From positions 1 to 41,916 of the forward strand of contig JAFSDL010000046.1 in the NCBI GenBank assembly GCA_017436285.1: a stretch of DNA of 41,916 nucleotides. The letters are read 5' to 3'. This DNA is from Clostridia bacterium. Its GTDB lineage: Bacteria; Bacillota; Clostridia; Oscillospirales; Acutalibacteraceae. The translations under genes were made by a program, and so were the position numbers. Shown here piece after piece: positions 1 through 41,916 of the stretch. The number at the start of each line of letters is the position of its first letter. The stretch's first letter is position 1. The notes under the pieces were generated by a model. The model did not search any database. It was not told where the DNA came from and saw nothing but the letters and a program-made list of their open reading frames with translations.

Positions 1-7
1 CGCAGAA

Positions 8-115
8 CCTTAAATGTTCGAGTTTGCGTGCATTTTAGATTTTCTTTGGCGAAGTTATACTGTCGTATATCGAGACAAAAAAATATAAAAGGTGCGTGAA
101 ATCGGACATTTAAGG
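8..115. repeat. Long imperfect inverted repeat upstream of the capA-like gene
   Basis: The stretch from 8 to 115 folds back on itself. Positions 8-17 are the exact reverse complement of 106-115, and most of the inner arms (about 18-56 against 69-105) pair with scattered mismatches, closing on a small loop near 61-64. No reading frame is evident. It could be a structured leader, a terminator of a gene left of the window, or a MITE-like palindromic element. Its outer end resembles the arm of the palindrome at 3461-3496. Function unknown. Confidence 0.55.
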
Positions 116-155
116 CATATTTGGTTCGAATTCACTCACTCCAGGTGACTGATTT

Positions 156-1319
156 ATGAAAGACAAAACATCATTAGTATTTACAGGTGACATCGGCTTT
201 GACCGTTATTTCTACGGCAAATGGGATGATGAAAAGTTGATTTCTGAGGAAATTCTTAATTTTCTTCATAGCGCCGACCACGTTATACCAAATGTGGAAG
301 GTCCCGTTGCCAATGCAGAGCAGAACACAGCTTCAAGTGGTGTTCAGCAGTTGCTTCATACCATTGACCCCAAGGCAGTAAAGGTGCTTAACAAAATGGG
401 AGCAGATATATGGAACATCTGCAATAATCATATTATGGATGCAGGTCCCTATGGTATTGAAAGCACACTTAATATTGCAAAAGAAATGGGTGTGCAGACA
501 ATCGGCGCAGGTATGAATATTGAGGAAGCCCGAAAGCCTGTTATTATTGACGAAGCAGGCGGAATAGGTCTTTTCGGTGTTGGTTATCAGCGCGCCTGCA
601 GAAAGGCAGATGTTGACAAACCCGGTTGCTATAGCTGGAGTGACCTTGATGCTATTCAGAACACCATCAACGAAATTAAAGCTGAATGCAAATGGTGTAT
701 TGTTGTTGCTCACGCAGGTGAGGAGTTCACACCTCTCCCCTCACCATACACAAGAGAGAGATATCACAAATATCTTGAAATGGGTGCGGATATTGTTGTG
801 GGTCATCACCCCCATGTGCCTATGAACTACGAAACTGTTGGGGATAAGATTATTTTCTATTCACTCGGCAACTTCATTTTTGATACCGACTATCAACGCT
901 CACAGCATAAAACCGAATTCGGTATTATTGTTAAACTCAACTTTACCGAAAACGAGTTTTCTTACGAGCCTATGGGTCTTAAAATTGTCCGTGGTGATGA
1001 AAAAATTATTAAAGATGAATTGCCACCCATATTTGTTGATGTGCAGGAGGAGGATTTCAATTTACTCTCCCCCCTTTCAGTTAAAATGCACATTGAAGCA
1101 ACAAAAAGGCAGATGACCTACCTTAAGCCCGAGGAATTCAAGGGTGCAACTGAAGAGAAATGGAAGGTGCATTTTTCCGAAGAATTAAGAACGGGGCGTG
1201 TACCCGGTGAAACTCTCGACTTTTTCATTCTTTGTCCTCTTGCTGAAAAGGCAGAAAAAGGCGAATGGAAAAAGAGTAAGCTTGAAGAAGTAAAACAATA
1301 TATATTGGAGCAAATGTGA
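156..1319 (+). CDS. CapA-family metallophosphatase-like protein
   Basis: This 387-residue protein belongs to the CapA / PGA_cap family, a calcineurin-like fold named after the poly-gamma-glutamate capsule protein. Visible motifs are the N-terminal FTGDIGFD, the PNVEGPV segment, NNHIMDAG, VVVAHAGEE and the late GHHPHVP plus YSLGNFIFD block. These match metal-binding positions of the family. There is no signal peptide, so it is probably cytoplasmic, unlike classic membrane-anchored CapA. The start ATG follows AGGTGA with 7-base spacing. It is first in an operon: the phosphoesterase starts 1 base after its stop and an asparaginase-family gene follows. No capsule ligase genes are nearby, so a capsule role is not supported here. 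The family is clear, the substrate unknown. Confidence 0.85.
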   Translation: MKDKTSLVFTGDIGFDRYFYGKWDDEKLISEEILNFLHSADHVIPNVEGPVANAEQNTASSGVQQLLHTIDPKAVKVLNKMGADIWNICNNHIMDAGPYGIESTLNIAKEMGVQTIGAGMNIEEARKPVIIDEAGGIGLFGVGYQRACRKADVDKPGCYSWSDLDAIQNTINEIKAECKWCIVVAHAGEEFTPLPSPYTRERYHKYLEMGADIVVGHHPHVPMNYETVGDKIIFYSLGNFIFDTDYQRSQHKTEFGIIVKLNFTENEFSYEPMGLKIVRGDEKIIKDELPPIFVDVQEEDFNLLSPLSVKMHIEATKRQMTYLKPEEFKGATEEKWKVHFSEELRTGRVPGETLDFFILCPLAEKAEKGEWKKSKLEEVKQYILEQM

Positions 1320-1320
1320 A

Positions 1321-2430
1321 ATGGAAAATATTAAATTCAAAAATGGTAAGCTTAAAATAATGCACATTACAGACACTCACCTTGAGGATGATAACATTGA
1401 AATGTCTGTCTGGCTTATAAACGAAGCTTGTAAAAAAGAGATGCCCGATATTGCAATTATCACCGGCGACAATGTTCACAATGATGATATCCCTGAGAAA
1501 ACCAAGGCATTCATAGACAAGCTTATGAATGTTTTTGAGGAAAAGGGGATTCCTACTGCAGTTACCTTCGGCAACCACGATTCCGAAAGAGGTGCAATGA
1601 CCCGTGAAGAGCTTATGGCATATTACAACACCTTTTCTTGCTCTGTAAGCAAGGATTACAAGGATTTGCCTGACTGTGCCACCTTCAATGTTCCCGTTAT
1701 GAGTGAGGATGGCACAGAAATGAAATTCAACCTTTGGGTTATTGACTCCAACGATTATGATGACGAGGGTCACTATGGTTGTGTTCTTCCGCCTCAGGTT
1801 GAATGGTATAAAAACAAAAGCGACGAAATCACCAAGGCAAACGGTGGCAGGGTTTACTCCCTCGCCTTTCAGCATATGATTGTTGAGGATGTTTACAGAG
1901 CACTAAAAAAATGCAAAAAAAGAAAGCTCTATTCCTTCCCCCATATGTATGAGAAAAAGGATTTCTATATGTTCGACCCCGATTTCAAGAATTTCGGTAC
2001 TCTCAACGAAACTCCCTGCAGTGGCTACCATAACTATGGTCAGTTCTCTGCTATGGTTGAAAAGGGTGATGTTCTCGGTATTTTCAGTGGCCACGACCAC
2101 ACCAATGCCTTTGCAGTTAAGCTTGACGGCATTGATATCGGCAACTCCTTAAGCACCCGTTACAATGACGACCGCTTCTCTTCACAGTATGGCTACCGTA
2201 TTCTTGAGGTTAAGGAAAGCGACACATCAAAATACACAAGCAGGGTTGAGCGTTGGTATAATATGTTTTCCTTCAAGGATTTGAATAAAATCAAGAAAAA
2301 CGGAACAGAATTTGATTATAAAACTGCAAAAAGCGTTACAATTAAGGGTATTTCTCAGAGGTTTATGACTAAAACGGGCAGAGTGTTCTGCCACCTTGTA
2401 ACAGGCAGAAAGAATACATACAACCATTGA
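1321..2430 (+). CDS. Calcineurin-like metallophosphoesterase
   Basis: This 369-residue protein has the metallophosphoesterase signature in order: IMHITDTHL near residue 15, IITGDN near residue 48, FGNHDSE near residue 82, an FQHM histidine mid-protein and SGHDHTN near residue 257. These supply the two-metal phosphoesterase site. No signal peptide or membrane segment is seen, so it is probably cytosolic. It sits 1 base after the CapA-like gene and 13 bases before the asparaginase-family gene, so the three are likely cotranscribed. It shares the family motifs, a WVIDSNDY / WLIDSNDY segment and overall layout with the product at 35759-36832, so the two are paralogues. The substrate cannot be read from sequence; nucleotides or sugar phosphates are possible. 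Confidence 0.85.
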   Translation: MENIKFKNGKLKIMHITDTHLEDDNIEMSVWLINEACKKEMPDIAIITGDNVHNDDIPEKTKAFIDKLMNVFEEKGIPTAVTFGNHDSERGAMTREELMAYYNTFSCSVSKDYKDLPDCATFNVPVMSEDGTEMKFNLWVIDSNDYDDEGHYGCVLPPQVEWYKNKSDEITKANGGRVYSLAFQHMIVEDVYRALKKCKKRKLYSFPHMYEKKDFYMFDPDFKNFGTLNETPCSGYHNYGQFSAMVEKGDVLGIFSGHDHTNAFAVKLDGIDIGNSLSTRYNDDRFSSQYGYRILEVKESDTSKYTSRVERWYNMFSFKDLNKIKKNGTEFDYKTAKSVTIKGISQRFMTKTGRVFCHLVTGRKNTYNH

Positions 2431-2443
2431 AAGTGATAGCAGT

Positions 2444-3457
2444 ATGAAAAAAATACTTTTAATACTTGTTGGCGGAACAATCTGCACATCACTTAATGAG
2501 CACGGCACCTTGTCAATTTCAAAGGGTGCAGGAATAAGGCTTATTGAGAATTTTAAAAGCTCGCACTCCCCTTTTAAAAATGATATTCAGATAACCCCAA
2601 CCCCAAACCTTTTCATTCTAAGCGAAAATATGTCGATTTCTAATTGGAATCTGATGCTCGACACATACAGAAAATATATCAACACCGATAATTTTGACGG
2701 TGTTATTTTTGCTCACGGAACAGATACCCTCGCCTATTCCACTGCTCTTTTCTCATTAATTCTCGCAAATACAGATATTCCGGTATTTTTCGTTTCAAGC
2801 AATGCCCGTCTTGATTCGGAAAGAGCCAACGGAAATGATAATTTCAGATATGCGGTTGAGCTTATCTGCAAGGGTATTAAGCCAAATGTTTATGCCACAT
2901 ACAAAAACATTTCTGATGGTAGAATGTATCTGCATCTTGGCTCAAGGCTTGAGCAATGCAAAAACTATTCTGAGGACTTTTTCAGTAATGGTGCAATTGA
3001 TATAACAGACGGATTTGACCAAGCATTAAAGCTGAAAAAAGGAAAAACACCACTTATAAATATAAATGGTGACTGGCATCTTGAGAACAAGGTTTTAATG
3101 ATAACTCCTTATGTGGGGCTTGATTATAATTCCTTTAATTACAGTAAATTTTCTGCAATTCTGCACGGAACTTATCATTCAGGAACCGCCTGCACAGAGC
3201 CATACAACGAAAATTCTGTTTTATATTTAATGGAGTTGAGTCCAAAGGAAAATCCTGACATTGATATTTACCTTTCCCCCTCAAAAAATGAGGGCGAGGT
3301 TTATGATACGGTCAGAGTTATCGGAAATCACAAGGCTAATGAGAAAAAAATCAATTTTCTTTATGGCTATACCAATGAATATACTTATGCAAAATTAGTT
3401 TTAGCATATTCTCTTTTCAAGGATAAAAAAGATATTGAAGAATTTATAAATGAATAA
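2444..3457 (+). CDS. L-asparaginase-family amidohydrolase
   Basis: This 337-residue protein is of the asparaginase/glutaminase family. The N-terminal LVGGTI block carries the first catalytic threonine and FAHGTDT near residue 90 carries the second threonine and aspartate. The region that normally holds the catalytic lysine is diverged (around SDGRMYLHLGSR), so I cannot place that lysine with confidence. There is no signal peptide, so it is probably a cytoplasmic type I-like enzyme. It is the last gene of a three-gene operon and ends at a palindrome shared with the convergent gatB. Archaeal GatD, the glutaminase partner of GatE, belongs to the same superfamily, which makes its place beside a gatB with a degenerate GatA curious. 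The convergent orientation argues against simple co-regulation. Confidence 0.75.
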   Translation: MKKILLILVGGTICTSLNEHGTLSISKGAGIRLIENFKSSHSPFKNDIQITPTPNLFILSENMSISNWNLMLDTYRKYINTDNFDGVIFAHGTDTLAYSTALFSLILANTDIPVFFVSSNARLDSERANGNDNFRYAVELICKGIKPNVYATYKNISDGRMYLHLGSRLEQCKNYSEDFFSNGAIDITDGFDQALKLKKGKTPLININGDWHLENKVLMITPYVGLDYNSFNYSKFSAILHGTYHSGTACTEPYNENSVLYLMELSPKENPDIDIYLSPSKNEGEVYDTVRVIGNHKANEKKINFLYGYTNEYTYAKLVLAYSLFKDKKDIEEFINE

Positions 3458-3460
3458 ACA

Positions 3461-3496
3461 CAGAACCTTAAGTTTTTCGAAAAACTTAAGGTTCTG
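3461..3496. terminator. Bidirectional terminator palindrome between asparaginase gene and gatB
   Basis: A perfect 17-bp inverted repeat (3461-3477 and 3480-3496, two-base loop) lies between two convergent genes. It is followed by TTAATTTTAATT on the plus strand. It probably terminates both operons. The outer arm resembles positions 4-20 of the window. Confidence 0.7.
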
Positions 3497-3506
3497 TTAA
3501 TTTTAA

Positions 3507-4928
3507 TTATTTACTCATTTTCTTTTCTAAAAGCTCCTTGATAACTGCAGGGTCACCTGCGCCACGAAGCTCCTTCATACAAGCACCGAAGAGTGCCTGA
3601 AGAGCCTTAACCTTACCGTTGTTGAAGTCCTCAACAGCCTTGGGGTTTTCGCTGATAACCTTATCAATTACGCTATCAATTGCAGAAGAATCAAATTTCT
3701 TATCAAGACCCTGCTCCTTGCAATATGCAACGGGGTCAACATTGCTTTCAACAACTGCAATAAGAATTTTCTTACCTGCGTTTCTGTTAATATCACCGCT
3801 ATCAACCATTTTGATAATAGTTGAAAGAGTTTGGGCAGTAACCTCGAGCTCATTAAGAGTTTTGCCGTCCTTACGAAGAATACCTGCACAGTCTGTAAGA
3901 ATCCAGCTTGCAGTATCCTTGGGGTTACAGCCGAGAGCAACAGTATCGTCAAGAAGAGCCATAAGCTTGTGATTTGAAAGAAGCATTGCAATTTCCTTAT
4001 CGGAAATGCCGACTGCTGCATATTCCTCTGCCTTTTCATCAACTGCAGCAGGCTTCTTTGCCTTGATTTCTTCAAGCCATTCATCATCAATAACGATGGG
4101 CATAAGGTTTGCATCAGGGAAATAGCGGTAATCCGCTTCAGTTTCCTTGTTACGCATTGCAAAGGTTTTTCCGCTCACATCATCAAAGCGCCTTGTTTCC
4201 TGAACAAGAGATTCTGTTTCGTATTCAAGAGCATCCATATGGCGCTGTGCTTCATATTTAATTGCTCTTTCAATAGCCTCAAAGGAGCTCATATTCTTGA
4301 TTTCGGTACGAACACCGAACTCCTCACTACCCTCGGGACGAACAGAAATGTTAACATCACATCTCATTGCGCCCTCTTCACATTCAGAAATACCGCCTGA
4401 ACGGAACATAGATTTAAGCTTGTTAAGGTAAACAACAACCTCTTCTGCACTGCGAAAATCGGGCTGAGTAACAATTTCAATAAGGGGAACGCTGGTACGG
4501 TTAAAATCAACAAAGGAAGAATTACCACCGTGAACGAGCTTACCTGCATCCTCCTCCATATGAATCTGCTTGATACGGATATCACGGGTGCCTGCACTTG
4601 TTTTAACGGGCACACAACCATTTGTGCAAATGGGGTGATTGAGCTGAGTAATCTGATATGCACAGGGCAAATCAGGATAATAATAGTTTTTCTTATCGAA
4701 GGTTGTGTAGCGACTGATTTCACAGTTAAGCATAAGGCCTGCAGTAACTGCCAATTCAACAACCCTTTTGTTCATTACGGGCAACATACCGGGCATACCG
4801 CTACAAGCGGGACAAACACAGTCGTTAGGTTCATTTGCCGCAGAATGTCCGCCACAGGAACAGAATATTTTTGATTCGGTGCTTAATTCAACGTGAGTTT
4901 CAAGGCCGATGACAATTTCATAATTCAT
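3507..4928 (-). CDS. gatB: Asp-tRNA(Asn)/Glu-tRNA(Gln) amidotransferase subunit B
   Basis: GatB phosphorylates (mis)acylated tRNA and amidates it with ammonia delivered from GatA. This copy looks intact. GLETHVEL carries the metal-binding Glu and His, the Cys pairs FCSC and CVCPAC form the zinc site, and DKKNYYYPDLP, HMEEDAGK, MRCDVN and ADYRYFPD are all present. The C-terminal YqeY-like tail is complete. Length is normal (about 473 residues). I prefer the ATG at 4928 because AAGGG lies 9 bases upstream. An ATG at 4934 would overlap the gatA stop by ATGA. It is the last gene of the aspS-gatA-gatB operon and ends at the palindrome at 3461. With its partner GatA catalytically degenerate, the ammonia source for this GatB is unclear. 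Confidence 0.95.
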   Translation of the reverse strand: MNYEIVIGLETHVELSTESKIFCSCGGHSAANEPNDCVCPACSGMPGMLPVMNKRVVELAVTAGLMLNCEISRYTTFDKKNYYYPDLPCAYQITQLNHPICTNGCVPVKTSAGTRDIRIKQIHMEEDAGKLVHGGNSSFVDFNRTSVPLIEIVTQPDFRSAEEVVVYLNKLKSMFRSGGISECEEGAMRCDVNISVRPEGSEEFGVRTEIKNMSSFEAIERAIKYEAQRHMDALEYETESLVQETRRFDDVSGKTFAMRNKETEADYRYFPDANLMPIVIDDEWLEEIKAKKPAAVDEKAEEYAAVGISDKEIAMLLSNHKLMALLDDTVALGCNPKDTASWILTDCAGILRKDGKTLNELEVTAQTLSTIIKMVDSGDINRNAGKKILIAVVESNVDPVAYCKEQGLDKKFDSSAIDSVIDKVISENPKAVEDFNNGKVKALQALFGACMKELRGAGDPAVIKELLEKKMSK

Positions 4929-4930
4929 AT

Positions 4931-6115
4931 TCATTCACCCTTCCTTTCAACGCTTTTTGCAAGACTGAGAAGCACGCTTTCACTGAAATGCTTACCCATA
5001 AGCTGAACACCGCCACTGACAAGAGCAGGTGTACCGATAAGGTTTGGAAGAGCGGTAAATACGCTTTCCTCAAATACCTTTGTGAAAGCATCCTTAATAT
5101 CATAAGCAGTAAATTCTGTTTTACTGCAAGCGGGAGCAAGAATTGCATCATATTTCTCAAGAAGCTCTTTTGTTGCATCTGCAACAGCTCTGCGAACTCT
5201 TAAGGATTTGTCGTAGCAATCCTTGTATCTGTTTTTTGATAAAGCATCAGAGCCATAGAGAATAACCGCTTTTGTAAGGAAGTTAAAGCCCTCTGTTCTG
5301 GATTTCACATATAATTCGTCAATGTTTCTGTATTGCTCTGCACGGTGACCAAATTTAACACCATCATAACGAGAAACATTATTACAGGTTTCTGCGCACA
5401 TAAGAATCTGCCAGGCGGTATTCGCCAAATCGAAGTAATCCCAGGAGATTTCCTCAACATCTACGCCGTTTGCTTTGAGTGCTTCTGCATATTTTTGAAC
5501 ATTTGCTTTTGTTGCATCGTCTGCTTTTTCAAGGAGCTCCTTAACAACACAAACCTTTTTACCTGCTACATCAACATCAGTCGAATAGTTATATTCCTTT
5601 TCAGGTAAGCTTGTTCCGTCTTTATCATCGTGACCTGCAATAATGCTCATAATCTCCTTAACGCCTTCTGCATTTGGTGCGTAAACACCAACCTGCTCAC
5701 CTGAAGCTGCACAGGAAATAACACCATAACGGGAAACTGTACCATAGGTGGGCTTAAGAAAATCAATTCCTGCAAAAGCTGCAGAGCGTCTTGTTGAGCC
5801 GTTCATATCAACGCCTAAGGCTGCTTTTACATCACCGTTTTTAACTAATGTTGCTGCTGCGCCCTCAAGCTTTTCAGTCTGAGGAGCGTAATATGAAAAT
5901 TCACCAACAAGGTCTAAACCGAATTCGCCTGTGTGAGCCTTACCTGAAACTGCATAGCCCTTTTCCTCAAGGCGTGTAACTGCTTCTGCACTGAAAAGAG
6001 GCTTGAAGCCCTCAAGAATACGGGAACCTGCCGCTGCAAGAGCATCCTTTACAAGAATTGTATCGTCTACTGCAATTGTTCCTACTTCGCAAATTTTAGT
6101 TGCATAATATTTCAC
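4931..6115 (-). CDS. gatA: Degenerate GatA-like amidotransferase subunit A
   Basis: GatA normally hydrolyses glutamine with a Lys-cisSer-Ser triad and passes ammonia to GatB. This homologue is about 394 residues rather than about 485. Family landmarks remain: ILEGFKP, FLKPTYGTVSRYG, NVSRYDGVKFGHR and SRTEGF. The N-terminal helical region is missing. The catalytic lysine of the usual IKDN block is Asp17 (VDDTI), the Gly/Ser-rich loop with the cis-serine is deleted (Leu83 in place), and only the nucleophile Ser107 survives in an NGS context. The arginine and aspartate that bind glutamine in characterised GatA also appear replaced. Glutaminase activity is therefore unlikely. The GTG at 6115 has GAGG 8 bases upstream; an earlier GTG at 6124 is possible. 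It lies between aspS and gatB. The reading frame is continuous and well conserved, so it looks functional rather than decayed. Confidence 0.85.
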   Translation of the reverse strand: MKYYATKICEVGTIAVDDTILVKDALAAAGSRILEGFKPLFSAEAVTRLEEKGYAVSGKAHTGEFGLDLVGEFSYYAPQTEKLEGAAATLVKNGDVKAALGVDMNGSTRRSAAFAGIDFLKPTYGTVSRYGVISCAASGEQVGVYAPNAEGVKEIMSIIAGHDDKDGTSLPEKEYNYSTDVDVAGKKVCVVKELLEKADDATKANVQKYAEALKANGVDVEEISWDYFDLANTAWQILMCAETCNNVSRYDGVKFGHRAEQYRNIDELYVKSRTEGFNFLTKAVILYGSDALSKNRYKDCYDKSLRVRRAVADATKELLEKYDAILAPACSKTEFTAYDIKDAFTKVFEESVFTALPNLIGTPALVSGGVQLMGKHFSESVLLSLAKSVERKGE

Positions 6116-6125
6116 TCTACACACC

Positions 6126-8204
6126 TCACTTTACTAATCTGGGAACCTGCCAGCTATCGTCACTGCGCTCAGGTGCGCCTTCAAGCAGGCTTTCTCTTGA
6201 AAAATTCTGCTTGCGGACATCCTCGCGCAAAACATTTGTCATTGGCATAACGTGTACCATTTCTTCAACATTTTCTGTATCACAGGTACTGAGCTTCTTT
6301 TCGCTTTCGCTCATAGCACTGAAAATACCCTGCATAACTGCTTCTTCCTCTTCTGTAAGAGAAAGCTGATTCAACTGCTGAGCATTTGAGAAGGTTGAGC
6401 GCTTACCCTGTGACTGCTTTCCTGAACCACCAACAGAAGCAGAGCGCTGAGCAAGTGCGCTACCGTTACCAAGAAGGTGAACATCCTCAAGCTGTTGATT
6501 TGTAACATCGCCGGGAGCACCAAGCAACAAGTCCTGAGCGTTACCGTTCAAGGGGAATGCAATAACATCAAGGATTTTTTCTTCATCAGTAAGGAGCATA
6601 ACCATACGGTCAATACCGGGTGCCATACCTGCATGAGGTGGTGCACCATACTGGAATGCAGTATATAAAGCGTTAAAGCGTTTCTTTAATTCTGCCTCAT
6701 CATAGCCTGCAATTTCAAATGCCTTTTTCATAATATCAATATCGTGGTTACGAACTGCACCGGAAGCCAGCTCAATACCGTTACAAACAAGGTCATACTG
6801 ATATGCAAGAACCTCTGTGGGCTCTTTATTGAGAAGAGAATCCATACCACCCTGAGGCATTGAGAAGGGGTTGTGAGTGAAAATCATTTCACCAAGTTCT
6901 TCATCAAACTCATACATAGGGAAGTCAACAACGAAGCAGAATTCGAAAGCATCATCGCGGATTAAATCTAATTGGTCTTTCTTTGCCAACCATTCGCGAA
7001 TCATACCTGCTTTTTTCTCAGTATCGTTTTTCTTATCATCACAGATAAAGAAAAGTGTTTCGCCCTCTTTAACGTTTGTGAGCGCTTTTATTTCCTCTTT
7101 CTGCTCTTCGCTGAGGAATTTAGCAATAGGACCTAAGAAAACATTATCTTTAAGAGTGATATAACCTAAACCGCCTAATCCAACTGCATCAGAAGTTGCA
7201 AACTTAAGAGAGTTTTCAAAGAATTTATTTGATTTACCGCTACAATCAGCAACAATACCGCGAACAGGTCTGCCTCTGAATGCAGGGAAATTAACATTTG
7301 CAAAGAAATCTGTTAAGTCACAGATAATCAAGGGGTTTCTTAAATCAGGTTTATCTGAACCGTAGTACATCATAGCATCTGCATAGGTAATACGACGGAA
7401 GGGCTTGGGAGTTACCTTTTTATCAGAGAAGGTTGTGAAGGTATCGTAAATAACATCCTCACAAACATCGAGAACCTCTTCCTGAGTTGCAAAAGCCATT
7501 TCAAAGTCCAGCTGATAGAATTCACCGGGTGAACGGTCTGCACGGGCATCTTCATCACGGAAGCAGGGTGCAACCTGGAAATATCTGTCAAAGCCTGAAA
7601 CCATAAGAAGCTGTTTAAACTGCTGAGGTGCCTGAGGCAAAGCATAGAATTTACCGGGATGCTTACGGCTGGGAACAAGGAAATCACGGGCACCCTCGGG
7701 TGATGATGCAGTAAGAATAGGTGTCTGCATATCAAGGAAATCCTTTGCCTCCATCTTATTTCTTAAATGACGGATGATTTTTGAACGCATAACAAGATTA
7801 TCGTGATTCTTGGGGTTACGAAGGTCAAGATAACGATATTTAAGGCGCAATTCATCCTTGCTCTTTCTTGATTCTCTAACATCAAAGGGAAGCATATTCT
7901 GGCTTTTACCTAAAACCTGAAGGCTGTCTGCAACTAATTCAACATAGCCTGTATCGATTTTGGTATTTACTGTTTCAGGGTCACGCTTTTCAACAACACC
8001 GCTGACAGAAATAACTGTTTCACGGTTAACGTTTCTGAGAAGCTCCTCATTGTGAACAACAACCTGAGTAACGCCTGTGTAGTCACGAAGGTCAACGAAT
8101 ATAACGCCACCGTGGTCACGTACAACATCAACCCAGCCTGCAAGCTGAACAGTCTGACCTATATGCTTATCACAGATGTCGTTACAAAACAACGTTCTAT
8201 ACAT
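6126..8204 (-). CDS. aspS: Aspartyl-tRNA synthetase fused to a GatC domain
   Basis: Residues 1 to about 580 are a bacterial-type AspRS: OB-fold anticodon domain, motif 2 FRDEDARADR, a GAD insertion (about 280-410) and motif 3 with GIDRM. His31 in VRDHGG matches the position linked in Pseudomonas AspRS to non-discriminating activity that also charges tRNA-Asn. After a polar linker (about 583-612, rich in Ser, Gly and Gln), residues 614-692 read as GatC: LSLTEEEE, CDTENVEEMVHVMPMTNVLRED, and a final PERSDDSWQVPRL. GatC is normally a separate protein of about 95 residues clamped around GatA; no separate gatC is present. The fusion would tether the synthetase that makes Asp-tRNA(Asn) to its amidotransferase. 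The start ATG follows GGAGG. It is the first gene behind a T-box leader. Confidence 0.93.
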   Translation of the reverse strand: MYRTLFCNDICDKHIGQTVQLAGWVDVVRDHGGVIFVDLRDYTGVTQVVVHNEELLRNVNRETVISVSGVVEKRDPETVNTKIDTGYVELVADSLQVLGKSQNMLPFDVRESRKSKDELRLKYRYLDLRNPKNHDNLVMRSKIIRHLRNKMEAKDFLDMQTPILTASSPEGARDFLVPSRKHPGKFYALPQAPQQFKQLLMVSGFDRYFQVAPCFRDEDARADRSPGEFYQLDFEMAFATQEEVLDVCEDVIYDTFTTFSDKKVTPKPFRRITYADAMMYYGSDKPDLRNPLIICDLTDFFANVNFPAFRGRPVRGIVADCSGKSNKFFENSLKFATSDAVGLGGLGYITLKDNVFLGPIAKFLSEEQKEEIKALTNVKEGETLFFICDDKKNDTEKKAGMIREWLAKKDQLDLIRDDAFEFCFVVDFPMYEFDEELGEMIFTHNPFSMPQGGMDSLLNKEPTEVLAYQYDLVCNGIELASGAVRNHDIDIMKKAFEIAGYDEAELKKRFNALYTAFQYGAPPHAGMAPGIDRMVMLLTDEEKILDVIAFPLNGNAQDLLLGAPGDVTNQQLEDVHLLGNGSALAQRSASVGGSGKQSQGKRSTFSNAQQLNQLSLTEEEEAVMQGIFSAMSESEKKLSTCDTENVEEMVHVMPMTNVLREDVRKQNFSRESLLEGAPERSDDSWQVPRLVK

Positions 8205-8255
8205 ATTGGTATACCTCCAAATAAAATTACAATGTAAAAAATGGTAAATAAAAAA

Positions 8256-8286
8256 GTCCCGGGGAATATTGAAATATTCCCGGGAC
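8256..8286 (-). terminator. T-box intrinsic terminator
   Basis: On the minus strand a GC-rich palindrome (GTCCCGGGGAATATT and its complement, about 14 bp) is followed by TTTTTTATTT. It lies just downstream of the T-box antiterminator sequence and would stop transcription before aspS when the sensed tRNA is charged. Confidence 0.9.
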
Positions 8287-8500
8287 GAGTAAACAAATAA
8301 TTACCCGCGGTGCCACCCGCATTGACACGCAAAAGCGCATCCTCTTTTAATATTCTGTTTTAATATCAACGAAGTGTTCCCAAGCTTACTACTCATCTCA
8401 AACGCGCTTTCAGTCGGTGACGCATTCTCCCTGACAGACTTTCCAAAAAAGCCGAGTCTTCGCGAAGCAAGAAAAAATATACTTCATATTTCTCCAAACT
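8256..8500 (-). promoter_or_regulatory. T-box leader controlling aspS-gatA-gatB
   Basis: The minus strand carries GGGTGGCACCGCGGGT at 8303-8318, the hallmark T-box/antiterminator bulge that pairs with the uncharged tRNA acceptor end. It is followed by the terminator at 8256-8286. Upstream, about 180 bases contain the expected structured Stem I region, including CAGGGAG and GACTGAAAG elements near 8411-8432. T-boxes respond to uncharged tRNA of one type; tRNA-Asp or tRNA-Asn is expected here. I could not assign the specifier codon by eye. Confidence 0.93.
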
Positions 8501-8506
8501 ACTGCT

Positions 8507-8534
8507 ATTATACCAAAAAATCATTCTTTGTCAA
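8507..8534 (-). promoter_or_regulatory. Sigma-A promoter of the aspS operon
   Basis: The minus strand reads TTGACA (8529-8534), 16 bases, then TATAAT (8507-8512). Both boxes match the consensus. Transcription would begin near 8500, at the start of the T-box leader. Confidence 0.9.
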
Positions 8535-8612
8535 CAATAATTTTTATGCTTGCTATATTTAATATATGGTAAAATTTCAAAATTATTCATTTTAAAGAGT
8601 CGAAACAAAACC

Positions 8613-8648
8613 ATAACCACTGCAAGCGACAAAGCTCACAGTGGTTAT
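8613..8648 (-). terminator. Terminator after the giant P60 protein gene
   Basis: A 10-bp inverted repeat (8613-8622 with 8639-8648) just past the stop codon is followed on the minus strand by GGTTTTGTTTC. The T-run is interrupted, so strength is uncertain. Confidence 0.6.
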
Positions 8649-8651
8649 TAT

Positions 8652-11600
8652 TTACGGCAAATATTTTAACAACATATATCCTTTTGTTCCGTCTGCTGTT
8701 TCAACATACGCCCAGCTACCATTATCTGTAAAAAGAATTGTTACTGTATCACCCAATGCAAGCGTGGCAACAACTGTAGAATCTGCAGATTTTTCTGCAT
8801 AAACCTTATAATTCTGATAAGGTCCATCTATTATAGCCTCTTCATTTGCAGGTGTTACATTATCGGGCAAGTAACGAACTGCTCCCACATAGCTTTCAAG
8901 ATAACTGCCTGATAAGGACACTATGCAAACCGAATCAGACCAAAAGCTTGTGCTATGTGCAAACTCATTATTACCAAGATAAATTCCGCAATGACCTATT
9001 TCTGTGGAGGCGCTACCATCCGCAAGACTTTTAAAGAACAAAACATCTCCCGGTTGAAGCTCATCAATATCAACTCTTGTTGCACTGAATTCTCCCGCAT
9101 AGCCTGAATTATATAACCCCTCTGTTGCATAAAGCGTTTCCACATCCGCTGACAGATTATATAACGGAACATATTGATTCATAATTGAAAGAAGGATATA
9201 TTTCACAAGACCTGAACAATCAAAGCCATAAGCACCATTACTATCAGGAATACCATTTGACTGCCCGTGTGCATATACAGTTTCCCAATTTTGTGCTATA
9301 TCAAGTGTAAGGTCAATTACCTGCTGTTGATATTGTGTGTTGCCTTCATAGGTAAAGCTGCTTTTTACCGATGTCAGTTTTTCTTCATCCACCCCTTGCC
9401 ACAAATACATAAGGCTATCATTATAAAACACTCTGTACCAGGAGCCTGCTTCACTGCTTGTAATCTGATCTCCCAACAAAAGTTCTTCCATATATCTTAC
9501 AGATATAATATTAGCTGTTGTTGTGGGCAAATCATAAAGTTTTAATTGAGGAAGCTTAACATAGCGAATCAAAAACTCCTCATCACTCTCCAAGGGTGTT
9601 GTTATCTTCACAGAATCCGATGCATCTATTTCCTCACCAAAAGCATCACACGCCACAACCTTATAATACAAATCCACACCGCTTATAGCACTTAGATTTG
9701 TATAATAGGTTTTATCTGTAGAAGAAATCAGACTATATTCTGAATCAGCCTTCAAAGACCTATAAACATCATATTTTACTGCATTTGCAACTCTGTTCCA
9801 GCTGAGGAACGGCTTATCAACATCATTAAGCTTACCTTCAAGCTCTACATAGTCAAGGTAAACATAGTCACCTAAATATTCCTCAAGAACAAATCCTTTT
9901 GCACCATTTTCTGTTTCTATATATGCCCATTTACCATTGTCAGTATAAAGAACAGTTATCATATCGTACAATGTCAAGGTACCTGTTATTTCCGAAGAAG
10001 ATGAACGCTCACTGTAAACATTATAATTATAATATTTACCTACCATATATTTGGTAGTATTTGCGGGAGTTGCATCTTCGGGCAAATAACGGACTGCCTC
10101 TGCATATCTTTCAAGATAGCTCTCTGATAAAGGAGCGATACAAACCGCATCATCCCACAAGCTTGTGCTGTGCACAAACTCATTATTACCAAGATAAATT
10201 CCACAATGTCCTATTTCTGCAGATGCACTACCATCTTCAAGAGGTTTAAAGAAGAGCACATCGCCCGGCTGAAGCGCATCAATACCAACCCTTATTGCAT
10301 TAAGCTCGCCCGCATAACCTGAATTATACAAGCCCTCTGTTGCATAAAGTGTTATAATATCCCCCGATAATTTATATACAGGAACATATTTTTGCATCAC
10401 TGAATTAAGCACATATTCTACAAAGCCTGAGCAATCAAAGCCATAAGCGCCATTATTGTCGGGAACACCATTCGACTGATTGGGAGCATATATTGTTTCC
10501 CAATTTTGTGCTATATCAACTGCTAAATCAATTACCTGCTGTTGATATATTGTGTTGCCTGTGTAGCTGAAGCTGCTTACGGTATCGGTAAGCGTTTCGT
10601 TAATATCCTTACTGCAAATATAATACAAATTGCCATTTCTGAAGGCTCTGTACCAATCCCCGTCAGCACCACTAAAAACACAACTACCCAACTCCACTTT
10701 TTCCATATACCTTAAGGGTGTGGAAGCTGACGATGTAGTCGGTAAATCATATACATTTAATTGAGGCACTTTTACATAACGTGTAAGAAGTGCCTCGTTA
10801 CCCTCCAAGGGTGTTGTTATTTTCACACAATCCGATGTATCTATTTCTTCACCATAAGCATCAAATGCCACAACCTTATAATATAAATCCACACCGCTTA
10901 TAGCATCAACATCTGTGTAAGAGGTATTCTCTGTGGAGGAAATCAGAGTATAATCTGAATCCTCCTTTAAAGATCTATACACATCATATCTCACAGCATT
11001 TACAACCTTGAACCAATCAAAAGCAGGCTCGTTTGCTTCATTAAGCTCGCCCTTAAGTTCTACATAACCAAGGTAAACCTCTTCTTCTAAATATTCTGTG
11101 AGAACAAAGCCCTTTTCACCTGCCTCGGTCTCAATATAAGCCCAACTGCCACTATCGGTGTAAAGAACTGTTAACTTATCATACAAAGCTATAGTGCCTA
11201 TTATTTCAGAAGAGGCTGAGCGCTCACTGTAAAGCTTATAATTATTATACTGCCCCACCATATATCTTGTGGCATTTGCGGGAGTTATATTTTCAGGTAA
11301 ATAACGGCGGATACTGAGCAAGGTTTCAGAATATTTATCTGAAAGAGGCACAATATCCACACCATTATCGAAACTACTAAGGCAACTGATGAACTCACCA
11401 TTACCAAGATACAAACCACAATAGCTGACTGTTGAGCCTGAGCCGAAGAACAAAACATCACCTGGTTGAATATTTTCTATATCAATATTTTGGGCACAGA
11501 ATTCTCCTTCATAGCCTTTATTATAAATAGAATCTGTTTTATACAAAGCATCTAAAACAACAGAAAGGTTGTATGCGGGAACAGACTCTTGCATAACTGA

Positions 11601-13196
11601 ATTAAGCACAAATTTTACAAGACCGGGAGCATTGAAGCCGTAGGTTCCGTCAGAATTTGCAACGCCGTTGGACTGACCGGTAGCATAAACTGTATCCCAA
11701 TCGTTATAAATCTCAAGTGCAAGGTCAATTACCTGCTGTTGATACTGTGTATCACCCTCATAGGTAAAGGTGCTTTTAACGGATGTAAGCTTTTCTTCTT
11801 CATCTACACCCTGACGCAGATACAAAAGTCTGTCATTATAAAAAGCTCTGTACCATGAGCCTGTTGAGTTGCTTGTGACCATTCCACCCAGCTTGACCTC
11901 TTCCATATACTTCAATGATACAGTATCTGAAGATATTGCGGGTAATTCATAAAGCTTTAATTGGGAAAGCTTAACATAGCGGGTTAAAAGCTCCTCGTTA
12001 TCTGTCCAGGGTGTTGTTATCTTCACATAATCCGAGGTATCTATCTCCACACCATAAGAGTCAAGTGCCACAACCTTATAATACAAATCCACACCGCTTA
12101 TAGCACTTGTGTTTGTGTAATAGGTTTTTTCTGTGGAAGAAATAAGGCTATATTCCGAATCCGCCTTTAATGACCTGTAAATATCATATTTTACCGCATT
12201 TTTCACTTTATTCCATACAAGGTATGGCTTGTTATCCTCGTTAAGTGTACCTTCAAGCTCTACATAATCAAGGTAAACATAATCGCCTAAATACTCCTCG
12301 AGAACATATCCCTTTTTGCCATTTTCAGTTTCAATATAAGCCCAATTACCACTATCAGTATAAAGAACTGTTACCATATCATACAGAGTCAGAGTGTCAA
12401 TCACCGCTGAATCGGGAGAATGGTCGCTGTAAAGATTGTAATTATAATAATCTCCCACCATATATTTTGTAGTATTTGCAGGAGTTATTTCTTCAGGCAA
12501 ATAACGGCGTGCACCTGCATAATTTTCAAGGTAACTACCCGATAAAGGAACAATACAAACAGCATCACTCCATGAGCTTGTGCTGTGCACAAATTCGTTA
12601 TTACCAAGATAAATTCCGCAATGACCAATTTCTGTTGATGCACTACCGTCTGCAAGGCTTGTAAAGAATATCACATCGCCCGGCTGAAGCTCATCTATAT
12701 CAACCTTTATTGCATTAAATTCACCGGCATAGCCCGAATTATATACATCCGTTGTGGCATAAAGCGTTTCAACATCTGCGGATATATCATACACAGGTAT
12801 ATATTTCTGCATAACCGAAACAATAACATATTTTGCAAAGCCTGAGCAATCAAATCCGCAAACACCGTTACTGTCAGGAATACCGTTGGATTGCTCGTGT
12901 GCATAGGTGGTTTTCCAATTCTGTGCTATATCAACAGCAAAATCAATTACCTGCTGTTGATATGTTGTGCCACCTGTATAGCTGAAGCTACTTCTGGTAG
13001 CAGTAAGTGTTTCATTAATATCTGCGCTACGAAGATAATACAAATCACCGTTTCTGAAAACTCTGTACCAATCCCCGTCAGAACGACTTAACACACAGCT
13101 ACCCAATTCCAATTTTGCCATATACCTTAAAGGCAAAACCTGTGAATTTATATCAGGCATAGTGTATAAATTCACCATAAGCTCATTAACATAACG
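8652..13196 (-). repeat. Four tandem ~400-codon SH3-P60-SH3-Fn3 modules
   Basis: Module boundaries, taken at the RYV..L..LY.LP segment, are about 11985-13196, 10785-11984, 9570-10784 and 8652-9569. The last copy ends after its second SH3-like domain. Catalytic-site positions recur at residues 602, 1008, 1407 and 1812. Long stretches are near-identical between copies (for example GHCGIYLGNNEF), which points to recent tandem duplication or gene conversion. Confidence 0.88.
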
Positions 13197-14651
13197 CTCC
13201 TTGCGCACCTCACCACTCAATTTTGCAGTAAAGCTGACTACCTTTGAGGTTGCCAACTCAACACCCTTGGCGTTTGTTGCTACAATTTTATAATAGAAGG
13301 TAAGTCCTTGAGGAACACTTGAATTTTTATAATTACAAGCAGTTCTTGTAGAAAGCAAGCTGAATGCTTTATCCTCATACAAGGAACGATACACCTTATA
13401 TGCGGAAGCACCCTTAACAGAGCTCCATATAAATTGTGGTATATTTGCATCATCTGTTGATAATGAAACCGCCATTGTCTGAGAAACTGAAACATTCATA
13501 TTCACAACATCCGAATATACAGAAATTGCGGCAGAATCTGAATGGACTGCACGAATTTTATAATAGTATGTTTTGCCTTCTGCTACAGTTGTATCTGTGA
13601 AACTTCTTTCGGTTACTGATGCCAATCTTGTGTATCCGCTTGTTTTTCTCTCAGAGCGATAAACACGATAATTTTTTGCACCTCTCACTAATTTCCAGGA
13701 CAATATTATATCGCCCTCTGCATTAACCTTAGACATCATAAATTGCGGTTGCGATAAAGCGCAGGTTTTGCTTTTACCTGCGGAATATGCAGAATTTGCC
13801 GATGTATTACTTGCTACCGCCTTCACACGATAATAATATTTTGTACCTGCCTGAGCCTCTTCATCCGTATATTCACTGGTAGTGCTTTTACCGATATATG
13901 ACCATGTGCTTTTATCCTCAGAGCGATATACATAATAGGATACTGCACCCTCGATTTTATTCCACTCGATGTGAATTTTGCCTGTTTCAGATACATTGGA
14001 AAGTGTGATTTCAGGTTGAGCAAGCTTGCACACTCTTGAGCAAGCCCCGGAAAAAGCAGAGCTTGCAGAGGTACTGCTTGCGACTGCACGAACCTTATAA
14101 TAATATCGTCTGCCTGCCTCGGTAGATGTATTTTTCATTGAGGTGGCAGTTGTGGTTTTAATAAGGCGGTATTCACCTGTTTTGCTTGTTGCACGATAGA
14201 CCTCGTATTTCTGAGCGCCTTCTACCGCGGTCCATTTTACAGATATTTTCCCGCTTTCCTTAACATTGGAAAGTGTCACCACAGGACGAGGAAGCTTACA
14301 GGTAAGCTTCACCTTGTTGCTTGTATCAGAGGTGGTTTTATCAGAGCTTACGGATTTCACACAGTAATAATATGTTTCGCCAACATCTGCGTCATTATCT
14401 GTATAGCTTAAGGAGCTTGTGGATTTTACTTTTATATATCCGCCACTTCTGGTTTCGGAGCGATAAACATAATAATATGAAGCACCCCAGGCTTTTTCCC
14501 AGGTTATTCTGTTTTTACCTGAAGAAAGAATGTTTGAAGCGGTTATTACAGGTGCATCCGGCTTTATGGCAGCAGAGGTAAAAACCGTTGCCACAATTGT
14601 TATAGTAAACAGAGCAATAACCAATGTAAGCAATACTCTTTTCAGCTTCAT
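8652..14651 (-). CDS. Giant secreted multidomain NlpC/P60 wall hydrolase
   Basis: This 1999-residue protein begins with a signal peptide (MKLKRVLLTLVIALF, cleavage near residue 27). Five Fn3-like domains follow (about 30-485), each with W..V.GA..Y.VYRS. Then come four modules of about 400 residues: SH3-like, NlpC/P60, SH3-like and, except in the last, an Fn3-like domain. P60 domains cleave peptidoglycan stem peptides with a Cys-His pair. The Cys and His are at 602/677, 1407/1482 and 1812/1887 (FDCSG and GHCGIYLG). The second module has Ala1008 in FNAPG and Tyr1077 in SYCGLYLG, so it should be inactive. There is no LPXTG or C-terminal anchor; the SH3-like parts may bind the wall. It starts 31 bases after the amidohydrolase gene and may be read through from that operon. 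The product at 31266-33374 is a one-module paralogue. Confidence 0.92.
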   Translation of the reverse strand: MKLKRVLLTLVIALFTITIVATVFTSAAIKPDAPVITASNILSSGKNRITWEKAWGASYYYVYRSETRSGGYIKVKSTSSLSYTDNDADVGETYYYCVKSVSSDKTTSDTSNKVKLTCKLPRPVVTLSNVKESGKISVKWTAVEGAQKYEVYRATSKTGEYRLIKTTTATSMKNTSTEAGRRYYYKVRAVASSTSASSAFSGACSRVCKLAQPEITLSNVSETGKIHIEWNKIEGAVSYYVYRSEDKSTWSYIGKSTTSEYTDEEAQAGTKYYYRVKAVASNTSANSAYSAGKSKTCALSQPQFMMSKVNAEGDIILSWKLVRGAKNYRVYRSERKTSGYTRLASVTERSFTDTTVAEGKTYYYKIRAVHSDSAAISVYSDVVNMNVSVSQTMAVSLSTDDANIPQFIWSSVKGASAYKVYRSLYEDKAFSLLSTRTACNYKNSSVPQGLTFYYKIVATNAKGVELATSKVVSFTAKLSGEVRKERYVNELMVNLYTMPDINSQVLPLRYMAKLELGSCVLSRSDGDWYRVFRNGDLYYLRSADINETLTATRSSFSYTGGTTYQQQVIDFAVDIAQNWKTTYAHEQSNGIPDSNGVCGFDCSGFAKYVIVSVMQKYIPVYDISADVETLYATTDVYNSGYAGEFNAIKVDIDELQPGDVIFFTSLADGSASTEIGHCGIYLGNNEFVHSTSSWSDAVCIVPLSGSYLENYAGARRYLPEEITPANTTKYMVGDYYNYNLYSDHSPDSAVIDTLTLYDMVTVLYTDSGNWAYIETENGKKGYVLEEYLGDYVYLDYVELEGTLNEDNKPYLVWNKVKNAVKYDIYRSLKADSEYSLISSTEKTYYTNTSAISGVDLYYKVVALDSYGVEIDTSDYVKITTPWTDNEELLTRYVKLSQLKLYELPAISSDTVSLKYMEEVKLGGMVTSNSTGSWYRAFYNDRLLYLRQGVDEEEKLTSVKSTFTYEGDTQYQQQVIDLALEIYNDWDTVYATGQSNGVANSDGTYGFNAPGLVKFVLNSVMQESVPAYNLSVVLDALYKTDSIYNKGYEGEFCAQNIDIENIQPGDVLFFGSGSTVSYCGLYLGNGEFISCLSSFDNGVDIVPLSDKYSETLLSIRRYLPENITPANATRYMVGQYNNYKLYSERSASSEIIGTIALYDKLTVLYTDSGSWAYIETEAGEKGFVLTEYLEEEVYLGYVELKGELNEANEPAFDWFKVVNAVRYDVYRSLKEDSDYTLISSTENTSYTDVDAISGVDLYYKVVAFDAYGEEIDTSDCVKITTPLEGNEALLTRYVKVPQLNVYDLPTTSSASTPLRYMEKVELGSCVFSGADGDWYRAFRNGNLYYICSKDINETLTDTVSSFSYTGNTIYQQQVIDLAVDIAQNWETIYAPNQSNGVPDNNGAYGFDCSGFVEYVLNSVMQKYVPVYKLSGDIITLYATEGLYNSGYAGELNAIRVGIDALQPGDVLFFKPLEDGSASAEIGHCGIYLGNNEFVHSTSLWDDAVCIAPLSESYLERYAEAVRYLPEDATPANTTKYMVGKYYNYNVYSERSSSSEITGTLTLYDMITVLYTDNGKWAYIETENGAKGFVLEEYLGDYVYLDYVELEGKLNDVDKPFLSWNRVANAVKYDVYRSLKADSEYSLISSTDKTYYTNLSAISGVDLYYKVVACDAFGEEIDASDSVKITTPLESDEEFLIRYVKLPQLKLYDLPTTTANIISVRYMEELLLGDQITSSEAGSWYRVFYNDSLMYLWQGVDEEKLTSVKSSFTYEGNTQYQQQVIDLTLDIAQNWETVYAHGQSNGIPDSNGAYGFDCSGLVKYILLSIMNQYVPLYNLSADVETLYATEGLYNSGYAGEFSATRVDIDELQPGDVLFFKSLADGSASTEIGHCGIYLGNNEFAHSTSFWSDSVCIVSLSGSYLESYVGAVRYLPDNVTPANEEAIIDGPYQNYKVYAEKSADSTVVATLALGDTVTILFTDNGSWAYVETADGTKGYMLLKYLP

Positions 14652-14682
14652 TTTGACACGTCCTTATATATTCCTAACATTT

Positions 14683-15558
14683 TTAATCTTCGACCATATT
14701 TTTTATTTTAATTGGCTTTTCCAAATCTTTAAACCCATAAAATTCCCTTGCATTCTCACCTAAAAGCAAGGCTTTGCTTTCTTCTGAAATTTCATTGGTT
14801 TTTTCAATAAAATCAAGGCTCATTTTATAGGTTATTGCAGTCATTGTTCTGGGGTAATCGCTTCCCCACATCAGCTTTTCAAAGCCTGCAATTTCCGCCG
14901 CCTCATTAATTGCCCTTATTGCTGAGGGATAGGGATAAAATTCATCATTGAAAAGCCAGGTGATTCCGCCACTTTCAATGAAAACATTTTTATTTTTGGC
15001 AAGCTCAATCTGCTTTTGCCAACCTTTTCTTGTAACCATTCCGAAATGACCGATAGCAATTTTCAAATCAGGAAACCGAGAAAAAATTTCCTGCATCATT
15101 GCAGTCTGCTCATCACCATCTGCAAGGTCAACAGAAATAAATTTTCCGTTTTTGTTTGCAATTTCAAAGGGCTTGAGGTGGTTTAATAAGTTTTTATCCT
15201 GAAGCCTTGAGGCGCAGATTTTAATTCCGTCAAAGCCTGCAACATCGCCCATTTCCTTTTCTTCATATAAAGCGCAGATTTTAATTCTTTCGGGGTATGC
15301 TTTTTTGCACTCTGCAAGATAAGAATCCTGATTTCCGTCAATATATTCCTGAGTTATAACTGCACCAGAAACACCTGCATAGTCCATATTGGCAATAAAT
15401 CGCTCTACTGTGTTTTCCCCGTCTGTCATATATGGTGGCATCATCTGGCGGATTTCACCGCCAAAATCACTTTTACCGCCACCGATATCATAAACAGGCT
15501 TTCCGTTTACAATACCATTCTGTTTTTTCCATAAATGAGCGTGTGCATCAATAATCAT
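14683..15558 (-). CDS. TIM-barrel amidohydrolase, probable sugar lactonase
   Basis: This 291-residue protein belongs to the amidohydrolase-2 superfamily. It opens with MIIDAHAHLW, a metal-binding HxH followed by Trp, a pattern seen in fucono- and rhamnono-lactonases. It has IGHFGM near residue 168 and ends with WGSDYPRT near residue 240, whose Asp is the catalytic base of the family. Its ATG overlaps the uxaA stop by ATGA, so translation is coupled. In a pathway with two dehydrogenases, UxaB and UxaA, hydrolysis of an aldonolactone is the natural role. Decarboxylases in the same superfamily look similar, so the reaction is an inference from context. Confidence 0.8.
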   Translation of the reverse strand: MIIDAHAHLWKKQNGIVNGKPVYDIGGGKSDFGGEIRQMMPPYMTDGENTVERFIANMDYAGVSGAVITQEYIDGNQDSYLAECKKAYPERIKICALYEEKEMGDVAGFDGIKICASRLQDKNLLNHLKPFEIANKNGKFISVDLADGDEQTAMMQEIFSRFPDLKIAIGHFGMVTRKGWQKQIELAKNKNVFIESGGITWLFNDEFYPYPSAIRAINEAAEIAGFEKLMWGSDYPRTMTAITYKMSLDFIEKTNEISEESKALLLGENAREFYGFKDLEKPIKIKNMVED

Positions 15559-16928
15559 AAGGTTACTCCGTCTTTAAATATTGCAATTTCACGGCAACCG
15601 TACTTTTCATTTTTAGTTTCCTTACCGTTTGCAATTTGTTTTATAATTTCAAGCAGTTCCTCTGCTTTTTCTTCTGTGTTAAAGCCATAAGCGTTAAAAT
15701 CAATCCAATGGGGCTTTTTATTCGCAAGGTCATCATTTGATGCAATTTTAATTGTGGGAACTGCACTGCCCAAGGGCGTGCCTCTTCCTGTTGTGAAAAG
15801 TATAAGGTGACAACCGCAGGCAGAAAGATTTGTTGTGGAAACAATGTCATTTCCGGGCCCGTTCAAAAGGTTAAGACCTTGCTTTTTAAGAGTATCACCA
15901 TAACCAAGAACATCAACCACAGGTGCTGTTCCGCCCTTCTGAACACAACCCAGGGATTTTTCTTCCAATGTGGTAATTCCTCCCTCCTTGTTACCGGGAG
16001 AGGGATTTTCGGAAACAGGCTGACCGTGATTTTTAAAATACTCTTTAAAATTATTTATAAGAGAAACACTCTTTCTGAAAACATCTTCATTGATACATCT
16101 TTCAAAAAGCAGAGCTTCTGCACCAAACATTTCAGGAACCTCTGTTAAAACGGCAGTTGCACCCATTGAACAGAGCTTGTCCGTTACCTTGCCAACAACT
16201 GCATTGGCAGTAATACCCGAAAAGCCATCTGAGCCACCGCATTTAAGACCAACCTTAAGGCGATTTACTGAAACCCCTTCTCTTTTATCTCCGGAAGCGA
16301 TTTCCTTAAGCTCTTCAAGAATTTTTATGCCCTCTTCCATTTCATTTTCAACATCCTGAATGTTAAGGAAACGAATTCTCTGAGCATCATAATTCCCAAT
16401 AACCTTTTTCATTTCGGCAATATTATTATTTTCACAGCCCAAGCCCAGAACAAGCACACCACCTGCGTTGGGGTGAGTAATAAGACCCTTTAAAATAAGC
16501 TGTGTAACCTTATTATCATCACCAAGCTGACTGCATCCGTAAGGGTGTGAATAATAAAGCGCTCCTGTTTTTTCTGCAAGGGCTTTACCCGTACTGTTCA
16601 CACAACCCACTGTTGGTATAATCCATATATCATTTCTTATTCCTATATCTCCGTTTTCACGGACAAAGGCTTCTATTTCAAAGGCGGGTGTTGGTGTTAA
16701 TTCATTATACTTTGGTTCATATTCATAACTGAGAATATCATTTAATTTGGTTTTCATATTCTCAGTATGTACCTTTTCACCGAAACCTATATTATCTGTT
16801 GCAACACCGATAGGAAATCCGTATTTAATAATATCTTCACCTTTTGATATATTTTCAAGGGCAATTTTGTGACCTGTTTTTAAATCAACACAAACATTGT
16901 CCCTTTCATTTATTCTGAAAGTATCCAT
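15555..16928 (-). CDS. uxaA: Altronate dehydratase family (UxaA)
   Basis: UxaA removes water from D-altronate to give 2-keto-3-deoxygluconate. The 457-residue product has an N-terminal SAF domain (about 1-75) and the altronate/galactarate dehydratase core. Landmarks are PTVGCVN, HPYGCSQLGDD, LGLGCENN, LKCGGSDGFSGITANA, GGITTLEEKSLGCVQKGG and TTGRGTPLGSAVPTIK. Conserved cysteines fit the Fe-dependent family. The ATG at 16928 follows AAGGGTG and overlaps the end of uxaB by 19 bases, so the two are coupled. A galactarate dehydratase assignment is less likely because the partner is UxaB. Confidence 0.9.
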   Translation of the reverse strand: MDTFRINERDNVCVDLKTGHKIALENISKGEDIIKYGFPIGVATDNIGFGEKVHTENMKTKLNDILSYEYEPKYNELTPTPAFEIEAFVRENGDIGIRNDIWIIPTVGCVNSTGKALAEKTGALYYSHPYGCSQLGDDNKVTQLILKGLITHPNAGGVLVLGLGCENNNIAEMKKVIGNYDAQRIRFLNIQDVENEMEEGIKILEELKEIASGDKREGVSVNRLKVGLKCGGSDGFSGITANAVVGKVTDKLCSMGATAVLTEVPEMFGAEALLFERCINEDVFRKSVSLINNFKEYFKNHGQPVSENPSPGNKEGGITTLEEKSLGCVQKGGTAPVVDVLGYGDTLKKQGLNLLNGPGNDIVSTTNLSACGCHLILFTTGRGTPLGSAVPTIKIASNDDLANKKPHWIDFNAYGFNTEEKAEELLEIIKQIANGKETKNEKYGCREIAIFKDGVTL

Positions 16929-18226
16929 TCCATTGCACCCTTTGCACCAAGAGTTTCGATTTTTTCATAAGAAAGCTTAACTATTTCTGCCATATCACAA
17001 ATATCTGCACCCCAAAGCTTAGTGCTACAAAGAATTTCATCGATAGATTTATTTTTCATAAATTCAATAACATCTTCTGCATCGTTGGGAGTGTCGTTTT
17101 TATAGAAATAAATAAGATATGCCAAAGACATTGAAAGAGCCTCCGGGTAAACACCGTTCTGCTCTTTATATTCAAGAATTGTAGGCAATAATCTTACAGA
17201 AAATTTGCTTACTGAATTAAGAGAAATTGAGCGAAGCTGATGCTTTATAAAGGGGTTTCTGAATCTGTCAAAAACTGCTTCTGCAAAGGCACGACTTTCC
17301 TCATTATCACCGATGGTTTTTAAAATTTCCTCATTCATCGCCTTATTAAGAAATGCGCTTACAGCCTCATCTGCCATACATTCGCCAACAGTTTCCACGC
17401 CTGAAAGCAAGGCTCCTGCAACCATTGAGGTGTGAGCACCATTGAGAATACGCACCTTTATTTTCTTATACGGGGTAACATCATTTGTCCAAACAACATT
17501 GTATCCTGCTTTTTTAAGGGGTAATTCATTTTCAAAATCCCCCTCAATAACCCAGAGGTGAAAGATTTCGCCTGTGTCAAGGAATTTATCCTCGGGGTGA
17601 AGAGCTGCGGTTTCATCTGTGGGGTAACCTGTTACAATTCTGTCCACAAGGGTGTTTGCAAAGGTATTTTCTTCATTAATCCATTTTATAAAATCTGCCT
17701 CTAAATTCCAAAGCCTTGCATATTCAAGAACGCATTTTTTAAGCTGGTCACCATTATTATCTATAAGCTCACAGGGCAAAACAATGAAGCCCTTAAGACC
17801 GTTTTTATATCTTGCATAAAGAAGCTGTGTTAATTTGCCGGGGAAGGATTTGCAGGGTTCATCTTGGAATTTGCAAGACTCATCAAATTCAATTCCTGCC
17901 TCTGTTGTGTTTGAAACAATAAATCTGAAATCAGGGTTTTTCGCAAGGTCTATGTATTCCCGGTAATTTTTGTAAAGGTCAATGCCTCTTGAAACGGATT
18001 CAATTAAGGTATGCTCCTCTTTGATTTCACCGTTGACTATACCTCTTAAGTAAAGATTATATTTACAAGACTGCTCATTGAGAGGTGCAGCTTTACCGCC
18101 TGCACGAGGCTGAACAATAACCGCCTTACCGTCATAAAGACCCTTTTTGTTTAGACCATCTAAAAACCAATCAAAAAAGCCTCTGAGGAAATTCCCCTCA
18201 CCAAACTGAATTACTGTTTCCTTCAT
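16910..18226 (-). CDS. uxaB: Tagaturonate reductase (UxaB)
   Basis: UxaB reduces D-tagaturonate to D-altronate with NADH. This product of about 438 residues belongs to the mannitol dehydrogenase family: IQFGEGNFLRGF at the N-terminus for nucleotide binding, IVSNTTEAGI, LPCELIDNNGDQLK, and KIKVRILNGAHTSMV with the active-site Lys and Asn-Gly-Ala-His. The TEAGI and NGAHTSMV forms favour tagaturonate over fructuronate reductase. The ATG at 18226, behind GGTGA, is preferred to a GTG at 18235. It lies 1 base from the preceding dehydrogenase stop and overlaps uxaA, inside one operon. Confidence 0.9.
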   Translation of the reverse strand: MKETVIQFGEGNFLRGFFDWFLDGLNKKGLYDGKAVIVQPRAGGKAAPLNEQSCKYNLYLRGIVNGEIKEEHTLIESVSRGIDLYKNYREYIDLAKNPDFRFIVSNTTEAGIEFDESCKFQDEPCKSFPGKLTQLLYARYKNGLKGFIVLPCELIDNNGDQLKKCVLEYARLWNLEADFIKWINEENTFANTLVDRIVTGYPTDETAALHPEDKFLDTGEIFHLWVIEGDFENELPLKKAGYNVVWTNDVTPYKKIKVRILNGAHTSMVAGALLSGVETVGECMADEAVSAFLNKAMNEEILKTIGDNEESRAFAEAVFDRFRNPFIKHQLRSISLNSVSKFSVRLLPTILEYKEQNGVYPEALSMSLAYLIYFYKNDTPNDAEDVIEFMKNKSIDEILCSTKLWGADICDMAEIVKLSYEKIETLGAKGAMEWILSE

Positions 18227-18227
18227 T

Positions 18228-19247
18228 TCAATCACCGATTTTTATAAGAATTTTTGCAAGAGTTCCATCGTTATCTGCCAATGCCTTGAAAGCATCAAGA
18301 GCATTTTCCATATCATAAACTCTGCTTACCATTTTCATAACATCTGCCTTGCCATTTGCAACGAGGTCAATATTATTTATAAAGTCATCCTTAAGAGCAT
18401 TTCTGCTACCATAAACATTAAGCTCTTTTTTAAGAAGAATTGAATGAACAAAGCTTGTTTCTCTTTTTCCGTTACCTATAAGAACAATATTTCCCGCAAA
18501 CGCACAGGAATCAATACAGCCTAAAAATGTTTCGGGAGCACCGCAAGCCTCAATGCAAACATCAAAGCCCTTGCCACCTGTAAATTCATTTGTAAATTCT
18601 TCAAGAGATTGTTTTTTGGTATTAATAACCGCATCTGCGCCATATTCCTTTGCCAATTCCAAACGATTGTCAAGAACATCTGCCACAACAACATTTTTGC
18701 ATTTTGCCTTTGCCGCAAGAAGTGCAAAAAGACCGATAGGACCTGCACCGATAACAAGAACATTATCGTTTTCCTTGATTTCACAACGGGAAGCTGCGTG
18801 CTGAGAAATTGAAAAGGGCTCAATAAGAGCAAGCTCCTCTGCACTTAAGCCCTTACCCTCATAAATTCTTTCAACAGGCATTGCAATATATTCACAGAAT
18901 GCACCGTCACGCTGAACACCCATAGTCTGATTATCAGTACAGCAGTTTACAAACCCTCTTTCACAGGAATAGCAACCGCCACAGTTAAAATACGGGTTAC
19001 AGGTTACAATGTCCCCTGCCTTTAAGCCCTTATCATTTTCGGGGATTTCAATAATTTCTGCAGAAAATTCGTGGCCCGGAATTCTGGGATATGTAGTAAA
19101 GGGCTGATTACCCGTAAAGGATGCCACATCTGCACCGCAGATACCAACATATTTAACCTTCAGAAGTGCTTCTCCTTCTTTTACTTGGGGCATATCGATT
19201 TCTCTTATTTCAATTTCATTGGGATTTGGTATAACTATTGCTTTCAT
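18228..19247 (-). CDS. Zinc-dependent medium-chain dehydrogenase, possibly L-galactonate 5-dehydrogenase-like
   Basis: This 339-residue alcohol dehydrogenase has GICGADVASFTG and PGHEFSAEI for the catalytic zinc, four cysteines in NCGGCYSCERGFVNCC for the structural zinc, and VLVIGAGPIGLFALL as the Rossmann loop for NAD(H). The ATG at 19247 follows AGGAAAG; residues upstream of it have no family similarity. It resembles sorbitol, galactitol-phosphate and aldonate dehydrogenases. E. coli LgoD, of the same family, makes D-tagaturonate from L-galactonate, and the next genes encode UxaB and UxaA, which use tagaturonate. That makes an aldonate 5-dehydrogenase role plausible but unproven. Confidence 0.85.
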   Translation of the reverse strand: MKAIVIPNPNEIEIREIDMPQVKEGEALLKVKYVGICGADVASFTGNQPFTTYPRIPGHEFSAEIIEIPENDKGLKAGDIVTCNPYFNCGGCYSCERGFVNCCTDNQTMGVQRDGAFCEYIAMPVERIYEGKGLSAEELALIEPFSISQHAASRCEIKENDNVLVIGAGPIGLFALLAAKAKCKNVVVADVLDNRLELAKEYGADAVINTKKQSLEEFTNEFTGGKGFDVCIEACGAPETFLGCIDSCAFAGNIVLIGNGKRETSFVHSILLKKELNVYGSRNALKDDFINNIDLVANGKADVMKMVSRVYDMENALDAFKALADNDGTLAKILIKIGD

Positions 19248-19248
19248 A

Positions 19249-20454
19249 TTATCTTTCCTCATCAATAAATTCATTGTTCCATATAACACCGGTTTTAAGA
19301 GGTGCACCCTTGCAGAAAATCTTATTTTCATAGGCGTCGAGGGGGTCTTTTATAAACTCCTCTTTTCCTATAAGCTCAACAACCTCGTCATAGCGACTGT
19401 CAACAAGCACCTCAATTGCCTTTTCCATATGACTCTGACGGAAATTAATTGAAGCAAAAATCAAGTGATTTTCAAAGCCGAAGGGCATTGTATCATATTG
19501 CACCTTCGGACCGAGAGAGAAGGAATTATACATACCGTTACAACCGAGAACCTTATGTTGAAAAGCAACTCTGTGCTCAATATTTGTTCCGCTTGTGCCC
19601 ACAAACATTGTAGCTCTTCCGCCGATTTTCTCCATAATTCTCTGTGCGGTTTCCTCTTCGGAAAGCCCTGCGGTGCAAAGGTAATCGGCATTTGCAATTT
19701 TCTTTGAGAAAACAACCTTTTTACTGCTTTCATCGCTTCTGCCCACAAATAAAATTTCTGCATCAGGATGATTTCTTCTTATCTGGTCCGCTATAAAAAG
19801 ACCTGTCATTCCAAGGCCGAAAACAACTGTTTTCGAGAAGATGGTATCCTTTGCGATTTTTCTTGCCTCTTCTTCAGAGCATTTATTCTTTGCCATTTCA
19901 ACCCTGAAATTCTGCGCCTCGCCCAAATCCTCCATTCTTTCAAGCTGGAAAATTGCACAAGCATAGGGGTCTGCAAAGGAAAGCTTTTTAGCAACCGAAA
20001 GAGGCAATTTTTTAATATTATTATATTTTTCGGGCAAGTGCAGAAGCATGTCGGGATTAAAATAATTTTTATCGCAGAAAAGTCCGTCTGCACCATCGCA
20101 GCCATATTCAAAATATGTTTCATCCTCTGTATAACGAGTAGGGTCGAAGCTATCGCCACCACGAATCAGAACAATTGCAAAACGATTTTCAGAGGGCACC
20201 CACACAACACCCTCATGGCCATTTATAAGGCGGTTTTCACCTTCAGGGAATTTTGCAGATAATTTATTATCTCTGCCCATTTTCATCAATTCAAAATCCG
20301 TACCGCAAAAGCCCTGAAAAACAGGTAATGCTTCAACACCCTTTAACAAGAGCTCACCTCTTAAGCGTTGCCTTTCGGGATTAATCAAATTAATTTCACC
20401 ATATTTAATGGGTAATTTTTCATCGTTTTGAAAATATGTACCGTAAGTTTTCAT
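19249..20454 (-). CDS. Glucose-dehydrogenase-like medium-chain dehydrogenase
   Basis: This 401-residue protein resembles the glucose/galactose 1-dehydrogenase branch of the zinc alcohol dehydrogenases. GFCGTDFELMKMG and INGHEGVV supply zinc ligands, and VVFGLGMTGLFIADQI is the nucleotide-binding loop. The usual four-cysteine structural zinc lobe is reduced to a GCDGADGLFC region, so that site may be altered. The ATG at 20454 sits behind AGGTGA; an earlier in-frame start is unlikely. Its stop is 2 bases before the next dehydrogenase start. In context it could oxidise the free aldose to a lactone for the amidohydrolase at 14683-15558. Confidence 0.75.
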   Translation of the reverse strand: MKTYGTYFQNDEKLPIKYGEINLINPERQRLRGELLLKGVEALPVFQGFCGTDFELMKMGRDNKLSAKFPEGENRLINGHEGVVWVPSENRFAIVLIRGGDSFDPTRYTEDETYFEYGCDGADGLFCDKNYFNPDMLLHLPEKYNNIKKLPLSVAKKLSFADPYACAIFQLERMEDLGEAQNFRVEMAKNKCSEEEARKIAKDTIFSKTVVFGLGMTGLFIADQIRRNHPDAEILFVGRSDESSKKVVFSKKIANADYLCTAGLSEEETAQRIMEKIGGRATMFVGTSGTNIEHRVAFQHKVLGCNGMYNSFSLGPKVQYDTMPFGFENHLIFASINFRQSHMEKAIEVLVDSRYDEVVELIGKEEFIKDPLDAYENKIFCKGAPLKTGVIWNNEFIDEER

Positions 20455-20458
20455 AATT

Positions 20459-22642
20459 TCACCTGAGTTCAAAAAGAATTTCTCCTCCTGATGTAAGCTC
20501 CTCATAAGTCAAGAAACAATCTTTAACTTCTTCTCCGTTAAATTTAACGGATTTTATAAACGGGAACTCCAAAGGATTTTTGTCACAAGTTATTTTCAAA
20601 GCATCTGAAACCTTGCAAGAATGATACCTGCTGTCTAATTTAACTTCAATTTCTTTAAAAAGAGGTGTGTTTATATAATATCTGGTATCCGCAGGACAAA
20701 CCTGAGCAAAGCCCAAAGCAGAAAGAACATACCATGCAGAAAGCTGACCCACATCCTCATTACCACAAAAGCCGTAAGCACCTGTCCGGTATGCTTCCTT
20801 TTGAACGCGCCTTGTCCAATACTGTGTTCTTTCAGGAAGTCCCAACATACTAAAATAATGGGTTATATTATGGCAAGGCTCATTGGAATGATTGTAATCA
20901 TCATTCCATAGGCTTTTTAAATCTGCCTTTTCGAAAAACTCTTCAAGAAGCTCTATTGTTCTTTTTTCACCGAAAAGCTTACTTAAACCAACCACATCAT
21001 AGGGTACAAACCAGGACTGTTGAAAAATGTTACTTTCAACAGTTCCGTCATCATCGTATCTATCCTCTTCAAAAACAAAATCGCCATCAGCTTTTCTCGG
21101 TGCCATAAAGCCTAACAACTTATTATAATTCTCTTTATAACGATTAGCTCTATTCATAAAGAACTCTGCATCGTCTTTTTGACCCAATGCTTCTGCAAAT
21201 TTTGCCATAGTGAAATCTGCCAATAAATATTCAAGAGTATCGCTTAATTTTTCGGGTACATAACAATCTTCAAGATACGCCTTACAATCAGGCCTTATGG
21301 ATTTAAACTCTTTTCCGTCAACTTCTTTTCCACAAACACTTGATGCTTTTGATATTTTATATGCTTTTCCTGTGTTATAGGGTTTTATGCCTTTTACAAA
21401 AGCATCTGCAACAACAATAAGCCCCGGATCACCTACCATGCAACCTGCATTTATGCCCAAAAGCTCCCATCGGGGGAATGATGTATTGTTAAGCTCTGCG
21501 ATTTTAAGCAGGGAATTGACCTCATCGCGAACCATATCAGGACGAATAATGCTTAAAAGAGGGAATTCACTTCTGTAAACATCCCAACCACTGAATACAG
21601 TTCTCTGCTTATAGTCCGAATCCTTAAATATTTCATAGTTAATTGTATATCTACCATCAACATCTGCCATTGTCCGAGGGTCTAAAAGCACATGATAAAG
21701 GCAGGTATAAAAAAGCTTCAAATCAATTTCATCAGTACCTGAAACATTGATACAAGAAAATGCCTCTTCCCATTTTGTGAGGGCGTTTTCTGACATAGTG
21801 TCAAAATCAATATTTTCACATTCAGCAGAAAAATTTTTTCTCGCGCCTTCAATATCAACATAAGAAATAGCGCATTTTATAGTTAAAGGCTCTTTGTTCT
21901 CCTTTGAGAAATCGAGGAAAACGCCTAAATCCTCACCCTGACAACTATCAGTAAACTCTTCAGCATCGAAAAATCTTTTATTTGTGAAGGGTTGAGAAAA
22001 CTCCATAACAAAATATAAATCATAGAAAATCTTTCCGTGACCGTGACCGAAGCCGCCACCCTTTGGAGTGCATTTTATATGCCCTTCAATTTTTCTGTCA
22101 TTTATTATATCTGTTTTCTGATAATCTGCTTTTCCGCCGATTCTTCTACTGAAATTGATTATAAGCTTCTTTTCCGCATTTTCAGGATATGTAAATCTTA
22201 ATATACCTGTGTGCTCGGAAGCAGTAGCTTCTGCTAAAACATTGTATCTGTCAAGAACTACAGAATAATACCCTGCACGAGTTTTTTCATTTTCGTGAGA
22301 AAACTCGGATTTCCAACCAATTGCTCCTTTATTAAAAAGTTGTTCTTCATTGCTTCCGCTTCTAAGGTCTGTATCTTCAGTTACCGGCATAATCTGAATA
22401 TTACCTAAATCACCATACCATCCTATACCGCTCATATGATTAAAGCTGAAACCTTCAATGGTATTGTGGCAGTAGTTATATCCGCTTCCGTTATCACCAC
22501 CGCTTACAGTATCAGGAGAAAGCTGTACCATTCCCCCGGGAACACAAGCACCCGGGTAGGTTTTTCCACCACCATGGGATTCTTCTATCTGACCATCACC
22601 AACAGTACCTATCATAGTATCAACATAAAGAGATTTTTTCAT
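20459..22642 (-). CDS. GH92 family alpha-mannosidase-like glycosidase
   Basis: GH92 enzymes are calcium-dependent exo-acting alpha-mannosidases. This product of 727 residues shows the family layout: VDTMIGT at the N-terminus, GKTYPGACVPGGMVQLSPDT, GFSFNHMSGIGW, a central FSGWDVYRSEFPLL, NEPCHNITHYF and GNEDVGQLSAWYVLSALGF with the catalytic acidic residues. It has no signal peptide, so it should act on imported oligosaccharides. The ATG at 22642 follows GGGTGA; a GTG 9 bases earlier has no proper spacing. It is first in the uronate-type operon behind the promoter at 22671-22699, an unusual partner set for GH92. Confidence 0.92.
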   Translation of the reverse strand: MKKSLYVDTMIGTVGDGQIEESHGGGKTYPGACVPGGMVQLSPDTVSGGDNGSGYNYCHNTIEGFSFNHMSGIGWYGDLGNIQIMPVTEDTDLRSGSNEEQLFNKGAIGWKSEFSHENEKTRAGYYSVVLDRYNVLAEATASEHTGILRFTYPENAEKKLIINFSRRIGGKADYQKTDIINDRKIEGHIKCTPKGGGFGHGHGKIFYDLYFVMEFSQPFTNKRFFDAEEFTDSCQGEDLGVFLDFSKENKEPLTIKCAISYVDIEGARKNFSAECENIDFDTMSENALTKWEEAFSCINVSGTDEIDLKLFYTCLYHVLLDPRTMADVDGRYTINYEIFKDSDYKQRTVFSGWDVYRSEFPLLSIIRPDMVRDEVNSLLKIAELNNTSFPRWELLGINAGCMVGDPGLIVVADAFVKGIKPYNTGKAYKISKASSVCGKEVDGKEFKSIRPDCKAYLEDCYVPEKLSDTLEYLLADFTMAKFAEALGQKDDAEFFMNRANRYKENYNKLLGFMAPRKADGDFVFEEDRYDDDGTVESNIFQQSWFVPYDVVGLSKLFGEKRTIELLEEFFEKADLKSLWNDDYNHSNEPCHNITHYFSMLGLPERTQYWTRRVQKEAYRTGAYGFCGNEDVGQLSAWYVLSALGFAQVCPADTRYYINTPLFKEIEVKLDSRYHSCKVSDALKITCDKNPLEFPFIKSVKFNGEEVKDCFLTYEELTSGGEILFELR

Positions 22643-22670
22643 ACAAGTCACCCTTTAATATATTTAATTT

Positions 22671-22699
22671 ATTTTATCATACACAGCAACAACCTTCAA
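22671..22699 (-). promoter_or_regulatory. Promoter of the GH92-dehydrogenase-uxaBA operon
   Basis: The minus strand reads TTGAAG (22694-22699), 17 bases, then TAAAAT (22671-22676) with an extended TGA just before the -10 box. It lies about 30 bases before the GH92 start. Confidence 0.75.
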
Positions 22700-22724
22700 C
22701 AAATTTCCGATAAAATTCCGCTAT

Positions 22725-23852
22725 TTATTGCCAAACAATTTTTCCATCAATAATTGTTACAAAAACACGGGAAAATATATCAAAGGGACTACCCTCATAA
22801 ATAACCATATCTGCATCCTTTCCCACCTTAAGACTGCCTAATCTATGGTCGACTCTGCAGATTTTTGCCGCATCAATTGTAATAGCCTTCAATGCATCAT
22901 ATTCCCCTAAGCCCTCCTTTGCCGCAAGACCTGCGCACAAGGGAAGATATTGAATTCTTGAAACGGGATGGTCAGTAGTAATTGCAACCGTCACCCCTGT
23001 TTTTTTGAGAATTCCAGCAGTTTTAAAATCCGATTGACTTACCTCCTTTTTATTTCTTGAAGCTAAGGAGGGACCCACAATTGCAGGAAAACCGCTTTCT
23101 GCAATTTTTTCTGCTATTAAATGCCCCTCTGTGCAATGGTCGAGTGTAAGCTCAACCCCGAATTCCTTTGCAATTCTTATGGCGGTTAATATATCATCCG
23201 CTCTGTGAACGTGGGCTTTGAGAGGAATTTTCCCCTCAAACAAATCCCTGTAGCACTCTAAAAGAAAATCCTTCTCATTATTTTCGTTTTCAAAATATTG
23301 CTTTGCACGGAACAGCTCTTCTCTTATTAAAGAAGCTGTTCCCATTCTGCAGGAAGGCGTGTTTCCGTTAAGCCCATAATTTGTCATAGGATTTTCACCC
23401 AATGCAATTTTTATGGCGGCAGGTGCAAGAACCACCATATCATCAACACATCGCCCGTATGTTTTAATGAAGGCAAACTGACCGCCAATGGGATTTGCGC
23501 TACCGGGACCCACCATTACTCCTGTTATCCCCGAAGCCAATGCGTTATGAAATGCACTGTCCATAGGATTAACGCCATCAAGCCCTCTTACCGCAGGCGT
23601 TATGGGATTTGTGTTTTCGTTACTTTCATCCACCTGTGCACTTGCCTTTTCCTCGCAAATCCCTAAATGACTATGTGCATCAATAAACCCCGGAAACACA
23701 TTCATTCCCGTTGCATCAATAATTTTCACATCATCGGTAGCCTCAATATTTTTTCCTATTTCTGTTATTTTTCCGTTCATAACAAATATATCTGCATTAA
23801 CGGGCTCTTCACCTTCCATTGTGTATATGTTTCCGTTTTTCACCAAAAGCAT
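22725..23852 (-). CDS. Imidazolonepropionase-like amidohydrolase
   Basis: This product of about 375 residues has the composite amidohydrolase layout: a small beta domain at both ends and a TIM barrel with FIDAHSHLG (HxH metal ligands), HVHRADD, LDHCTEGH and TDHPVSR. The late segment GSLKVGKDADMVIYEG is typical of imidazolonepropionase and related deaminase/dipeptidase enzymes. No other histidine-degradation gene is near, so the substrate is open. The ATG at 23852 follows GGAG by 9 bases; an upstream TTG has no ribosome site. It is transcribed away from the microprotein gene and toward the GH92 promoter. Confidence 0.85.
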   Translation of the reverse strand: MLLVKNGNIYTMEGEEPVNADIFVMNGKITEIGKNIEATDDVKIIDATGMNVFPGFIDAHSHLGICEEKASAQVDESNENTNPITPAVRGLDGVNPMDSAFHNALASGITGVMVGPGSANPIGGQFAFIKTYGRCVDDMVVLAPAAIKIALGENPMTNYGLNGNTPSCRMGTASLIREELFRAKQYFENENNEKDFLLECYRDLFEGKIPLKAHVHRADDILTAIRIAKEFGVELTLDHCTEGHLIAEKIAESGFPAIVGPSLASRNKKEVSQSDFKTAGILKKTGVTVAITTDHPVSRIQYLPLCAGLAAKEGLGEYDALKAITIDAAKICRVDHRLGSLKVGKDADMVIYEGSPFDIFSRVFVTIIDGKIVWQ

Positions 23853-23935
23853 ATTTTTTCGCTCCAATTTATTTTGATGTTGCTTTGTATAGTTTCTCTC
23901 CGATGTGTAAAACTATTCTTGCGGAGGTGAATACA

Positions 23936-24052
23936 ATGGATAACAAGCAGAATCAGAACAACAAAAACAATCAGAACAACAAAAACAACCAAAATAATAA
24001 AAACAATCAGAACAATAACAAACAGAATCAGAGAAACGAACAGAACAGATAA
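23936..24052 (+). CDS. Asn/Gln/Lys-rich 38-residue microprotein
   Basis: An ATG behind a perfect GGAGGTGA (6-base spacing) opens a 38-codon frame. It consists almost only of Asn, Gln and Lys, with the hexapeptide NNKNNQ repeated about four times in an 18-base period and an Arg-bearing tail. It has no hydrophobic residue after the initiator Met, so it should be disordered and very soluble. A hairpin terminator follows at 24065. Upstream, TGTATA and AAAACTA 17 bases apart (about 23886-23915) resemble the forespore sigma-F/G promoter form. Gln/Asn-rich gamma-type SASPs are a known analogue in composition, not a homologue. A spore role is an inference. Confidence 0.7.
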   Translation: MDNKQNQNNKNNQNNKNNQNNKNNQNNNKQNQRNEQNR

Positions 24053-24064
24053 GCTTTATAAAAA

Positions 24065-24096
24065 ACAAGGGCATCGGCATTCACCAATGTCCTTGT
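24065..24096. terminator. Hairpin between the microprotein gene and the GH78 gene
   Basis: A 13-base stem with two wobble or mismatch positions (24065-24077 with 24084-24096) separates convergent genes. It follows ATAAAAA and precedes TGTCATTTATTT. It probably serves both transcripts. Confidence 0.65.
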
Positions 24097-24102
24097 TGTC
24101 AT

Positions 24103-26373
24103 TTATTTACTTATTTCCCATTCATATTCACCGCCACAAAGAGCTTCTTCGACTCTTTGCTTAGCAGATAATATTACTTTTGCTTGTGAGCCTTGGGGTA
24201 TTATAATTTTCACTGTTATTGTGTTATTCTCATTTATTCTCCAATCGGAAACCAACTTGCCAAAGGGTGTATTGACACTCACCTTCACATATTCAAAACC
24301 GCAGTCAAGCTCAGGTGAAATTGTAAAGCTTTCAAAACCATTTTTTACATCTTTGATTCCTGATAAATGAGTAAAGAATGCCTCATCATAAGAGCCTAAG
24401 AAATAATGGTCCTGTGAGCGTGTTGTTGTTTCCCAGCTTTCCCAGGCGGTATCTGCACCATTTTCCAGCCAGAAGCACCAGCTTGGGTAGGTTTTTTGAG
24501 TAAGCACCTTATATGCCACATCAGAATAACCGTTATCATACAAAACAGGAAGAACGAATTTAACACCTGTACAGCCCGTATCAAAATGATAATCCTTATC
24601 TGTAATATCCTTAACAAGATTTTCCAGAACTGCTTTTTTGTTTTCTTCAGGCACCATACCGAATGCCAAGGGTAAAAGGTTTGAGGTCTGCCTGTATTTT
24701 GTGCGAAGTCCCTTCTGATCCCAGAAGGTTGTTTCATAAATCTGCTTTTCAGAATTATAAAATTTTTCATTAAAGGCTTTATAAATCTTTTCACAGGCGT
24801 TTCTGTAAATGCTTATATCATCCTGTTCACCAAGGACCTCTGCAATTTTTGTAATACTCAGAAGCATTTTATAAATAAATGCTGTACCGCAGATTTCACA
24901 GCCCTCAGAAGAGCCGGGGTCAATTTCACCATCTGCTTCACCCATAGGTGCCAGCCAATCTGCAAGCCCCTTGTAGCCCCATACCCAGCCCTGATTTCTG
25001 AGAGCTTCAATATCATTGAAAGCAAATTGCTTAAGATTCGGATATATTGAGTTTACATATTCCTTTTCGTTGCAATAATCAAGCAGTGCTTCACAAGAAA
25101 AAACATAAACCGTATTCCAGACAGGTGAATTATCAATTCCCCACTCTGCAGAAGGAACCATAACGGGAACATTACCGTAAGCCTCAAAGCAGTCGTTCAT
25201 TACATCAACAAAGCTTTTAAGATATTCTGCCATTTGAAAATTGAACATAATTGAAGTAAGACCGCAGCTGAAATCACCAAGCCAACCGTTTTTCTCCCAA
25301 ACAGGTGTATCGGTGGGCTTTCCCTGGAAATTATTGAACAAGGTTCTCTGCATTATTTCGTGAAGCTTATTAACACTCTCATCTGAGCATTCAAATTCAG
25401 AAATAATCTCCATATCGTTTGCCACACGATAAATGGTTATATTCTCATTTGTAATCTCAACAGGGCAATTTTCAACCTGAATATAGCGGAAGCCCTTATA
25501 GCTGAATTTCGGTTCCAATTCACAGAAATTTCCGTTACCGATAAAGGTGTCCTGCTGAATATATTCATCGGGCCACCAGGGTCCGTCGTGCCCCTCGTAT
25601 TTTCCGATTTTCTGTATATAGCCCTCTTTATTGAGATTTTCGCTGTAAACCACCTTTATTTCTGCATTTTCGGGAAGGCACAGATTGAATTTTGCCCAGC
25701 CTGTTATCATTTCAGGCGCAACAATGAGATATGTACCGTTTCCCTTATTAATTATTTCCTTTGGCTTGAATTCCCCTATTCTTCTTATGGGTGGCATATT
25801 CTGTGGCTTTAATTTACCCTGGGGCGCATCTACCGGCAAAGCCCTTTTCCATTTAAAATCGTTTTTTCTCAAATCGTGAGCTTCGCCATAATAAATGCTA
25901 TTGGCAACAATTTGCCCATCTGATGTGTATTCCCAGCCTTCATCGGTAACGATGCTTTCACTTTCCCCGTTTTCATAGGCAATATTCAAATCTGCTATGA
26001 GCTTCGGGGATGAACGCCAGGATGCCTTGTGCCAATCCCACACAAATGTTGTTTCATTGAAAAAGCTGTGCCCTAATTCAACGGTAATTTCATTTTCACC
26101 CGAAGCCAACAAACCGGAAACATCAAATACCCTGTATAAAACTGTTTTATTATACTGGGTATGGGCAGGGTTAAGAACGGTATCATCAGGCAATTTTCCG
26201 TTGATTTTAAGCTCAAAAAGACCAAGACCGCAAATAAGCATTTCTGCTTTTTTAATCGCCTTTGTAATCCTGAATGTTTTTTTAAACACAGGCGCATAGC
26301 GGTCCTCAATTTTCATATCTGCACCAATCCATTTGCCCTTAAAAATATACATTTCACCCATATTGCCACACAT
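24103..26373 (-). CDS. GH78 alpha-L-rhamnosidase family enzyme
   Basis: This protein of up to 756 residues matches family 78. An N-terminal beta domain has ICGLGLFELKINGK and LNPAHTQYNKTVLY. The catalytic (alpha/alpha)6 barrel carries PTDTPVWEKNGWLGDFSCG, equivalent to the PTDCPQRDERLGWTGD block with the general-acid Glu, and LENGADTAWESWE nearer the end. A C-terminal beta domain (LDCGFEYVKVSVNTPFGKLVSDW) follows. There is no signal peptide, so it is probably cytoplasmic. Starts at 26373, 26361 and 26352 are all possible because no ribosome site is well placed. It is monocistronic, with its own promoter at 26391-26419. The substrate is probably an L-rhamnoside, but family 78 has divergent members. 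Confidence 0.88.
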   Translation of the reverse strand: MCGNMGEMYIFKGKWIGADMKIEDRYAPVFKKTFRITKAIKKAEMLICGLGLFELKINGKLPDDTVLNPAHTQYNKTVLYRVFDVSGLLASGENEITVELGHSFFNETTFVWDWHKASWRSSPKLIADLNIAYENGESESIVTDEGWEYTSDGQIVANSIYYGEAHDLRKNDFKWKRALPVDAPQGKLKPQNMPPIRRIGEFKPKEIINKGNGTYLIVAPEMITGWAKFNLCLPENAEIKVVYSENLNKEGYIQKIGKYEGHDGPWWPDEYIQQDTFIGNGNFCELEPKFSYKGFRYIQVENCPVEITNENITIYRVANDMEIISEFECSDESVNKLHEIMQRTLFNNFQGKPTDTPVWEKNGWLGDFSCGLTSIMFNFQMAEYLKSFVDVMNDCFEAYGNVPVMVPSAEWGIDNSPVWNTVYVFSCEALLDYCNEKEYVNSIYPNLKQFAFNDIEALRNQGWVWGYKGLADWLAPMGEADGEIDPGSSEGCEICGTAFIYKMLLSITKIAEVLGEQDDISIYRNACEKIYKAFNEKFYNSEKQIYETTFWDQKGLRTKYRQTSNLLPLAFGMVPEENKKAVLENLVKDITDKDYHFDTGCTGVKFVLPVLYDNGYSDVAYKVLTQKTYPSWCFWLENGADTAWESWETTTRSQDHYFLGSYDEAFFTHLSGIKDVKNGFESFTISPELDCGFEYVKVSVNTPFGKLVSDWRINENNTITVKIIIPQGSQAKVILSAKQRVEEALCGGEYEWEISK

Positions 26374-26390
26374 CCCTTGGTTTTTTCTAA

Positions 26391-26419
26391 ATTATAACCC
26401 TTATTTTATCTTATGGCAA
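26391..26419 (-). promoter_or_regulatory. Promoter of the GH78 gene
   Basis: The minus strand has TTGCCA (26414-26419), 17 bases, then TATAAT (26391-26396). The expected start, near 26384, leaves a very short leader of about 11 bases before the first ATG. Confidence 0.8.
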
Positions 26420-26422
26420 TAG

Positions 26423-26456
26423 AAAACGGCAACAGAAATAATCTGTCACCGTTTTT
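26423..26456. terminator. Terminator after the ABC-2 permease operon
   Basis: A hairpin with stems ACGG/CCGT and ACAGA/TCTGT split by a CA/CA internal loop lies just past the permease stop. A-runs and T-runs flank it on both strands. Confidence 0.65.
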
Positions 26457-26458
26457 TA

Positions 26459-27754
26459 TCAGTTTTTAATCCGGTGCTTACAGAAAACACCATACATAAC
26501 CGGTAATGCTATTGCGCCTATGATAACAGCAACCGGCAAGAAAAATATTGTTATATCTGATACGCTTTGGTTAATAACAATAAATTCCGGATAGCTTATA
26601 TAGCTTCCGCAAAGCATTAACGCAGGTGTAAGCTTGAGCATTGTTTCCAGTGGCTCTTCCACCAAAACATAAAAATTCAAAACAATCGGTAAAAACCCTA
26701 ATAAAAGTGAAATGAAGGAAGCAACAGTGGACTTTTTGAAAACAACAGAAACAGCCAAGGAAATAAAAGAAAGCAATATGCTGCCTAAAATGATAAACGG
26801 GAACACTGTAAAAAATCTATCAATGTTGCTTATTTCCACACCCACATCAGCACCCTCAATGCCGAGAAAAGCAAAATTAACGCCAAACACAATAGCTGTA
26901 AAAGCAACCGCACAAATAACCGCATATATAGACGAGGCTACTATTTTTGCAGAAACGGTCATTCGTCTTCCGCGCTTTGTATGAATAATAATAGCATCTG
27001 TTCCCTGAGAATATTCGGAAGAAAAAACCGTGCAGGTACCTAATAAAACAACTGCAATCAATAAAAGGGATAATGTACCCGAGGAAAAGGCATCAAAGGC
27101 AGATTCCCAACCGTAATCATAACCGTAAACATACCCCTCATTCAAAGCGTTTTCTATTGCTTCAGCTTTTTTCAGATACACGAAATAATCTTTTGTTCCC
27201 TCAGACCTTGAAGCCATATATTTAAGATGTTCAACAGCCTCAACTTGTTCCCTGTAGCTATTGACAGGAGCATAAACCTCAAAATATTCAGAATAATATT
27301 CAGGCTTTATTATAGGCTTATCAGAGGAATCATACATTATAGACTCAAATTCTTTTTCGGTTATTTCTCCTCTTTCAAGCCTGTGCTGCAATTCTGTCAT
27401 ATCAATTTCGTATTTACCGTGATAGGTACTGGTCATCGGCAATCTGGCTACACCGTTCACATATTGCAGAGAGGCTCGTATTTCATCCATTGTTGTATAA
27501 ATATCGTCTCTGCTTTCAAAGGCTTCAAGCCTTTGCTCCAATTCCTGAATATTATCTCGTGAAACAGTAACCTCGGGCATTTTTCTGCCATTCATATCAC
27601 TTAAGGCATATTCCCCTCTGATTCCCTCTTTATACTGAGAAAGCTGATAACCGCAAAGAGCAAGGCTACCTATAAAAACAAGAATAATTACACCAAAGCA
27701 AAGCTTATTTTTAAAAATCTTTACCAACTCATATTTTACGAGAGTGCACATCAA
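26459..27754 (-). CDS. ABC-2 type permease (second of two paralogues)
   Basis: This 431-residue membrane protein begins with a cytoplasmic YELVKIFKNK segment, then TM1 (about 17-37). A long outer region of about 190 residues follows, rich in Glu and Tyr, then about five further membrane helices in the C-terminal half (LLLIAVVLLGTCTVF, AVICAVAFTAIVFG, FPFIILGSILLSFI and others). GYDYGWESAFDAFSSG before TM2 and SSEYSQGTDAIIIHTKRGR after it are shared with the product at 27761-29026. It starts 6 bases after that gene. It probably pairs with it and with the ATPase at 29010-29897 as one exporter; cargo unknown. Confidence 0.85.
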   Translation of the reverse strand: MMCTLVKYELVKIFKNKLCFGVIILVFIGSLALCGYQLSQYKEGIRGEYALSDMNGRKMPEVTVSRDNIQELEQRLEAFESRDDIYTTMDEIRASLQYVNGVARLPMTSTYHGKYEIDMTELQHRLERGEITEKEFESIMYDSSDKPIIKPEYYSEYFEVYAPVNSYREQVEAVEHLKYMASRSEGTKDYFVYLKKAEAIENALNEGYVYGYDYGWESAFDAFSSGTLSLLLIAVVLLGTCTVFSSEYSQGTDAIIIHTKRGRRMTVSAKIVASSIYAVICAVAFTAIVFGVNFAFLGIEGADVGVEISNIDRFFTVFPFIILGSILLSFISLAVSVVFKKSTVASFISLLLGFLPIVLNFYVLVEEPLETMLKLTPALMLCGSYISYPEFIVINQSVSDITIFFLPVAVIIGAIALPVMYGVFCKHRIKN

Positions 27755-27760
27755 ATCACC

Positions 27761-29026
27761 TCAATTCCTGATTCTGTGCTTAAGATAAAGCACTTTAACC
27801 AAAAGGCTTACCAGAATTATAAGAAGCACCGATACCACCAGAGATATGTATAATGTTCTTATAGTAAGCAAGCCTTGAAATATGGTTGCATACTGCTGAA
27901 AAACCTGATGGCTGTTAATAATCATATTGGCAGGTAAGGTATTTAAAAGCACACCTGCATCAAAGGGCATATTGTTCGCTGAGGTCAAAAACATTGTGAT
28001 ACCGATAGGTGCAACACTAACCAAAACAGTGCAGAAAATGATGCTTGTGACCTTTCTGAAAAAAGCAGAAAAGCAAAGGGTTATGAGAGAAATAACACAA
28101 CAAGCCAAAATCAATGAAACCGATTTATCTGCAAGGTGTTGAAAATGTGTAACAGAATAACCGACATTTCCGCCCTCAAAGCCTAAAACAATCAATGATG
28201 GTAAATAGCTTACCAACGCGCCTGCAATGGTACAAATCAAGCTATAAATTATTCCTGTAAGTATTTTTGCGGTTGCCAATTTATTTTTACCTTTTTTGGT
28301 CGCCATCAATAATGAATCGGTTCCCGAATTGTATTCTGCAGAAAACACACCACACAAGCCGAAAATTATCACAAATATTAAAAGTATTCCGACACTATCA
28401 AAAACACCTTCAGCTACATTCCAACCATAGTCATAGCCATAATAAATACCTTTTTCAAGATTATCTGCTATGTTGTAAGCTTTCATACTGTAATCAATTC
28501 TTTTGTTCAGTTCATAATCGGCTCTTTCGGAATTTTCAAAATATATATTTTTGTCCCTTTGGGCAGTCTCATAAACGGTTATTGGGTAATAAAGTGCAAA
28601 ATATTCCGCAAGATATTCTTCCTTTATGCAAGGTGCAGAGTTATATCCGGAAATAATCTTGTTATATTCTTCATTTGTTATTTCACCGGTAACTGCCTTT
28701 TCAAATAAATCATCTTCTTTTACATCGTATTTACCTTTAAGAACATAACCGGCATAGAAATTTTCAACAGCAGAATCTGTTTCATATATTTCCTCTCTGC
28801 CTTCAAACTCCTGAAGCTCATCTCTGAAATTATCTATATTTTTATTTGAAACAATACCACCAGGGTATTCGCTTCTGTTTATGCTTGTAACCACTTTCCC
28901 AGTTTTGCATTTATATATCTGATAACCTGAAAAGCAACAGGATATTATGAGAACTAAAGCAATTACCACAGAGCTTATTCTGCTGTTCCATATTTTTACA
29001 AACTCGTATTTAATCAGCTTCAGCAT
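27761..29026 (-). CDS. ABC-2 type permease (first of two paralogues)
   Basis: This 421-residue protein starts MLKLIKYEFVKIW. The ATG at 29026 follows GGAGG and overlaps the ATPase gene by 17 bases. Residues before that Met lie inside the ATPase frame and are not family-like. TM1 (about 15-35) is followed by an outer domain of about 190 residues and about five more helices, with GYDYGWNVAEGVFDS and FSAEYNSGTDSLLMATKKGK as the shared paralogue signature. The two permeases likely form a heterodimer. Lantibiotic-immunity and SigY-type systems have comparable layouts. Confidence 0.85.
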   Translation of the reverse strand: MLKLIKYEFVKIWNSRISSVVIALVLIISCCFSGYQIYKCKTGKVVTSINRSEYPGGIVSNKNIDNFRDELQEFEGREEIYETDSAVENFYAGYVLKGKYDVKEDDLFEKAVTGEITNEEYNKIISGYNSAPCIKEEYLAEYFALYYPITVYETAQRDKNIYFENSERADYELNKRIDYSMKAYNIADNLEKGIYYGYDYGWNVAEGVFDSVGILLIFVIIFGLCGVFSAEYNSGTDSLLMATKKGKNKLATAKILTGIIYSLICTIAGALVSYLPSLIVLGFEGGNVGYSVTHFQHLADKSVSLILACCVISLITLCFSAFFRKVTSIIFCTVLVSVAPIGITMFLTSANNMPFDAGVLLNTLPANMIINSHQVFQQYATIFQGLLTIRTLYISLVVSVLLIILVSLLVKVLYLKHRIRN

Positions 29027-29897
29027 CCTCCGACACCTCCCCGAAAAAGTACAGATAAACATCGTCAAGCTCGGGCTTAACATTAACTGCTTCTTCAAAT
29101 GGCTTACCTTCACTGACTATACGCACATTCACAAAACCGTTATCCCCGTCCTTGATTGTACCCACGCTGTACCGTGCTTGTATCCTCGAAAGCTCGCTTC
29201 TTTCCACATTAACAGACCACACCTTGCCCACTGCAATTTCTATAAGCTCCTCGGGAGAACCGTCCGCAACAATTTTACCATCCTTCATAATGAGAACTCT
29301 GTCTGCAAGAAAGGTAATATCTGAAACGATATGAGTTGCATAAATAATAATCCGCTCCTTTGAAAGGGCACAAAGCATATTACGAAAGCGTATTCTTTCC
29401 TTTGGGTCAAGCCCTGCAGTAGGCTCATCAAGAATAAGCACCGATGGTTCGTTAAGAAGAGACTGAGCAATGCCCAAGCGTTGCTTCATCCCCCCTGAAA
29501 AAGAACCTATTTTTTTGTTCTGAACCTCTGTAAGACCTACCTCTTCCAACATTTCTTTGCATCTTTTTTTAGCAAAATCACCGTCAATACCCTTAAGGGC
29601 GCACATATACATTAAAAAATCCTTAGCCTTAAAATCCTTATAGCAACCAAAATTCTGGGGTAAATAGCCAAGGATATTTCTGTATGAGGAGTCGAGAGCT
29701 TTAATATTTCTGCCGTCAAGAGAAACACTTCCCTCGGTAGCATCAAGTATTCCTGCGGTAATTCTCATTAAAGTGGTTTTACCGCTTCCGTTTGCACCTA
29801 AAAGAGCGCAAACACCATTATTCAAAGTAAGATTTACTCCGTCAACAGCCTTTTTATCACCATATTTTTTAGTGATTTCAGAATATTTTATTTCCAA
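29010..29897 (-). CDS. ABC transporter ATPase
   Basis: This 295-residue protein has Walker A GANGSGKTT, Q-loop GYLPQNFG, signature FSGGMKQRLGIAQ, Walker B VLILDEPTAGLDP and H-loop YATHIVSD. It belongs to the ABC-2 export class. A C-terminal extension of about 85 residues after the nucleotide-binding domain may bind the permeases. I choose the TTG at 29897, which sits 9 bases after AAGGTGG; an earlier TTG at 29918 lacks a site. It overlaps the preceding membrane-protein gene by 20 bases and the following permease by 17, so the operon is tightly coupled. Confidence 0.92.
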   Translation of the reverse strand: MEIKYSEITKKYGDKKAVDGVNLTLNNGVCALLGANGSGKTTLMRITAGILDATEGSVSLDGRNIKALDSSYRNILGYLPQNFGCYKDFKAKDFLMYMCALKGIDGDFAKKRCKEMLEEVGLTEVQNKKIGSFSGGMKQRLGIAQSLLNEPSVLILDEPTAGLDPKERIRFRNMLCALSKERIIIYATHIVSDITFLADRVLIMKDGKIVADGSPEELIEIAVGKVWSVNVERSELSRIQARYSVGTIKDGDNGFVNVRIVSEGKPFEEAVNVKPELDDVYLYFFGEVSEDAEAD

Positions 29898-30639
29898 ATC
29901 TTTTCGCCACCTTTTCAAAGCTGTAATTTTTTATTGCCACAGAATACATTGCATAAACCATAGCTGAGTTTATAACAACCGCCAATACTAAAAAAGGCAT
30001 TTTTATTTCCAAAAGCTTTTCCGAAAGAAAATTCATTGAAACAAAGCAAGCCACCACCACTGCATATAATGCTGATACCAAAGAAATTGCCACCTGCGTT
30101 TTAAATATAAGACTTGCACCAAGGCAAAGAAACGAGGAGGCGGTAAAGCTTATCAAACCTAACACAGCGCTTCTCACAATATTTATTTCACTTAATTGGG
30201 AAGAAAAAAGCAAAGTAATAATTATTACAATCAAATCAAAGCAACCGCATATAAGCATTTTTGCAGAAAACACGGTTTGTGGCTTTATCAGACAGGTGCC
30301 CTCAAGCTCCATTCTGCTTGCATCAATATTGCTGAGCACCACCGGTACTGAGGCAATGCTTAATAAGGGAGTTGCCCCGCAAAGAAACAGAGTTGTAAGC
30401 TGATTATTAATTTTAAAGCTTAAATAAACAACCGCAAAAACAAACATCAATGAAAACAACCAAAACCAGTTGCTCACTGTTTGAATTTGGCTTGAAACTA
30501 CTCTTTTTGCGGAAATATAGGGGGCTTTTATAGGTCGCTCATTTTTTAAAACTATTTGCTTTGCTTTTTCTATTTGTTCACTGCCGGGCTTTTCCACCTG
30601 ATATAAAAGCAATGTTTCCTTTAATTGTTTATCAATCAA
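29878..30639 (-). CDS. Membrane protein between ECF sigma and ABC genes
   Basis: This 253-residue protein has a cytoplasmic N-terminus of about 60 residues, then about six membrane helices (NWFWLFSLMFVFAVVYL, TTLFLCGATPLLSIASVPVV, MLICGCFDLIVIIITLLF, and three more) and a short charged tail. Its ATG overlaps the sigma-factor stop by 4 bases. By position it is the likely anti-sigma factor: the soluble N-terminal segment could hold the sigma factor, as seen for other ECF partners. No ZAS zinc motif (HxxxCxxC) is visible. A permease-like role is the alternative. Confidence 0.75.
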   Translation of the reverse strand: MIDKQLKETLLLYQVEKPGSEQIEKAKQIVLKNERPIKAPYISAKRVVSSQIQTVSNWFWLFSLMFVFAVVYLSFKINNQLTTLFLCGATPLLSIASVPVVLSNIDASRMELEGTCLIKPQTVFSAKMLICGCFDLIVIIITLLFSSQLSEINIVRSAVLGLISFTASSFLCLGASLIFKTQVAISLVSALYAVVVACFVSMNFLSEKLLEIKMPFLVLAVVINSAMVYAMYSVAIKNYSFEKVAKRFGNKIF

Positions 30640-31160
30640 TCCTCAAGCTCTCCCTTCAATAAATTTTTAAGATTTTTTTCGCCTCTGTAAAGCTGAGTTT
30701 TAACAGTAGCCTGAGGTATACTTAAAACCTCTGCAATCTCTTTGATTTTCATATCGTGGTAATATCTTAAAATCACCACATCTCTTTGCTTAGGCGAAAG
30801 GCTCATAACTGCATTTTTTACCGCTTGTGCTTTTTCCAATTCCTTTTCAAATTGCGTTTTATACGATACATTGTCGAAATTGTTTTCAACAAGCTCCTCC
30901 TTATTTCTTCTGAAATAATCGTTTGAGCTGTTAACCGCAATGGCAAAAAGATAGCTTTTCAGTTTATTTTGCTCCTTGTATTGAGGAAGGCTAACTGAAA
31001 ATTTCAAAAAAACATCCTGTGTGAGATCCTCTGCGTAGCTTTTATCACCAATACGACGACACAAAAAACTGTATATATCGGAATAATATTTTTCTATTAT
31101 CGCTTCAAGGGCATCTTTGTTTCCGCATTTAGCTCTGTAAATAAGCTCCTTTTCCTTCAA
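30636..31160 (-). CDS. ECF-family RNA polymerase sigma factor
   Basis: This 174-residue sigma-70 factor has region 2 (YYSDIYSFLCRRIGDKSYAEDLTQDVFLKF, about residues 25-55, given here only as the span) and region 4 (MSLSPKQRDVVILRYYHDMKIKEIAEVL followed by the recognition helix IPQATVKTQLYRG). Regions 1.1 and 3 are absent, as expected. The TTG start at 31160 follows GGGGTG by 6 bases. It leads an operon of membrane protein, ATPase and two permeases, much like B. subtilis sigY-yxlCDEFG in gene order. A promoter of ECF type sits just upstream, so autoregulation is likely. Confidence 0.93.
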   Translation of the reverse strand: MKEKELIYRAKCGNKDALEAIIEKYYSDIYSFLCRRIGDKSYAEDLTQDVFLKFSVSLPQYKEQNKLKSYLFAIAVNSSNDYFRRNKEELVENNFDNVSYKTQFEKELEKAQAVKNAVMSLSPKQRDVVILRYYHDMKIKEIAEVLSIPQATVKTQLYRGEKNLKNLLKGELED

Positions 31161-31182
31161 ATCTCACACCCCTTTCATATAA

Positions 31183-31212
31183 TATAACGATTTAAAAAGC
31201 AAAAAAGTTTCA
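31183..31212 (-). promoter_or_regulatory. ECF-type promoter, probably autoregulatory
   Basis: The minus strand reads TGAAAC (31207-31212) followed by T-rich sequence, then 17 bases and CGTTATAT (31182-31189). The AAC and CGT elements at this spacing are typical of ECF sigma promoters such as SigW and SigY. It lies about 25 bases before the sigma-factor start. Confidence 0.7.
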
Positions 31213-31231
31213 ATTTTTACTAAAAAAATAA

Positions 31232-31257
31232 TAGCAGACACCTTCTGATGCCTGCTA
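31232..31257 (-). terminator. Terminator after the one-module P60 gene
   Basis: A TAGCAG/CTGCTA hairpin just past the stop codon is followed on the minus strand by TTATTTTTTTAG. It sits immediately upstream of the ECF promoter. Confidence 0.7.
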
Positions 31258-31265
31258 CTACTATA

Positions 31266-33374
31266 TTAATCTTTCTTTTCGAGATAATGCAAGAACATAT
31301 AGCCCTTTACACCGTTTTTGGTTTCAACATATGCCCATTTTTCACTACCTGTGTAAAGAACGGTAACTGTTCTGCCCTTTCTGATGTTTGCAAGAACAGT
31401 AGAATCTGCAGATTTATCTGCATAGAGCTTATATTTTTTATAGGGACCTTTAACTGTAGCCTCTTCATTAGCCGCTTTTACACTTGTGGGAAGAAGACGA
31501 CGGGCGCCCATAAATTCTTCACGGTAATTACCTGTTAAGGAAACTATACAAACGGAATCATCCCAGGTTCCCGTACAATGAGCAAATTCATTATTACCGA
31601 GATAAATACCGATATGCTTAATTCTCTCATTAGAGCCCTCTGCAAGACTGCTGAAGAACATTACATCACCGGGTTGAAGCTCGTTAATACCAACCTTTTT
31701 AACGGTATATTCACCCGCGTAGCCTTCGTTGCACAAGACTGTTGTTGAATAAAGCCTTTTAACATCGGCAGATATACCATAGGCAGGATTGTATTTTCTC
31801 ATAACTGAATCAAATACATATTTAACAAAGCTTGAGCAGTTAAAATAATAAATTCCGTTTTTAACCACAACATCACTTGTGTGTGCATCAGTATATTTTG
31901 TTTGCCAATTTTCAGATATATCTACTGCTAAATCTATTACCTCCTGTTGATACTTGGTGTTACCCTTATATTTAAAGGTGCTCTTCACAGAGGTAAGTGT
32001 ATCTGCAAGCTTCTCGCTGAAAAGATAATATAGCTTCCCTTGGTAGAATACTCTGTACCAGGTTCCGCCATCACTGCTTAACACAGAATTGCCCAACTGC
32101 ACCTCTTCCATATAGCGCACACGGGTGGCTTCTGAGCTTGATGTTGGAAGAGTGTATATTTTAGATACATAATTTATCAAATAGCGGGTTTTTAACGTTT
32201 CTTTTTCAGTATATTTTGTAGTAATACTGATAGTTTTTGAGGTTGCCAGAACCTTTCCTGTCTTACTTACCGCTTCAAGCTTATAATAAAGGGTAAGTCC
32301 CTGAGGCATATTTTTATTTTTGCAGGTTGTGCCTTCCTCTGTTGAAAGCCTCTTAAAGTTTTTATCCTTATAAAAAGAACGATAAACGTTATATGAGGCT
32401 GCATCCTTCACCTTATTCCAGGTGAATGTAGGATACACCTTATCGCCGAATATTACACCAATGGAAAGACCTGAGCCCTTGAATGCCCTTATATCCTTAA
32501 CAACGGAGCAAATGGAGTTTGCATCCGTATTTTTATGAGTAGCACGGATTTTGTAGTAATATGTTTTGCCTGATTCAGCAGTCTTATCAGTAAATTTGTT
32601 ACCCTTAACCGCGCCGACTCTTTTATAATCGCCTGTTTTTTTAGTAGCTCTGTAAACAAAATATTTATCTGTTCCGCTTAATGCCTTCCAATTCAGAACC
32701 ACATTACCCGAGGAGTTCACCTTAGGGTTATACAGAGTTGGTTGTGCTAAAGCGCAAAGCTTACTTTTGCTGACCGAAAAAGCTGAATTCGCAGCATCCT
32801 TGCTTGCAACTGCACGAACCTTGTAGTAATAGCGTTGGCCTGCTTTAGTAGATTTATTAGTCATTGAGGTTGCAGTTGTAGTCTTAATAAGGCTATATTT
32901 ACCGTCCTTTGTTGTGGAACGATAAACGCGATATTTTTCAGCACCCTTAACTGCTTTCCATTTTATTTGGATTTTACCGGTCTTCTCTACATTGGAAAGA
33001 GTTACAGAGGTACGGGCAAGCTTACGGGTTAATTTAACCTTGTTGCTGGGATTGGAAACAGCATCTCTTTTGTTAACAGCTTTTACCACATAATAATAGG
33101 TCTTACCAACCTTTGTATCCGGGTCTGTATAGCTTAAGGAGGTTGTTGTTTTAACGCGTTTCAATTCGCCATCCTTAGATGTTGCACGATACACATAATA
33201 AGATGTGGCTCTTTTAACCTCATTCCATTTTATTTTATTTTTACCTGATGCTTCAATATTATAGGCTTTTACAACAGGTGCACTTGGTTTAGATGCTGCA
33301 AACGCGCAGACCGAAACCACACCAACAAAAGCCAATAAAGAAATAATTAAAACAATAACCTTGTTTCTCGGCAT
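31266..33374 (-). CDS. Secreted Fn3-SH3-NlpC/P60 wall hydrolase
   Basis: This protein of about 702 residues starts with a signal peptide ending near CAFAASKP. Four to five Fn3-like domains follow (about 30-395), then an SH3-like segment, one NlpC/P60 domain and a C-terminal SH3-like domain. Catalytic Cys514 (FNCSSF) and His588 (KHIGIYLGNN), counted from the first of two Met codons, are present, so it should be active against peptidoglycan stem peptides. Residue order and wording match the first ~770 residues of the giant protein at 8652-14651, so it is a one-module paralogue. It has its own extended -10 promoter and a terminator, so it is probably monocistronic. It is richer in Lys than the giant. 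Confidence 0.92.
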   Translation of the reverse strand: MPRNKVIVLIISLLAFVGVVSVCAFAASKPSAPVVKAYNIEASGKNKIKWNEVKRATSYYVYRATSKDGELKRVKTTTSLSYTDPDTKVGKTYYYVVKAVNKRDAVSNPSNKVKLTRKLARTSVTLSNVEKTGKIQIKWKAVKGAEKYRVYRSTTKDGKYSLIKTTTATSMTNKSTKAGQRYYYKVRAVASKDAANSAFSVSKSKLCALAQPTLYNPKVNSSGNVVLNWKALSGTDKYFVYRATKKTGDYKRVGAVKGNKFTDKTAESGKTYYYKIRATHKNTDANSICSVVKDIRAFKGSGLSIGVIFGDKVYPTFTWNKVKDAASYNVYRSFYKDKNFKRLSTEEGTTCKNKNMPQGLTLYYKLEAVSKTGKVLATSKTISITTKYTEKETLKTRYLINYVSKIYTLPTSSSEATRVRYMEEVQLGNSVLSSDGGTWYRVFYQGKLYYLFSEKLADTLTSVKSTFKYKGNTKYQQEVIDLAVDISENWQTKYTDAHTSDVVVKNGIYYFNCSSFVKYVFDSVMRKYNPAYGISADVKRLYSTTVLCNEGYAGEYTVKKVGINELQPGDVMFFSSLAEGSNERIKHIGIYLGNNEFAHCTGTWDDSVCIVSLTGNYREEFMGARRLLPTSVKAANEEATVKGPYKKYKLYADKSADSTVLANIRKGRTVTVLYTGSEKWAYVETKNGVKGYMFLHYLEKKD

Positions 33375-33445
33375 CATATTGTCTCCTCTTTCTTGATTAC
33401 AAAAAATTATACAAAAAGAATAAATCTAACATTCATATTTCTTTA

Positions 33446-33474
33446 ATTATATCATATATAAAAGGAAATTAACA
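33446..33474 (-). promoter_or_regulatory. Extended -10 promoter of the P60 gene
   Basis: The minus strand reads TGATATAAT, with TATAAT at 33446-33451 and TG one base before it. The -35 match (about GTTAAT, 17 bases upstream) is poor, which the extended -10 would offset. Confidence 0.6.
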
Positions 33475-33570
33475 CCCTTTATGCCGAAATTTGTTTCATA
33501 AATCTTTAATCAAAAACCACTTCAATTTTGTTGAATATTTTGAAAGCTTCAAAAAATATACTCCAAGATC

Positions 33571-34080
33571 TTATTTCCCTGTATCAACCATTTTCATTTT
33601 TGTTGCCTTCTGACCCCAGCAATTTGCCCAGGCCTCACAATAAAGCTTATAATATGAAACATTGTTCTTTTCTCTGTATTTTGCAAAGAAATTGCACCAT
33701 ATAACTGACGGAAGCGCAATCACAACATAGTAAAGCGGGCCTAAAAGAAGACATTGCCAGGTATGACCGTATTCGTGAATACGGGTGTTATAGCTCCAGG
33801 GATTAACACCCTCTCTGTCCTTCATAAAAATGAAAAGTCCCATTGAAAGCCCCCCTGCGTTCCAGGGAAGATACACTATATTTGCATAGCCGAATTTTGA
33901 ATGCCTTTTCTTAAGGATTTTAGTGCAGATAAGGTAAGCAATTCCGCCAACAATATTTACAGGCAAGCCCCAGGTCCATTGAACAACATAAAAAAGAATA
34001 TCCTTTATTGTGTTTTTAAGATTTTTTTCTTTGGGTTCAGGCGCAGATTTTGTAATATCAACATTTTCAATTTTTTCCAT
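33571..34080 (-). CDS. Small membrane protein with HEYGH motif
   Basis: I do not recognise a named family. The 169-residue protein has a charged N-terminus, a hydrophobic stretch (about 32-52), a second (YVVIALPSVIWCNFF, about 117-131) and, between them, RIHEYGHTWQ near residue 100. HEYGH fits the HEXXH zinc-protease pattern, with a Glu-bearing segment (EAWANCWG) later that could give a third ligand. It starts 1 base after the symporter stop, so the two are cotranscribed. A membrane-bound peptidase-like fold is possible; activity is unproven. Confidence 0.7.
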   Translation of the reverse strand: MEKIENVDITKSAPEPKEKNLKNTIKDILFYVVQWTWGLPVNIVGGIAYLICTKILKKRHSKFGYANIVYLPWNAGGLSMGLFIFMKDREGVNPWSYNTRIHEYGHTWQCLLLGPLYYVVIALPSVIWCNFFAKYREKNNVSYYKLYCEAWANCWGQKATKMKMVDTGK

Positions 34081-34081
34081 A

Positions 34082-35734
34082 TTATTCTGCCTCCAAAAGC
34101 GCTTTTTCTTTTAACTCATCCATTTCAAGAAGGATTATATAATTACCGTTTTCATCCTTATCAAGAGTATGAATTTCTGTTTCGTTGTTATCTCTGCCAA
34201 GCCAGATTTTTTCCAATTTATGACCTGCAAGCAATTCACAGCGCTCTCTTTCATAATCTGTGAGAGTAACCGTACCGTATTTATGCTTTGTGGCAATAGC
34301 TGCACGAATCATTGTGTGGTCATCCTTAGTCATTTTAAAGCGCTTAAGCAGAATATAGGCTATAATTGCACTTATCATAGGGAGAAGCGCAACACAAATG
34401 CGGATACCCCACAAGGCGCCTGTGGTCTGCTCAATATAAACACCCTTATTTCCCGTTACAAGACCAAAGCCATCAAGAACAACACCAACAACAAAGGTCA
34501 TAACACCGCCAACAACCTGCTTCACCATTGTGTTGCAGGTGCTTATAACGCCTTCACGGCGTCTGCCTGTAATAAACTCATCAACATCCGTAAGGTCAGG
34601 AAAAACATTGTTACCGACAAAGCCGAGACCACTCATACCGAAGGGGTACAGCACAGCACCACCCAAAAGCATAATAACAAGGGGTACTATTGATGTCTGA
34701 CCCTCAGGAGAGCCTGTTTTAACAAACAAGAGCAACCCGAGACCGATAATCATAAATGGCGTTACTACCGCACCACATTTGCTTTTACCCTTTCTCATAG
34801 TAATGGCATAGTTTAATGGGAATGCCAAAGCCTCAAATGCACCTGCCAGAGTATTGAAAAGCGGATAATATTTATATAAATTTGCAAGGTAGGTTATGTA
34901 ATAAACAGTTGTTGTTGAATAAAAGCTTCTTGCCATCTGCCAGAAGAATGTCATTGAAAAATAATCTCTGAACGCCTTGCTTCTGAACACCTGAATATAT
35001 TCATCAATTGCAAATTTAATATTTAGGGGCGGTAATTTTTCGTTCAGGGAGCTGGGCTCCTTAACTTTTTTGAAGGTTGCAAAAACAGAAATTGCATAAA
35101 CAATTGAAAGAACAATGCCCGTGAGCATAAAGGGAGCCTTTGAAGCCTCTGAAAGATTGCTTGAAGACCCGAAAACAGCCAGAAAAATCAGAAGAACTAT
35201 ATAAGAAGGCACCATACCGACAGAGTTGAAAATATAGCTTACTGAGGTATACTGTGTTCTCTTGTTGTATTCGGGTGCCAATGTGGGAAGCATCGCAGTA
35301 TGAGGAACTGCCACCATTGTATATGCAGTTTTATAAATAATATATGCAATTGCATAATACATCACGCAGGCAGTGGGATGAGCCGCAGCATCAAGCCCGA
35401 AGGAATTCCAGAGCATTGTGTATGATATTGCAAGGGGCGGAATGCTCCATAAAAGATACCTTCTGTGCCTGCCGTATTTTGAACGGGTACGGTCTGTTAT
35501 GATACCCATAATGGGGTCATTTACACCATCCCATATTGTTGCTATCATAACAATAAAGGTAGCGTGTTTTATATCCATTCCCACAACATCTGTGAGGAAA
35601 GCGGTAAAATACATACTTATTATGTAGCCACCGCCACCCAGGAAAATGTTAGCATAGCAATACTGTATCATAGGCAAAACAGTGTCCTTGAATTTACCCT
35701 CAATGCCAATTGCCTTTTTTAATCTTTCGCCCAA
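34082..35734 (-). CDS. GPH-family sugar:cation symporter
   Basis: This 550-residue transporter of the major facilitator superfamily shows the MelB-like signature in TM2-3 (ATIWDGVNDPIMGIITDRTRSKYGRHR region, about residues 65-92) and about 12 helices. GPH members import glycosides, pentosides or hexuronides with Na+ or H+. It is about 80-100 residues longer than usual, with a polar C-terminal tail (about 460-550) that may be regulatory. It follows the phosphoesterase gene by 24 bases and precedes the HEYGH protein by 1 base. The substrate may be a sugar released by the glycosidases in this window, but that is only a guess. Confidence 0.9.
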   Translation of the reverse strand: MGERLKKAIGIEGKFKDTVLPMIQYCYANIFLGGGGYIISMYFTAFLTDVVGMDIKHATFIVMIATIWDGVNDPIMGIITDRTRSKYGRHRRYLLWSIPPLAISYTMLWNSFGLDAAAHPTACVMYYAIAYIIYKTAYTMVAVPHTAMLPTLAPEYNKRTQYTSVSYIFNSVGMVPSYIVLLIFLAVFGSSSNLSEASKAPFMLTGIVLSIVYAISVFATFKKVKEPSSLNEKLPPLNIKFAIDEYIQVFRSKAFRDYFSMTFFWQMARSFYSTTTVYYITYLANLYKYYPLFNTLAGAFEALAFPLNYAITMRKGKSKCGAVVTPFMIIGLGLLLFVKTGSPEGQTSIVPLVIMLLGGAVLYPFGMSGLGFVGNNVFPDLTDVDEFITGRRREGVISTCNTMVKQVVGGVMTFVVGVVLDGFGLVTGNKGVYIEQTTGALWGIRICVALLPMISAIIAYILLKRFKMTKDDHTMIRAAIATKHKYGTVTLTDYERERCELLAGHKLEKIWLGRDNNETEIHTLDKDENGNYIILLEMDELKEKALLEAE

Positions 35735-35758
35735 AGATTATCACTCTTCCTTGAATAA

Positions 35759-36832
35759 TTAATATTTACCTAAATCTGTAATTTGCGGTATTTCGATTGA
35801 TTCTGTATAAAGCGCTCTCGGATTATTTTCATCAAGAACAATAAGTCTTCCTCCGTGCTCCATACCGTATGTAAAGTAGCCTGCACCGAGAGTCTGATAA
35901 AGGTCAATTCCGTCAACCTTCATTTTAAAGTCATTAATGTGGTCGTGGCCGAAGAAGGCGGCAAAAATATCGCCCGTTTTCTTCCAGGATTCAAACTGCT
36001 GAGTGTGGTCATTTTCCATATAGGGAGGGCACGGACATTCTCTTACTCTGCCCTCAAGAATTTCATTCTGAAGATAGAAATATCTTCCGTCACGCTCGAA
36101 TGTATATTCATCATCCTTCGTAACCTCTTTAAAGCCAATCATTTCCTGTTGAACGGGAATATGCTGGAAAAGAATTGCAGGAAGAGGCTTACCGCCATTT
36201 GCTTGCTTTAATTCTGCAGAGCGCTTTTCATACCAGGCAATCTGGTCCTCGTGAACACAGTCGTAAGGGAAATCGCCCTTTCCATTGCTTTGATAGTCAT
36301 TGGAATCAATAAGCCATATAGCAAAAGCATCCTTATCGTCCTTACTGCCTTTGATGGTTACACAGCAGTTGCCTGTTCCGTAAACATCTGCATCATTAAG
36401 ATTTGAACGACAATTAGGGTATTCCATATACATAAGCATCTGAAATTCTGTGTGGAAGCCAATTTCACCATCGTGATTGCCGAAAACAACACAAAGAGGA
36501 ATGTTTCTGTCTCTTATGGGCTTTGTGATTTTTTTAATGGTGCTTTCCACATAGTTATATGTGAATTCTTCCCAATAGCCACTGATATTATCACCACCGA
36601 AAACAACCAAATCGGGATTTGTTTTCGCAACAAGGCTTTCAATAACATTGAGAGTTTCAAGGTCGCGATTTTCAGGAATTGAGCGATTTTCATCATCCAT
36701 TATAGGCTCAACATCGTGAATATCAGTAATATGTAAAATTTTAAATTTACCATCTGCACCGAATTTGAGTGGTGCAGGTGCTTCTCTTTTAAATCTGTCA
36801 GTCTTCCATTTTTTAGGATATCCCATTGCCAT
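35759..36832 (-). CDS. Calcineurin-like metallophosphoesterase (paralogue)
   Basis: This 357-residue protein has ILHITDIHD near residue 34, VFGGDN near residue 78, FGNHDGE near residue 118, an FQHIPVQ histidine and FFGHDHIND near residue 292, a full two-metal phosphoesterase set. No signal peptide is seen. It is a paralogue of the protein at 1321-2430, sharing WLIDSNDY and the KQANGGK region. It is upstream of the GPH symporter by 24 bases, so import and dephosphorylation could be linked. The mini-hairpin array lies just upstream of its start and may affect its expression. Confidence 0.87.
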   Translation of the reverse strand: MAMGYPKKWKTDRFKREAPAPLKFGADGKFKILHITDIHDVEPIMDDENRSIPENRDLETLNVIESLVAKTNPDLVVFGGDNISGYWEEFTYNYVESTIKKITKPIRDRNIPLCVVFGNHDGEIGFHTEFQMLMYMEYPNCRSNLNDADVYGTGNCCVTIKGSKDDKDAFAIWLIDSNDYQSNGKGDFPYDCVHEDQIAWYEKRSAELKQANGGKPLPAILFQHIPVQQEMIGFKEVTKDDEYTFERDGRYFYLQNEILEGRVRECPCPPYMENDHTQQFESWKKTGDIFAAFFGHDHINDFKMKVDGIDLYQTLGAGYFTYGMEHGGRLIVLDENNPRALYTESIEIPQITDLGKY

Positions 36833-36871
36833 AGCGCAACAACCTTTCTTACCATTAATATTTAAAATCTA

Positions 36872-37040
36872 ATTCACCATAGGTGAATATCATATTTTCG
36901 CAGAAAATATATCATAAAACTTGTTTTATATCATGTTGCCGTCAGGCAATATATCATTAAAAATGATATCCGTCTGCGACGGATGATATACCTTCGGCAT
37001 GATATTCGCTTTGCGAATGATATGTTTTGCAAAGCAAAAC
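36872..37040. repeat. Array of nine mini-hairpins with invariant 7-bp linkers
   Basis: Nine short inverted repeats with different stem sequences are joined by a constant linker. On the left the linker is ATATCAT (36887, 36909, 36928, 36951). After a central palindrome (36951-36969) it appears inverted as ATGATAT (36963, 36983, 36999, 37017). Stems are 36872-36888, 36894-36908, 36916-36927, 36935-36950, 36970-36982, 36990-36998, 37006-37016 and 37024-37040, besides the central one. The whole element is therefore roughly symmetric. It lies between an aminopeptidase gene and a phosphoesterase gene, both on the minus strand. I see no coding capacity. Confidence 0.85.
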
Positions 37041-37045
37041 ATTAT

Positions 37046-38272
37046 TTAAAACGCCCAATTCCCCTCTCTGAATATCGGATAAGCAACGCCATCTTTATAC
37101 CCTGTAATTGTGAGGTCGGGTGCGCCAATCATAAAGTCAACGTGAATCATACTGTCATTAACACCCATTGCCTGACATTCCTCAAGGCTCTTTTCCTCAA
37201 AGTTGTCAATTGTATCGCAGAAGCCCCTTCCTAAAGCCACGTGGCAGCTTGCATTTTCATCAAAAAGAGTGTTGTAGAAAAGAATACCTGTATCTGCAAT
37301 GGGGCTGTTATAGGGAATAAGAGCTAACTCACCAAGATATTTTGCGCCCTCATCCATAGAAAGCATTTTATCAAGCAAATCCTTGCCCTCTTCTGCTTCC
37401 CATTCAACCGCCTTTCCGTCCTTGAAGGTGATTGAGAAATTATTTATAATCTGCCCCTGATATGAAAGAGGCTTTGTTGAAACAAGCTTACCCTCTGCAA
37501 TACCCTTTTTAGGTGAAATGAAAACCTCTTCTGTTGGCAAATTAGGGTTAAAGAAATTACCGGAAAGGGTATTTTCACCACCGCCACACCAATGACTTTC
37601 GGGAATAAGACCTGCTTTGAAATCCGTTCCGTTGGAGCTCTTATACTCAAGGTAATCGAATTTCTTTTCCGTAAGATATTTTGTTCTTGCCTTTAAATCT
37701 GCATTGTGATTTTTCCAGGCTTCTTCAGGGTCATTGTCCTTAGTAACATAAACTGTCTGAAGAATTGCATCCCAGAGCATATTATAAGCCTTATTTTTGG
37801 TTTCATTGGGAAAAACCTTTTTAGCCCATGCATAAGAGGGCACTGCCGCAATACACCACTGGTCCTTATTTTCAAGAGCATCGCTGTATTTTTTGGTTAC
37901 TTTATAGCGAGCCATCTGAGATTTCTGCATTTTTTCACGATTAACACCCTTGAGTCCGTCAGGGTCATCGCTTTCAATATAAATTCTGCAGGGAACCTCC
38001 TCAACCATTAATTTAAGTCTTTCCTCCTGCCAGGCAGGAACCTCACTTAAGGATTTAAGAGTGCGGTGCTTGTAGTTAAGCTTTGTAATAGCCTGAAATG
38101 AAAAATCCACCTCAACCCTTGATGCGCCTGCTTTATAGCATTCTCCTACAAGAATTGTAACAAACTCGTGCTGGTCTGCCTCTGCATAAATTCTCACAGG
38201 CTGACCCTTTTTTATATTTGCGCCCACTCTTGCAATAAGGCGGGCATATTTTTTCTGCATTGTTTTGTTCAT
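37046..38272 (-). CDS. M29 family aminopeptidase (AmpS/PepS-like)
   Basis: M29 enzymes are cytosolic two-metal aminopeptidases. The 408-residue protein has the late metal-ligand blocks PTEEVFISPKKG, GELALIPYNSPI, LFDENASCHVALGRGF and DSMIHVDFMIG. The N-terminal domain (VGANIKKGQPVRIYAEADQHEF) is also typical. The ATG at 38272 follows GAGAGG by 6 bases; residues encoded further upstream are not family-like. The gene ends 5 bases before the hairpin array, so the array would be its 3' untranslated region. Confidence 0.92.
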   Translation of the reverse strand: MNKTMQKKYARLIARVGANIKKGQPVRIYAEADQHEFVTILVGECYKAGASRVEVDFSFQAITKLNYKHRTLKSLSEVPAWQEERLKLMVEEVPCRIYIESDDPDGLKGVNREKMQKSQMARYKVTKKYSDALENKDQWCIAAVPSYAWAKKVFPNETKNKAYNMLWDAILQTVYVTKDNDPEEAWKNHNADLKARTKYLTEKKFDYLEYKSSNGTDFKAGLIPESHWCGGGENTLSGNFFNPNLPTEEVFISPKKGIAEGKLVSTKPLSYQGQIINNFSITFKDGKAVEWEAEEGKDLLDKMLSMDEGAKYLGELALIPYNSPIADTGILFYNTLFDENASCHVALGRGFCDTIDNFEEKSLEECQAMGVNDSMIHVDFMIGAPDLTITGYKDGVAYPIFREGNWAF

Positions 38273-38360
38273 AAAAAACCTCTCAAAAGCAAATATATTT
38301 ATACATAATAATTTTACCACAGTAATTGCCCAAATACAATAAAATAAAGGCAAAAAATCA

Positions 38361-38396
38361 AAAAGGAGAAACAACTCACAAGAGTGCTTCTCCCTT
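38361..38396 (-). terminator. Terminator after the SASP gene
   Basis: A stem of about 12 bp (GGAGAAGCACTC against GAGTTGTTTCTCC with one bulge) is followed on the minus strand by TTTTTGATTTTTTG. Confidence 0.8.
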
Positions 38397-38426
38397 TCGC
38401 GAATCAAAAGCTATCTCAGACTACAA

Positions 38427-38633
38427 TTAAACGTTGCCTTCTTCGTAAGCCTTAATCATCTTTTTAACCATCTGACCGCCGATAGAACCAGCCTGACGGG
38501 ATGTGAGGTCGCCGTTATAACCCTGCTTAAGATCAACGCCAACCTCCTGAGCAGCCTCCATCTTTACCTGATTAAGAATCTGCTTAGCATTTGTTTTGTT
38601 GTCTGCGGGCATATTATTGCTTCTTGATGCCAT
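38427..38633 (-). CDS. Alpha/beta-type small acid-soluble spore protein
   Basis: This 68-residue protein coats and protects DNA in the spore. MEAAQEVGVDL (about 25-35) is the germination-protease cleavage region, a variant of the usual EIASE form, and GYNGDLTSRQAGSIGGQMVKKM is the second conserved SASP block. The ATG at 38633 follows AAGGAG, and upstream codons are unrelated. The gene diverges from the aspartokinase gene. It shows the organism can form endospores. A forespore promoter is expected, but I could not fix one by eye. Confidence 0.93.
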   Translation of the reverse strand: MASRSNNMPADNKTNAKQILNQVKMEAAQEVGVDLKQGYNGDLTSRQAGSIGGQMVKKMIKAYEEGNV

Positions 38634-38810
38634 TTCTTTACACTCCTTCGCAATCAATTCTTGCGTTTGCATTTTTATTATTAGAAGATAATTCAAGAAT
38701 ATTGCAAGAAATTTATGGTAGGAAATATTGTGTTTTTGCACAAGAGAGCGCCTTTGTTTTTGTAAATTTTATATGATAGATAGAACTTTCAGATTGGAAC
38801 AATTTTTTTG

Positions 38811-38839
38811 TTGCCAAGCAAGAAAACCAATGATAATAT
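38811..38839 (+). promoter_or_regulatory. Promoter of the aspartokinase gene
   Basis: TTGCCA (38811-38816), 17 bases, TAATAT (38834-38839), with TGA just before the -10 box. The leader to the ATG at 38901 is about 55 bases, too short for a lysine riboswitch. Confidence 0.65.
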
Positions 38840-38900
38840 ATATTGGAAATAAAATGATGAAATTCCCCGATTACTTATTTATTATTTAGGAGAATGTATT

Positions 38901-40214
38901 ATGGTAAAAGTTGTTAAGTTTGGCGGCAGCTCTCTTGCAGATGCAGAGCAGTTCAGAAAGGTTGCCGCAATAATCAAGGCAGAGCCCGAAAGAAGATATG
39001 TTGTTGCTTCCGCTCCCGGTAAAAGATATTCAGAGGATATCAAGGTAACTGATATGCTTTACGATTGCTACAAGCTAGTTAAAGCAAATCAACCCATTGA
39101 CGATGCCTTCAAGCTTATTGAGGACCGTTACAATGGTATAATCAAGGATTTGGGCATCCACCTCTGGCTTCAGCCTGAGTTTGACAGGATTAAAAATGCA
39201 ATTGTTCACCACGCAGGTCGCGACTATATTGCAAGCCGAGGCGAATACCTTAACTCAATGGTTCTTGCTGCCTACCTTGAATATGATTTCATTGATGCAG
39301 AGGACGGTATTTTCTTCAAGGAAAACGGTACTCTTGACACAGAAAAAACAAATGAAGAACTTACTGAAATCCTTGCAAAGCACGAGCACGCAGTTATCCC
39401 CGGCTTCTACGGTGTTATGCCCAACGGTACAATCAAAACCTTCTCCCGTGGCGGTAGCGATATTACAGGCTCAATCGTAGCAAGAGCTATTAAAGCAGAT
39501 ATCTACGAAAACTGGACAGATGTTTCAGGTATGCTTATGGCAGACCCCAGATGCGTTGAAAACCCCAAGGTTATTTCAACAATCACCTATAGCGAGCTTC
39601 GTGAGCTTTCATATATGGGTGCAACTGTTATGCACGAGGATGCTATTTTCCCCGTTCGCGAAATGGGTATTCCGATAAACATCAGAAACACAAACTCTCC
39701 CGAGGATGCAGGTACAATGATTGTATCTTCCGTTGAAAACAACAAGGTTGATACTGTTATCACAGGTGTTGCAGGTAAAAAAGGCTTCTCAGTTATCGCT
39801 ATTGAAAAGGATATGATGAATTCTGAGGTCGGCTTCGGCAGAACTGTTCTTGAGGTTCTCGAAAACTACAACCTTTGCTTTGAGCATCTCCCCTCAGGCA
39901 TCGATACAATGTCCGTTGTTGTTAACGATACCGACTTCCTTCCCGTTAAGGATAATGTTGTAAACGATATTTACAGAAGAACAAAGGCAGACTCCGTAAC
40001 AGTAAACGGTGGTATTGCTCTTGTGGCAGTTGTTGGCAGAGGTATGGCAGGCGCTAAGGGTACTGCAGGCAGACTTTTCAAAGCAATTGCAGAAAACGAT
40101 ATCAATATTAAAATGATTGACCAGGGCTCCAGCGAGCTTAACATCATCGTTGGTATTTCTGAGGATGATTACATCAAAACTCTTAACGCTATTTACCACG
40201 AGTTTGTTGGTTAA
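38901..40214 (+). CDS. lysC: Aspartokinase
   Basis: Aspartokinase makes aspartyl phosphate for lysine, threonine and methionine synthesis and for diaminopimelate in the wall. The 437-residue protein begins VVKFGGSSLADAEQFRKV (the KFGGSS motif) and has an NSMVLAAYL block, FSRGGSDITGSIVARAI and NWTDVSGMLMADPR. Two ACT domains (about 300-437), ending SSELNIIVGISEDD, give feedback control by an amino acid. The ATG at 38901 follows AGGAG. The gene stands alone, with a terminator at 40233. Which amino acid inhibits it cannot be read here. Confidence 0.95.
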   Translation: MVKVVKFGGSSLADAEQFRKVAAIIKAEPERRYVVASAPGKRYSEDIKVTDMLYDCYKLVKANQPIDDAFKLIEDRYNGIIKDLGIHLWLQPEFDRIKNAIVHHAGRDYIASRGEYLNSMVLAAYLEYDFIDAEDGIFFKENGTLDTEKTNEELTEILAKHEHAVIPGFYGVMPNGTIKTFSRGGSDITGSIVARAIKADIYENWTDVSGMLMADPRCVENPKVISTITYSELRELSYMGATVMHEDAIFPVREMGIPINIRNTNSPEDAGTMIVSSVENNKVDTVITGVAGKKGFSVIAIEKDMMNSEVGFGRTVLEVLENYNLCFEHLPSGIDTMSVVVNDTDFLPVKDNVVNDIYRRTKADSVTVNGGIALVAVVGRGMAGAKGTAGRLFKAIAENDINIKMIDQGSSELNIIVGISEDDYIKTLNAIYHEFVG

Positions 40215-40232
40215 ATGAGAGCATAAATCAAA

Positions 40233-40267
40233 AAGAGCTGTAAAAATGATAAGTTTTTACAGTTCTT
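40233..40267 (+). terminator. Terminator after lysC
   Basis: A 14-bp stem with one wobble (AAGAGCTGTAAAAA paired with TTTTTACAGTTCTT) is followed by TTTTTAT. Confidence 0.85.
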
Positions 40268-40280
40268 TTTATACAGCGAA

Positions 40281-40363
40281 ACTTGTTTCTTGCATACGCA
40301 ATAATATAGTTAAAATTCGTACTTGAACTTGTTTGTTGCATATGCTATAATATAGTTAATTCT
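40281..40363 (+). promoter_or_regulatory. Tandem operator-like repeat and promoter of the HTH-DUF3990 pair
   Basis: Two copies of ACTTGTTT(C/G)TTGCATA(C/T)GC(A/T) followed by ATAATATAGTTAA lie 46 bases apart (40281-40317 and 40327-40363). Each copy holds a palindromic core (TTGC-ATAC-GCAA and GCATATGC). The second overlaps a good promoter: TTGAAC at 40323-40328, 17 bases, TATAAT at 40346-40351. Binding by the HTH domain of the downstream protein would block it, suggesting autoregulation. Confidence 0.65.
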
Positions 40364-40379
40364 GAAGGATGTGGTATTT

Positions 40380-41237
40380 ATGAAAAAATTTGAGATAACA
40401 GATGATATTGAAATTATAAAAGAGTTATTGGATATAAATACAACTGAGCTTTCTACACAAATTGGCATTGACCCCTCAACTATATATCGTTGGAAAAAAG
40501 ATGAAGAATCCATTTCTCGCGCAAATCTTGAAGCTTTGTATAATTTTGCATTCAACAAAGGCATACGACTGAACAAAATAAAAGAGCAGCTTTTCAGAGA
40601 AGAGTGCAAAAAAGGCAATGTTATCCTCTTCCACGGGGCAAAAACATATATAGATGGGGATTTGTCAATTGAAAAATCAAAGGATACAAATGATTTCGGA
40701 AAAGGATTTTATTCCGGAGAAAGTTTAGAGCAGTCTGCAATGTTTGTTTCAAATTACCCGAATTCATCTTTATATATTGCGGAATTTGATAAAAACAATT
40801 TAAAGGGAGTTCAGCTTGGAGTAAACCGTGATTGGATGCTTATGATAGCATATTTTCGTAACAGATTGAATGAATATTCAAAACACCCCATAATCAAAGA
40901 GCTGCTCTCACGTTTGGAAGGTGTTGATTATATTGTTGCACCCATTGCAGACAACAGAATGTTTGAAATTATAGATAGCTTTATAGACGGAGAGATAACA
41001 GATATTCAATGTCAGCATTGTCTTTCTGCAACTAATTTGGGTAATCAATATGTTTTTGTTACTCAGAAAGCTTTATCACAGGTTAAAATTCTGCGTCACT
41101 GCTATTTGTGTGAAGCTGAAAAGCAATCTTATATTTCTGTCAGATATGAAGATTCAAGAGTAAGCAACGATAAAGTGAAAATCGCCAGAAAGCAATACAG
41201 AGGTCAGGGAAAATATATAGAGGAGATACTTGAATGA
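40380..41237 (+). CDS. HTH domain fused to DUF3990 (ADP-ribosyltransferase-like)
   Basis: This protein of about 285 residues starts with a Xre-like helix-turn-helix (about 10-62; STQIGIDPSTIYRWKK is the recognition region). DUF3990 follows, with VILFHGAK, DTNDFGKGFYSGESLEQ, NRDWMLMIAYFRN, IVAPIADNRMFEIIDSFIDGEI and NQYVFVTQKAL. DUF3990 is related to ADP-ribosyltransferase folds and is often found in toxin-antitoxin or defence settings. The HTH here is on the toxin-like protein rather than on its partner. The ATG at 40380 follows AAGGA by 10 bases; a GTG 9 bases earlier lacks spacing. It overlaps the next gene by 4 bases. Confidence 0.85.
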   Translation: MKKFEITDDIEIIKELLDINTTELSTQIGIDPSTIYRWKKDEESISRANLEALYNFAFNKGIRLNKIKEQLFREECKKGNVILFHGAKTYIDGDLSIEKSKDTNDFGKGFYSGESLEQSAMFVSNYPNSSLYIAEFDKNNLKGVQLGVNRDWMLMIAYFRNRLNEYSKHPIIKELLSRLEGVDYIVAPIADNRMFEIIDSFIDGEITDIQCQHCLSATNLGNQYVFVTQKALSQVKILRHCYLCEAEKQSYISVRYEDSRVSNDKVKIARKQYRGQGKYIEEILE

Positions 41238-41719
41238 AGCAGATTGATGAAATTGGTTTGAAATTATGTAAATTTCAGGCAGAATTATTTGAAGCGTCAG
41301 TTGTAAAAACGGAGTGCAGTTCGCCGATTTTTCTTCGCAGATTTATGTATTCCTCTGTTGCTGAAAGAATGGATAAAACGGGCTTTTTGTTTGAAGCAAG
41401 CAACATAAGCTCTGTTCTTGATGATATAGAAGAGGAATTTGGGAAATCTGATTACGGCAAGAAAAAATATCATCCTGAAGAACTGTATTGGATGGGATAT
41501 ATATACCGTTATTGGTGTTATACCTATGAAAAAACAAGCAAACAGATTTATAAAATCATTAAACCCGAAGAGTTGAAAAGTCTTTATTTCCCGTATCATT
41601 CCTTAGACCCTGCACAAGCAATAGAAAGAATTATGGAGGCTAAAGGATTGATTGAAAAAGATTTTACTCAAAAAGGTGTGGAAATTTTTCGTAAAATATT
41701 AAAAGAAAAGAAGAAATAA
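41234..41719 (+). CDS. Partner of the DUF3990 protein, putative antitoxin
   Basis: The 161-residue protein has no name I can give with certainty. Its ATG overlaps the DUF3990 stop by ATGA, so the two are translationally coupled. It is soluble, rich in Lys, Glu and aromatics, with helix-rich segments (IDEIGLKLCKFQAELFEAS, EELYWMGYIYRYWCYTY, DPAQAIERIMEAKG). The FLRRFMYSSVAERM motif sits near residues 34-47. It is too long for DUF3791, another common DUF3990 neighbour. An antitoxin or accessory role is inferred only from operon position. Confidence 0.75.
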   Translation: MKQIDEIGLKLCKFQAELFEASVVKTECSSPIFLRRFMYSSVAERMDKTGFLFEASNISSVLDDIEEEFGKSDYGKKKYHPEELYWMGYIYRYWCYTYEKTSKQIYKIIKPEELKSLYFPYHSLDPAQAIERIMEAKGLIEKDFTQKGVEIFRKILKEKKK

Positions 41720-41729
41720 TTTCAAATAG

Positions 41730-41770
41730 TGATAGTGGCGATAAAACAAATTGTTTTATCGCCACTATCA
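41730..41770. terminator. Perfect 20-bp inverted repeat after the DUF3990 pair
   Basis: Positions 41730-41749 are the exact reverse complement of 41751-41770, with one base between. There is no long T-run on the plus strand (ATATAAAAAAG follows). It may be a terminator of limited strength or a protein-binding palindrome. Confidence 0.6.
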
Positions 41771-41824
41771 TATAAAAAAGGGGATGTAAAAAAAGCGCAG
41801 ACCGCATAAAACCATATATACCAA

Positions 41825-41858
41825 GGGGTTCCTACAGTAAAAAAGCTGTAAGAACCCC
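41825..41858. repeat. 13-bp inverted repeat near the right end
   Basis: GGGGTTCCTACAG (41825-41837) pairs with CTGTAAGAACCCC (41846-41858) with one mismatch around an A-rich loop. No gene is visible from 41720 to 41916. It may belong to a transcript outside the window. Confidence 0.5.
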
Positions 41859-41916
41859 ATAAACATATTCAAAACTCAAAAAACAAGAAAAATTAATGTT
41901 TTATGCTACGAACAAA

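Follow-up and report, generated by a model that had tools for sequence, protein, structure and literature searches.

An AspRS-GatC fusion encoded beside a short GatA that appears to have lost its glutaminase site in a Clostridia bacterium

The DNA analysed, hereafter the window, comprised positions 1 to 41,916 of the forward strand of contig JAFSDL010000046.1 from Clostridia bacterium (Acutalibacteraceae; assembly GCA_017436285.1). The window is one contig of a 2.05-Mb MAG that is 84% complete. It contains an operon in which a fused aspS-gatC gene is directly followed by gatA and gatB (Table 1). The gatB product scored 495.4 bits against TIGR00133, above the cut-off of 314.8, and the product of the neighbouring asparaginase-like gene scored 76.8 bits against PF00710.

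Table 1. Features of the operon region, in window coordinates, with the evidence for each assignment.
Feature	Position	Strand	Basis
T-box-like leader, upstream of operon	8278..8511	-	Rfam RF00230 match, covarying helices
AspRS part, AspRS2 type, residues 1-577, His31	6474..8204	-	PRK00476, TIGR00459
Linker, residues about 578-603	6396..6473	-	gap between AspRS and GatC matches
GatC domain (residues 604-692) and stop codon	6126..6395	-	PF02686, TIGR00135, 2df4_C, 3h0l_C
Short GatA ('GatA-S'), putative pseudo-amidase, 391-397 aa	4931..6124	-	TIGR00132 below cut-off, column counts, dN/dS
Asp codon at catalytic Lys place of GatA-S	6065..6067	-	alignment IAV[D]DTI / VAV[K]DNI
gatB, 475 aa	3507..4934	-	TIGR00133; start overlaps gatA stop
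Asparaginase-like gene, convergent with gatB	2444..3457	+	PF00710

The ORF at 6126-8204 on the minus strand encodes a protein of 692 aa and contains no internal stops. The C-terminus, for which a preliminary description had proposed a GatC-like domain and a check by profile HMM, matched Pfam PF02686 over residues 616-687 (48.4 bits; cut-off 23) and NCBIfam TIGR00135 over residues 604-691 (53.3 bits; cut-off 47.1). The GatC chains of solved structures, 2df4_C (E 4.4e-8) and 3h0l_C (E 2.3e-7), aligned with the same domain, results confirming that a real and complete GatC domain is attached to the synthetase. The AspRS part exceeded the cut-off of the bacterial AspRS model TIGR00459 (606.2 bits; cut-off 373.85) and that of PRK00476 (732.9 bits). 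Compared with the protein of a related locus (L097), the AspRS part was 92% identical, the GatC part 87% and the linker 73%, and the dN/dS of the GatC part was 0.076 in one pair, consistent with purifying selection. The fusion had also been presented as not known to be described. No description was found in the searched literature, which covered few subscription journals; the fusion per se, however, is not new to databases, where the NCBIfam model NF009460/PRK12820 (bifunctional AspRS/GatC) has the same domain order, AspRS then GatC. The window protein aligned over 5-679 with this model at 453.7 bits, far below the cut-off of 1379, and thus is not a PRK12820 equivalog.

An order sample of 295 genomes gave a GatC match in 146 at E<=0.001. 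Among the matches listed, at least 14 lay in open frames no shorter than 635 aa and at least 11 of these were AspRS-GatC fusions, counts that are lower bounds: the window protein, one in G024 and nine whose synthetase is AspRS1-like. Three other long frames were discarded as AspRS fusions, that of G006 being GatC-GatA, that of G258 combining GatC with a DNA-ligase-like ORF (recognised by eye), and that of G273 being set aside with the G258 ligase-like type by frame length only. The nine AspRS1-type fusions (L034-L040, L042 and L046) precede gatA and gatB as in the window, but they have Met31 and a GatA that is not of the short type, and their GatBs form a separate clade with support 0.998. This separate clade indicates an independent origin, so that AspRS-GatC fusions have at least two origins in the order.

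Relatives of the operon were sought by scanning an alignment of short GatAs against genomes of 84,980 species, and the best 80 of 593 loci were kept. A short GatA was present in 71 loci, comprising 70 of these 80 and the window; AspRS2-GatC was fused in 41 of the 71, gatC was separate in 28 and two were cut by a contig end. The search of related genomes advised in the preliminary description thus recovered the same fusion many times, which rules out an assembly slip as its cause. Among the titles of these relatives (best 80 of 593) are Clostridia, Oscillospiraceae, Lachnospiraceae, Ruminococcus and the like, almost all of them labelled MAG or uncultured, and 53 of the 70 titles, counted by eye, mention a herbivore (goat, sheep, roe deer, cattle, buffalo, yak, reindeer, water deer or horse). 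In a GatB tree (FastTree, midpoint root; 125 rows, 122 distinct), the partners of short GatAs (91 rows, 88 distinct) formed one clade with support 1.0. The fused loci fell into two subclades, one of 19 rows (0.998) and one of 25 rows plus the contig-cut L106 (1.0), and unfused short-GatA loci sat between them with weak support; this tree is as compatible with two separate origins of the short-GatA fusion as with a single origin followed by later splits.

The GatA encoded next to the fusion had been taken as normal, an assumption that fell, and its state is more surprising than the fusion itself. The triad of yeast GatA is Ser-cisSer-Lys (S154, cis-S130 and K52), and an Asp and an Arg bind glutamine (PMC4027206, in part). 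For comparison with these positions 125 GatA pieces were assembled, four of which were left out of the classes (contig-cut, or in one case of 442 aa). The 97 short rows, including five duplicates (the window GatA among them), gave 92 distinct short GatAs, which were aligned with 24 full GatAs. The column of the catalytic Lys held Asp in 84, Glu in six and a gap in two of the 92, the latter being fragments, versus Lys in 24/24 full GatAs. The GGSxGG loop was found in 0/92 versus 24/24, and the putative Gln-amide Asp, assigned by its conserved place in the alignment, was kept in one short GatA (L073) versus 24/24. The nucleophile column held Ser in 24 short GatAs, Ala in 48 and another residue or a gap in 20, compared with Ser in 23 and Gly in one of the full GatAs. 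The window GatA keeps the nucleophile Ser, has Asp in place of Lys and is devoid of the cis-Ser loop and the Gln-amide Asp; the glutaminase triad is therefore incomplete.

The window GatA scored 261.2 bits against TIGR00132, below the cut-off of 481.1, and homology to GatA is nevertheless clear, the family profile matching 3h0l_A with E 1e-91. The N-terminal ~60 residues are absent, as the family profile begins at residues 63-78 of six solved bacterial GatAs. A wrong start was rejected as the cause because gatA adjoins the aspS stop and the relatives are of similar length. Still shorter GatAs of 291-374 aa occur in L070, L071, L072, L073, L077, L091 and L092, and their GatBs form a sister clade with support 0.997. 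The dN/dS was 0.10-0.13 for GatA-S (six pairs) and 0.03-0.09 for GatB (five pairs), and a single pair of very short GatAs gave 0.29. Broken genes were seen in a few loci (L106, L159, L165 and L089); stop-free ORFs in most loci and the dN/dS near 0.1 led to rejection of gatA as a pseudogene or frameshift. It is very improbable that GatA-S still hydrolyses glutamine through an unusual active site, since the Lys, the cis-Ser loop and the Gln-amide Asp were lost together and Ser is replaced by Ala in about half of the family, even though the nucleophile Ser is held by the window GatA along with 23 further distinct short sequences and the remaining protein aligns well with solved GatAs. From the missing residues we infer that the glutaminase activity of GatA-S has been lost, in which case the amide nitrogen probably comes from elsewhere. 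No description of an inactive or glutaminase-free GatA was found in the searched literature, which again covered few subscription journals.

Other routes to Asn-tRNA were sought by profile search of the own genome, in which, at 84% completeness, no second GatC, second GatA or AsnRS was found. The claimed absence of a separate gatC was borne out, no further GatC match appearing at E<=10, and the AsnRS search ended likewise, as both PF00152 matches were AspRS: the fused protein and an ordinary AspRS of 593 aa with Leu at position 31. The only amidase-signature match was the window gatA, GlnRS was present with 761 bits, and a tRNA-Asn was found. Among the 21 genomes whose GatA-S measures 380 aa or more, AsnRS exceeded the cut-off in two, G307 and G311, which keep both the operon and AsnRS. 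Nine of the 19 without detected AsnRS are at least 90% complete, the window genome not being among them. No amidase-signature protein other than the GatA-S type was found in 18 of these 19, compared with a full-length amidase-signature protein in 5/5 control genomes. G010 departed from this in having a second, full GatA split between two contigs, and in G011 a second fragment resembling GatA-S was seen with 47% identity to the window GatA. GlnRS exceeded the cut-off in 19/21 genomes, which gives Gln-tRNA a route apart from the complex, and those below it were G010 and G186 (88% complete).

The lack of both AsnRS and another amidase in 18/19 genomes indicates that the GatA-S complex should make Asn-tRNA without glutamine hydrolysis; judged from the gene content, this complex is the only detected Asn-tRNA route in these genomes, and it comes without a detected glutaminase. 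Because MAGs are incomplete, absent AsnRS or amidases are not proof. A decaying or marginal operon, with Asn-tRNA produced by an AsnRS that escaped detection because the genomes are incomplete, would account for the AsnRS in G307 and G311 and the few broken copies, but the low dN/dS and the rarity of AsnRS in a set that includes nine nearly complete genomes leave it little chance of being correct.

His31 was present in all 69 AspRS2-type proteins compared, the window protein included. This residue, which we take to be a signature of the non-discriminating AspRS, had been read as fitting that form. The residue stands, and a plain non-discriminating enzyme is not required: a second AspRS with Leu31, together with a tRNA-Asn bearing G1-C72, makes an AspRS2 dedicated to tRNA-Asn a serious alternative. 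An ordinary non-discriminating AspRS joined by chance to an ordinary GatCAB, the fusion alone being unusual, would be compatible with His31 and with the similar fusions beside full-length GatA in at least nine loci of the order sample among the matches listed. Such a chance joining is improbable, as GatA is not ordinary and the genome holds the second AspRS.

The acceptor pair U1-A72 of tRNA-Asn confers amidation by GatCAB, and G1-C72 of tRNA-Asp is an antideterminant (PMC9976931 and PMC4206432, each in part). The own tRNA-Asn has G1-C72 and falls outside the U1-A72 substrates of GatCAB (ARAGORN; 20/27 own tRNA loci, some loci overlapping others). Of 21 genomes with the fusion that were searched, tRNA-Asn was recovered in nine (G000, G301, G302, G305, G318, G320, G321, G322 and G328), with G1-C72 in 9/9. 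Among six genomes with GatA-S, a separate gatC and a recovered tRNA-Asn, U1-A72 was found in G090, G144, G153, G335 and G336; G332, a 4.7-Mb assembly, differs in having an odd tRNA with G1-C72, read by eye. U1-A72 was also read in G079 and G105, two genomes with a very short GatA, whereas G029 was set aside for want of a safe tRNA reading. U1-A72 is kept in G294, which encodes an AspRS1-type fusion. G1-C72 was also present in same-genus genomes in which no GatA was found (G295, G303 and G314), and may therefore be lineage history. Descent is a sufficient cause of G1-C72, and the data do not favour an adaptation of the pair to the fusion above common descent; such a tRNA must nevertheless be handled by the fused complex.

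These results make it likely that the operon encodes a covalently tethered route that is devoted to Asn-tRNA(Asn) formation and in which GatA hydrolyses no glutamine. The fusion, the lost active-site residues, the selection, the lack of another detected route and the tRNA pair are read from sequence, and from them we infer, beyond the loss of glutaminase activity, the tRNA specificity, the use of ammonia, the remaining role of GatA and the T-box specifier. AspRS2 would charge tRNA-Asn with Asp, and the C-terminal GatC domain would anchor GatA and GatB on the synthetase, so that the mischarged tRNA goes straight to GatB, which would activate and then amidate Asp-tRNA(Asn). GatA-S would produce no ammonia and be retained as a scaffold, probably providing the ammonia entry and half of the tunnel, with ammonia supplied by the cell as free ammonium or by another enzyme. 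An ordinary GatCAB would refuse Asp-tRNA(Asp) by way of the U1-A72 mark; a complex in which AspRS2 is dedicated to tRNA-Asn and joined to the amidase could dispense with it. The covalently tethered Asn transamidosome suggested in the preliminary description thus fits the data and is partly supported, with the reservation that the glutaminase site of its GatA is lost.

Ammonia would probably enter the GatA-S complex from outside. Free ammonium is plentiful in the herbivore gut. A precedent for amidation with free ammonium is found in yeast GatFAB variants with weakened glutaminase, which show more activity with NH4Cl (PMC4027206, in part). A tentative extension of the tethered route, to which we give rather less than even weight, is that GatA acts as an ammonium gate, in which the acidic residue occupying the catalytic Lys place in 90/92 distinct short GatAs may bind NH4+ at the tunnel mouth and the AspRS2-GatC tether replaces the U1-A72 rule.

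A different source of ammonia is suggested by the neighbouring asparaginase-like protein, which aligned with the GatD structure 2d6f_A at E 1.7e-23 and could act as a GatD-like donor, either directly to GatB or by raising local ammonium and aspartate. Its gene is the commonest non-core neighbour, present in 22/71 short-GatA loci (best 80 of 593) versus 0/10 in the full-length outgroup, and lies less than 500 bp from a core gene in 20 of the 22. Unbiased clustering of neighbours (best 80 of 593) likewise returned it as the largest recurring non-core cluster, with 21 loci, followed by a 384-aa family with 12. In L085 and L086 the asparaginase-like gene shares 4 nt with the end of gatB. Genome-wide, asparaginase relatives (E 2e-20 or better) were found in 12/15 GatA-S genomes versus 6/280 others (Fisher 1e-14, kinship uncorrected, with very short GatA genomes counted among the others). 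The active site of type I asparaginase and GatD, which we take to consist of two Thr, an Asp and a Lys, was placed by alignment. The window protein has T12, T93 and D94, with Gln171 in place of Lys, and so departs from the canonical site. In the family (29 rows, 27 distinct sequences) both Thr and the Asp were invariant in 27/27 and the Lys was Gln in 27/27, which weakens the case for a plain amidase. Fifteen further relatives (16 loci fetched, L283 not counted) had Lys in five, Gln in three, Glu in three, and Leu, Ala, Asn and Pro in one each; five of the ten Lys-less relatives come from genomes that have no GatA-S, so the change does not go hand in hand with GatA-S. The gene was not seen in 49/71 loci within the stretches covered (best 80 of 593). 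The GatA-S genomes G090, G120 and G177 have a relative from another branch, unlinked to the operon, and G010, G186 and G261 gave no match at E<=1e-8. On balance the linked asparaginase-like protein is an unlikely ammonia donor, with a better claim than any of the alternatives to the tethered route considered above.

The archaeal GatDE offers a parallel, in which GatD, an asparaginase homologue, is the ammonia donor for GatE, a GatB homologue, with no active GatA. The window likewise has an asparaginase homologue beside a GatB homologue and, to judge from the residues, no active GatA; it differs from GatDE in that the asparaginase-like gene is optional in short-GatA loci and has Gln at the catalytic Lys. 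Like the bacterial GatCAB of 2df4 and 3h0l, the operon has GatC, GatA and GatB homologues together, and it differs in a GatA without the N-terminal region, cis-Ser loop, Lys and Gln-amide Asp. Known Asn transamidosomes are non-covalent. The Asn transamidosome is a complex of AspRS, tRNA and amidotransferase (PMC9976931, in part), and formation of Asp-tRNA(Asn) followed by amidation in a synthetase-amidotransferase assembly would be common to both, as predicted for the window from sequence. The window system differs in being covalent through GatC, in a GatA without the glutaminase site and in a tRNA-Asn with G1-C72. The combination of a tethered synthetase and amidotransferase with a glutaminase half that is presumably dead is apparently a previously undescribed amidotransferase variant.

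That glutamine hydrolysis is coupled to amidation is regarded as central to GatCAB. A natural lineage whose hydrolase half seems inactive but is conserved, and seems to be required, would demonstrate that the halves of GatCAB are separable in evolution, and would supply a natural ammonia-driven enzyme for study of the tunnel. The fusion together with a G1-C72 tRNA-Asn would test whether channelling is able to stand in for an identity element of the tRNA and, if the ammonium-gate reading is true, proteins rather than the tRNA would decide which Asp-tRNA is amidated. An annotated gatCAB need not imply a glutamine-dependent pathway.

The T-box-like leader would turn the operon on upon shortage of Asn-tRNA. 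T-box control of tRNA-dependent amidation is reportedly the subject of one study, judging by its title; the window leader is, by comparison, short and atypical. It matched Rfam RF00230 over the full model at E 7.9e-8 with 41.3 bits, short of the gathering score of 93, and compensatory changes were present in the helices of 39 aligned leaders. UGGC was found in 42/59 leaders and AAC[A/G]CU in 45/59; the 12/59 with neither all precede unfused genes. UGGN pairs with the NCCA end of tRNA (PMC2494555, in part), and the C of UGGC fits G73 of tRNA-Asn. The specifier rule in the same source (PMC2494555, in part), 1-5 nt before GAG, is unfitting here in that it picks a non-conserved triplet in the window leader, and AAC was therefore preferred as the candidate specifier. 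The leader is possibly Asn-specific, with AAC as its specifier; this triplet directly precedes the 3' strand of the basal helix, the expected specifier place.

The full-length GatA of G296, a genome of the same genus as the window, has glycine in place of the nucleophile serine and is encoded at a locus where a short AspRS-like gene adjoins gatB. In the 442-residue GatA of G058, glutamate replaces the catalytic lysine and alanine the nucleophile serine; its GatB partner groups with the full-length clade in the GatB tree. AsnRS is present in both genomes. The G296 protein perhaps represents a first step of decay, and the active-site residues of the G058 protein were perhaps lost separately.

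The GatAs of L071, L072, L073 and L077 are shorter still (291-323 residues), that of L073 with the nucleophile region deleted as well. At these loci gatC is separate and AspRS2 is present; no asparaginase-like gene was found in the examined stretches. Such a gene was found at L127, L129 and L132, where another gatC-gatA-gatB set, its gatA of full length, comes after the short-GatA operon.

A single open reading frame of G006 holds both GatC and GatA and is a natural GatC-GatA fusion. The GatC-terminated frame of G258, which directly precedes gatA, looks by eye like an NAD-dependent DNA ligase; an open frame of comparable length occurs in G273.

A family resembling, by eye, alanyl-tRNA editing proteins recurs as a neighbour in 12 of the 71 short-GatA loci. 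Upstream of the AspRS-GatC operon, the window encodes a protein whose repeated units look by eye like fibronectin-type and NlpC/P60-type domains.

Coordinates of GatA variants, further GatC fusions and neighbouring genes
Feature	Locus	Position	Strand
GatA, G296	L069	4529-5998	
GatA, G058	L093	6429-7757	
GatC-GatA, G006	L041	7796-9697	
760-aa ORF ending in GatC, G258	L043	5787-8069	
Recurring neighbour (example)	L098	9144-10298	
1999-aa ORF with repeated units	window	8652-14651	minus
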